Positions 1 through 42,174 of a stretch of DNA of 42,174 nt are shown here, in pieces (position 1 is the first letter of the stretch; each line of letters begins with the position of its first letter). The notes beneath the pieces are model-generated. The model worked only from the letters and a program-made list of their open reading frames with translations, was not told the DNA's origin and did not search any database. The stretch is from Candidatus Sulfotelmatobacter sp. (GTDB lineage Bacteria; Acidobacteriota; Terriglobia; Terriglobales; Acidobacteriaceae): the NCBI GenBank assembly GCA_025928375.1, contig JAICJP010000004.1, positions 1 to 42,174 of the forward strand, written 5' to 3'. The translations under genes were made by a program, and so were the position numbers.

Positions 1-912
1 GACCCGCAGCTTCTCCCACGTGCTCAAGGCGACCTTGGAGCTGAACACGTCGTACTGCTTTTCGGCGATTTTTTCCAGCAGGCTGCGGTAGATCGTGATC
101 AGCACCCACAGCGCCGGCTGGCTATCCTCAGCCACGTATGGTATCAAGGCATCCCCAGCCGCGTAGAACTCGCGGGCGCGGTCCGCTTCCAGCGCGAGTA
201 GCGGACGAAATCGTGCCGGATCGGGCGTGCTCAGAAGCTCAGAAGCAGACAGGCCAAACCTTGCCAGATCTTCTTCCGGCAAATACACCCGTCCCATGGC
301 GGCGTCCTCTCTTACATCGCGGATGATATTTGTCATCTGGAATGCCAATCCGCACCGCTCTGCCAATTCCTCGGCCGCGGGATCGCGATATCCAAAAATG
401 TGAATGCAAACCAGGCCCACCACGGAAGCCACGCGATAGCAGTACACGCGCAGGTCGTCGAACGTCTTGTACTGAACGCTGATCCCCGGCGTCGTGGACC
501 TTTGGGCGGCAACTTCGGATTCTTCCACGTCCATCGCCGTGCCGATGGCCAGTTCGTCCAGCAGTCCCGCGGGGATAGCATGGCGCCGCTGAGCGTCCGT
601 CAGAGCCAGCAAAATCGCGTCGTCTGTGGGCTGCCCCTGCTGGGTCCGGTGGAGATCGTCGAGCCACGCATCCAGCTTCTGCCGCCGTTCGGGCAGGCTA
701 AGCGACGGCTCGTCCGTGATGTCATCGCAACGCCGCATGAACGCGTACACCGCACACAGAGCCTCGCGCTTGCGGCGGGGCAGGACGAGGAACGCGTAAT
801 AAAAGTTCTTGGCCGCAGTCCTCGTAATGCCTTTGCAGACGGAATATGCCATGACGAGCTGAGGCGGTGCAGGCGTCCATGGCACCGGAACCTGCTGCGT
901 GCCCACGCTCAT
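1..912 (-). CDS. hpnD: Presqualene diphosphate synthase HpnD (C-terminus cut by window edge)
   Basis: HpnD joins two farnesyl diphosphates head-to-head to give presqualene diphosphate, the first committed step to squalene and hopanoids. The reverse strand reads open from an ATG at 912 through 304 codons to the window edge. The two Asp-rich signatures of the trans-isoprenyl diphosphate synthase fold are present: DDITDE near residue 63, and NIIRDVRED near residue 195 followed by GRVYLPEEDL. The ATG overlaps the hpnC stop as ATGA (909-912), so the two are translationally coupled. The family is about 280-310 residues, so only a little should be missing. In known clusters the next gene is hpnE, expected to the left. 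HpnD rather than HpnC is chosen by the motif types and the gene order. Confidence 0.93.
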   Translation of the reverse strand, partial: MSVGTQQVPVPWTPAPPQLVMAYSVCKGITRTAAKNFYYAFLVLPRRKREALCAVYAFMRRCDDITDEPSLSLPERRQKLDAWLDDLHRTQQGQPTDDAILLALTDAQRRHAIPAGLLDELAIGTAMDVEESEVAAQRSTTPGISVQYKTFDDLRVYCYRVASVVGLVCIHIFGYRDPAAEELAERCGLAFQMTNIIRDVREDAAMGRVYLPEEDLARFGLSASELLSTPDPARFRPLLALEADRAREFYAAGDALIPYVAEDSQPALWVLITIYRSLLEKIAEKQYDVFSSKVALSTWEKLRV

Positions 913-1862
913 CGCGATGCTCCCAGAGACACACCAAAGCACTTTGCAATGGCCGCCCGAGTGACCAAGCCCAGCTTGCGCGATTTTGAAATTGCCGGAC
1001 GATTTCCCAGCACGGCATACCCCTGCTGCTCGATGGCATTCAAAATTTCCAGGCCGCCGCGGCTGAAAAGATCGAGATCGATGGCCAGGTCTCGATCCAC
1101 TTTAGCAATCAACGGAAGCCCCTGCCGGAACCATTCACGGGCGCGCTCCACCTGAAACTTCATCATGGCGCAGAATGCCGGCGTGTTCTGTTGCTGCGCG
1201 ATCTCGCGTTCTGCCACTCCGAATGTCCGCAGGTCCTCGAGCGGAAGATAGACGCGGCCCTTGGCATAATCCACGCTGACGTCCTGCCAGAAATTGGCCA
1301 GTTGCAGCGCCGTGCAGGTGTAATCGGATAGCTGCTGCCGTTCCGCATCGCGATATCCGCACAGGTACAGCACCAGGTGCCCAACCGGATTGGCGGAATA
1401 CTGGCAGTATCCGAGGACGTCGTTGAAAGTCTCGAAGCGCGTGACCGTCTGATCCTGACGGAATGCGGTCAGCAGGTCCGAGAACTCGTGCTTGGGAACG
1501 TCAAACTGCCGCACCGTTTCCGACAGGGCGACGAAGACAGGATGCTTCGGAATGCCTTCATAGCACGAATCCAGTTCCCGCTGCCAAAGATCAAGCAGGG
1601 CCAGAGATGCTGCGGTATCCCCCACTTCATCTCCAAGATCGTCGGAAATGCGGCAGTAGGCATACACGTTAAAAAAGTGCTGCCGCAGGCGCTTGGGTAA
1701 GAACCAGGTCGCGACGGAGAAATTCTCGTAATGGGTGCGCGCCAGATGAGCGCAATACTGTTGCGCCTGCTCCAGGCTGGGAGCCCTGGCGGGAATCGCG
1801 TAGTTGGACGGCAACCGGCTCCATCCCAAAGCTGCCGAATTGTGAGTCGAGATCTGAGTCAC
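909..1862 (-). CDS. hpnC: Hydroxysqualene synthase HpnC
   Basis: This 317-residue protein is the squalene/phytoene-synthase-family partner of HpnD. In the HpnCDE route it converts presqualene diphosphate to hydroxysqualene, which HpnE then reduces to squalene. Visible motifs are RISDDLGDE (first Asp motif, about residues 72-79) and NFWQDVSVDYAKGRVYLP (second Asp motif, D194 and D198). The SANPVGHLVL stretch before the second motif is typical of HpnC. The start is a GTG at 1862 with no strong ribosome-binding site, so the first 20 residues are uncertain. It overlaps hpnD by four bases. The dehydrogenase gene ending at 1942 lies only 79 bases upstream on the same strand, so cotranscription is possible but not shown. 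Confidence 0.93.
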   Translation of the reverse strand: MTQISTHNSAALGWSRLPSNYAIPARAPSLEQAQQYCAHLARTHYENFSVATWFLPKRLRQHFFNVYAYCRISDDLGDEVGDTAASLALLDLWQRELDSCYEGIPKHPVFVALSETVRQFDVPKHEFSDLLTAFRQDQTVTRFETFNDVLGYCQYSANPVGHLVLYLCGYRDAERQQLSDYTCTALQLANFWQDVSVDYAKGRVYLPLEDLRTFGVAEREIAQQQNTPAFCAMMKFQVERAREWFRQGLPLIAKVDRDLAIDLDLFSRGGLEILNAIEQQGYAVLGNRPAISKSRKLGLVTRAAIAKCFGVSLGASR

Positions 1863-1941
1863 GGCCGAGTCGATTGATAGTCGTTGATTAAAAACCCCAG
1901 CGCTTTCGGCCTTTACTAGGAATCACCGGTCGAACATTCCC

Positions 1942-2979
1942 TCAGTGTCCCGGAATGATGGCCGTCTTGATCTCCCCACTTCGATTCAGCATGTGGCGCA
2001 GGACCTGCTGCAGGCGCGAGAGCGGCGCTTCTCCGGTGATGTAGTCGGTGGGCCTAATCTTCTTGGCTGCGATTAGTCCAAAGGCCCGCCGGACGGTTTC
2101 CGGAGTGTGATGAAAGGTCGCCTTCAAAGTGATTTCGGAGTAGTGCAGGCGATTGGTCTCCAGCTGAACCTTGGTCCCGCTGGCGCACCCGCCGAAGAAA
2201 TTCACCGTTCCGCCTTTGCGGACCATATCCACCGCCCATTCCCAGGCTTCCGGCTTGCCGACCGCTTCGATGACCACATCGCAACCCCGCTTTTGCGGGG
2301 ACAACGCGCGCACCGCATCCACCACGTCCTTGACCTTGCTGGTCTGAATAATCTCGTGGGCGCCCATCTGTTTGGCGGCTTCCACCTGGCCATCGCGCTT
2401 GACCACCGCAATCACGTTGCACCCGATCGCGCGCGCGACTTGCACAAACATCAACCCGATCGGTCCGCCGCCGAGGATCGCGACCGTGTCCCCGATTTCC
2501 ACCCCGGTCTCGTGCAGCCCTCGCAACACGCAAGCCAAAGGCTCGGTCATGGCGGCGTCTTCGAAACTCACATTGGGTGGAATTACCAGCATGTTGGCGT
2601 CAACAATCCGCCGCGGCACGCGGATGTACTCCGCATACGCGCCGTTATTGAACAGGAGATCTTCGCAAAGATTTTCCTGGTGTTTTGAGCAGTAGAAGCA
2701 CATCTGGCATGGCGCGGAGTTCAGCGCGACCACTCGCATGCCCTTCTTGAAGCCATTCACTCCGGCCCCGACTTCCTCGATCACCCCGGCCAGTTCATGG
2801 CCAAACAGGGCAGGGGGGACGATCATGCGGGCATGATAGCCGCGCAAATACACTTTCAGGTCAGTGCCGCAGGTCAGGGCGACCTGGACTTTGACCAGAA
2901 CCTCGCCGTCTCCTACGCGAGGTATTGGAACCTTCTCAATTTTTACGTCTTCTTTGCCGTACAGGACGGCAGCGGTCAT
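1942..2979 (-). CDS. Zinc-type medium-chain dehydrogenase (tandem copy B)
   Basis: A 345-residue NAD(P)-dependent alcohol/polyol/threonine dehydrogenase-like protein of the MDR superfamily. Family landmarks are the catalytic zinc segment TCGTDLK with GHELAGVIEEVG, four structural-zinc cysteines in PCQMCFYCSKHQENLC, and the Rossmann motif ILGGGPIGLM. The open frame extends 84 codons upstream inside the preceding gene, but homology begins at MTAAVLYG, so the ATG at 2979 is chosen. A GTG at 2991 overlapping the upstream stop (GTGA) is an alternative. It lies 8 bases after its paralogue and upstream of hpnC/hpnD on the same strand. The substrate cannot be read from sequence. The typical catalytic Cys position is preserved, so it is probably active. 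Confidence 0.85.
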   Translation of the reverse strand: MTAAVLYGKEDVKIEKVPIPRVGDGEVLVKVQVALTCGTDLKVYLRGYHARMIVPPALFGHELAGVIEEVGAGVNGFKKGMRVVALNSAPCQMCFYCSKHQENLCEDLLFNNGAYAEYIRVPRRIVDANMLVIPPNVSFEDAAMTEPLACVLRGLHETGVEIGDTVAILGGGPIGLMFVQVARAIGCNVIAVVKRDGQVEAAKQMGAHEIIQTSKVKDVVDAVRALSPQKRGCDVVIEAVGKPEAWEWAVDMVRKGGTVNFFGGCASGTKVQLETNRLHYSEITLKATFHHTPETVRRAFGLIAAKKIRPTDYITGEAPLSRLQQVLRHMLNRSGEIKTAIIPGH

Positions 2980-2987
2980 TTTTCCGT

Positions 2988-4127
2988 TCACTGCGGGTTT
3001 CCTTCCCGGATACTGCCAGCCCACGAACTGCTGGGCTGAATCATGATCTTCATCGACGACGGTTGCGGGTGGGCAGCCAGTTCCAGCGCCATCGTACTCT
3101 GGTCGAGGGGAAAGCGATGGCTTACCAGCCGTTCCAGATCCATCTCGCGATTCATGACAAATCGGACTGATTCTTCCTGCAGATCGACGGACGCGCTGTA
3201 GGATCCCACCAGAGTCTTCTCGTCGACGCAAATGGCTGCAGGATCGATGATTACCTCCCCATGCTGCGTTTGCGCAAACAGCAAAACACGCCCGCCTGGA
3301 CGCGCAGCATCCATGGCAGTGCGAATCAGGGAATTGCCGCCTACGGCCAAAATCACTGCGTCGGCGCCACGCCCCTCGGTGAGTTCACGGACACGCTGCA
3401 CTACATCCGTCCGCGAAGCGTCTATAGAATTGTCGAGCCCGAAACTTCTTCCTATTTTAAGCCTCTCTGGATACAAATCGGAAGTTATTAAGCTGGCCCC
3501 CGCCCGGCGAGCTAATACGCTTAGTATGATGCCGATCGGCCCCTGTCCGATAGCCAGGACCGTCTCTCCCCCCTGCAACCGCAGGGCCTCGATCCCCTTC
3601 ATGCAGGTGTTTACCGGCTCCACAAAGCAGGCCTGCTCGAAAGAAACACCTTCGGGAATACGGACGCTTCCGCTCTCCACGATCCAGTCCAGCACGCGAA
3701 CGTACTCGGCGAATCCACCTCCGGAGGGCTCAAATCCAGCCGTGCAGCCCACCTTCTTGTAAGTGGCACACTGGGCAAACGTCTTGTGCTGGCAGTAAAA
3801 GCACTCTCCGCAGGGAATGTGGTGGAACACAATCACGCGATCGCCGGGCCGGAATGTATGCACGTTCTGCCCAACAGCCGCGACGACTCCCGAGGTCTCA
3901 TGGCCGAAAATGCGCGGCGCGGAATGGGAACCGGTTGCGATCTTCTTCAGATCTGTACCGCAAACGCCGCAGGAGTGTACCCGGACCAGCATCTCCCCGG
4001 GCCCGATAGTTGGGACCGGCACCGTCTCTACCCGCACATTATTGACGCCGCGGTACACCGCCGCCTTCATTGTGGCTGGGATTGAATGCGGAGGGTCTTC
4101 GACCGTGTACTGTCCGGCTATGGCCAT
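2988..4127 (-). CDS. Zinc-type medium-chain dehydrogenase (tandem copy A)
   Basis: A second MDR-family dehydrogenase, up to 379 residues. It carries GVCGTDLKKIATG and GHETSGVV for the catalytic zinc, CGECFYCQHKTFAQC for the structural zinc, and AIGQGPIGIIL for cofactor binding. It resembles threonine/sorbitol dehydrogenases, but the substrate is unknown. The first ATG is at 4127; the ATG at 4070 (MKAAVYRG) is where family homology normally begins and may be the true start. Neither has a clear ribosome-binding site. It is the first gene of the minus-strand run copy A - copy B - hpnC - hpnD and diverges from recN. The two copies differ enough that they are old paralogues rather than a recent duplication. 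Confidence 0.83.
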   Translation of the reverse strand: MAIAGQYTVEDPPHSIPATMKAAVYRGVNNVRVETVPVPTIGPGEMLVRVHSCGVCGTDLKKIATGSHSAPRIFGHETSGVVAAVGQNVHTFRPGDRVIVFHHIPCGECFYCQHKTFAQCATYKKVGCTAGFEPSGGGFAEYVRVLDWIVESGSVRIPEGVSFEQACFVEPVNTCMKGIEALRLQGGETVLAIGQGPIGIILSVLARRAGASLITSDLYPERLKIGRSFGLDNSIDASRTDVVQRVRELTEGRGADAVILAVGGNSLIRTAMDAARPGGRVLLFAQTQHGEVIIDPAAICVDEKTLVGSYSASVDLQEESVRFVMNREMDLERLVSHRFPLDQSTMALELAAHPQPSSMKIMIQPSSSWAGSIREGNPQ

Positions 4128-4301
4128 GAAGAGATGTTAGATGATCATACCAGTAGCCTAGCTTCAAAGCATGGAGGGCCAGCCCCGGCTGTCCAGTCCG
4201 CATTTAACGGACGGCCGCCACCGGCCGTCAGTGACCGTTCCCAATCCGGAACCTCTTCTTCGCTGTCTTCCGTGCTATTCTGCGCAAAACCAAGGACAAC
4301 T

Positions 4302-6032
4302 GTGCTCACCGAACTGCGCCTGGAGAATTACGCGGTAATCGACAACCTGGTGGTGGAGTTCGGCCAGGGCCTGAACCTGCTGACCGGTGAAACGGGAGCA
4401 GGGAAGTCCATCCTCATCGATGCGCTGGCGCTCCTGCTGGGTCAAAAGGCGTCCACCGACGTAATTCGCGGGGGAGTCGAGCGGGCGCTGATATCAGCGG
4501 TTTTTGAAGCCCCAGGGAATGCGGCAGACACAGTGGCCAAACTTCTCGAAGCGAATGGCCTGGATGAATCTGACGACCGTTCTCTGATCCTGCGTCGGGA
4601 GATTTCCGCTAGCGGCAAAGGACGGGTATTCGTAAACAATCAGCCCGCCACGGTTGCTGTCCTGCGGCAGTTGGCGCCTCATCTTGCCATCATTCACGCG
4701 CAGAACGAATCCATTCTTTCCTTTGATGGTCCGGCTCGCCTCGAGTTGCTGGACGCGTTTGCCGAAAGCCGTATCGAAAACGTCGCCCAAAGCTATGCAG
4801 CCTGGAAGCAGATTCGAACCCGCATGGACGAATTAGAGCGCGGGGAACAAGACCGCCTTCGCCTGGTCGATCTCTGGACTTTCCAGAAACGTGAAATTGA
4901 AGACGCGAAGCTGCAGAGCGGGGAAGACGAAAGCCTGGAATCCGAGAAACGCGTTCTGGCCAACGCCGAGAAGATCTATAACGCCGCCATGAATGCCTTC
5001 GATCTGCTCTATGAGGGCAGCGGGTCGACATCCTCTTCATTGCGGGCGGCGCATAAGCAGGTCGAAGAACTAGCGCGATACGAGCCGAAATTTCAGGAAG
5101 CTCTGGCAGCTCTCGAAAGCGCTCGCATCAGCGTCGAAGATGTGGGTGCCACGTTGCGCGATTATGCCGGCGGAATTCACGCCTCCCCTGAACACCTGGC
5201 CAAGGTAGAAGATCGGCTCGCCCTCCTGGACCGCCTGAAAAGAAAGTACGGTCCGATGTTGGATCAGGTTATTCAGTTCGGAGCCGAAGTCTCGCGGAAG
5301 TTGTCGGAAGTGGAGAATAAAGACGAAATCCTGCGCCAGCTTCGCGCCGAATTGGCGCAAGCCGCGGCGGAATACCTGAGGGCAGCTAAGGCACTGTCAA
5401 AAACCCGCACCGCGGCCGCGCGCCGCCTGGAGAAGCTGGTTGAGTCCGAGATCAATGATCTGGCCATGAAATCGGCCTTCCATATCGAGATTACCCAGTC
5501 CGCCGAAGAATCCAACTGGAGCGCGTCCGGAATCGACCAGGTGCTGTACATGATCTCCACCAATCCCGGCGAGCCCTTGCGCCCGTTGGAGCACATCGCC
5601 TCCGGCGGCGAAATGTCCCGCGTAATGCTGGCCCTAAAAGCATGCGTCGAGTCCGGCGCGGACGCCAGCAGCGCTAAAAAGCGTCCACTCTCAAGTGCCC
5701 GCAAGAACCGCGAAAAAGGCCAAAAAACTCTGGTATTTGATGAAATCGATACTGGTATTGGCGGCCGGGCCGCCGAGGCGGTCGGCAAGAAGCTCAAATC
5801 CCTCGCCCGTGGCAATCAAGTGCTCTGCGTGACCCACCTGCCGCAGATCGCCACCTTCGGCGATCATCACTACGTAATTGAAAAAAAGGAATGCGCCGGG
5901 CGTGCCCGCACCACGATCCGCGAGGTGACCGGAGAAGATCGCACCGAAGAAGTCGCGCGCATGCTGAGCGGCGCAAAACTCACCGAAACATCCAGGAAAC
6001 ATGCGGAGCAGTTGATTCGGACTAACGGGTGA
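4302..6032 (+). CDS. recN: DNA repair ATPase RecN
   Basis: RecN is an SMC-like ATPase of double-strand-break repair that holds DNA ends for RecA-dependent recombination. From the GTG at 4302 it is 576 residues, the family's usual length. An AAGGA six bases ahead supports this start; the open frame continues 72 codons further up but with low-complexity, non-homologous sequence. The Walker A GETGAGKS is at residues 29-36, a coiled-coil-rich middle follows, and the ABC signature ASGGEMSRVML and Walker B LVFDEIDTGIGG are near the end. A Lys/Arg/Ser-rich insert of about 20 residues sits between signature and Walker B. Its 3' end overlaps the opposite-strand TonB-domain gene by 11 bases. Confidence 0.95.
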   Translation: MLTELRLENYAVIDNLVVEFGQGLNLLTGETGAGKSILIDALALLLGQKASTDVIRGGVERALISAVFEAPGNAADTVAKLLEANGLDESDDRSLILRREISASGKGRVFVNNQPATVAVLRQLAPHLAIIHAQNESILSFDGPARLELLDAFAESRIENVAQSYAAWKQIRTRMDELERGEQDRLRLVDLWTFQKREIEDAKLQSGEDESLESEKRVLANAEKIYNAAMNAFDLLYEGSGSTSSSLRAAHKQVEELARYEPKFQEALAALESARISVEDVGATLRDYAGGIHASPEHLAKVEDRLALLDRLKRKYGPMLDQVIQFGAEVSRKLSEVENKDEILRQLRAELAQAAAEYLRAAKALSKTRTAAARRLEKLVESEINDLAMKSAFHIEITQSAEESNWSASGIDQVLYMISTNPGEPLRPLEHIASGGEMSRVMLALKACVESGADASSAKKRPLSSARKNREKGQKTLVFDEIDTGIGGRAAEAVGKKLKSLARGNQVLCVTHLPQIATFGDHHYVIEKKECAGRARTTIREVTGEDRTEEVARMLSGAKLTETSRKHAEQLIRTNG

Positions 6033-6867
6033 GGTCCGGTTCCAGCGAAGAGGTGCCTTGTGCGAGGGTGCTGCTGGGAAGGCTGTCGCCCACCCTGATC
6101 GTGAAGTTAACCGTGATGGTTGCCTTGCTCTCTACTGCCTGGCCGTGTTGATAGATCGGCTTGAATTTCCATTCGCGAACCGCCTGCTGAGCGGCACTCG
6201 ACAAGATCGCTGGCCCGCGCAGCACTCGAACGTTCTCGATCATGCCGTCGGTCCCAATCAGAGCCTCCAGAACCACCGATCCCTGCACGTTCATGTGCTG
6301 GGCCAGAACGGGATAGGTGGCGTGAATTTCAGTCTGGGGCAGATGCGTGGCCGCCGCCGTCACGACCTCGTGAGTCGCCGCTTTGCTGGTGATGCTGGCT
6401 GCAGGAGCTTCCGGTTGAATGCCCGGAACCTTTGCCACCTGCACCTTGGTGACATTGCTGCGGGGCCGCACGGTGTGATGATTGTCTCCCGCGATAACTT
6501 CCACATCCAACGGAGGTAGTACCGTTCGGGTGGCAGTGACGGCCGGTGTTTCAGGAACGGCGGGCTGGGACGAAGTTTTGGCGGTAGCAACGGGATTCTT
6601 GGCGGCATGAGCCGGGGCGGAGGTCGCCGCGGGAGCAGCATTCGTGACAGGAGCGGATTGAGCCGCGGTGGCTGGTGTGGGCTGAGCAGCCGGCAGATCC
6701 GACTCAATCACTGCCTCTTCGGAACCAAACCAAAACTGGCGATCCTTGATCAGAATTGCCACCAGCGCGACCAGAAGCAGGACCAGGGCCAGCATCAGCT
6801 TCCGCGGCTGCGAGCCTTTGCGCGCCGGCGCTGCGGTCATGTTTCGCTTTTGGCTCAGTTCCAACAT
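6022..6867 (-). CDS. TonB-domain energy-transducer-like membrane protein
   Basis: A 281-residue inner-membrane protein. A short cytoplasmic, basic N-terminus (QKRN, RKGSQPRK) precedes one membrane helix at about residues 25-42. An Ala/Pro/Thr-rich periplasmic linker of about 100 residues follows, then a TonB C-terminal domain with YPVLAQHMNVQGSVVLEALIG, AAQQAVREWKFKPIY and a final VNFTI strand. TonB proteins transmit proton-motive force from ExbBD/TolQR to outer-membrane receptors. No ExbB/ExbD gene is adjacent; the nearest are tolQR at 15.5 kb. It is convergent with recN. The start may be the ATG at 6867 or the one at 6840; both lead into the same basic segment. Confidence 0.85.
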   Translation of the reverse strand: MLELSQKRNMTAAPARKGSQPRKLMLALVLLLVALVAILIKDRQFWFGSEEAVIESDLPAAQPTPATAAQSAPVTNAAPAATSAPAHAAKNPVATAKTSSQPAVPETPAVTATRTVLPPLDVEVIAGDNHHTVRPRSNVTKVQVAKVPGIQPEAPAASITSKAATHEVVTAAATHLPQTEIHATYPVLAQHMNVQGSVVLEALIGTDGMIENVRVLRGPAILSSAAQQAVREWKFKPIYQHGQAVESKATITVNFTIRVGDSLPSSTLAQGTSSLEPDLTR

Positions 6868-7102
6868 TTTGTTCGCTGACCTGGGAGTCTGCGGAATTAC
6901 GTCATCAGATTGCTCCTCTTGTGGTGCTATGACAATGGCACCGCGGCGGGGGAGGGGGGCACGAGGGTGCTATGCCAGTTAACTGTTCGGGTTCATATAC
7001 TTGCGCGAGCAGTCCAGAGGAAATCCTCGGGTGTGTGTGGACGCGCAGCTGCACGTGATTTTCGTCACGGCACAGAGTCCGGCTCGGTCCTAAAGTCTTT
7101 GC

Positions 7103-7870
7103 GTGGCTTCCCCTATGAATGCCGATCGTCCAGCCTGGATGGAGGGCCCTCCGGCCAGATGTGAGGCGTTGCCAAAATTGCAACATTCGGCCAAAAGACT
7201 TGTCCTGTTGGGAGCCCCCGGGGTTGGTAAGGGAACCCAAGCCGCTCTCCTTCATGACCGCCTGGGCGCGTGTCATCTTTCCACCGGCGACGTCTTCCGC
7301 AGCGCTGGGAGTCGGCCTGAAAGCGCTCAAACCCCAGCCATCCAGGAGGCGTTGGCATATATCCGCCGGGGAGAGTTGGTGCCGGATGCAACTGTGCTCG
7401 AGATGGTTCGCGAGCGCAAAGTTTGCCTGCACTGTCGCGCCGGCTTCATCCTGGACGGTTTTCCCCGGACGGTCGGCCAGGCTGAATCCCTGAAGAAACT
7501 CATGCAGGATGAGGGGCTCTCGCTCACTGCAGTGATCAACTACGGCTTGCCCGCCCATGAAATCGTGCAACGCCTTGGTGGGCGGCGCACTTGCTCGCAA
7601 TGCAAAGCCGTCTACAACCTCATAGAACGGCCTCCCAAGATGGCGGACCGGTGTGATCTCTGCCACGGGACCCTCTTTCAGCGCGAGGACGATCGCCCAG
7701 AAGCCATCCGCGTCCGGCTAGACACCTATGAACGGAGCACAGCCCCCCTGATCGACTTTTATCGGGAATTAGGATTCCTGGTGCAGGTCTCTGCAATAGG
7801 CTCTCCGGAAGAAATCTACGAAAGAACTCTGTCCCTTCTGCCTCTGAGTACCGGGCGCCCCTCGGCTTGA
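7103..7870 (+). CDS. adk: Adenylate kinase with zinc-finger lid
   Basis: Adenylate kinase catalyses ATP + AMP to 2 ADP in the cytosol. The P-loop is GAPGVGKGTQ (residues 37-46), AMP-site motifs are STGDVFR and GFILDGFPRT, and the lid carries four cysteines (C164, C167, C184, C187, as CSQC and CDLC) in the zinc-lid pattern. It ends with RLDTYERSTAPLIDFY, as in the family. The protein is up to 255 residues, longer than usual because of a non-conserved N-terminus; the start may be GTG 7103, ATG 7115 or ATG 7139. The AMP-binding arm (SRPESAQTPAIQEALAYI) is less conserved than normal. It stands alone upstream of ispH rather than with secY and ribosomal genes, so it may be a second copy. Confidence 0.9.
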   Translation: MASPMNADRPAWMEGPPARCEALPKLQHSAKRLVLLGAPGVGKGTQAALLHDRLGACHLSTGDVFRSAGSRPESAQTPAIQEALAYIRRGELVPDATVLEMVRERKVCLHCRAGFILDGFPRTVGQAESLKKLMQDEGLSLTAVINYGLPAHEIVQRLGGRRTCSQCKAVYNLIERPPKMADRCDLCHGTLFQREDDRPEAIRVRLDTYERSTAPLIDFYRELGFLVQVSAIGSPEEIYERTLSLLPLSTGRPSA

Positions 7871-7893
7871 ATCTCTCCATTCGCTGTCGGATT

Positions 7894-7908
7894 GCAGCGT
7901 TTCGCTGC
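7894..7908 (+). terminator. Small hairpin after adk
   Basis: GCAGCG and CGCTGC form a perfect 6-bp stem around a TTT loop, 24 bases after the adk stop. A T-rich stretch (TTTCTT) follows only about 12 bases later, so this is at best a weak intrinsic terminator. Confidence 0.35.
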
Positions 7909-7935
7909 TAATTGCCACAGTTTCTTGAGCTTACG

Positions 7936-7964
7936 TTGACCATCCCGGTACTTTCGGATACTTT
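7936..7964 (+). promoter_or_regulatory. Candidate sigma-70 promoter upstream of ispH
   Basis: TTGACC is followed after exactly 17 bases by TACTTT. The -35 matches five of six consensus positions and the -10 matches three. It lies in the 209-base gap between adk and ispH and would drive the ispH - cyclase - hpnA - hpnG run. No experimental support. Confidence 0.4.
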
Positions 7965-7990
7965 AGGCATAAGGCCACAATGGGAATCGT

Positions 7991-8005
7991 GTACCCTAAA
8001 GGTAC
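7991..8005 (+). promoter_or_regulatory. Hairpin GTACC-CTAAA-GGTAC in ispH leader
   Basis: A perfect 5-bp inverted repeat with a 5-base loop, followed by T-rich sequence (GGTTTTCGGTGCGTTTTTG). It lies downstream of the candidate promoter and upstream of ispH, so it could act as a leader hairpin or weak attenuator, or be incidental. Confidence 0.3.
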
Positions 8006-8079
8006 GGTTTTCGGTGCGTTTTTGCATCCAAATGACTGAAGGCAGGCTCCTCATCTAGCTCCCCAATCTTTCAACCAGG

Positions 8080-9114
8080 TTGTATGGCCAGAGCACTGAG
8101 GAATCGAAGGAGCAGGTTTTAATCTTGGCACCCACGCTAGGCAAGACAGACGCAAAGACTTTACTGCTACTGAAGCCCCGAGGCTTCTGCGCCGGCGTAG
8201 TCCGGGCGATTGATGTAGTGCGGATAGCCCTGGAAGCATTCGGGCCTCCGATCTACGTCCGCAAAGAAATTGTGCACAACAGTTTTGTAGTGGAAGAACT
8301 TCGCGGCAAGGGCGCGATTTTCGTCGATAGCGAAGACGAGGTCCCCAATGGCGAGCGCATCATCTACAGCGCGCACGGGGTTTCTCCCGATGTGCGCGAG
8401 CACAGCGCGCGGCGCGGATTGCGGGTCATCGACGCCACCTGCCCGTTGGTCACGAAGGTCCACGTGGAAGCCGTCAAGTTCGCGAAAGAGGGCTACTCGC
8501 TGATCCTGATCGGCCACAAAGACCACGATGAGGTTGTGGGCACCTTGGGAGAAGCCCCCCTGGTCACTCAAGTTGTCGGTTCGCCGGAGCAGGTTGCTGG
8601 TCTGGACGTGCCGGACCCTGATCGCGTGGCCTATCTCACCCAAACGACGCTGAGCCTGGACGAAACTAAAGACATCATCGCCGCCCTCAAGCAGAAGTTC
8701 CCCAACATCAAAGGCCCTGCGGCGCAGGACATCTGCTACGCCACCGAGAATCGCCAAGTAGCCGTGAAGCAGGTGGCCTCGGAAGCGGATTTGCTGTTGG
8801 TGGTCGGTTCGGAAAACAGCTCTAATTCCAACCGGCTGGTAGAAGTCGCGCGGAATCTGGGCACGAACGCTCACCTGATCGACAGTTGCACTGACATCGA
8901 ATCGGAATGGCTGAAGGGTGTGAAGACCATCGCGCTCACCGCCGGAGCTTCGGCGCCAGAGCATTTGGTCGAAGAGACGGTGACGTTCCTTCGAGACAAG
9001 GGTTTCGCCAACGTGCAGGAACTCGAAGTCATGCCCGAGAACGTTCGCTTCGGCCTTCCGCCGGAGATCGTGGAAGCCATCGCCGCAGCGCCCAGCAGCG
9101 TGAGCGCTAATTAA
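8080..9114 (+). CDS. ispH: 4-hydroxy-3-methylbut-2-enyl diphosphate reductase IspH
   Basis: IspH (LytB) is the iron-sulfur enzyme of the last MEP-pathway step, reducing HMBPP to IPP and DMAPP. The three cluster cysteines are visible as GFCAGV (C37), DATCP (C121) and DICYATENRQ (C219). Active-site residues appear as HNSF, SAHGVS and GHKDHDEVVG (H149, E151). Length is 344 residues from the ATG at 8080. A TTG at 8125 preceded by AAGGAG (8107-8112) is a plausible alternative start giving 329 residues. It is followed 87 bases later by squalene-hopene cyclase on the same strand, tying precursor supply to hopanoid synthesis. Confidence 0.95.
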   Translation: MYGQSTEESKEQVLILAPTLGKTDAKTLLLLKPRGFCAGVVRAIDVVRIALEAFGPPIYVRKEIVHNSFVVEELRGKGAIFVDSEDEVPNGERIIYSAHGVSPDVREHSARRGLRVIDATCPLVTKVHVEAVKFAKEGYSLILIGHKDHDEVVGTLGEAPLVTQVVGSPEQVAGLDVPDPDRVAYLTQTTLSLDETKDIIAALKQKFPNIKGPAAQDICYATENRQVAVKQVASEADLLLVVGSENSSNSNRLVEVARNLGTNAHLIDSCTDIESEWLKGVKTIALTAGASAPEHLVEETVTFLRDKGFANVQELEVMPENVRFGLPPEIVEAIAAAPSSVSAN

Positions 9115-9120
9115 CCGTTG

Positions 9121-9140
9121 AGACGTTACTTGCAACGTCT
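9121..9140 (+). repeat. Hairpin between ispH and hopene cyclase
   Basis: AGACGTT and AACGTCT form a perfect 7-bp stem around ACTTGC, six bases after the ispH stop. A further GACGTTGCC lies about 10 bases on and could pair alternatively with the same right arm. There is no T-run, so mRNA processing or stability is as likely as termination. Confidence 0.4.
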
Positions 9141-9201
9141 TTGCTGATGGGACGTTGCCATTTACGTGTCCACGACAGTGTGTGAAGGAGTTTCGAGAAG
9201 A

Positions 9202-11178
9202 ATGGACATAAACTCCCCTGATCCGAATCCAGGAGCTGTCGGTTCCGAACCCCAACTTCGCTTTGGAAAAATCGAGGAACTGGGCAGCCGGGTCAGCGCC
9301 GCCATCGCGGCGGCCAAGAAAGATCTTTTCTCGGAGCAGCACGAGGAAGGCTACTGGTGCGGAGAGCTCGAGGCCGATACCACCCTCGAATCGGACTACA
9401 TCCTGCTGCACACTTTGCTGGGTACTGGCAACCAGCAGCGCTTTGAGAAAGCCGCCCAGTGGATCTTGCGCCATCAGAACGAGGACGGTGGCTGGAGCAT
9501 CTACAACGGTGGCCCCTCGAACCTCAGCGCCTCTGTCAAAGCTTATTTCGGGCTGAAGCTCGCGGGCTATACCGCCGATCACCCCGCGCTGCGGAAGGCT
9601 CGCGGCAAAATCCTGGAACTTGGCGGAGTCACCGAAGTCAATACCTTCACCAAGATCTATCTGTGCTTTTTCGGCCAGTACGACTACGACGCGGTTCCCG
9701 CGATTCCCCCCGAGATCGTGCTCTTTCCGAACTGGTTCTGGTTCAACATCTACGAGATTTCCTCGTGGTCGCGCGCCATCCTGGTGCCGCTCTCCATATG
9801 CTACGCCAAAAAACCTTTCAAGAAGATTCCGCGGGAAATGGGCGTGGAGGAGCTGTTCGTCGGCGGCATGCAGAAGTCGCGCATGCACCTGCATTGGGCC
9901 AAAAAAATCGTTTCCTGGCGGAACTTCTTCCTGGTGCTGGACCGCCTGACTCATTGGCTGGAGCGCGTGCATGTACGTCCCTTGCGCTCGGTCGCGCTGA
10001 AAAACGCGGAGAAATGGATGCTGGAGCGATTCGAGATGAGCGATGGTTTGGGCGCGATTTACCCCTCCATCATGAACTCCATCATCGCCTTGCGCTGCCT
10101 GGGATATTCCCTGGACGATCCCCAGGTGATCCGCGCCATGGACGAGTTTGAAAAACTCGGCATCGAGGAAGAAGAGACCTTCCGCATGCAGCCTTGCGTC
10201 TCCCCCGTATGGGATACCGCCTATGCCGTGTTCGCGCTGGCCGAGGCCGGAGTTCCCGCCGATGATCCCCGCATGGTGAAGAGCGCCGACTGGATCCTGC
10301 AGAAACAGGTCCGGACGGTGGGCGACTGGAAGGTGAAGAATCCGAAAGGGCAGCCTGGCGGCTGGTACTTCGAGTTCAACAACGAGTTCTATCCCGATGT
10401 CGATGACAGCGCCATGGTATGTCTCGCCCTGAGCCGGGTGGAGCATCCCAACGGCCGCTATCAACGCGAATCGGTGCAGCGTGCTATTGACTGGATATTC
10501 TCCATGCAATGCAAGAACGGCGGTTGGGCATCCTTCGACAAAGATAACGACCGCATGGTCTTCCAATACGTGCCCTTCGCCGACCATAACGCGATGCTGG
10601 ATCCGCCTACGGTGGACATCACCGGCCGAATCCTGGAAATGCTGGCTACGTACGGCTACAGCAAAGATCATCCGGCAGTGAAGAAGGCCATCCAGTTTGT
10701 CAAAGATGAGCAAGAACCCGATGGCAGCTGGTTTGGACGCTGGGGCGTCAACTACATCTACGGCACGGCGCTGGTATTGCGAGGCCTGGAAGCCATCGGC
10801 ATGGATTTGCACGAACCTTGTATCCAGCAGGGCGCGGAATGGCTTCGCATGGTGCAGAACGCCGATGGGGGATGGGGTGAGACGGTAGGCTCCTACGACG
10901 ATCCCACCCTGCGCGGTCAGGGCGACAGCACCCCCTCGCAAACCGCCTGGGCCATTCTAGGCCTGCTGGCTGCGGGAGACACGCGCAGCGACTCAGTGGC
11001 GCGTGGCGTCGCTTACCTCATGCGTACCCAAAATCAGGACGGCTCCTGGAATGAGCAGCTTTATACCGGCACTGGTTTTCCACGCGTCTTCTACCTGATG
11101 TACCACCTCTACCGGCAATACTTCCCGCTCCTCGCCCTGACCACTTACGCCAAGGTCATGGAGAAGACCGGGAACTGA
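9202..11178 (+). CDS. shc: Squalene-hopene cyclase (HpnF)
   Basis: This enzyme cyclises squalene to hopene/hopanol at the inner membrane. From the ATG at 9202, which has GAAGGAG at 9184-9190, it is 658 residues, the usual length. An upstream start at 9166 in the same frame lacks this signal. The catalytic Asp motif DVDD is at residues 399-402 within FYPDVDDSAMVCLAL. Several QW repeats are visible: QNEDGGW, QCKNGGWASFD, EQEPDGSWFGRWG, VQNADGGWGE and TQNQDGSWNE, and it ends with GTGFPRVFYLMYHLYRQYFP as in bacterial cyclases. It sits between ispH and hpnA. The hpnC/hpnD genes that make its substrate lie in the divergent cluster at 1-1862. Confidence 0.96.
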   Translation: MDINSPDPNPGAVGSEPQLRFGKIEELGSRVSAAIAAAKKDLFSEQHEEGYWCGELEADTTLESDYILLHTLLGTGNQQRFEKAAQWILRHQNEDGGWSIYNGGPSNLSASVKAYFGLKLAGYTADHPALRKARGKILELGGVTEVNTFTKIYLCFFGQYDYDAVPAIPPEIVLFPNWFWFNIYEISSWSRAILVPLSICYAKKPFKKIPREMGVEELFVGGMQKSRMHLHWAKKIVSWRNFFLVLDRLTHWLERVHVRPLRSVALKNAEKWMLERFEMSDGLGAIYPSIMNSIIALRCLGYSLDDPQVIRAMDEFEKLGIEEEETFRMQPCVSPVWDTAYAVFALAEAGVPADDPRMVKSADWILQKQVRTVGDWKVKNPKGQPGGWYFEFNNEFYPDVDDSAMVCLALSRVEHPNGRYQRESVQRAIDWIFSMQCKNGGWASFDKDNDRMVFQYVPFADHNAMLDPPTVDITGRILEMLATYGYSKDHPAVKKAIQFVKDEQEPDGSWFGRWGVNYIYGTALVLRGLEAIGMDLHEPCIQQGAEWLRMVQNADGGWGETVGSYDDPTLRGQGDSTPSQTAWAILGLLAAGDTRSDSVARGVAYLMRTQNQDGSWNEQLYTGTGFPRVFYLMYHLYRQYFPLLALTTYAKVMEKTGN

Positions 11179-11325
11179 GCGCGCGCTGGCGGACTCCATG
11201 CGCTGCCCGCGAACCGGGCGCCCACTCCGAACATCGGCGAATAAGGCTATCAACGATGCCCCCACTCGAAGTCTCCATGCTGTGGTTGTTGACAAGCTTT
11301 GTGTCTGTGGCGAATCCTGATTGGA

Positions 11326-12312
11326 ATGCAGGCATTCGTTACCGGCGCCACTGGATTCCTGGGTTCCCATGTTGCGCGAGTCCTTTGTGAACAGGGCGCC
11401 AAACTCCGCTGTCTGGTGCGCGCCACCAGCAATCTGAAAAATCTCCAGGGGCTGCCTGCCGAAACGGTCACCGGCGACCTGCGGGACCCGGTATCGCTGG
11501 AGAAGGCGATGGCTGGATGCGACACCGTCTTCCACGTCGCCGCTGATTATCGCCTCTGGGTGCGCGACCCGCAGGAGATGTATCGCTCCAACGTAGATGG
11601 CACCCGCGCTCTGCTGCAGGCCGCACGCAAAAATGACGTGCGCCGGTTGGTTTATACGTCCAGCGTCGCCACTATCGGCTTTAAGACGAACGGCAGCCTT
11701 GCGGATGAGGATTCCCCCGTCTCCGTGAGCGACATGATCGGGCATTACAAGCGTTCCAAGTTCATGGCGGAGCAGGTCGCTCTCGAAGCGGGACGCAGCG
11801 GCCTGCATGTCGTCACCGTGAATCCCACCACCCCGGTCGGGGAGGGCGACGTGAAGCCGACTCCGACGGGGCGCATCGTGCTCGATTTCCTCAAACGGAA
11901 ATTTCCCGCTTACGTGGAAACCGGCCTCAACCTGGTGGACGTGCGCGAGTGCGCCCGCGGACATCTGGCAGCGCTCGAGCGAGGCACGCCCGGTCACCGC
12001 TACATACTCGGCGGCGAAAACCTTACTCTTAAACAGATCCTCGATAAGCTCGGGGACATTACGGGGCTGCCCTCGCCCAAAATCAAGCTGCCATACATCT
12101 TCGCCTTCGCCACCGGGGTGATCGATGAAACCATTACCGGCAGAATGCTTAATAAAGAACCTCGCGCCACCATAGACGCGGTTCGCATGGGCAAGAAGAT
12201 GATGTTTGCCACTTCCGCCAAGGCCGAGCGTGAGCTGGGATGGAAGATTGTCCCGGTGAATGATGCCTTGCGCCGCGCAGTGGAGTGGTTTCGAGCCAAC
12301 GGATATGTCTAG
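11326..12312 (+). CDS. hpnA: Hopanoid-associated sugar epimerase HpnA
   Basis: A 328-residue extended short-chain dehydrogenase/epimerase. The NAD(P)-binding motif GATGFLG lies at residues 7-13, FHVAADYRLW follows the Rossmann core, TSSVATIG marks the catalytic Ser region, and YKRSK is the YxxxK catalytic pair. The VNPTTPVGEGDVKPTPTGRIV stretch is characteristic of the hopanoid-associated HpnA group. Its exact substrate is not settled in the family; a role in hopanoid side-chain sugar processing is inferred from the cluster. The ATG at 11326 is used. A perfect -35-like TTGACA lies at 11289-11294, but no good -10 follows. It overlaps the next gene by 8 bases. Confidence 0.9.
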   Translation: MQAFVTGATGFLGSHVARVLCEQGAKLRCLVRATSNLKNLQGLPAETVTGDLRDPVSLEKAMAGCDTVFHVAADYRLWVRDPQEMYRSNVDGTRALLQAARKNDVRRLVYTSSVATIGFKTNGSLADEDSPVSVSDMIGHYKRSKFMAEQVALEAGRSGLHVVTVNPTTPVGEGDVKPTPTGRIVLDFLKRKFPAYVETGLNLVDVRECARGHLAALERGTPGHRYILGGENLTLKQILDKLGDITGLPSPKIKLPYIFAFATGVIDETITGRMLNKEPRATIDAVRMGKKMMFATSAKAERELGWKIVPVNDALRRAVEWFRANGYV

Positions 12313-13015
12313 GCTTGCCATTGTGGCCGCGCTCGAACGCGAGGTGCGCCCCCTCCTAAAGCACTGGCAGGTTCGTAAAAGGGCACATGCGGGCCGTGAA
12401 TTTCGTTTCTACGAAAGTCGTGAAGCAGTCGTGGTCTGCGGGGGGATCGGGCCGGAAGCCGCTCGCCGCGCCGCCGAAGCAGTGATTGTCCTCTACAGTC
12501 CAGACGTGCTGTACTCCGTGGGCTACGCCGGCGCACTCGACCCAACCCTCAAAGTTGCAGATGTTCTAACGCCAGCGCACGTGATCAACGGCAGTGACGG
12601 CAGCCGTGTGGACGTTTCCAAAGGACAAGGCACCCTACTCAGCCTAAACGCCGTGGCGAGCGTAGCTCAGAAATCCAGGCTGCGGGAATCTTACGGCGCG
12701 CAGGCAATCGATATGGAAGCTTCGGCAGTAGCGCGCGCCGCCGAGGCTCGCGGCGTGGGCTTCCGGGCCATCAAAGTCATCTCGGATGAATTCAACTTCG
12801 AACTGCCCATGGACGGCCGTTTCGTCGATGCTGAAGGCCGCTTTCACCAGGGCCGCTTCGCTCTGCACGTGCTGGTGCGTCCCTGGTTGTGGCTGCCGCT
12901 GGTTCACTTAGCCAGCAACAGCGCCCACGCGACCAGGGCTCTCTGCTCTGAGTTACGCGACATTCTTGCCGAGGCGACCCCCGCCGCCAGCTCTGCGCAA
13001 ATCCAGCAGCGTTGA
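12305..13015 (+). CDS. hpnG: HpnG-like hopanoid nucleoside phosphorylase
   Basis: A 236-residue protein of the purine nucleoside phosphorylase / MTA-SAH nucleosidase fold. Landmarks are the N-terminal VAALEREVRPLL, the glycine-rich VVCGGIGPEAARRAAEA, VGYAGALDPTLKVADVL, and the nucleoside-binding AIDMEASAVARAAEARG with IKVISDE. In hopanoid clusters HpnG removes adenine from adenosylhopane to give ribosylhopane. The 8-base overlap with hpnA (12305-12312) and the cluster context favour this role over general purine salvage. The C-terminal 40 residues (VRPWLWLPLVHLA onward) extend beyond the catalytic fold, as in other HpnG-type proteins. HpnH, which makes the substrate, is not in the window. Confidence 0.82.
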   Translation: MSRLAIVAALEREVRPLLKHWQVRKRAHAGREFRFYESREAVVVCGGIGPEAARRAAEAVIVLYSPDVLYSVGYAGALDPTLKVADVLTPAHVINGSDGSRVDVSKGQGTLLSLNAVASVAQKSRLRESYGAQAIDMEASAVARAAEARGVGFRAIKVISDEFNFELPMDGRFVDAEGRFHQGRFALHVLVRPWLWLPLVHLASNSAHATRALCSELRDILAEATPAASSAQIQQR

Positions 13016-13112
13016 TGAAGGATACGCATCCTGAAAGCACCTGTATCGAGGTTCGAATCCCGAAACATTTCCCTGGTGTTAAAATTCCGCCTCACTTCAA
13101 CGGGAGACCTTC

Positions 13113-15410
13113 GTGAATCTTCTGCGCTCATTAGTTTCGTACATCCTTGTTTTTGCCTTTACTCAGTTCGCCGCCGCCCAGTCTGCTCCAGACTCCGCTC
13201 TCTCCAGCTCATCCCAGTCGCTACTCGGCTACACGTCCCGAAGTACCGCGACCGAGCGGGAGCTCGAGAAGAAATTTCAAGACACCGTGGTGGCAGGCAA
13301 TATCCGCGAAAGCATGCGCCGCCTCTCCGCCCGCCCGCACAACGTTGGGTCTGCCTATGACAAAGACAACGCGGAGTGGATCCTGGCGCGCTTCAAAGAA
13401 TGGGGATTTGACGCGCACATCGAGAATTTCGACGTCCTCTTCCCCACTCCGAAGGAACGCATCGTCGAACTCGTCGCTCCCACAAAATTCCGCGCAAAGC
13501 TGCAGGAACCCGCCGTATCGGTCGATCCCACGTCGAATCAAACGCCCGAACAGCTTCCGACCTACAACGCATATTCCGCCGACGGCGACGTGACGGCTCC
13601 GCTGGTCTACGTGAACTACGGCAATCGCGAAGACTACGAAGAACTCGACCGCATGGGCATCTCGGTCAAGGGAGCCATTGTCATCACGCGCTATGGCTCC
13701 GGATGGCGCGGCATCAAGCCCAAAGTCGCCGCCGAACATGGGGCCGTCGGGTGCCTCATCTATTCCGACCCGAGAGGCGATGGCTTCTTTCATGGAGATG
13801 ACTATCCCACTGGAGGATGGCGTCCCCGGGACGGTGTGCAGCGCGGTAGCGTCATGGACACAGACTATCCCGGCGATCCACTCACTCCCGGAGTCGGCGC
13901 CGTTCCCGGCGCAAAGCGCCTCGATGTCAAAGAGGCGAAGACCATCACTAGGATTCCCGTTCTTCCCATCTCCTACTCAGACGCACAACCCTTGCTCGCT
14001 GCTCTTCAAGGACAAGTCGCGCCCGACGCTTGGAGAGGAGGACTCCCGATCACCTATCACGTCGGCCCCGGTGCCGCCCGAGTTCATTTGAAGGTCACTT
14101 CAAATTGGGACCTCAAGCCACTCTATGACGTGATCGCAACCCTCAAGGGCTCCGATCCCAGCCAGTGGGTCATTCGCGGCAATCATCACGATGCCTGGGT
14201 CAATGGCGCCGATGATCCCATCTCCGGTCAATCTGCCATGCTGGAAGAAGCGCGTGTACTGGGTGAATTGCACAAGCAGGGCTGGACCCCAAAACGCACC
14301 ATCATTTACTGCGCCTGGGACGGCGAGGAACCCGGCCTTCTCGGCTCAGTCGAGTGGGTGGAGACTCACGTTGACGACCTGCGAAAACATGCGGTCACCT
14401 ATGTCAACTCCGACAGCAGTTCGCGTGGGTATCTTTCGGTCGGAGGGACACAGGATCTACAAGGCGTTGTCGCTGGGGTCGCGCACGACATTACTGACCC
14501 CGAGAAGAAGATTTCCGTTTTCGAGCGCACACATCTCCATGCCATCATCCAAGCCAAAGATGCCGAAGAAAAGGGAAAACTCCGTAAGCGCGACGATCTC
14601 GTTCTCGGCGATCTGGGCGACGGTTCCGACTTCACCTCTTTTCAGGACTTCGCCGGAATCTCATCCCTCAATGTTGGCTACGGCGGCGAGGAGGAAGGTA
14701 CTCAATACCATTCCATTTACGACGACTTTTATTGGTATACACACTACGCGGACCCGGATTTCGTCTACGAGCGAGCGCTGGCCCAAACCGCCGGTTCAGT
14801 TGTCCTGCGTCTCGCGGATGCCGACCTGCTTCCTTTCGACTACACTCCCCAAGCTGATGCCATCGCCAAGTACGAATCCGATCTCGAGAAGCTGTTGAAA
14901 GACAAGCAGGAAGAAATCACCGAACGAAACACGGAAATTCTGGAAGGCGCTTTCACCGCAACCGCCGATCCGCACAAAACCTTCGTGCCTCCTCCAGTTG
15001 ACCCAGTTCCGCCCTACATGAATTTCGCTCCGATGAAGAATTCCATCGAGAAGATGAAGAAGTCCTCGGAGCGCTACTCGAAGGCTCTCGCCAAATTCCG
15101 CAGCGCCACTGATGGCGCGGTTTCTCCTTCATCACTGGAGACTGTGAACGCCGATCTGCTCGGCATCTCACGTATGTTCCTCAACGACAAGGGCCTTCCT
15201 GGGCGTCCCTGGTTCAAGAACCAGATCTACGCCCCGGGTGCCTACACTGGATACGGGGCTAAACCGGTCGCCGCTGTCCGTGAGTTTATGGACGAGAAGA
15301 AGTGGAAAGAAGCCGACGAGCAGATTCCGATGGTCGCAGATGTAATCGACCACGTTTCCGCTGGAATCGACAAAGCCGGCGGAGACCTGGAGAACGCAGT
15401 CGGCAAATGA
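13113..15410 (+). CDS. Secreted M28-family glutamate carboxypeptidase II-like peptidase
   Basis: A 765-residue exported zinc peptidase resembling human GCPII/PSMA and NAALADase-type enzymes, with the same three-part layout: protease domain, inserted PA-like apical domain, and C-terminal dimerisation helices. The signal peptide ends near FAAAQS (about residue 23). All five zinc and catalytic positions are found: H358, D368, E405/E406, D434 and H533, in GNHHDAW, DDPISG, WDGEEPGLLGS, NSDSSSRG and YHSIYDD. The C-terminal GLPGRPWFKNQIYAPG also matches the family. The start is a GTG at 13113 with GGGAGA upstream. It likely trims acidic C-terminal residues from peptides in the periplasm. It lies alone between the hopanoid and Tol genes, with no evident functional tie to either. 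Confidence 0.92.
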   Translation: MNLLRSLVSYILVFAFTQFAAAQSAPDSALSSSSQSLLGYTSRSTATERELEKKFQDTVVAGNIRESMRRLSARPHNVGSAYDKDNAEWILARFKEWGFDAHIENFDVLFPTPKERIVELVAPTKFRAKLQEPAVSVDPTSNQTPEQLPTYNAYSADGDVTAPLVYVNYGNREDYEELDRMGISVKGAIVITRYGSGWRGIKPKVAAEHGAVGCLIYSDPRGDGFFHGDDYPTGGWRPRDGVQRGSVMDTDYPGDPLTPGVGAVPGAKRLDVKEAKTITRIPVLPISYSDAQPLLAALQGQVAPDAWRGGLPITYHVGPGAARVHLKVTSNWDLKPLYDVIATLKGSDPSQWVIRGNHHDAWVNGADDPISGQSAMLEEARVLGELHKQGWTPKRTIIYCAWDGEEPGLLGSVEWVETHVDDLRKHAVTYVNSDSSSRGYLSVGGTQDLQGVVAGVAHDITDPEKKISVFERTHLHAIIQAKDAEEKGKLRKRDDLVLGDLGDGSDFTSFQDFAGISSLNVGYGGEEEGTQYHSIYDDFYWYTHYADPDFVYERALAQTAGSVVLRLADADLLPFDYTPQADAIAKYESDLEKLLKDKQEEITERNTEILEGAFTATADPHKTFVPPPVDPVPPYMNFAPMKNSIEKMKKSSERYSKALAKFRSATDGAVSPSSLETVNADLLGISRMFLNDKGLPGRPWFKNQIYAPGAYTGYGAKPVAAVREFMDEKKWKEADEQIPMVADVIDHVSAGIDKAGGDLENAVGK

Positions 15411-15453
15411 TACGCAGAAGGGCACAAACCATTAGCGGATGGGGTACATGTGG

Positions 15454-15482
15454 GAAAAATGCGCGATTAATTCATCTATAAT
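15454..15482 (+). promoter_or_regulatory. Promoter-like site before tolQ
   Basis: A perfect TATAAT at 15477-15482 lies 26 bases before the tolQ ATG in an AT-rich stretch. The -35 position (GAAAAA at 15454-15459, 17-base spacing) is poor. It is the most likely start of the tol operon transcript. Confidence 0.45.
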
Positions 15483-15508
15483 CGAAACAGGCGTTCTCCT
15501 GAAAAACG

Positions 15509-16216
15509 ATGCATTTGTTCCCCTTGCTGGCAGTGTTCGTCGGCGGCGAAGTCGTCGACATGATTTCCAACACGGGCGCGGTGGCCAAGCTGGTTCTGCT
15601 TGTGCTGCTCGCCTTCAGTCTCATCTCGTGGGCCATCATCCTGACCAAATGGAACCTGCTGCGCCGCGCGCGTACGCAGAGCGGCCGCTTGGTCCGCGCC
15701 TTCCGCAAGGCGCAGCGGCTGCAGGATGTTGCTGCCGTCGCCGATCAATTTAAGCCCAGCCCCTTGGTGGGAGTGTTCGAAGGCGGATACGAGGAGTACC
15801 GGCGCCAGATCGCTGTCACCGGCGCTCTGCGCAATCCTCTCTCGATCCAGCGTGGGATGCAGATCGGCGCCTCAGAGGGAATCACCCGCCTGGAGCGCAA
15901 TCTGCCATGGCTGGCCATTACCGCTGCGGTCACGCCGTTCGTGGGATTGTTCGGCACGGTTTGGGGAATCATTGACGCATTCCATGGATTAGGGACCGCA
16001 GGCGCGGCGACTCTTCGCGCGGTTGCGCCGGGCATTTCGGAGGCTCTGATCACCACCGCTGCCGGCCTCGCCGCTGCTATTCCCGCCGTTATCGCGTACA
16101 ACCTGATCGGTGCCTCGATCCGCGAATTCGCCGCACGCAGCGACGACTTTGCGCTCGAGGTCCTGAACGCGGTGGAGCATAGTTCGGCGCAGGCTCCGGT
16201 GGAAGTGAGGCGCTGA
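15509..16216 (+). CDS. tolQ: TolQ/ExbB-family proton channel protein
   Basis: TolQ forms the five-fold inner-membrane channel that, with TolR, converts proton flow into motion of TolA. The 235-residue protein has three membrane segments (about residues 25-45, 130-155 and 170-195). It carries the family's core PFVGLFGTVWGIIDAFHGLG followed by APGISEALITTAAGLAAAIPAVIAYN. The start is the ATG at 15509; the ATG at 15560 is an alternative. The stop overlaps the tolR start by one base (TGATG), as expected for coupled translation. TolQ rather than ExbB is chosen because tolR, tolA, tolB, pal and cpoB follow in order. Confidence 0.93.
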   Translation: MHLFPLLAVFVGGEVVDMISNTGAVAKLVLLVLLAFSLISWAIILTKWNLLRRARTQSGRLVRAFRKAQRLQDVAAVADQFKPSPLVGVFEGGYEEYRRQIAVTGALRNPLSIQRGMQIGASEGITRLERNLPWLAITAAVTPFVGLFGTVWGIIDAFHGLGTAGAATLRAVAPGISEALITTAAGLAAAIPAVIAYNLIGASIREFAARSDDFALEVLNAVEHSSAQAPVEVRR

Positions 16217-16644
16217 TGGCTTTTACCGCTTCCAACGGGCGCACCCAAACTTCCATCGCCGACATCAACATTACCCCGCTGGTGGACGTGGTTCTGGTGC
16301 TGCTGATCATCTTCATGGTGACTGCTCCTGTGCTGCAGTCCGGCATCGATGTTGCCGTTCCCAAGACCCGAACGGTCAAGCAGATCACCGAAGAACGTCT
16401 GGTGCTCACCATCAACAAGGATCAGCGTGTATTTCTCGGCAATGATCCCATCAACATCAACGAGATCGGCGGCAAACTGCGGCAGAAAATTCGTGATCCC
16501 CGGAGCCAATCGATCTTCGTTCGTGCCGATGAAAACGTTCCTTTCGGCGCCTTCGCCACCGTCATGGACTCGGTGAAGCAGGCGGGCTTCAATAACGTCA
16601 GCATCGTCACCCAGCCTTTGGAGCAGAATGGCAGCAAGCGCTGA
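16216..16644 (+). CDS. tolR: TolR/ExbD-family protein
   Basis: A 142-residue partner of TolQ. A short cytoplasmic N-terminus (ASNGRTQTSIADINITPLVD) leads into the single membrane helix VVLVLLIIFMVTAP; the Asp before the helix is the conserved proton-carrying residue of TolR/ExbD. A periplasmic domain follows with LVLTINKDQRVFLG, IFVRADENVPFG and VMDSVKQAGFNNVSIVT. It starts on the last base of tolQ and overlaps the next gene by 17 bases, so the three are tightly coupled. Confidence 0.93.
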   Translation: MAFTASNGRTQTSIADINITPLVDVVLVLLIIFMVTAPVLQSGIDVAVPKTRTVKQITEERLVLTINKDQRVFLGNDPININEIGGKLRQKIRDPRSQSIFVRADENVPFGAFATVMDSVKQAGFNNVSIVTQPLEQNGSKR

Positions 16645-17422
16645 CATTTACTTTGAGCATGACCGCTGGGGACGCGCTCTTGTCTGGTCGCTGGGCCTGC
16701 ATCTCGGGGTCACCCTCTCACTCTTGGGCTACTCAGCATTTTTTAATCGTCAAACGGGGGGCACTTGGGGTGCTGGAGGCGGGGGAGAAGCCATAGGCGC
16801 CACGCTCGTGAGTTCGGTTCCTCTCCCGGTGCCGCCTTCGCCAACCCAGAACGTGCTGGCGAACGAGTCCAAGGGCGTCACCCAGTCGCAGCCCAAAATC
16901 GAAGAGAAGCCTGAACCCGAGGCTATCGATATCCAGGGCAAAAATGCGAAGATCAAACCGAAAAAGAAGCAGGAAACCGTCACCAAAAAGACCACGCCGC
17001 AGCCTGAGCCAGAGCCGGAGAATAACCAGGTTGCGTTTGGCGAAGGCGGCCCGGTGAGCGGTCCCTATGGGACGTTCAATGCGGCGGGGGCGAAGGGCGG
17101 GTTCGGCTTTACGGGGGGCGGGGGCGATTTCGGTAATCGGTTCGCCTGGTATGTGCAAGGCGTGCAGCGCGTCGTTTCTCAGAACTGGCTCAAATACGAA
17201 ATAGATCCGCGTATCTCTAGCGCCAACCGCGTCTACATCACCTTCGATATCGCTCGTGACGGGCATCCCGGCAATGTCCGCATCGAGCAATCGAGCGGCG
17301 TCCCCTCGCTCGACATTTCAGCAGTTCGCGCCATTCAGCGCATTGATACCTTCGGAGCCTTGCCTCCCGATTACTCCGGCAACAAGGTCTCCGTCGAGTT
17401 CTGGTTCGATTACAAGAAGTAG
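16628..17422 (+). CDS. tolA: TolA-like protein with TonB C-terminal domain
   Basis: A 264-residue inner-membrane-anchored periplasmic protein that should link TolQR to Pal/TolB. One membrane helix lies at about residues 18-38 (LVWSLGLHLGVTLSLLGYSAF). The linker is unusual: a Gly-rich patch, then Pro/Glu/Lys-rich repeats (KPKKKQETVTKK, PQPEPEPENN) and a second Gly-rich patch (GGFGFTGGGGDFG), in place of the long Ala/Lys coiled coil of enteric TolA. The C-terminal domain (YVQGVQRVVSQNWLKYEI ... ITFDIARDGHPGNVRIEQSSG ... EFWFDYKK) is of the TonB/TolA type. Position between tolR and tolB gives the TolA call; by domain alone it could be named TonB. Confidence 0.85.
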   Translation: MAASADIYFEHDRWGRALVWSLGLHLGVTLSLLGYSAFFNRQTGGTWGAGGGGEAIGATLVSSVPLPVPPSPTQNVLANESKGVTQSQPKIEEKPEPEAIDIQGKNAKIKPKKKQETVTKKTTPQPEPEPENNQVAFGEGGPVSGPYGTFNAAGAKGGFGFTGGGGDFGNRFAWYVQGVQRVVSQNWLKYEIDPRISSANRVYITFDIARDGHPGNVRIEQSSGVPSLDISAVRAIQRIDTFGALPPDYSGNKVSVEFWFDYKK

Positions 17423-17426
17423 GGCT

Positions 17427-17459
17427 GTGTACCTCTGTCCAGTAATTCCTGTGGTACAC
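17427..17459 (+). repeat. Inverted repeat GTGTACC / GGTACAC before tolB
   Basis: Perfect 7-base arms separated by 19 bases, starting five bases after the tolA stop. It may form an mRNA hairpin or be an operator. The same left arm GTGTACC occurs in the ispH leader hairpin (from 7989). Confidence 0.35.
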
Positions 17460-17535
17460 CGGTGCGTCAACGAACTACAACGAGTGCAAAATGGGAATCA
17501 CGCCAATGAGTAGCTTTAAAACGATGGAGAAAATG

Positions 17536-17564
17536 TTGCGAATCCCTTCATATCCAAATAGGAT
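17536..17564 (+). promoter_or_regulatory. Candidate internal promoter for tolB
   Basis: TTGCGA and TAGGAT are separated by 17 bases in an AT-rich, low-coding stretch between tolA and tolB; GATAAT overlaps the second box. It would allow tolB-pal-cpoB to be expressed apart from tolQRA. Confidence 0.33.
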
Positions 17565-17598
17565 AATGCCATACAGAAAATTGTGTATTTTTAAACGG

Positions 17599-18978
17599 AT
17601 GGACGAGTCCGCCAGATCCCAGTCCCGGCCGCACCGAAGCACGCAGAGGTTCCTCGTACATTGCTTTGCTCTGATTCTCGCTTGTTGCTTTTCCAGCACA
17701 AGCTTGCGGGCACAGGACTGGGTGAAAACTGGCACCGCATTGGGCGTCGAAAAAGTTCGTCTGGCCGTTTCCGACTTCAAACCCGCCACAGCGGATGCTC
17801 AAAACACCGCGCTGCTGAAGACTTTCAACGACACTCTCTGGAATGACCTTGATGTCTCCGGAGTGGTGGAACTCGTCTCCAAAAGTTTTTACCCGCTGCA
17901 AGTACCCGCACAGCCGGCTGAAGTGAATTTCATTGCGTGGAATTCTCCTCCGCCCAATGCAGCCATGCTGGCATTTGGGAACCTTGGCGTCTCCGGCGGG
18001 AAGCTCACCGTTCAGGGTTGGCTATACGACGTCAAGAATATCCAATCGCCACAAGTGTTGGGCAAGCAGTACAACGACAGTGCCACCGACGCCGCTGCTC
18101 GCATGATGGCGCACAAGTTCGCCGACGAGATTATTTATCGGCTGGGCGGTGGCATTCAGGGGATCGCCGAGACGCAGATCTACTTCGTGAGCGATCGCAC
18201 CGGCCACAAAGAAATCTGGGCCATGGACTACGACGGTTCCAACCAGCACCAGATCACTCGTCTGGGTTCGATTGCGCTTTCGCCCAGGGTTTCTCCCGAC
18301 GGAACTCGCCTGGCGTTTAGCGCCCTCACCAAGGGTGGTTGGGAGATCATGATGTACTCCCTCGAATTGAACCGCATGATCAGTTTCCCGCACATGAGCG
18401 GCACCAACCTTTCCCCGGCGTGGTCGGGAGATGGCACCAAACTCGCGTTTTCGTCATCCCGCAGCGGAGAGCCCGAGATCTACGTTTCCGACGCCTCCGG
18501 CGCCAATCCCCGTCGCATGACTGCCGACAAAGGGCCGGATGTTTCTCCGGTTTGGAATCGCAAGACCAATGCCCAGATCGCCTTCGTCAGCGGCCGCACA
18601 GGCCTGCCGCAGATCTGGACCATGGAGGCTGACGGCACCAACCAGCAGCGCATGACCGATCAGGGCTATGCGGTTTCGCCCAACTGGCTGCCCAGCGGCC
18701 AGTTCTTGGCTTTCGCCTGGGTCCGGAAGTATGGTCCGGGAGAGCCCGGCTCTTCTGACATCTACCTCATGGACATCGCCAGCAAGCAGTGGGTGCAGTT
18801 GACGCACGATGGTGGACGCAACGACTTCCCCTCGTGGTCACCAGATGGCCGTCACATTGTCTTCCAGTCAAACCGCTCCGGAAGCCTGCAAATCTGGTCC
18901 ATGTTGGCGGATGGCACCAAAGTTCAGCAGTTAACTTTTACGGGACGCAACTCGCAACCCAATTGGAGTTTTAAGTAA
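17599..18978 (+). CDS. tolB: Tol-Pal system protein TolB
   Basis: TolB is a periplasmic beta-propeller that binds Pal and is part of the Tol constriction machinery. From the ATG at 17599 it is 459 residues with an N-terminal signal peptide (basic RPHRSTQRF, then LVHCFALILACCF, cleavage near SLRAQ). The N-terminal domain (VRLAVSDFKPA ... QVQGWLYDV-type strands) is followed by repeated propeller blades with IYFVSDRTGHKEIWAMDYDG, SPAWSGDGTKLAFSSSRSG, YVSDASG and SWSPDGRHIVFQSNRSG. The frame is open 36 codons further up, but that part does not look like signal peptide. The next gene is pal, 60 bases on. Confidence 0.94.
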   Translation: MDESARSQSRPHRSTQRFLVHCFALILACCFSSTSLRAQDWVKTGTALGVEKVRLAVSDFKPATADAQNTALLKTFNDTLWNDLDVSGVVELVSKSFYPLQVPAQPAEVNFIAWNSPPPNAAMLAFGNLGVSGGKLTVQGWLYDVKNIQSPQVLGKQYNDSATDAAARMMAHKFADEIIYRLGGGIQGIAETQIYFVSDRTGHKEIWAMDYDGSNQHQITRLGSIALSPRVSPDGTRLAFSALTKGGWEIMMYSLELNRMISFPHMSGTNLSPAWSGDGTKLAFSSSRSGEPEIYVSDASGANPRRMTADKGPDVSPVWNRKTNAQIAFVSGRTGLPQIWTMEADGTNQQRMTDQGYAVSPNWLPSGQFLAFAWVRKYGPGEPGSSDIYLMDIASKQWVQLTHDGGRNDFPSWSPDGRHIVFQSNRSGSLQIWSMLADGTKVQQLTFTGRNSQPNWSFK

Positions 18979-19038
18979 ATCGCAATAAATAAACTTCGTC
19001 TGATTCCCAGATTTTCGGGATCGCGGGAGGAATAAAAA

Positions 19039-19776
19039 GTGAAGCACATAAATCTGAAGTGGTTTTACTTGGTCCTTGCCCTAAGCGCGCTGTTGACATT
19101 GGGCGCCTGCGGAAAGAAAGCAACTCCGCCGCCGCCACCCCCTCCACCTCCGCCGGCGGCTCCGACAGCGTCGATCTCGGTGAATCCCAGCACGATTCAG
19201 GCTGGCCAATCCGCCTCGCTCACCTGGCAGACCAGCGATGCGACCGACGTCTCCATCGATGGGATCGGTGCCGTCCAGCCCAATGGGTCGCAGAGCGTTT
19301 CGCCGTCCGAATCCACCACGTACCATCTGACAGCGAAAGGCTCGGGCGGCACGCAGGAAGCTACCGCGCGGCTCACTGTGACCCCGGCTTCGGCACCTCC
19401 GCCGCCACCCACCACCAACGTCACGGACGAACAGTTGTTCAGCCAGAACGTGAAGGACGTCTACTTCGACTATGACAAGGCTGACGTCCGGGGCGATCAG
19501 CAGTCCTCTGTCCAGGCGGACGCGCAATTTTTCGGTCAGCATCCCAACATGAACTTCACGGTTGAAGGCCACTGCGACGAGCGCGGCTCGACCGAATACA
19601 ACTTGGCATTAGGCGATCAACGCGCCAGCGCCGTAAAGAACGCTTTGACTGCAGCCGGCGTCAATGCCAGCCGCATCAAGACGATCAGCTATGGCAAAGA
19701 AAAGCCGTTCTGCACCGAAAGCAACGAAGCCTGCTGGCAGCAAAATCGCCGCGGTCACCTCGTGTACCAGAAGTAA
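19039..19776 (+). CDS. pal: Peptidoglycan-associated lipoprotein Pal with extra Ig-like domain
   Basis: Pal anchors the outer membrane to peptidoglycan and binds TolB. It starts at a GTG (19039) with GGGAGGA upstream. The lipobox LGAC gives a lipidated Cys24. A run of ten prolines follows, then an Ig-like beta-sandwich at about residues 43-115 (SISVNPSTIQAGQSASLTW ... STTYHLTAKG ... ATARLTV), a second Pro run, and the OmpA/Pal domain (VYFDYDKADVR, FTVEGHCDERGSTEYNLALG, QNRRGHLVYQ). At 245 residues it is longer than enteric Pal (about 170) because of the Ig-like insert. No residue of the peptidoglycan-binding site is evidently missing. Confidence 0.93.
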   Translation: MKHINLKWFYLVLALSALLTLGACGKKATPPPPPPPPPPAAPTASISVNPSTIQAGQSASLTWQTSDATDVSIDGIGAVQPNGSQSVSPSESTTYHLTAKGSGGTQEATARLTVTPASAPPPPPTTNVTDEQLFSQNVKDVYFDYDKADVRGDQQSSVQADAQFFGQHPNMNFTVEGHCDERGSTEYNLALGDQRASAVKNALTAAGVNASRIKTISYGKEKPFCTESNEACWQQNRRGHLVYQK

Positions 19777-19791
19777 AGAACGAAGCACGGA

Positions 19792-19815
19792 GGGGCGGAC
19801 CCATTGGTCCGCCCC
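19792..19815 (+). repeat. Strong 10-bp hairpin between pal and cpoB
   Basis: GGGGCGGACC and GGTCCGCCCC are perfect arms around CATT, 16 bases after the pal stop. No T-run follows (GCGTAGTC), so it is not a classical intrinsic terminator. It may protect the tolQ-pal transcript 3' end and lower cpoB levels. Confidence 0.65.
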
Positions 19816-19964
19816 GCGTAGTCAAACGAGCGCAGGAGAGCAATTTAGGAGGCTCAAGAGGTTGCCCTTTCGAGGTTGAACATTCCGGTTCCGCCGCACT
19901 CTTGCAGAGCGGAATCGCGCCACTCTGTGGGACAATCAAAGCATCTAAGTATTCAGGATTTCCT

Positions 19965-20804
19965 ATGAAACCACATCGTGTCTCCGCGTTTTTCGCGCTG
20001 TTGTCGATCCTCTGGTTAACCGCCGCTCCCGCCTGGGGCGTCAATAAGGAGATGGTCCAGCTGCAGACTCAGGTCCAGCAACTGCAGGAGCAAATGACCG
20101 CTATGCAGCGCAGCTTCGACGAGCGCATGGGCGTGATGCGGAACCTGGTTGAGCAGGACACCGATGCGGTCAACAAAGTCGCCAATGCCCTGAACTCACT
20201 CCAGACCACGCTGCAAAAGCAGCAGTCCGAGGGCGGAAACAAAGTCGACCAGCTCTCTGGCCAGATCCAGGCGTTGAACGACACGATGGATGAAATTAAG
20301 GTCCGCCTGGCGAAGGTGACCAAGCAACTTGAGGATATGCAAGCATCGCAGCAGAGTATCCAGGCGCAACAGGCGCAGGCGCAAGCGCAGCAGCAGGCGC
20401 TCAAAGATGCTCCGCCACCCGACGTGCTATACAACAATGCTGTCCGCGATTACACCGGCGGCAAGAATGATCTCGCATCGCAGGAATTCACGGAGTACCT
20501 GAAGTTTTATCCCAATACCGATCTCGCCGGAAACTGCTACTTCTACCTGGGCGAAATTCAGTTTCGGGCAGCGAACTACCAGCAGGCCGTCCAGAGCTAC
20601 GACCAAGTCCTGCAGAATTTTCCCAGCGGGAACAAAGCTGCTTCGGCTCAGCTAAAAAAGGGATTCGCGCTAATCGAACTGGGTAAGCAGGATGACGGCG
20701 TCGCCGAATTGCGGCATGTGGTTCAGCGCTACCCGCATTCGCCCGAGGCGCTGCAGGCGCGCGAGAGAATGCGCAAACTTGGAGTCTCGAGCACCAGAGG
20801 CTAG
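19965..20804 (+). CDS. cpoB: Tol-associated cell division coordinator CpoB (YbgF)
   Basis: CpoB is a periplasmic protein linking Tol-Pal with peptidoglycan synthesis at the septum. From the ATG at 19965 (AGGA six bases ahead) it is 279 residues with a signal peptide (basic MKPHR, then SAFFALLSILWL, ending near PAWG). A long coiled coil rich in Gln spans about residues 30-145. The C-terminal tetratricopeptide repeats (YNNAVRDYTGGKNDLASQEF, CYFYLGEIQFRAANYQQAVQ, KGFALIELGKQDDGVAELRHVV) are the YbgF type. The coiled coil is longer than in E. coli. The frame is open 21 codons further up without a signal peptide. The stop overlaps that of the opposite-strand small gene. Confidence 0.92.
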   Translation: MKPHRVSAFFALLSILWLTAAPAWGVNKEMVQLQTQVQQLQEQMTAMQRSFDERMGVMRNLVEQDTDAVNKVANALNSLQTTLQKQQSEGGNKVDQLSGQIQALNDTMDEIKVRLAKVTKQLEDMQASQQSIQAQQAQAQAQQQALKDAPPPDVLYNNAVRDYTGGKNDLASQEFTEYLKFYPNTDLAGNCYFYLGEIQFRAANYQQAVQSYDQVLQNFPSGNKAASAQLKKGFALIELGKQDDGVAELRHVVQRYPHSPEALQARERMRKLGVSSTRG

Positions 20805-20974
20805 ACGCTCGCATGGCGGCGCTTGGGAGTCTTGTGTCGCGTGGCCTTGTGGGCCTTGTGCTTGTGAACCTTGGGATGCTTCACGCTCGTGAGCGTCGCG
20901 TGTGAGGCATCTGCCAGCACGAGACCGCTAAGTGCAAAGGCAACCACCGCCAGCATCAAAACAAACCTTTTCAT
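20801..20974 (-). CDS. Small secreted His/Lys-rich basic peptide (57 aa)
   Basis: The reverse strand reads an ATG at 20974 with AGAGGG upstream, through 57 codons to a TAG at 20801-20803. The N-terminus is a clear signal peptide: MKRF, then the hydrophobic VLMLAVVAFALSGLVLA. The mature part of about 36 residues is extremely basic, with seven His and most of the eight Lys and four Arg in patterns such as KHPKVHKHKAHKATRHK. No domain is recognised. The composition resembles acid-shock (Asr-like) or metal/nucleic-acid-binding peptides, but that is only similarity of composition. It is convergent with cpoB, overlapping its stop, and divergent from the hydrophilin-like gene at 21111. Confidence 0.72.
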   Translation of the reverse strand: MKRFVLMLAVVAFALSGLVLADASHATLTSVKHPKVHKHKAHKATRHKTPKRRHASV

Positions 20975-21061
20975 ATACCCTCTTTCACGGGGAAGCTACT
21001 TCGGAAAATACTATTCTATTTAAGAACACCAAGGCATAGACTGTCTTTCGAGTCGGGTCAC

Positions 21062-21090
21062 TTGAATCATATTTAAGGCTCCAAGATTAT
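21062..21090 (+). promoter_or_regulatory. Candidate promoter for the small hydrophilin-like gene
   Basis: TTGAAT and GATTAT are separated by 17 bases in a locally AT-rich stretch (about 21000-21095) between two divergent small genes, 20 bases ahead of the ATG. Confidence 0.4.
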
Positions 21091-21110
21091 TATTGGCGAG
21101 AGGTGCTCTC

Positions 21111-21311
21111 ATGAATCGTAAAGACCTCGATCAGGATATGGGGAAGGGTGCCACGGAAAGGGAAGATCACGAGACTCCCGGAAACGCCGGTCTGCAGGGC
21201 CAGTTAGGCCATCGCGACCAGGACCCCATGGTGAAGGGAAGAGATACGGACTTTCCCGAGCCAGGGGAGAACCCCGAACATACCGGAGAGCCCGAGCGCA
21301 AGAGCGCGTAA
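21111..21311 (+). CDS. Small hydrophilin-like acidic protein (66 aa)
   Basis: From the ATG at 21111, with GAGAGG seven bases ahead, the product has 66 residues and almost no hydrophobic residues. It holds nine Gly, sixteen Asp/Glu and nine Lys/Arg, giving net charge about -7, in patterns such as DQDMGKGATEREDHETPG and PEPGENPEHTGEPE. It is predicted disordered and cytoplasmic, as for hydrophilins and desiccation- or osmotic-stress proteins; that is inferred from composition alone, since no domain is recognised. A clear hairpin terminator follows. Its codon use is ordinary for the region. Confidence 0.65.
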   Translation: MNRKDLDQDMGKGATEREDHETPGNAGLQGQLGHRDQDPMVKGRDTDFPEPGENPEHTGEPERKSA

Positions 21312-21349
21312 CCCTCAACCATCACAACGCGTAATCGGCAACCATCACA

Positions 21350-21374
21350 AAGGGCCTCCTAACCGGAGGCCCTT
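21350..21374. terminator. Bidirectional terminator hairpin
   Basis: AAGGGCCTCC and GGAGGCCCTT are perfect 10-base arms around TAACC, between the stops of the hydrophilin-like gene (plus) and korB (minus). T-rich sequence on the plus side (CTTCTTCATT) supports termination; on the minus side the pyrimidine tail is weaker. Confidence 0.75.
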
Positions 21375-21410
21375 CTTCATTCGATCCCTGCTCCCAATCC
21401 CCTGATGTTC

Positions 21411-22469
21411 CTACCGCAGTTCTTCCATGCACGCATCCAGCACTTCCTTGCCGGGACGGGTCATAGAGTCCGGTAACGTGGCCAATGGCTGCTCCACCAC
21501 GTTCAGCATATCGAGAAAGTTCGGCGCCTCCGGGTTGACGTAGAACACTCCGGTGAGCACCTCGCCCTTGTCATGTGCCTCCGTCAATCGCGTGATGGCC
21601 CGAATCTTGTCCGTTGGATCGTAATCCTCTTCCAGTTTGCGCAAATGCAGCCGTGATCCGTCATGCATCGTGACGGCAACCGTGGAACCCGGGTCGTACT
21701 CCACATTGATGTCCTCAAAGTGCGGGACGAAGCTGACATCCTGCAGAGTCTCTTCGTGTTCCTTCACATACTTGTACGACTTGGTCGAACCTTCGTGATC
21801 GTTGAAGGTGACGCAAGGAGAAACCACGTCGAGCATGACCGTCCCTTTGTGAGCGATGGCCGCCTTCAGCATGGCGCTGAGTTGCTTCTTATCTCCGGAA
21901 AACGAACGTCCCACGAGCGTTGCCCCCAACTGGATGGCCAGCGCACAGGTGTCAATCGGCGGTAGATCGTTGACCACGCCAGTCTTCAACTTCGATCCCA
22001 GATCCGCGGTGGCAGAGAACTGCCCCTTGGTCAGGCCATACACTCCGTTGTCTTCGATGATGTAAATGATGGGGAGATTGCGTCGCATCAGATGGACGAA
22101 CTGCCCGATCCCAATCGAAGCTGTGTCGCCGTCCCCGCTGACGCCAATGCACACCAGCTTGCGGTTTGCCAGAAGCGCCCCAGTGGCCACTGACGGCATG
22201 CGCCCGTGCACGGCATTGAAGCTGTGCGAACGGCTCAGGAAGTACGCGGGAGTCTTCGACGAGCACCCGATGCCGCTGGGCTTGATCACGAACTCCGGCT
22301 CCACGCCCATCTCAAACATGGCTTCGATAATGCGTTCGGAAATGGCATTGTGCCCGCATCCGGCGCACAGCGTGGTCTTTCCGCCCTTGTATTCGACCAC
22401 CGTTAGTCCAATCCGGTTGGTCTTGGGGCCGGGTGCAGTGGTTCCAGGTTCCACGGTTGTGGACGACAT
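21411..22469 (-). CDS. korB: 2-oxoacid:ferredoxin oxidoreductase, beta subunit (KorB type)
   Basis: The beta subunit holds thiamine diphosphate and one iron-sulfur cluster, and with KorA oxidises 2-oxoglutarate (or another 2-oxoacid) to its CoA ester with ferredoxin as acceptor. It has 352 residues. The cluster cysteines are C35 and C38 (CAGCGH), C69 (GIGCSS) and C219 (SPCVTF). The thiamine motif is GDGDTASIG (112-120) with EDNGVYGLTKGQ. It directly abuts korA with no spacing. No ferredoxin or delta-subunit gene is adjacent, consistent with a two-subunit KorAB enzyme. Substrate preference cannot be read with certainty. Confidence 0.92.
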   Translation of the reverse strand: MSSTTVEPGTTAPGPKTNRIGLTVVEYKGGKTTLCAGCGHNAISERIIEAMFEMGVEPEFVIKPSGIGCSSKTPAYFLSRSHSFNAVHGRMPSVATGALLANRKLVCIGVSGDGDTASIGIGQFVHLMRRNLPIIYIIEDNGVYGLTKGQFSATADLGSKLKTGVVNDLPPIDTCALAIQLGATLVGRSFSGDKKQLSAMLKAAIAHKGTVMLDVVSPCVTFNDHEGSTKSYKYVKEHEETLQDVSFVPHFEDINVEYDPGSTVAVTMHDGSRLHLRKLEEDYDPTDKIRAITRLTEAHDKGEVLTGVFYVNPEAPNFLDMLNVVEQPLATLPDSMTRPGKEVLDACMEELR

Positions 22470-24308
22470 CTATTTACCCTCCATGCTGGTCAACTCGTCA
22501 GTGATCGACCGCGCGTCCAGCGGCAGCCCGGTAATATGCGCGATGCTGCGCAGCCGCGTAATCAGCTCCGGTTTCAAATCGAGCTTGAGCAAGCTGAGCA
22601 TCTGCGCGTCGCGATTCTGCTCCACCACGTAAATGCGCTCGTGCTGCTCGATAAACTCGTGCACTTCGCGCGTGAACGGATATGCCCGCAGACGCAGGTA
22701 ATCCGTTTCCATCTGGTATTCGTCGCGCAGCTGATCGCGGCTTTCGGTGATTCCCCAATGCGACGTGCCGTATGCAATGATCCCAATCTTCGCGTTATTG
22801 CCTTTGGTGATTTCCGGCCGGGGAACGAACGAGCGCGCCGTTTCAAATTTCCGGTTTAGCCGCTCCATGTTGTTCTCGAAGTCGTCCGCGCGTTCGCTGT
22901 ACAGCGCCTTCTCATTGTGTCCGCTGCCACGCGCGAAGTACGCAGCCGCGGGATGCGGTGTCCCGGGCAACGTGCGGTAGCCGATCCCATCGCCGTCTAC
23001 GTCTTTGTATCGGGCAAATCCGCCCAGCTCGTCGAGATCTTCCTTGCTCAGAACCTTTCCGCGCTGGATCGGAGTAGTCGGGTATTGGAAGGGATCCGAC
23101 ATCCAGTTGTTCATGCCCAAATCCAGATCCGACATCACGAACACCAGCGTCTGAAATTGCTCTGCCAGGTTGAAGGCGTCGGTTGCCATCGCGAAGCACT
23201 CTTCCACCGATGCGGGAATCAGCATGATGTGCTTGGTGTCCCCGTGCGACAGAATCGCCGTCGAAAGAATGTCCCCCTGCGAAGTCCGCGTAGGCAGACC
23301 AGTGGAAGGACCAACGCGCTGGATGTCCCAGATCACGCCCGGAACTTCGACGTAATACGCGAGCCCCGCAAATTCCGACATCAGAGAAATTCCCGGGCCG
23401 GCAGTGGCGGTCATGGACCGCGCGCCCGCCCAGCCTGCACCGATGACCATGCCGATCGCGGCCAGTTCATCTTCTGCCTGTACGATGGCGAACGTCGCCT
23501 TGCCATCCGCGCCGATTCGGTATTCCTTCATATACTCGATCATGGTCTCAACCAACGACGATGACGGAGTGATCGGGTACCATGTGACCACCGTGCACCC
23601 CGCGAACATGCAGCCTAAGGCCGCCGCGGAGTTGCCATCAATGATGATCTTGCCCGCGGTCTTGTCCATGCGCTCGATGTAGAATGCGCCGCGCTTCTGC
23701 AGGTTCGCCTTGGCGTACTCGAAGCCCGCCTGCGCCGCCGCCAGGTTCAGGTTGGCGGCCTTGACCTTTTTCGCAAACTGCTTGCGAATTGCCTTTTCGA
23801 CCTCGGCCATGTCGATGGTCAGCAGGCACGCCACGACGCCTACGTAAACCATGTTCTTGACCAGTTTCCGCAGCTTCGCCTCGGCACATACCTGGGCCAC
23901 GATTTTGTCGTAAGGCACAGAGTAAAAAATCAGATCGTCGCGCAGCTTGTGCAATTGCAACGGTTCGTCGTACAGCACCGAAGCGCCCGCGGCCAGCGAC
24001 ATCGTGTCTTCCACCGCCGTCTCGGGGTTCATGGCCACCAGGAAATCAATCTCTTTCTTCCGCCCGATGTACCCGTTCTTGTTGGCGCGAATCGTGTACC
24101 ACGTCGGCAGTCCCGCAATGTTCGAAGGGAACATGTTCTTGCCGGACACGGGCACGCCCATTTGAAAGATGCTGCGGAGGAGAACCGTGTTGGAACTCTG
24201 TGAACCCGACCCGTTGACCGTCGCGACTTGAATGCTCATGTCATTGACGATCCGCTTCTGCCCAGTGCCGCCGGTCGATCCTCGGGGCACTACATCCGTT
24301 GTGGCCAT
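22470..24308 (-). CDS. korA: 2-oxoacid:ferredoxin oxidoreductase, fused gamma-alpha subunit (KorA type)
   Basis: A 612-residue subunit in which the gamma domain (about residues 25-205; SIFQMGVPVSGKNMFPSN, ATVEDTMSL-type loop) is fused to the alpha pyrimidine-binding domain (from about residue 220; NSAAALGCMFAGC, WYPITPSSSLVE, QAEDELAAIGMVIGAG, TATAGPGISLMSEF). This is the KorA architecture. The C-terminal part has the domain that binds CoA-linked substrates (GIIAYGTSHWGITESRDQL). AAGGAAGG precedes the ATG at 24308. It forms an operon with korB, likely feeding reduced ferredoxin or a reductive/oxidative TCA step. Confidence 0.92.
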   Translation of the reverse strand: MATTDVVPRGSTGGTGQKRIVNDMSIQVATVNGSGSQSSNTVLLRSIFQMGVPVSGKNMFPSNIAGLPTWYTIRANKNGYIGRKKEIDFLVAMNPETAVEDTMSLAAGASVLYDEPLQLHKLRDDLIFYSVPYDKIVAQVCAEAKLRKLVKNMVYVGVVACLLTIDMAEVEKAIRKQFAKKVKAANLNLAAAQAGFEYAKANLQKRGAFYIERMDKTAGKIIIDGNSAAALGCMFAGCTVVTWYPITPSSSLVETMIEYMKEYRIGADGKATFAIVQAEDELAAIGMVIGAGWAGARSMTATAGPGISLMSEFAGLAYYVEVPGVIWDIQRVGPSTGLPTRTSQGDILSTAILSHGDTKHIMLIPASVEECFAMATDAFNLAEQFQTLVFVMSDLDLGMNNWMSDPFQYPTTPIQRGKVLSKEDLDELGGFARYKDVDGDGIGYRTLPGTPHPAAAYFARGSGHNEKALYSERADDFENNMERLNRKFETARSFVPRPEITKGNNAKIGIIAYGTSHWGITESRDQLRDEYQMETDYLRLRAYPFTREVHEFIEQHERIYVVEQNRDAQMLSLLKLDLKPELITRLRSIAHITGLPLDARSITDELTSMEGK

Positions 24309-24381
24309 CCCTACACCTTCCTTTGATTAGTGGGCGGTACCCATTCACCCGGAGTTATGGATTACACGGGAAGTAAACTCC

Positions 24382-24410
24382 ATTATACGGCGGCGGCGCC
24401 CGTCCATTGG
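24382..24410 (-). promoter_or_regulatory. Promoter-like site for korAB
   Basis: On the minus strand a perfect TATAAT (24387-24382) lies about 75 bases upstream of the korA ATG. The -35 position (CCAATG at 17-base spacing) is poor. It is in the 164-base gap after accA and would allow korAB to be expressed separately from dnaE-accA. Confidence 0.42.
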
Positions 24411-24472
24411 GCAAATCGCCCGTCTGTCGCCCGGAGGAACCTGCTTGAGAAACGAGGGAAGAAGTTCGCGGA

Positions 24473-25426
24473 CTACTCGGTCTTGAAAAACTGGGCGATG
24501 GTCCGGAACTTATTATATCGTGATGCGACCAATTCGGCGGGGGCCAGTTTCTTGAGTTCGGCCAGATGCTTCTGCAGGCTGACGTCCAGCAGGTTGGCGG
24601 CGGCCTCGTGATCGCGATGCGCGCCTCCTTCCGGCTCGGGAACAATGTCGTCCACGCAACCGAGTTCCTGCAGGTCCGTAGCCGTGATCCGCATGGCTTC
24701 GGCCGCCAGTTCCTTCTTAGTGGCATCCCGCCACATGATGGCCGCGCAACCTTCGGGAGAGATAACAGAATAGATGGAGTTCTCCATCATCAGCACCCGG
24801 TCCGCCACCGCGATCGCCAGGGCCCCGCCGCTTCCACCGACCCCGATCACCGTCGCGATGATAGGCACTTCCAGGCGCGCCATCTCGCGCAGGTTGTAAG
24901 CGATGGCCTCGGCCTGCCCGCGCTCTTCGGCGTGAATCCCGGGATAAGCGCCGTCCGTGTCGATCAGGGTGAAGATCGGCCGCTTGAACTTCTCGGCAAT
25001 CTGCATCACTCGAATCGCCTTGCGGTAGCCCTCGGGATGCGGCGTCCCAAAATTGCGGAAGACGCGCTGCTTCATGTCGCGCCCCTTCTGGGTGCCCACG
25101 ACCAGCACTTCTTCCCCATGAAAACGCGCCATGCCCGTAATGATGGCGGCATCGTCGCCGAAACCGCGGTCGCCGTGAATTTCGCTGAAGTCGGTAAAAA
25201 CCCGCTCGATGTAATCCAGGCTCTGCGGCCGCTGCGGATGCCGCGCCAGTTCGGTCTTCTGCCACGCCGTGGGCGGAGCGTTCATCTCCTGGCGCAGGTG
25301 ATCGATGCGTTCCTGCAGTTTCGCGATCTCCCGCCGGGTCGCGTCGGTGGGGCCATTGGACTCCATCTCCGCCACCTGCCGCTCGATCTGCTCCAACTCC
25401 TGCTGCGCTTTTTCTGTAGGTGCCAT
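24473..25426 (-). CDS. accA: Acetyl-CoA carboxylase carboxyltransferase subunit alpha
   Basis: AccA with AccD transfers carboxyl from biotin to acetyl-CoA, giving malonyl-CoA for fatty-acid synthesis. It has 317 residues from the ATG at 25426 (GAGG upstream), the family's normal length; 14 further upstream codons lie inside dnaE. An N-terminal helix (EKAQQELEQIERQVAEME) leads into the crotonase-like core with RPQSLDYIERVFTDFSEIHGDR, GTQKGRD, RNFGTPHPEGYRKA, DTDGAYPGIHAEERGQAEAI and GVGGSGGALAI. Eight bases separate it from dnaE. AccD is not in the window. Confidence 0.95.
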   Translation of the reverse strand: MAPTEKAQQELEQIERQVAEMESNGPTDATRREIAKLQERIDHLRQEMNAPPTAWQKTELARHPQRPQSLDYIERVFTDFSEIHGDRGFGDDAAIITGMARFHGEEVLVVGTQKGRDMKQRVFRNFGTPHPEGYRKAIRVMQIAEKFKRPIFTLIDTDGAYPGIHAEERGQAEAIAYNLREMARLEVPIIATVIGVGGSGGALAIAVADRVLMMENSIYSVISPEGCAAIMWRDATKKELAAEAMRITATDLQELGCVDDIVPEPEGGAHRDHEAAANLLDVSLQKHLAELKKLAPAELVASRYNKFRTIAQFFKTE

Positions 25427-25434
25427 GCAATGCC

Positions 25435-28400
25435 TCAGCTGATGATGCGAACGCTGCCGCGCCCGCATAGCTGTTCAACCCGGGCGATGAAGTTGCGATC
25501 TGGAAGCACATTATAGCCGTCCGCCTCCATTACCACCATGAAATCGCCCTGCCGCTCGATATCGAAAAGCACCTTGGCCTCGCCCTTGCGCTCGAGGAAC
25601 AGGGCGTGCAGATCGTCAATGGTGTTTTCCCCGGCCGTGTCCACCATCACGCGAATGCGCAGCGCCCGGGGCAGTGGCACCTTGGCCTCTTCCAGGGGCA
25701 TGATCTCTGCAGCCGTGATCTTTGGATTCGCTCCCTCTTCAATGCGCACGCCCGCCTTCACCAGCACCGGGACTTCCAGTTTCACCTTCTCGCCGATCCG
25801 TTTGAACGCCTCGGGGAACACGATCATGTCAATCGATCCCGTCATATCCTCCAGCGTTGACTGCGCGTAGAAGTCGCCTTTCTTCGATTTCAGCACGCGT
25901 ACGTTGCTGATGATCCCGGCGGTAACGATGGTCTCGTCCTTGCCGGTTGATTTCGTCATCCCGGCGATCTCCTCAATGCTCAACGCCCGCAGATCCTGCA
26001 ACTTGTCCTTGTATTTCTCCAAGGGATGCCCGGAGATAAAAAAGCCGAGAATTTCCTTTTCCGCCGAAAGCCGCGTGTGCTCATCCCAGTCAGGCACGTT
26101 GGGCAGTTTGTGGTTGTCGGCGCCGGTTTGCTCCTCCTGGAACACCCCAAAAAGCCCGTGCTGCCCGGACTCGGCATCGCGCTGCACCTTCTGGGCCTGC
26201 TCCATCGCCTTGTCCAGAACGGCCATCAGCTGAGCGCGGCGTCCCATCGAATCCATGGCCCCGCTTTTGACCAGCGACTCGATCACCCGCTTGTTCAGCA
26301 GTCGCAGATCGACGTTCTCGCAGAACTCGAAAACCGTTTTGAATCTTCCCAGCTTCTTGCGCGCCGCCACGATCGACTCAATTGCATTCCCCCCAACGTT
26401 TTTCACCGCCGCCAAGCCGAACCGGATGTTTTGCTCGTGCGGAGTAAAGTTCGCGTCGGAAACGTTGATGTCCGGCGCCTCCACCGCGATCCCCATCTCG
26501 CGGCATTCGTTGATGTACTTGACCACATCATCGGTCGATCCGGTCACCGAGGTCAGCAGCGCCGCCATGAACTCGACCGGGAAATGAGTCTTCAGATACG
26601 CCGTGTGATACGCCAACAGTGCATAAGCCGCCGAATGCGACTTGTTGAATCCATATCCCGCGAACTGCGCCATCAAGTCAAAAATCTTCTCGATCTTTTT
26701 CGCCGGATATTTGCGCTCCGTCGCGCCTTTCACAAAGCGCTCGCGCTGCTGCGCCATCTCTTCCGGCTTCTTCTTGCCCATCGCCCGGCGCAGCAGGTCC
26801 GCATCCCCCAGCGAATATCCCGCCAGCCGGTTCGCGATCTGCATGACTTGCTCCTGATACACGATCACGCCCAGGGTCTCCTGCAGAATCTCCTGCAGTT
26901 CCGGCAGATCGTACTCAACTTTCTTGCGCCCGTGCTTACGATCGACAAAGTCATCAATCATGCCGCCCTGAATCGGCCCGGGACGGTACAGGGCATTGAG
27001 AGCAGTCAGATCTTCAATCGAATTCGGCTGATATTTGCGCAGCACATCGCGCATGCCATGCGATTCAAACTGGAATACGCCCGACGTGAGTCCCTTGTGG
27101 AAGACCTCTCGGTAAGTCTCCTGGTCGTGCAGCGGAATTTCTTCCAGCGTCAGTGGAGTCCCCCGCTTCTGCTCGATCAGCTTCAGCGCGTCGGTCAGAA
27201 TCGTGAGCGTGGTCAGCCCGAGGAAGTCCATCTTCAGGAGTCCCATCTTTTCGATCGCCACCATGTCGAACGCGGTCACGATTTCATCGTTCTTAGTGCG
27301 ATGCAGCGGGACCAGATCGGTCAGCGGACGGGGCGAGATCACCACGCCGGCAGCATGCACTCCGGAATTCCGCACCAGGCCTTCCAGTTTCTTCGCCGTG
27401 TCCAGCAACTCCCGCACTTGCGGATCTTTGGCATAGGCCTCATTCAGCTGCGGAGAATCCGCGATGGCCTGGTCCAGCGTGATATTGAGCTGCGTCGGAA
27501 CCATCTTCGCAATGCGGTCCACGTCCGCATACGGAATGTCCATCGCCCGGCCCACGTCCTTGATCGCGGCCTTCGCCGCCATGGTCCCAAACGTGATGAT
27601 CTGCGCCACATTGTCGCGCCCGTATTTGCGCGTGACATAGTCGATCACCTCGGCGCGCCGGTTCATGCAGAAATCAATGTCGATATCAGGCATGGACACG
27701 CGCTCCGGGTTCAGAAAGCGCTCGAACAGCAGCTCATGCTGCAGCGGGTCTATATCAGTAATGCCCAGCGCATACGAAACCAGCGATCCTGCCGCAGATC
27801 CGCGCCCCGGTCCCACCGGGATCCCATGCTCTTTCGCGTAACGAATGAAGTCCCACACAATCAGGAAATATCCCGGGAACTTCATCTGCTGGATGATGCC
27901 AAGTTCACGCTCCAGCCGCTGCTCGTAATCGGAGATCGAATGCTTCAGCTTGCCTTGCTCGTGCAGCGGACGCAAAGTTTCCAGCCGCCGCGCAAAGCCC
28001 TCGCGTGTCACGTGTACGAAGTAGCTGTCAATGCTGTATCCCGCGGGCACTTCGAACTGGGGAAACGGATTGGGAATTTTCTCGATTTTAAGGTGGCAGC
28101 GCTCGGCAATATCGAGCGTGCGCGTCAGCACGTCAGGCGAGTCCTTGAAGACGCGGTGCATCTCGTCATAGTTCTTGACGAAAAATTGCGTGCCGTCGAA
28201 CTTCATGCGAGCCGTATCGCGGATCGACTTGCCCGTCTGGATGCACACCATCACGTCCTGCGCATGCGCGTCATCCTCACAGAGGTAATGGCTGTCGTTG
28301 GTGGCGACCAGCGGCAGGCCAAGGTCTTTTTCCAGTTTGAACAGCCCGGGATGGATGCGGTGCTCCATCTCCAGCCCCTGGTCCTGAATCTCGAGAAAGA

Positions 28401-28908
28401 AATTGTTCTTGCCGAAGATGTCGGTGAACGTCCCCGCAGCCGTGCGCGCGGCCTCGTAATTGTTCTCCATCAAGCGCTCGGCTACTTCACCCTTCAGGCA
28501 TCCCGAGAGCCCGATCAGCCCGCGCGAGTGTTCCGCCAGAAATTTCTTGCTGACCCGCGGCTTGTAGTAAAAGCCGTGCAGGGAAGCCTCGGACGTTATC
28601 TTCACCAGGTTCCGGTATCCCTCTTCGTTTTCGGCCAGCACCAGCAGGTGGTTGTAGGTGTCGCCTTCCGGGGCCGCGCGGTGGTCCTCTTTCTTGCACA
28701 CGTACAACTCGCACCCAACGATCGGCTTCACCCCGTGCTTGTGCGCCGCATTGACGAAATGCACCGCGCCGAAAATGTTCCCGTGATCGGTCATGGCCAC
28801 GGCGGGCATGCCGAGTTCCTGCACGCGTTGGCACAGCTTTTCGACATCACAAGCGCCATCCAGCAGGGAATAATCGGTGTGCAGGTGCAGGTGAACGAAT
28901 TGGGACAT
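25435..28908 (-). CDS. dnaE: DNA polymerase III alpha subunit
   Basis: The replicative polymerase catalytic subunit, 1157 residues, as in DnaE1-type enzymes. The N-terminal PHP domain (FVHLHLHTDYSLLDGA, MTDHGNIFGAVHF) is followed by the polymerase core with GPGRGSAAGSL and the catalytic Asp pair in SMPDIDIDF (D408 and D410, near E. coli 401/403). Beyond it are YQEQVMQIA, the helix-hairpin-helix region (FNKSHSAAYALLAYHTAYLKTHFP) and an OB-fold (ILKSKKGDFYAQSTLEDMTG-type segment). The PHP metal-binding His/Asp pattern looks intact. It is followed by accA with an 8-base gap, an order seen in several phyla. Confidence 0.97.
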   Translation of the reverse strand: MSQFVHLHLHTDYSLLDGACDVEKLCQRVQELGMPAVAMTDHGNIFGAVHFVNAAHKHGVKPIVGCELYVCKKEDHRAAPEGDTYNHLLVLAENEEGYRNLVKITSEASLHGFYYKPRVSKKFLAEHSRGLIGLSGCLKGEVAERLMENNYEAARTAAGTFTDIFGKNNFFLEIQDQGLEMEHRIHPGLFKLEKDLGLPLVATNDSHYLCEDDAHAQDVMVCIQTGKSIRDTARMKFDGTQFFVKNYDEMHRVFKDSPDVLTRTLDIAERCHLKIEKIPNPFPQFEVPAGYSIDSYFVHVTREGFARRLETLRPLHEQGKLKHSISDYEQRLERELGIIQQMKFPGYFLIVWDFIRYAKEHGIPVGPGRGSAAGSLVSYALGITDIDPLQHELLFERFLNPERVSMPDIDIDFCMNRRAEVIDYVTRKYGRDNVAQIITFGTMAAKAAIKDVGRAMDIPYADVDRIAKMVPTQLNITLDQAIADSPQLNEAYAKDPQVRELLDTAKKLEGLVRNSGVHAAGVVISPRPLTDLVPLHRTKNDEIVTAFDMVAIEKMGLLKMDFLGLTTLTILTDALKLIEQKRGTPLTLEEIPLHDQETYREVFHKGLTSGVFQFESHGMRDVLRKYQPNSIEDLTALNALYRPGPIQGGMIDDFVDRKHGRKKVEYDLPELQEILQETLGVIVYQEQVMQIANRLAGYSLGDADLLRRAMGKKKPEEMAQQRERFVKGATERKYPAKKIEKIFDLMAQFAGYGFNKSHSAAYALLAYHTAYLKTHFPVEFMAALLTSVTGSTDDVVKYINECREMGIAVEAPDINVSDANFTPHEQNIRFGLAAVKNVGGNAIESIVAARKKLGRFKTVFEFCENVDLRLLNKRVIESLVKSGAMDSMGRRAQLMAVLDKAMEQAQKVQRDAESGQHGLFGVFQEEQTGADNHKLPNVPDWDEHTRLSAEKEILGFFISGHPLEKYKDKLQDLRALSIEEIAGMTKSTGKDETIVTAGIISNVRVLKSKKGDFYAQSTLEDMTGSIDMIVFPEAFKRIGEKVKLEVPVLVKAGVRIEEGANPKITAAEIMPLEEAKVPLPRALRIRVMVDTAGENTIDDLHALFLERKGEAKVLFDIERQGDFMVVMEADGYNVLPDRNFIARVEQLCGRGSVRIIS

Positions 28909-29009
28909 GGGTCTGAGGCTAGTCTACCGTATGGGGAATTGAGGAAGCGTGTGCAGACCTGTGGGTATTAAGGCTGTTCCTCTGGGATCCCCTGCGGTGA
29001 GTCGCCTCT

Positions 29010-29028
29010 ACCACAGAGGGTCACAGGG
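29010..29028 (-). repeat. Dispersed CCCTCTGTGGT-type intergenic motif, copy 1
   Basis: On the minus strand this reads CCCTGTGACCCTCTGTGGT. It begins two bases after the kinase stop and shares an 11-base core and the preceding CTGTG with a site at 37689-37706. Its function is unknown. Confidence 0.45.
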
Positions 29029-29029
29029 C

Positions 29030-32000
29030 TTAGTCTCCGCCCGCTTCCGCTGCCAGGGCCTTCTGCAGCAGCTTCCGCGCCTGGCTGATGAGTTCAGCCA
29101 CTTCAAAGGGCCTTACGAGGTAGGGAACATTGTTTTCTTGCACGAATGCCCGCCCATCGCTCGGTTCCACACCTGCCGAAAACGTGTAAAGCACGTGCCC
29201 TTCCATGCTCGGGCAGTTCTGCTTGATCCACGGATACGATTCCTTCGCGCCCCACTGGTCCGGCGTCTTGCCACTTAGGATGAGAGCGTCAAACTGCTCA
29301 GACTGCAGGCGAGTCCTGGCGTCGTCGCCGCTCTGGGCCGTGACCACCTCTGCTCCCGCACCCATGAGCACATCGCGCTCGAACTCGAGCACCGCCTCTT
29401 CTTCCTCCACCAGCAACACCCGGCCGGAGATCGCGCCCTCATGCTGCCGGGGAGCGGCTTTCGGCGCCTCCTCCTCCACGGCCGCGACCGCCGTCGATGC
29501 GGGAATGCGCACCTCAATCGTCGCCCCGCCGTCAGAGTTATTGTGCGCCGTAATATCCCCGCCGTGTTCCTTCACAATGCCGTAGCAGATGCTGAGCCCC
29601 AGCCCGGTGCCTTTGCCCACGCTCTTGGTCGTATAGAACGGATCGAAAATCCGCTTCGGATCTTTGATCCCCGCCCCATCGTCGCTGAACGAAGTGCATA
29701 CGTGCCCATTCTGCGTGCCAACGTGAATCTTCAACTTCCCCGTGCGCCCGGTCTCCAGAATCGCATCCACCGCGTTGTTGATGATGTTTAGAAATACCTG
29801 CTCGATCTGGTGCGCGTCGGCGATGACAGTCGCGGGTTCTGCAGGAACGTCGCGCTCTACTTCGATGTTGTTGACCTTAAGATCGTAGTCGCGCAAGGCT
29901 AGTGTCTCCTCGAGCACTCTGCGGAGATCCACTTCGTCCCGCTGCGGCTTGCGCTGCCGTGCGAAAGACAGCAGGTTCTGCACTACCCTGTGCGTGCGCT
30001 GTGCCTGCTTGAAGAGCTTGGCCACGTAATCCTGCGCCCGCGTATTCAGCCCTTCGGTCTCCAGCAATTGCGCGTAGCCCAGGATCGCCGTCAGGGGATT
30101 ATTCAGTTCATGCGCCACCCCAGCGATCAACTGCCCCACTGCCGACATCTTCTCGCTCTGCAGCAGTTGCTCTTGTGTCTTGCGCAAGTCTTCGTAGGCC
30201 CGGCAGGTTTCCTCATACAACCGAACTTTCTCGATCGTGGTTGCCAACTGACGGCTGATTGCGACCAGCAAATTCTCATCGTTGCTGGAATATTCGTATC
30301 CCTGATGATTGCAAAGCCCCATCAGCCCGACCGGATTTTCCTTGGCCCAGAACAGCACCCAAATCCACGAGCGGTCTTGATCCGACTTCAGGAATTCAGC
30401 CACGCTCGCCGGCAGATGCGGCGTGTACTCCGCCGTCACCACCTCCGCCCGCGAGCGCATCACCAGGTCCCCAAAGCCGTCAGGGAACGTGATCTCCGCC
30501 ACCCGCACTTTATCCCGGCTGCGCGGTCCCCACGCCGCCCGGCGCCGGAACGTGGGATTATCCGCATCCGACAGATACATCGTGCCACTCTCGGCGCCAA
30601 ACAGCGTGACCACCTGCCGCAACGTCAGATTCAGAATCTCGTCGAGATCGAAGGATTGCGCCGCCACCACCGCCATTGCATTCAGCGCATTCAATTCGCG
30701 GTTCCGCCGCTGCATCTCGTCTTCGGCGCGGCGCTTCTCCGTCATGTCCAGCACAAAGCCCTGGTAGCGCTCAATCAGCCCAGTTCCGCTACGAGTAGCG
30801 AAGCTGCTCTCCGAGGCCAGCAATAATGTCCCGTCCTTGCGCCGCAGGGTGACATCGAAATTGCGCACCAGGTTATGCGCCTCAAGTTCTTTCCGGAAGG
30901 CCTCCCGTTGCTTGGGATCGACGCAGATCTCCGACTCCAGATTGAGCACCAGCAACTCTGAGCGGTTGCTGTAACCCAGCATGTGCACGAACGCGTCATT
31001 GCAGTCGATCAGGGTCCCCGCCGGACTGGCGACATACACCCCTTCCTGCACCTGTTCAAAGAGCAGCCGGTATTTCTCCTCCGCTGACCGCCGCTCCGTA
31101 ATATCGCGGACCACGTGAATGGTGCCCTTTTGCGCGCTCCCCTGTTCGGTGTACGACGAAGTCGACACCACCGAAAATCCGCCAAAGCAGGGGTCGGCGC
31201 CTTCGGTGAATTCCTCGTCTCCCCCCATGGCGCAGTACGGACATCCTGTCCACTCGCCGAACGTATGCGGCAGGACCGATTCGCAGCTATTCCCAATTAC
31301 ATCGGCAGCCGCCTGAGAAAGCTGGCCGAGCAGGACTTGATTCGCCTTGATGATCCGGTAGTCGGCATCGTGGGCCAGGATGATGTCATGGATAGAATCA
31401 AATGTATTCATCCACTGCCGCTGCGAGCGCAACACCTGCTCCAGCAACCGGAAGTTCTCTACTCCCAAGGCAATCTGCTTGGCGCAAGCCTGCAGGAACT
31501 CCAATTCCTCGGCGGTCCACTGCCGCCCGTAAGAGTTCCCCAACATCAACAGTCCAACCGGGGCCTTGCCTCCCAGCACCGGAACCGTAACTACCTGCCG
31601 GATTTTCTCGTGTTCCAGAGCCTCTTTGGGCTCGTGCCCGGCGTCGTTGCGGGAGGTCACGTGTGCGCCCGGGTGTTCCAGAATTTTCGAAACGCCTTCG
31701 GAGATTTCGGCAAACCCTGCATCGCGCAAGAAATCAGAGGTCAGCCCCGCCGCATGCGTAGCTACGAGATGTCCGCCTTCGGCCAGACGGAACCACGCCC
31801 CGCGGACCCGCATGCCGTACTTCAGTTCCTCCACTGCACGATCGACAATGTGCCCATACTGCTGCGCCCCGGTAACCCCTTCGGTGATGCGCTGCATGGC
31901 CAGCAATCGCCGCGTCCGCCCGCGCGCCTCGTCGAAGACGACCAGCAGCATGCTCAGGCCAAGCGTAACCTCAATCGCAATCGAAGCTCCAACTGGCACC

Positions 32001-32545
32001 CCATCGGTGAAGGGCGACCACGCAAGATGAAGCATCGGCAAGGTCAATGCCAGCAGCCATGCCGCCGGTTCCCATCTACCCCGCCGGGCTCGCAGCAGCG
32101 AAACCGCAGCCGTGAGCAGCACGAACCGATAGCTGATTTCCAGCGCAACCCGCAGGGGTAGCGAATCCGGCCACAACAGCACCCGCGCCCCGGCAAACCC
32201 CACCAGCACCGGGGTGATCACCATCAGGGGAAGGATCAGATCGCGCATGCGCGCGTACACCAGAACCGCGCAGGCAAGCAGCCCAATGGCCAGCACAAAT
32301 CCGGCCTGCACCACCACTTGATCAAACGGTGCCGGAAGCTTCGCCGCCAGGCAATGTTCGGCCAAACGCGAGGCCAGCAGGGCAGCCCATCCCACGACCC
32401 AGATTTTCAGGTAACTATCGCGAAAAGTCCGCAGCGCGAGCAGGGAAGCGCCTAGCAAGATCAGCAGAGTCCACTCTGCCGCCGAAGGCCGCACGATTCC
32501 CAGCCTCTCCGCCGAATTCCACATCGACCAAAGGGACGCGCTCAT
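29030..32545 (-). CDS. Membrane multi-sensor hybrid histidine kinase with degenerate receiver
   Basis: A 1171-residue sensor kinase. Six to seven N-terminal membrane helices (about 25-205) are followed by a GAF domain (235-375), a first PAS domain (382-495) with four cysteines (C421, C435, C438, C453), a second PAS (500-635) and a second GAF (655-800). The kinase core has the phospho-accepting H812 in AHELNNPLTAILGYAQLL, an N-box INNAVDA (about 922), DDGAGI and GKGTGLGLSI. The C-terminal receiver (1041-1171) lacks the phospho-acceptor Asp: the aligned position is S1091 (ILSGKTP), and the conserved Lys is R1145 (LVRPF). It is divergent from the HD-GYP regulator, its likely partner. Signal unknown. 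Confidence 0.9.
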   Translation of the reverse strand: MSASLWSMWNSAERLGIVRPSAAEWTLLILLGASLLALRTFRDSYLKIWVVGWAALLASRLAEHCLAAKLPAPFDQVVVQAGFVLAIGLLACAVLVYARMRDLILPLMVITPVLVGFAGARVLLWPDSLPLRVALEISYRFVLLTAAVSLLRARRGRWEPAAWLLALTLPMLHLAWSPFTDGVPVGASIAIEVTLGLSMLLVVFDEARGRTRRLLAMQRITEGVTGAQQYGHIVDRAVEELKYGMRVRGAWFRLAEGGHLVATHAAGLTSDFLRDAGFAEISEGVSKILEHPGAHVTSRNDAGHEPKEALEHEKIRQVVTVPVLGGKAPVGLLMLGNSYGRQWTAEELEFLQACAKQIALGVENFRLLEQVLRSQRQWMNTFDSIHDIILAHDADYRIIKANQVLLGQLSQAAADVIGNSCESVLPHTFGEWTGCPYCAMGGDEEFTEGADPCFGGFSVVSTSSYTEQGSAQKGTIHVVRDITERRSAEEKYRLLFEQVQEGVYVASPAGTLIDCNDAFVHMLGYSNRSELLVLNLESEICVDPKQREAFRKELEAHNLVRNFDVTLRRKDGTLLLASESSFATRSGTGLIERYQGFVLDMTEKRRAEDEMQRRNRELNALNAMAVVAAQSFDLDEILNLTLRQVVTLFGAESGTMYLSDADNPTFRRRAAWGPRSRDKVRVAEITFPDGFGDLVMRSRAEVVTAEYTPHLPASVAEFLKSDQDRSWIWVLFWAKENPVGLMGLCNHQGYEYSSNDENLLVAISRQLATTIEKVRLYEETCRAYEDLRKTQEQLLQSEKMSAVGQLIAGVAHELNNPLTAILGYAQLLETEGLNTRAQDYVAKLFKQAQRTHRVVQNLLSFARQRKPQRDEVDLRRVLEETLALRDYDLKVNNIEVERDVPAEPATVIADAHQIEQVFLNIINNAVDAILETGRTGKLKIHVGTQNGHVCTSFSDDGAGIKDPKRIFDPFYTTKSVGKGTGLGLSICYGIVKEHGGDITAHNNSDGGATIEVRIPASTAVAAVEEEAPKAAPRQHEGAISGRVLLVEEEEAVLEFERDVLMGAGAEVVTAQSGDDARTRLQSEQFDALILSGKTPDQWGAKESYPWIKQNCPSMEGHVLYTFSAGVEPSDGRAFVQENNVPYLVRPFEVAELISQARKLLQKALAAEAGGD

Positions 32546-32678
32546 GCTTTAGGACGTAGGGATTCCTCGTCTCTGAATACCATGCGGCTGCCCATTCTCC
32601 ACGCACTTTCCGGACCTCAATGATTACTTTCGGAATCTCGCGGAACGGTTACAATCGCCGATAGACTTTCGTGTACCC

Positions 32679-33767
32679 ATGCCAGATCGCATCCTTGTAG
32701 TCGACGACGAAGAGCCGATTCGCGAGATCGTGGCGTCCATGCTCGGCGCTGCGGGATACCTCTGCAAACAGGCAGGTTCCGGCATGGAAGCTCTGGCCGT
32801 GCTTAATACCGGTGCAGAATTCGAATTGATGCTTTCTGACCTGATGATGGCCGACCTCGACGGCATCGGCCTGCTGGAGCGCACCAAGGAAAAGTACCCC
32901 GATATGCCGGTGGTGATGGTCACCGCCGTTCACGATATTTCGGTGGCCCTGGCCGCCATCCGCAATGGCGCGTACGACTACCTGCTGAAGCCTTTTGAGC
33001 GCGAGCAACTTCTGAACACCGTCAGCCGCGCGCTGGAGAATCGCCGCCTAAAAGTCGAAAACCGCACCTACCAGACCAATCTGGAGTCGCTGGTCAAAGC
33101 GCGTACCGATCAACTGCAGGCGGCCATGTCCAGCCTGGAGCGCTCGTACGACATCACTCTGGAAGCTCTGGGCGATGCCCTCGACTTGAAGGACCGCGAA
33201 ACCGAAGGGCACTCCCGCCGCGTCACCCTATTCACCATCGCCATTGCGCAGGCCCTCGGCTTGCCCCGCGAACAGGTTACCGTCATTGCGCGCGGTGCTT
33301 TCCTGCACGACATTGGCAAGATGGCAATTCCTGACGAGATTCTGAAGAAGCCGGGAAAACTTGCACCCGAAGAAATGGAGATCATGAAAGAGCACGCGTA
33401 TCACGGCTACCAGATCGTAAAGAAGATTCCTTTTCTGGTAGAGGTTGCCGAGATCGTGTACTCACATCAGGAGTGGTTTAACGGCGAGGGCTATCCTCGG
33501 CATCTCAGAGGCAATGAAATCCCCATTGGGGCGCGCATCTTCTCAATTGCGGATACGTTTGACGCGATTACCTCCGATCGTATATATCGCCGAGCCCAGT
33601 CCTACGCTGCGGCCCGCGCGGAAATCCAAAAGTTTTCAGGACGCCAGTTCGATCCGGAAATCGTGAAAGTGTTCCTCGAGATGCCGGACAACATCTGGGA
33701 CGATTTACGGAAAGAAATAAACGATCGAAGATACCGGGTTACCTACACCACCGGGGCCAAAGCCTGA
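32679..33767 (+). CDS. Response regulator with HD-GYP phosphodiesterase domain
   Basis: A 362-residue regulator. The receiver (1-120) is intact, with acidic D9/D10, phospho-acceptor D54 in LMLSDLMMADLDG and K104 in LLKPF. A coiled coil (about 120-160) links it to an HD-GYP domain with H210-D211 in FLHDIGKMAIPDE, a downstream HAYHGYQI, YSHQEW and GEGYP (270-273). HD-GYP enzymes hydrolyse cyclic-di-GMP, so phosphorylation should change c-di-GMP breakdown. It is 133 bases from the divergent kinase gene and 21 bases before the diguanylate cyclase, so it may act with both. A weak TACAAT at 32650-32655 could be its -10. Confidence 0.93.
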   Translation: MPDRILVVDDEEPIREIVASMLGAAGYLCKQAGSGMEALAVLNTGAEFELMLSDLMMADLDGIGLLERTKEKYPDMPVVMVTAVHDISVALAAIRNGAYDYLLKPFEREQLLNTVSRALENRRLKVENRTYQTNLESLVKARTDQLQAAMSSLERSYDITLEALGDALDLKDRETEGHSRRVTLFTIAIAQALGLPREQVTVIARGAFLHDIGKMAIPDEILKKPGKLAPEEMEIMKEHAYHGYQIVKKIPFLVEVAEIVYSHQEWFNGEGYPRHLRGNEIPIGARIFSIADTFDAITSDRIYRRAQSYAAARAEIQKFSGRQFDPEIVKVFLEMPDNIWDDLRKEINDRRYRVTYTTGAKA

Positions 33768-33788
33768 TCTGCTCGCCGGGGGGCGACA

Positions 33789-35432
33789 TTGCAGGGGCGC
33801 AATCTAAAAAAGATCAGTATGGCAGCCAATGCGCTGCTCATGGCGACGCTCGTCGCCGGATGCCTCTGGCTGCCCCGCGGTCTCGCCAAGAGTACTGTCA
33901 GCGACATCACTGGTGCCTTACTCATGCTGCTGGCTCTGCTGGCTTTTGGCAGGCAAGGACTGGCCAGCACACGCCGTTTGCGCTGGTTCTGGTTCCTGCA
34001 ATCCGCAGGCTGGGGGCTTTGGCTCGCTGACCAGATGGTCTGGATTGTTTTCGACCTTCTGCTAAGAAAGCCGATCCCGAGTATGTATCCCGCCGACGCC
34101 CTCCTGTTTTTGGCGGGTGCGCCGATGATTGCAGGTTTGCTGCTGCGTCCCCATCGCGAGCCCTCGCACACCAGCGCACAACTGGGATTGCTGGACTTTC
34201 TTCTTCTATTGCTCTGGTGGCTGTACCTCTATGTCGCTTTCGTCGTCACCTGGCAATATCCTTGGCCCAACGAACCGACCTATAGCCGGAATTACGATCT
34301 GCTGTCCGCCGCTCAGTCCCTGCTGATGTGCGGTACCTTGCTGTTGTTCTTGCGCGAAAGCCAGGGTCGTTGGAGACGCTTCTATGCCTGTTTCCTGGCT
34401 GCGGCAGCGTTCAATGGCATCGCCTTCTACGTCATCAACCACGCGTTGGAAAACGGCATCTACTTCCCCGGCAGCTGGTACGACATTCCTTACTCAGGCT
34501 CTTTTGTCCTATTCACCGCGGTAGCGATGCAAGGCCGCGGATTGTCGCCCGCACCTGAAACCGCGGCGGATGAGTCGTACAACACCTGGATGGCAAATCT
34601 GGCAATGACTGCGGTTCTTTCGCTGCCGATCATCGCGCTTACTGCCATGCTGAATCCGCGCCTGCCCCAGAGCGCGTCGCACTTCCGAACCATGGTCACC
34701 CTCGCCACCATGTTCCTGATGGCGCTGCTGCTGTTTATCCAACACCGCCGTCTCAATCGCGAGTTGCAGTGCAATAATGTCGTACTTGAGGAAGCCTCCC
34801 TGACCGACCCCCTGACCGGCTTGCGCAATCGCCGCTATTTCTCCGCCACCATTGAAGGCGACGTGGCCCAGGCTCTGCGCTCCCACGCCGATGCTCACGA
34901 TCCCCACACCCGTGACCTCGTTTTTTACTTGATCGACGCCGACAATTTCAAAGACATCAACGACCGCTACGGGCACGATGTCGGAGACAGAGTCCTGATT
35001 GAAATGGCCCGCCGCATCAGTTCTTCGATCCGCCATTCCGATGTCCTGGTGCGCTGGGGAGGGGAAGAGTTCCTCATCGTCTCGCGTTATACAGACCGCA
35101 GGGAAGCCGAACTGTTGGCCCAACGCGTTCTCTCTGCTGTCGCGGATACCCCTTTTACGATCAATGAACCGGAAGAGAAAATCCATCGCACCTGCTCGCT
35201 GGGATGGGCCCCGTTCCCCTGGTTTGCGCAGGATCCGCGTGCGGTGTCTTTCGAAGAGGTCTTAAGCCTCGCCGATCGAGGCCTGCAGCAGGCCAAGCAA
35301 ACAGGTCGAAACCGTGCCGTCGGCATATTGCCCTCGGCCGGGAAAACGCCTGCCACCGCCATGGCCGGACCGCATTCCACGACTCTCAAGGTTGACATTA
35401 TGGCCGTCGCCGGACCCGACGTAAGCTGCTGA
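33789..35432 (+). CDS. Membrane diguanylate cyclase (GGDEF)
   Basis: A protein of up to 547 residues that makes cyclic-di-GMP from two GTP. The N-terminal half has about eight to nine predicted membrane helices (for example LLMATLVAGCLWL, LLDFLLLLLWWLYLYVAFVV, MVTLATMFLMALLLFI) with no known sensor name. The GGDEF domain starts at SLTDPLTGLRNRRYF. The active-site loop is GGEEF (424-428), and RHSD five residues ahead is an intact inhibitory I-site. The start is a TTG at 33789 or the ATG at 33819. It follows the HD-GYP gene by 21 bases, so synthesis and breakdown of the same messenger are encoded together. Confidence 0.92.
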   Translation: MQGRNLKKISMAANALLMATLVAGCLWLPRGLAKSTVSDITGALLMLLALLAFGRQGLASTRRLRWFWFLQSAGWGLWLADQMVWIVFDLLLRKPIPSMYPADALLFLAGAPMIAGLLLRPHREPSHTSAQLGLLDFLLLLLWWLYLYVAFVVTWQYPWPNEPTYSRNYDLLSAAQSLLMCGTLLLFLRESQGRWRRFYACFLAAAAFNGIAFYVINHALENGIYFPGSWYDIPYSGSFVLFTAVAMQGRGLSPAPETAADESYNTWMANLAMTAVLSLPIIALTAMLNPRLPQSASHFRTMVTLATMFLMALLLFIQHRRLNRELQCNNVVLEEASLTDPLTGLRNRRYFSATIEGDVAQALRSHADAHDPHTRDLVFYLIDADNFKDINDRYGHDVGDRVLIEMARRISSSIRHSDVLVRWGGEEFLIVSRYTDRREAELLAQRVLSAVADTPFTINEPEEKIHRTCSLGWAPFPWFAQDPRAVSFEEVLSLADRGLQQAKQTGRNRAVGILPSAGKTPATAMAGPHSTTLKVDIMAVAGPDVSC

Positions 35433-35573
35433 CCTGTCGCACCCTTCCGTTCGTGTCCAGCCTGCACTCCAGCTTTGGGAGCTCAAAAACAATATCAGCC
35501 GCCTTCAGGCAGCAATTTCGGCCCTCCCTCCATCCAATCTACAATCAGAGTTCCTGATCCCAGGGGGATCCCT

Positions 35574-36269
35574 ATGTCGAGCCCGACCCTTTCCATCCGC
35601 AGCGTAAGCCTGTGCACAATCTCCATAGCTTTGTTCTGCCTGTTGGCCATCGCCCAGGATGCGCCGCCCCCGCAGGATGTACCTCCGCCCCCGCAGGACG
35701 TACCCCAAGGTCCTCCAGCCCCGCCGAACGCCGTCGCGCAGGGCACCGTTGCGCTCATCCAGCTTTCTGATCGCATCGACACCAGAACGGTGAAAGCCGG
35801 TGACCATTTTCACGCGCGCCTCGCCGAGCCGCTGACCGCCGAAGATGGCGAGACTCTTCGCGAAGGAGCGAAAATCAAGGGGCACGTCAGCTCTGTATTT
35901 CCCGGTTTCCGCACCAGAATTCTACTGAGCTTCGATCAGATTGATACCCCGCGCGGATGGGTTCCGCTCATCGCCACTGTGACCGGTGTGCCCGGGGAAC
36001 ACGGTATGCGCGCGATTGGCGAAGAAGGAGAAATCGGCCGCAAGGGAATGACAAAGGAAGAAGTCGCTGAGGTTGTCGTTGTAGGCGCAGGTCGCGGTGC
36101 TGCCGAAGGCCAGCGTGCCGCCGGAAAGAGAGGCGCCGCTCAGGGTGCCGGCAATGGCGCAGCCGATGCTGCTTACTCTGCCTTGGAGTCCGGGCGCGAT
36201 CTAATCCTGGACAAAGACACCGCCCTCGAGATTCGCCTGGACCGCAATCTCCTCGTCTCGCGCCGATAA
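35574..36269 (+). CDS. Secreted Pro-rich protein of unknown function
   Basis: A 231-residue exported protein. The ATG at 35574 has AGGGGG ahead and leads a signal peptide (SLCTISIALFCLLAIAQ). Pro-rich repeats (PPPQDVPPPPQDVPQGPPAPP) are followed by a conserved-looking beta domain (GTVALIQLSDRIDTRTVKAG, FHARLAEPLTAEDG, GAKIKGHVSSVFPG, ILLSFDQIDTPRGW) that resembles TrbI/VirB10-like beta segments in pattern only. An Ala/Gly-rich stretch (GAGRGAAEGQRAAGKRGAAQ) precedes the C-terminal DTALEIRLDRNLLV. No function is assigned. It is convergent with the NfeD gene 18 bases away. Confidence 0.75.
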   Translation: MSSPTLSIRSVSLCTISIALFCLLAIAQDAPPPQDVPPPPQDVPQGPPAPPNAVAQGTVALIQLSDRIDTRTVKAGDHFHARLAEPLTAEDGETLREGAKIKGHVSSVFPGFRTRILLSFDQIDTPRGWVPLIATVTGVPGEHGMRAIGEEGEIGRKGMTKEEVAEVVVVGAGRGAAEGQRAAGKRGAAQGAGNGAADAAYSALESGRDLILDKDTALEIRLDRNLLVSRR

Positions 36270-36287
36270 GGCGCGCACGCCACCGCT

Positions 36288-37637
36288 TCAGGACAAAACC
36301 GCACTCGCCGATGTCTTCGTATTTGCGCTAGAGGACGCCACCGGTTCCACCTGCAGCGTCAGCCCATCCACTCTGCGCACCACCACCATCTGCCCCGCCG
36401 GCAATTCCGACGTCCCCACCGCATCCCAAATCTCACCGTGAACAAATACCTTTCCCCGCGGGGACAATGCGGCCTGCACCACGCCAGTCTCTCCCACCAG
36501 TCCCTGTTCTCCCGTCACAATTTTGTTACGACGTGCTCGCAACGCAATCGTCATGAGAAATGCGGTAATGAAACCTAAAGGAACGCTCACCGCCAGGGCT
36601 GTCGCGAGATGCACGCGCATTTCCGGAATCGGCGAGTCCACCAGCAGTAATCCCCCCAGCGTGAGCAGGGCTATGCCCCCGACCGTAAGCACCCCGTGCG
36701 AGGCAAATTTTGCTTCCGCCGCAAACAGGGCGAAAGCTCCCAGGATCAGTCCCAGTGCGGCCCAGCGCGTGGGCAGAAGATTCAGTGCGAACGCCGCCAC
36801 CAGGATAAAAACTACTCCCACCGTCCCGGGAATGACAGCTCCGGGATGGTTGAACTCGATGTATAGCGCCAGCGCCCCAATCGCGAGCAGAAGAAACGCA
36901 AAGTTCGGATCCATCAGGCCATCCAGAATCTTTTCCTTCAGCGTCATCTCAAACGGAACCAGACGCTGCCCGACGAGATTCAACGTCGCGGTTTCGCCGT
37001 GAAAACGTTTCAAGCTCTTCCCCTGCATCTGCCGGAACAGATCCTCGGGGCTGCTGGCGACATAATCAATCAGGTGCTGCGCCAGTGCCTCCTGCTCGGT
37101 AAACGATTTCGATTCGCGCACCGCGCCCTCGGCCGCCTCTACATTCCGTCCACGCTTGGACGCCACGGAGCGCATTAGCGCCGCGGTATCGTTTTCCATC
37201 TTCCGCTTCATCTCATCGTCGGGCTTCATTTGCACCGGCCCGATCAACGCCACAGGATGTGCCGCTCCCGCCGCCGTTCCCGGAGCCATGGCCGCCACGT
37301 CGGCGGATTCCAGAATAAAAATTCCCGCCGACCCGGCATGTCCTCCTGTAGGCGTGATGTAAACAATCACCGGCACCGGCGAGCTTGTGATCTTGTCGAT
37401 GATTTCTCGGGTTGAACTCACTAGGCCCCCCGGAGTATTCATCTCGATCAGCACCGCCTGCGCATTGCTGCGCACCGCCTCATCAATCGCGCGCGAGATG
37501 TACTCCGCCGTGATCGGCTGTATGGTGTCGTCCACCACAATCTTGACCACTTCAGCGCGAGCCAGCGTAGAGCAGAAAGCGATCGCCACTATGCAGGGCA
37601 GAAGTCGAAACCCAACCAGTGTTTTCATAAAGGTCAT
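36288..37637 (-). CDS. nfeD: NfeD-family membrane serine protease (ClpP-class)
   Basis: A 449-residue long-form NfeD protein. A signal peptide (to about LARA) is followed by a ClpP-like protease domain with NTPGGLVSS, the nucleophile S103 in GHAGSAG and a general-base Lys (K146) in KRKMENDTAALM, as in the Ser-Lys dyad of archaeal 1510-N. Four to five membrane helices (about 240-375) follow, then the C-terminal NfeD OB-fold (GEQGLVGETGVVQAAL, GKVFVHGEIWDAVG). These proteases cut membrane proteins and often act with stomatin/flotillin partners. No stomatin gene is next to it. The start may be the ATG at 37637 or 37628. Confidence 0.88.
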   Translation of the reverse strand: MTFMKTLVGFRLLPCIVAIAFCSTLARAEVVKIVVDDTIQPITAEYISRAIDEAVRSNAQAVLIEMNTPGGLVSSTREIIDKITSSPVPVIVYITPTGGHAGSAGIFILESADVAAMAPGTAAGAAHPVALIGPVQMKPDDEMKRKMENDTAALMRSVASKRGRNVEAAEGAVRESKSFTEQEALAQHLIDYVASSPEDLFRQMQGKSLKRFHGETATLNLVGQRLVPFEMTLKEKILDGLMDPNFAFLLLAIGALALYIEFNHPGAVIPGTVGVVFILVAAFALNLLPTRWAALGLILGAFALFAAEAKFASHGVLTVGGIALLTLGGLLLVDSPIPEMRVHLATALAVSVPLGFITAFLMTIALRARRNKIVTGEQGLVGETGVVQAALSPRGKVFVHGEIWDAVGTSELPAGQMVVVRRVDGLTLQVEPVASSSANTKTSASAVLS

Positions 37638-37688
37638 TACAGCACACGCAATTCACCATAAAGCTTCACAGAGCTATCCCCTCTGCTC

Positions 37689-37706
37689 CTCTGTGCCCTC
37701 TGTGGT
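37689..37706 (+). repeat. Dispersed CCCTCTGTGGT-type intergenic motif, copy 2
   Basis: Reads CTCTGTGCCCTCTGTGGT in the plus direction, in the 98-base gap between nfeD and ndh. It shares the 11-base core with the site at 29010-29028. Confidence 0.45.
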
Positions 37707-37735
37707 GAAAGCTCTCTCACCCCCCTATTTTCCGC

Positions 37736-39076
37736 CTATTTGGAAACCCCGGAGCGAATTTCTTCCAGATCAGGAGCCTCAATCGGCACCGCGGGAGGGG
37801 TCCATCCTGGCAGGTCCGTCCTGCCCGTAATCAACCGTGCTCCCCGTTCGTAAGTGAAATAGGACCATGCCCACTGGATAAATACCAGCAGCCGGTTGCG
37901 GAATCCGATCAGGAACAGAATGTGAACGAACAGCCACGATAACCACGCCACAAAGCCCGAAATGTGAATCCGCCCAAACTGCGCCACTGCCGCTGCTCGC
38001 CCGATCGTCGCCAGGCTGCCCTTATCCCAATAGTGAAACTCAGGACGAGTTTTCAACCGTCCACCCGACTTCACCTCATCGCGAATCAGCTTGGCCACGA
38101 ACCTCCCTTGTTGGATGGCCACCGGAGCAACTCCGGGGAGGAGCTTCCCACTCTCATCTTTCGCCGCCGCAAGATCACCAATCACAAAGATTTCCGGATG
38201 TCCCGGGAAACTCAGATCCGGCGCGACCGGCACCCGTCCCGCCCGATCGACCGGGCCGCCCAAAGCTTTACCCAACGGCGAAGCCGCTACCCCCGCCGCC
38301 CACAACACCACCGTAGCGGGCAGGCGAGTGTTGCCCAGGCAAACTGCCCCGGGCTCGACCTTTGTCACTGTCGTCGAAGTGCGCACTTCAACTCCCAGTT
38401 GCTTGAGTTGCTCCTCCGCACTGCGCGAGAGATCTTCCGCGTAAGCCGCCAGCACGCGCGGCCCGCCTTCCAGCAGAACAATGTGCGTCCGCGCCGGATC
38501 AATCGACCGGAACTCGTGGGCCAGAGCGTGCCGCGATATCTCCGCTAAAGTCCCCGCGAGTTCTACCCCGGTCGGACCTCCGCCAACCACAACGAAATTG
38601 ATGGGCGTCGCGGTTTCTCCTGCCACCGCCTGCCGCTCGGCCAGCTCAAACGCCAGCAGCACTCGCCGCCGGATCTCCAGCGCGTCTTCAATCGTCTTCA
38701 ATCCAGGAGCCAGCGGCTCCCACTCGTCATGCCCGAAATATGAATGCTGGGCCCCAGCCGCAACGATCAAATAATCGTAAGCAACCTCCACTTCCGGCGT
38801 GTGCACGATTCGCCGCTCCAGATCGAATCCCGTCACCTCAGCCATCAGCACTTCAACATTGCGATGCGAGCGCAGAATGGAGCGAATCGGCGCCGCAATC
38901 TCACCCGGCGACAGCCCCGCGGTCGCCACCTGGTAGAGCAATGGCTGAAAGGTATGAAAATTCTTGCGATCAATAACGGTGATCTTCACGGGAGCGTGGG
39001 CCAGAGCCTGCGCCGCGTTCAGGCCTCCAAAACCTGCTCCCACAATTGCCACCCGCGGTACTCCGTTGTTCATCAT
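37736..39076 (-). CDS. ndh: Type II NADH:quinone oxidoreductase (NDH-2)
   Basis: A 446-residue single-subunit, non-proton-pumping flavoprotein that passes electrons from NADH to membrane quinone. The FAD-binding motif is VAIVGAGFGGLNAA near the N-terminus; TFQPLLYQVATAGLSPGEIA follows. The NAD(H)-binding motif is VVVGGGPTGVELAG, and GDLAAA marks the second FAD contact. The C-terminus is hydrophobic (FVAWLSWLFVHILFLIGFRNRLLVFI) and should anchor it to the membrane. The ATG at 39076, with AGGA seven bases upstream, is preferred to the GTG at 39097. It is divergent from the next gene with only 37 bases between. Confidence 0.92.
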   Translation of the reverse strand: MMNNGVPRVAIVGAGFGGLNAAQALAHAPVKITVIDRKNFHTFQPLLYQVATAGLSPGEIAAPIRSILRSHRNVEVLMAEVTGFDLERRIVHTPEVEVAYDYLIVAAGAQHSYFGHDEWEPLAPGLKTIEDALEIRRRVLLAFELAERQAVAGETATPINFVVVGGGPTGVELAGTLAEISRHALAHEFRSIDPARTHIVLLEGGPRVLAAYAEDLSRSAEEQLKQLGVEVRTSTTVTKVEPGAVCLGNTRLPATVVLWAAGVAASPLGKALGGPVDRAGRVPVAPDLSFPGHPEIFVIGDLAAAKDESGKLLPGVAPVAIQQGRFVAKLIRDEVKSGGRLKTRPEFHYWDKGSLATIGRAAAVAQFGRIHISGFVAWLSWLFVHILFLIGFRNRLLVFIQWAWSYFTYERGARLITGRTDLPGWTPPAVPIEAPDLEEIRSGVSK

Positions 39077-39113
39077 CTTGATGTCCTGTGCCCTCACCTA
39101 TAAGATTCACGCG

Positions 39114-40718
39114 ATGCCCGACGGTTCCATAAGTTCTTTGCCCCAGAAATCTCCCGCAAGTACCTGGGTTCGCTGGGCCTTGCCGGCGGCCTCGGACATG
39201 ATCTTCGTAGTTCTTCTCGGCTCGCTTTGCTTTACTGGCCTCGCCGCCAAAATGCTTGGCGATGCCGGAATCGGATGGCACATCCGTACCGGACAGCAGA
39301 TCCTCTCCACGCACCGTATTCCTCGCGTGGATCCGTACTCGTCGATCATGAGCGGCAAGCGATGGATCGCCTGGGAGTGGCTCTACGACGCAATCGTCGG
39401 CGCGCTGGATTCAGCGGTGAGCTTAAACGGTGTTGTCTGGTTCAATGCGTTTGTTATCGCTGCCACTTTCGCCATCACCTTTCAATCCATGATCACGCGC
39501 GGCACGAAGTTTTTTGCCGCCCTGTTCCTGATCTTGCTTGCCATCTCTGCATCGATGATCCACGTCCTTGCCCGTCCCCACGTGCTCACGTGGCTCTTCG
39601 TCGTGATCTGGTTCACCATTCTGGATGGCTCGGAGCAGGAGAGCATGGCGGCGAAAATTGCTGCCCGAAGCCGCCGGCTCTGGTTGCTCCCCACGACTAT
39701 GGTGATCTGGGTCAACCTGCACGGCGGTTTTCTGCTCGGACTGGTCTTGTGCGCAATCTTCTGGTTGAGCGCGCTGTGGTCCTGGCGGGCCACTGCTCGG
39801 ACCTTTGACGACACTCTCCTGCGTCTCGCCTGCGGTAAACGCCTGCGAGATTTATCTGCGGCTACACTTCTCTGCGCCGCCGCCACCTTCGTGAACCCGT
39901 ACGGCTGGGCCCTGCACCGGCACATATTTTCCTATCTCCGAAATCCCTTCCTCATGGATCACATCGAGGAATTCCAGTCGCCCAACTTCCACCAACTCGC
40001 GCCGCGTTGTTTTCTCGCCCTCTTGCTGGTGACATTCGCGGCCCTCGCCATCCGCAAGCGGGCTCTAAAAACGAGTGAGTTGCTCCTGTTGATGTTCGCC
40101 ATCTACGCCGGTCTCTTCGCATCCCGCAACATTCCTGTCGCTTCCATCTTGCTGGTACTAATCGTCGGTCCACTCCTGCCGCCGTTGCGAGCGCTTTCAA
40201 AATTGAGCAAAAGGATGACCACGGTCGATTCGACGCTTCGCGGTCATATTTGGGTCATCGTCGCTGTTGTTTTTGTGCTCTTCGTCGACTTCAATGGCGG
40301 ACGCTTCGCGGGCAAAGTCCTGGCAAATGCTCATTTCGATCCCAGCCGAATGCCCGTCGCTGCCGTTGACCATCTGGAATCAATAAGAATCTCCTCTCCG
40401 GTGCTCACCCCGGATTCCTGGGGTGGATACGTCATTTACCGCCTCTATCCCGGAAGCAAAGTCCTCTTGGATGATCGCCACGATTTGTACGGCGAGCAGG
40501 TATTGGCCTCTTACCTGAAGATGTTTCGCGCCCAGCCCGGATGGGACGACTTCCTGCGCGATCACAACATCACGTGCGTGCTTATGCCGCGCAATGCCGC
40601 CATCTCCGCCATGCTAAGCCAAGCTCCTGGATGGAAGTCCATCTACTCCGATAACTTGGCGATTATGTTCGTAAGAAGTGACTCCCAGAATTTCGCAAGT
40701 CCTGCTTCGTCCCGATAA
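39114..40718 (+). CDS. Polytopic membrane protein, GT-C glycosyltransferase-like
   Basis: A 534-residue protein with about ten predicted membrane helices. The N-terminal region matches the pattern seen in many bacterial GT-C-like proteins: MLGDAGIGWHIRTGQQIL ... RIPRVDPYSSIMSGKRWIAWEWLYDAI, corresponding to a D/W-x-H-x-R-T-G followed by D-P-Y/F-S and W-x-x-E-W-L. The C-terminal domain is soluble (about 430-534; TPDSWGGYVIYRLYPGSKVLLDD). The exact sugar or lipid substrate is unknown, and a non-enzymatic role cannot be ruled out. Start chosen at ATG 39114; 50 further upstream codons overlap ndh and are not plausible coding. Confidence 0.7.
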   Translation: MPDGSISSLPQKSPASTWVRWALPAASDMIFVVLLGSLCFTGLAAKMLGDAGIGWHIRTGQQILSTHRIPRVDPYSSIMSGKRWIAWEWLYDAIVGALDSAVSLNGVVWFNAFVIAATFAITFQSMITRGTKFFAALFLILLAISASMIHVLARPHVLTWLFVVIWFTILDGSEQESMAAKIAARSRRLWLLPTTMVIWVNLHGGFLLGLVLCAIFWLSALWSWRATARTFDDTLLRLACGKRLRDLSAATLLCAAATFVNPYGWALHRHIFSYLRNPFLMDHIEEFQSPNFHQLAPRCFLALLLVTFAALAIRKRALKTSELLLLMFAIYAGLFASRNIPVASILLVLIVGPLLPPLRALSKLSKRMTTVDSTLRGHIWVIVAVVFVLFVDFNGGRFAGKVLANAHFDPSRMPVAAVDHLESIRISSPVLTPDSWGGYVIYRLYPGSKVLLDDRHDLYGEQVLASYLKMFRAQPGWDDFLRDHNITCVLMPRNAAISAMLSQAPGWKSIYSDNLAIMFVRSDSQNFASPASSR

Positions 40719-40758
40719 TTCGGTTGCGCTTCTCGGCAATCCCGCTGATCATAAGTCG

Positions 40759-42174
40759 ATGTTTTCCGCGTCGCCTGCCTCTGAGTTCAGCCCCGGACAC
40801 TCGGCGCGCCGCCCAATCCTGATAGCCTGCCTCACAGCCTTTTCCATGGCCCTGAGCGCCTGCTCGGGCGGCGGATCCTCTTCTCTATTCACAGACCCGT
40901 CCACTCCATCGACGCCCCAAAATCCCGTCGGTTCGAATCTCCTCCAAATCAGTTCTGACCCCTACACCGTGGGACCCGGCCAGCACGCCACCGAAGTCGA
41001 ACCGCATATGATCGCGAACGGTTCCACTCTGGTCGCCGCATTTCAAACCGGACGCATCCCGAGCGGCGGTGCGACGGACATCGGCTGGGCCACATCCACC
41101 GACGGGGGAAAAACCTGGAGCCACGGCTTCTTGCCAGGACTGACTACCGGGGAGGGAACCGGCCCGTACGACGCGGCCAGCGACCCGGTGGTCGCGTACG
41201 ATGCCAAGCATGCAGTCTGGATGATTGCCTCTCTTCCGCTGTCGGCCACCCTGTCGACTCCGGCAGTGGTCGTGAGCCGTTCGAACGACGGGTTGATCTG
41301 GCAGAATCCCATCGGCGTCAATGCGAGCAGCCCCGGTTCGGACAAAAACTGGATCGTCTGTGACCCCTGGCCCAGCAGCCCGTTTTTCGGCAACTGCTAT
41401 CTGGAATGGGACGACACCTCGAACCTCGGCCAGATCAGAATGAGTACTTCGGCCGACGGAGGCCTTACCTGGGGCCCAGCTCTCTCCACTCCCAACTTCG
41501 CTGAAGGGATCGGCGGCCAACCACTGGTCCAGCCAAACGGCACCGTGATTGTTCCCTTTGAGCTCTTCTCCGGCAGCAACGCCAGCGGAATGGCAGCGCT
41601 CTCCTCCAGCAATGGAGGCGCCAGCTGGACCGCTCCCTCCACCATCTCCAACGTTCAGCTTCACGGCGATGCCGGAGGAATTCGCAGTGGAGCGTTGCCC
41701 TCGGCCGCTGTCGACGGTGTCGGAACCATTTGGGTGGTATGGGAGGACTGCCGCTTTCGCGCGGACTGCTCGACCAACGACCTCGTGTACAGCACATCCA
41801 GCGACGGAGCGACATGGAGTTCCGTCACCCGCATTCCGATCGATGACGTATCTAGCGCCGTGGATCACTTTATCCCCGGAATCGGAATCGATCCTGCAAC
41901 CGCGGGCGCAACCGCCCACATCGCTCTGCATTATTACTACTATCCCCAGAGCAATTGCTCCGCCTCGACCTGCCAACTTTTTGTGGGATACATTTCCTCG
42001 GCAAATGGAGGAGCGAGCTGGAATACACCCACCGCGCTAACCGGGCCCATGGACCTCGCCTGGCTTCCCAATTCGCAGAACGGCCTCATGGTCGGCGACT
42101 ACATCGCCACAGCATTCACGAACGGCGTTCCGCACGGCGTGTTTGCCGTCGCGCAACCCAGTTCGGGCAGCACC
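40759..42174 (+). CDS. BNR/Asp-box (sialidase-like) lipoprotein, C-terminus cut by window edge
   Basis: An open frame of 472 codons from ATG 40759 to the window end. An Arg-Arg-preceded hydrophobic leader (PILIACLTAFSMALSAC) ends in a lipobox with Cys35, so it is probably a surface or periplasmic lipoprotein. Six Asp-box motifs of S-x-D/N-x-G-x-x-W type are visible: STDGGKTW, SNDGLIW, SADGGLTW, SSNGGASW, SSDGATW and SANGGASW, the hallmark of sialidase-like beta-propellers. The catalytic Arg triad of true sialidases cannot be confirmed, and most acidobacterial Asp-box proteins have unknown substrates. It follows the GT-C-like gene by 40 bases on the same strand. Confidence 0.85.
   Translation, partial: MFSASPASEFSPGHSARRPILIACLTAFSMALSACSGGGSSSLFTDPSTPSTPQNPVGSNLLQISSDPYTVGPGQHATEVEPHMIANGSTLVAAFQTGRIPSGGATDIGWATSTDGGKTWSHGFLPGLTTGEGTGPYDAASDPVVAYDAKHAVWMIASLPLSATLSTPAVVVSRSNDGLIWQNPIGVNASSPGSDKNWIVCDPWPSSPFFGNCYLEWDDTSNLGQIRMSTSADGGLTWGPALSTPNFAEGIGGQPLVQPNGTVIVPFELFSGSNASGMAALSSSNGGASWTAPSTISNVQLHGDAGGIRSGALPSAAVDGVGTIWVVWEDCRFRADCSTNDLVYSTSSDGATWSSVTRIPIDDVSSAVDHFIPGIGIDPATAGATAHIALHYYYYPQSNCSASTCQLFVGYISSANGGASWNTPTALTGPMDLAWLPNSQNGLMVGDYIATAFTNGVPHGVFAVAQPSSGST

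Follow-up and report, generated by a model that had tools for sequence, protein, structure and literature searches.

Two short genes on opposite strands lie between cpoB and korB in the window, the whole stretch of 42,174 nucleotides analysed here, and they raise the question of whether their products act together and in what. A preliminary description had presented the first as a signal peptide with a basic, His-rich tail and the second as a disordered, acidic, Gly-rich protein. Both were said to have good ribosome-binding sites, to share an AT-rich gap of 136 bases and to be opposite in charge, and an acid/desiccation-stress pair or a charge-complementary complex had been proposed. Acidobacteria abound in acid soils, and a name is lacking for many of their small proteins. 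The two genes are called PEP and HYD in the following. The locus comprised these features:

20801..20974, minus strand: PEP, ORF of 57 aa with ATG start; exported-type His/Lys/Arg-rich peptide; dN/dS below 1
20975..21110, no strand: divergent intergenic region of 136 nt, A+T-rich, with a short core conserved across the genus
21013..21018, minus strand: possible -10 element of PEP (TAGAAT), weaker than the HYD element
21037..21042, plus strand: possible -10 element of HYD (TAGACT); most relatives have a TAnnnT hexamer in this alignment column
21111..21311, plus strand: HYD, ORF of 66 aa with ATG start; acidic, Gly-rich, probably disordered, without signal sequence; conserved core at residues 31-59
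21350..21374, plus strand: 10-bp hairpin, likely a terminator, between the convergent HYD and korB; -20 kcal/mol, z -4.4

The gene-level description was borne out. PEP is preceded by a tolB-like gene (PD40 repeats), a pal-like gene (OmpA domain) and cpoB (TPR), all on the plus strand, and HYD is followed by korB, korA and accA on the minus strand. The name cpoB for the TPR-protein gene follows the preliminary description. Both ORFs were present between cpoB and korB, with the translations MKRFVLMLAVVAFALSGLVLADASHATLTSVKHPKVHKHKAHKATRHKTPKRRHASV for PEP and MNRKDLDQDMGKGATEREDHETPGNAGLQGQLGHRDQDPMVKGRDTDFPEPGENPEHTGEPERKSA for HYD. Purine-rich ribosome-binding sites were read directly as GAGAGG, 7 nt 5' of the HYD ATG, and AAGAGGG, just 3 nt 5' of the PEP ATG. 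The 136-nt gap had 41.9% G+C compared to 58.8% in the window. Computed charges at pH 7 were +9.4 for mature PEP (from D22), rising to +15.5 at pH 5, and -7.2 for HYD. The TAG stops of PEP and the convergent cpoB overlap by two bases (CTAG at 20801-20804), and 99 nt separate HYD from the convergent korB. The HYD frame has an additional TTG start upstream at 21093. The cpoB ORF (19902-20804) was listed from a TTG; by inspection, translation more likely begins at an ATG 63 nt into the frame, which precedes a signal-like stretch. No known RNA family element reached its gathering score in the window.

Both PEP and HYD are coding genes under purifying selection. The preliminary description had named a dN/dS near 1 as counter-evidence; in four close pairs, the ratio was 0.35, 0.47, 0.17 and 0.53 for PEP and 0.24, 0.09, 0.09 and 0.07 for HYD. 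Fisher tests on rounded counts gave P = 0.0018, 3e-5, 1e-9 and 6e-13 for HYD, significant in all four pairs. The values for PEP were P = 0.017, 0.069, 4e-6 and 0.049; one pair missed significance and another barely reached it.

HYD is lineage-restricted, and its core is conserved. A single-sequence search matched 71 of 200 genomes of the order, including all 15 listed for the genus; the 129 genomes without a match included many of its own family, f1, and the same was found with a profile. The HYD profile matched 40 of 45 genus genomes and all 20 that were good (at least 90% complete and at most 5% contaminated). In samples of the class and the phylum, 36 of 399 and 12 of 396 genomes matched, every one within f1, and many f1 genomes had no match. 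HYD was usually present as a single copy. Genome contigs contributed 31 HYD loci, all titled acidobacterial, with eight from Candidatus Sulfotelmatobacter and one from a peat-soil MAG. Among 30 sequences, 17 positions were invariant and 14 of them fell within residues 31-59; these sequences had been retrieved with exact HYD peptide patterns, which biases the set towards conserved members. A wider set of 24 sequences held 12 invariant positions. The core was recognisable across the family as Q-x-x-H-R, D-F-P-E-P-G and E-H-S/T. Of 95 distinct loci (97 unique profile hits minus two secondary ones of low score), all 95 carried the Q-x-x-H-R type motif, 92 had EH[ST] and 73 the exact DFPEPG. Credible Pfam or NCBIfam families were absent among 24 members, and PDB relatives were absent at E up to 1. 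HYD is thus a well-bounded family without a name in the libraries searched. The conserved core argues for a partner. With this core, its usual single copy and its presence in all good genus genomes, HYD is a ready target.

The composition of HYD resembled that of hydrophilins and LEA-like small disordered proteins, in line with the disordered, acidic, Gly-rich protein first described. An AlphaFold model showed no fold (pLDDT 61.7, pTM 0.18), at low confidence and from a shallow alignment of 30 sequences, and HYD is probably disordered. Its mean hydrophilicity was 0.89, and none of the 95 HYD proteins exceeded the strict limit of 1. HYD is therefore not formally a hydrophilin under the strict limit. 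Hydrophilins are defined by Gly > 6% and GRAVY < -1 in PMC4190154, whose own set of hydrophilins spans a mean hydrophilicity of -0.3 to 1. HYD (Gly 13.6%, GRAVY -1.75) lay within both limits of this definition, as did 86 of the 95 proteins in total. It differed from hydrophilins and LEA-like proteins in the mean hydrophilicity, in the conserved sequence core and in the lack of any LEA profile match in Pfam among 24 members at E up to 1.

PEP starts with MKR, a hydrophobic stretch and an A-x-A type cleavage region, followed by a basic tail with seven His. The signal peptide was judged by eye, by a simple rule-based scan and from orthologues, and it agrees with the first description. PEP is probably exported by Sec and cleaved. 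The acid shock protein Asr likewise begins with a signal peptide, continued by a Lys/His-rich basic tail. PEP shares both with Asr of E. coli (PF06392), but is shorter and adjoins a cytosolic-looking, hydrophilin-like gene. None of 120 order genomes passed the PF06392 cut-off, which the E. coli control passed; four weak matches were found, none at the PEP locus, and no Pfam Asr match occurred among 21 PEP members. PEP was accordingly not assigned to the Asr family. A literature search, limited to one library, set terms and part of the results, found no literature on either protein. We infer that the locus is a lineage-specific version of known protein types, with PEP as an Asr-like design without detectable Asr homology.

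PEP was far more patchy than HYD. A single-sequence search found it in 10 of 200 order genomes, and five of these matches, the window's own included, adjoined HYD. A profile of 21 peptides matched 47 of 150 order genomes at E 0.01; in 36 of the 47 the best E was above 1e-4, and many weak matches covered the N-terminal part only. Within the genus, 21 of 45 genomes matched at 0.001 and 19 below 1e-8, and a strong match was present in 10 of the 20 good genomes. Comparison of coordinates placed all 19 matches below 1e-8 next to HYD on the opposite strand. Eleven of these 19 peptides were also rows of the profile, leaving eight independent ones, all linked to HYD. The remaining two genus matches (G174 and G559) were weak, partial and located elsewhere. 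PEP is thus a patchy, faster-evolving gene whose strong genus profile hits all adjoin HYD. In G171 (L047), the rule-based scan gave a GTG-start PEP candidate that the PEP profile did not list.

The divergent order suggested by the preliminary description was accordingly conserved in relatives. Conservation held for HYD, within the genus and part of the order, and was patchy for PEP, found in 19 of 45 genus genomes. A divergent ORF with signal peptide and His-rich or basic tail lay within 330 nt of HYD in 26 of the 95 loci, compared to 0.7 expected by chance (27 rule-based hits in 1,198,412 control strand-bases; Poisson P ~1e-31). Among the 26 are three loci (L067, L167 and L071) whose basic protein is longer or of another kind. 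HYD frequently occurred without PEP, with 40 versus 19 of 45 genus genomes and 20 versus 10 of the 20 good ones. In L171, L017, L020, L022, L053, L060 and others, HYD followed cpoB at about 30-155 nt with no PEP. Upstream of HYD in L010, a PEP-like frame was apparently shifted within the basic tail, by gene decay or assembly error. In L071 and L131, the place of PEP on the opposite strand, some 155 nt upstream of HYD, was occupied by another small basic protein of exported type that contains two or three Cys.

The wider neighbourhood was partly retained. A cpoB gene lay within 1000 nt upstream of HYD in 56 of the 95 loci, a convergent korB within 400 nt downstream in 32, and both in 17; several loci were short, and absent neighbours may fall outside. 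Of the 26 PEP loci, 22 had cpoB within 1000 nt (exceptions L071, L116, L167 and L056), and inherited synteny alone can keep PEP and HYD neighbours. A gene for a small 2Fe-2S (Fer2_4) protein was near HYD in at least 24 loci, a lower bound obtained with one 60-aa query, and was upstream on the opposite strand in 23. Since this gene is divergent to HYD in other lineages, the slot is not reserved for PEP. Six loci held both genes, with PEP between the 2Fe-2S gene and HYD. The motif GRFCWNE(D/E)CQYCRV marked the Fer2_4 neighbour, for example in L161 (about 163-475 nt upstream of HYD, opposite strand), L131, L071, L068, L117, L128 and others.

A CpoB tree was built from 37 of 39 loci, those with a CpoB of at least 150 aa, and 33 of the 45 genus genomes were represented. 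The PEP labels were assigned manually, using the rule-based scan and the profile results. They required at least four changes on the tree (3-5 in bootstraps; starred branches force just one), and none of 500 shuffles was as low. A supported subclade of 19 genus rows (98/94), including that of the window, was PEP throughout.

These results bear on the proposed charge-complementary complex. By inspection, PEP has a signal-type N-terminus and HYD has none, so different compartments are expected. The co-occurrence of an obligate pair failed with the many genus genomes that hold HYD alone. The expected separation and the frequent occurrence of HYD alone make a PEP-HYD complex unlikely. That the two genes share a role in acid or desiccation stress is plausible.

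The preferred reading, at a probability of roughly 0.4, is that of two separate disordered stress-type proteins, with PEP as a periplasmic polycation similar to Asr and HYD as a cytosolic protein similar to hydrophilins. Both would be expressed from the compact divergent intergenic region of one acidobacterial lineage. PEP would be exported by Sec and its signal removed, leaving the tail in the periplasm. Asr is described in PMC10746267 as a periplasmic, intrinsically disordered chaperone. The His-rich tail of PEP would gain charge as the pH drops, as computed above, and might then bind anionic envelope polymers and unfolding proteins, as Asr of E. coli does. HYD would remain cytosolic as a hydrophilin-like protectant, its core probably docking to some conserved partner. 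PEP outside and HYD inside would form two arms of one envelope-stress response, with no mutual complex. As an exported His/Lys polycation, PEP would add a further example of the Asr-like design. Several observations speak against this reading: the order genomes without HYD, many of its own family among them, the Asr cut-off missed by PEP and the strict hydrophilicity limit missed by HYD. Proteins that act by composition only do not usually keep a conserved motif. The consensus promoter scan was empty and the automatic -10 search inconsistent. Inherited synteny alone can explain the neighbours, and the 2Fe-2S gene is divergent to HYD in other lineages.

A stronger form, in which the divergent promoter region drives a two-compartment module of a pH-titrated periplasmic polycationic chaperone or envelope shield and a cytosolic acidic, disordered, partner-docking protein, is doubtful. 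If true, the module would help one lineage of soil bacteria to survive acid and drought, and no counterpart of it would have a name. An unusual mechanism is not evident so far for PEP or HYD; HYD is a clean unnamed family, and PEP has an Asr-like design.

The clustering of invariant HYD positions in residues 31-59 would also suit a small docking or regulatory protein that binds a cytosolic partner, perhaps the 2-oxoacid:ferredoxin oxidoreductase encoded next to it or the small 2Fe-2S protein, with PEP as an unrelated neighbour. The Fer2_4 gene near HYD and the convergent korB downstream, at the frequencies given above, are consistent with such a role. However, just 44 of the 95 loci, many of which are short, showed korB at all, and 24 had the 2Fe-2S gene. 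The window's own genome held no convincing 2Fe-2S relative (best E 0.8; assembly 84% complete), and the retrieval by exact peptide patterns favoured conserved sequences. This role for HYD is rather unlikely.

PEP might instead be a periplasmic His-rich peptide that binds Ni, Zn or Cu and buffers or delivers the metal, rather than an acid-shock polycation. The peptides carried 3-11 His after residue 20, with no Cys there in 24 of 26. Weak matches to BRANT (NF047414), His-rich by name, were found for 3 of 21 PEP members (best E 0.00085). The curated BRANT cut-off was passed by none of 120 genomes, the weak matches listed were not at the PEP locus, and PEP was rejected as a BRANT member. Arg replaced His in some orthologues (L055 has 16 Arg and 5 His), which keeps the charge but not metal binding, and none of six examined neighbour genes was a metal transporter. 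Metal binding as the role of PEP is unlikely.

A secreted cationic antimicrobial or signalling peptide would fit the short, strongly cationic, exported-type and fast-evolving PEP, and is very improbable. A match to the PhrK pheromone had E 0.0002 but only 21.4 bits compared to a cut-off of 35; it spanned residues 1-31, mainly the signal peptide, and the assignment was rejected. The six examined neighbour genes included no exporter or immunity-type gene. Defence and phage genes were likewise discarded, with no PADLOC hit and only weak N-terminal matches in PHROGs. Chance ORFs or annotation noise, suggested by the short length of both genes and the one PEP pair that misses significance, were rejected as extremely improbable in view of the conservation, selection and linkage of both genes.

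For the expression from the divergent region that the reading of two stress-type proteins assumes, a short core was conserved among 23 aligned intergenic rows (19 distinct), most of which had a TAnnnT hexamer 5' of HYD. The hexamer was TAGACT in the window and TAAACT or TAAAGT elsewhere, with TG before it in some rows. Towards PEP, the opposite strand carried an element of the form TATAAA or TAGAAT. No sigma-70 site emerged from a consensus scan. In 15 of 19 rows, automatic -10 pairing settled on the aligned HYD hexamer; in the window it chose others, and the PEP partners and spacings varied. As the automatic search chose other hexamers and spacings, the -10 elements are regarded only as possible. 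A fixed spacing of the two, regular-looking in the alignment, was discarded given the differing hexamers and spacings. The hairpin 3' of HYD has a short T-run and was not listed by the terminator scan; a terminator is nevertheless likely. In the closest relative, L041 (before 4390), the intergenic region was 75 instead of 136 nt, 61 nt shorter, and the HYD leader was lost. The HYD ATG lay 7 nt after TAAACT, as for a leaderless start, and the HYD mRNA of L041 may be leaderless.
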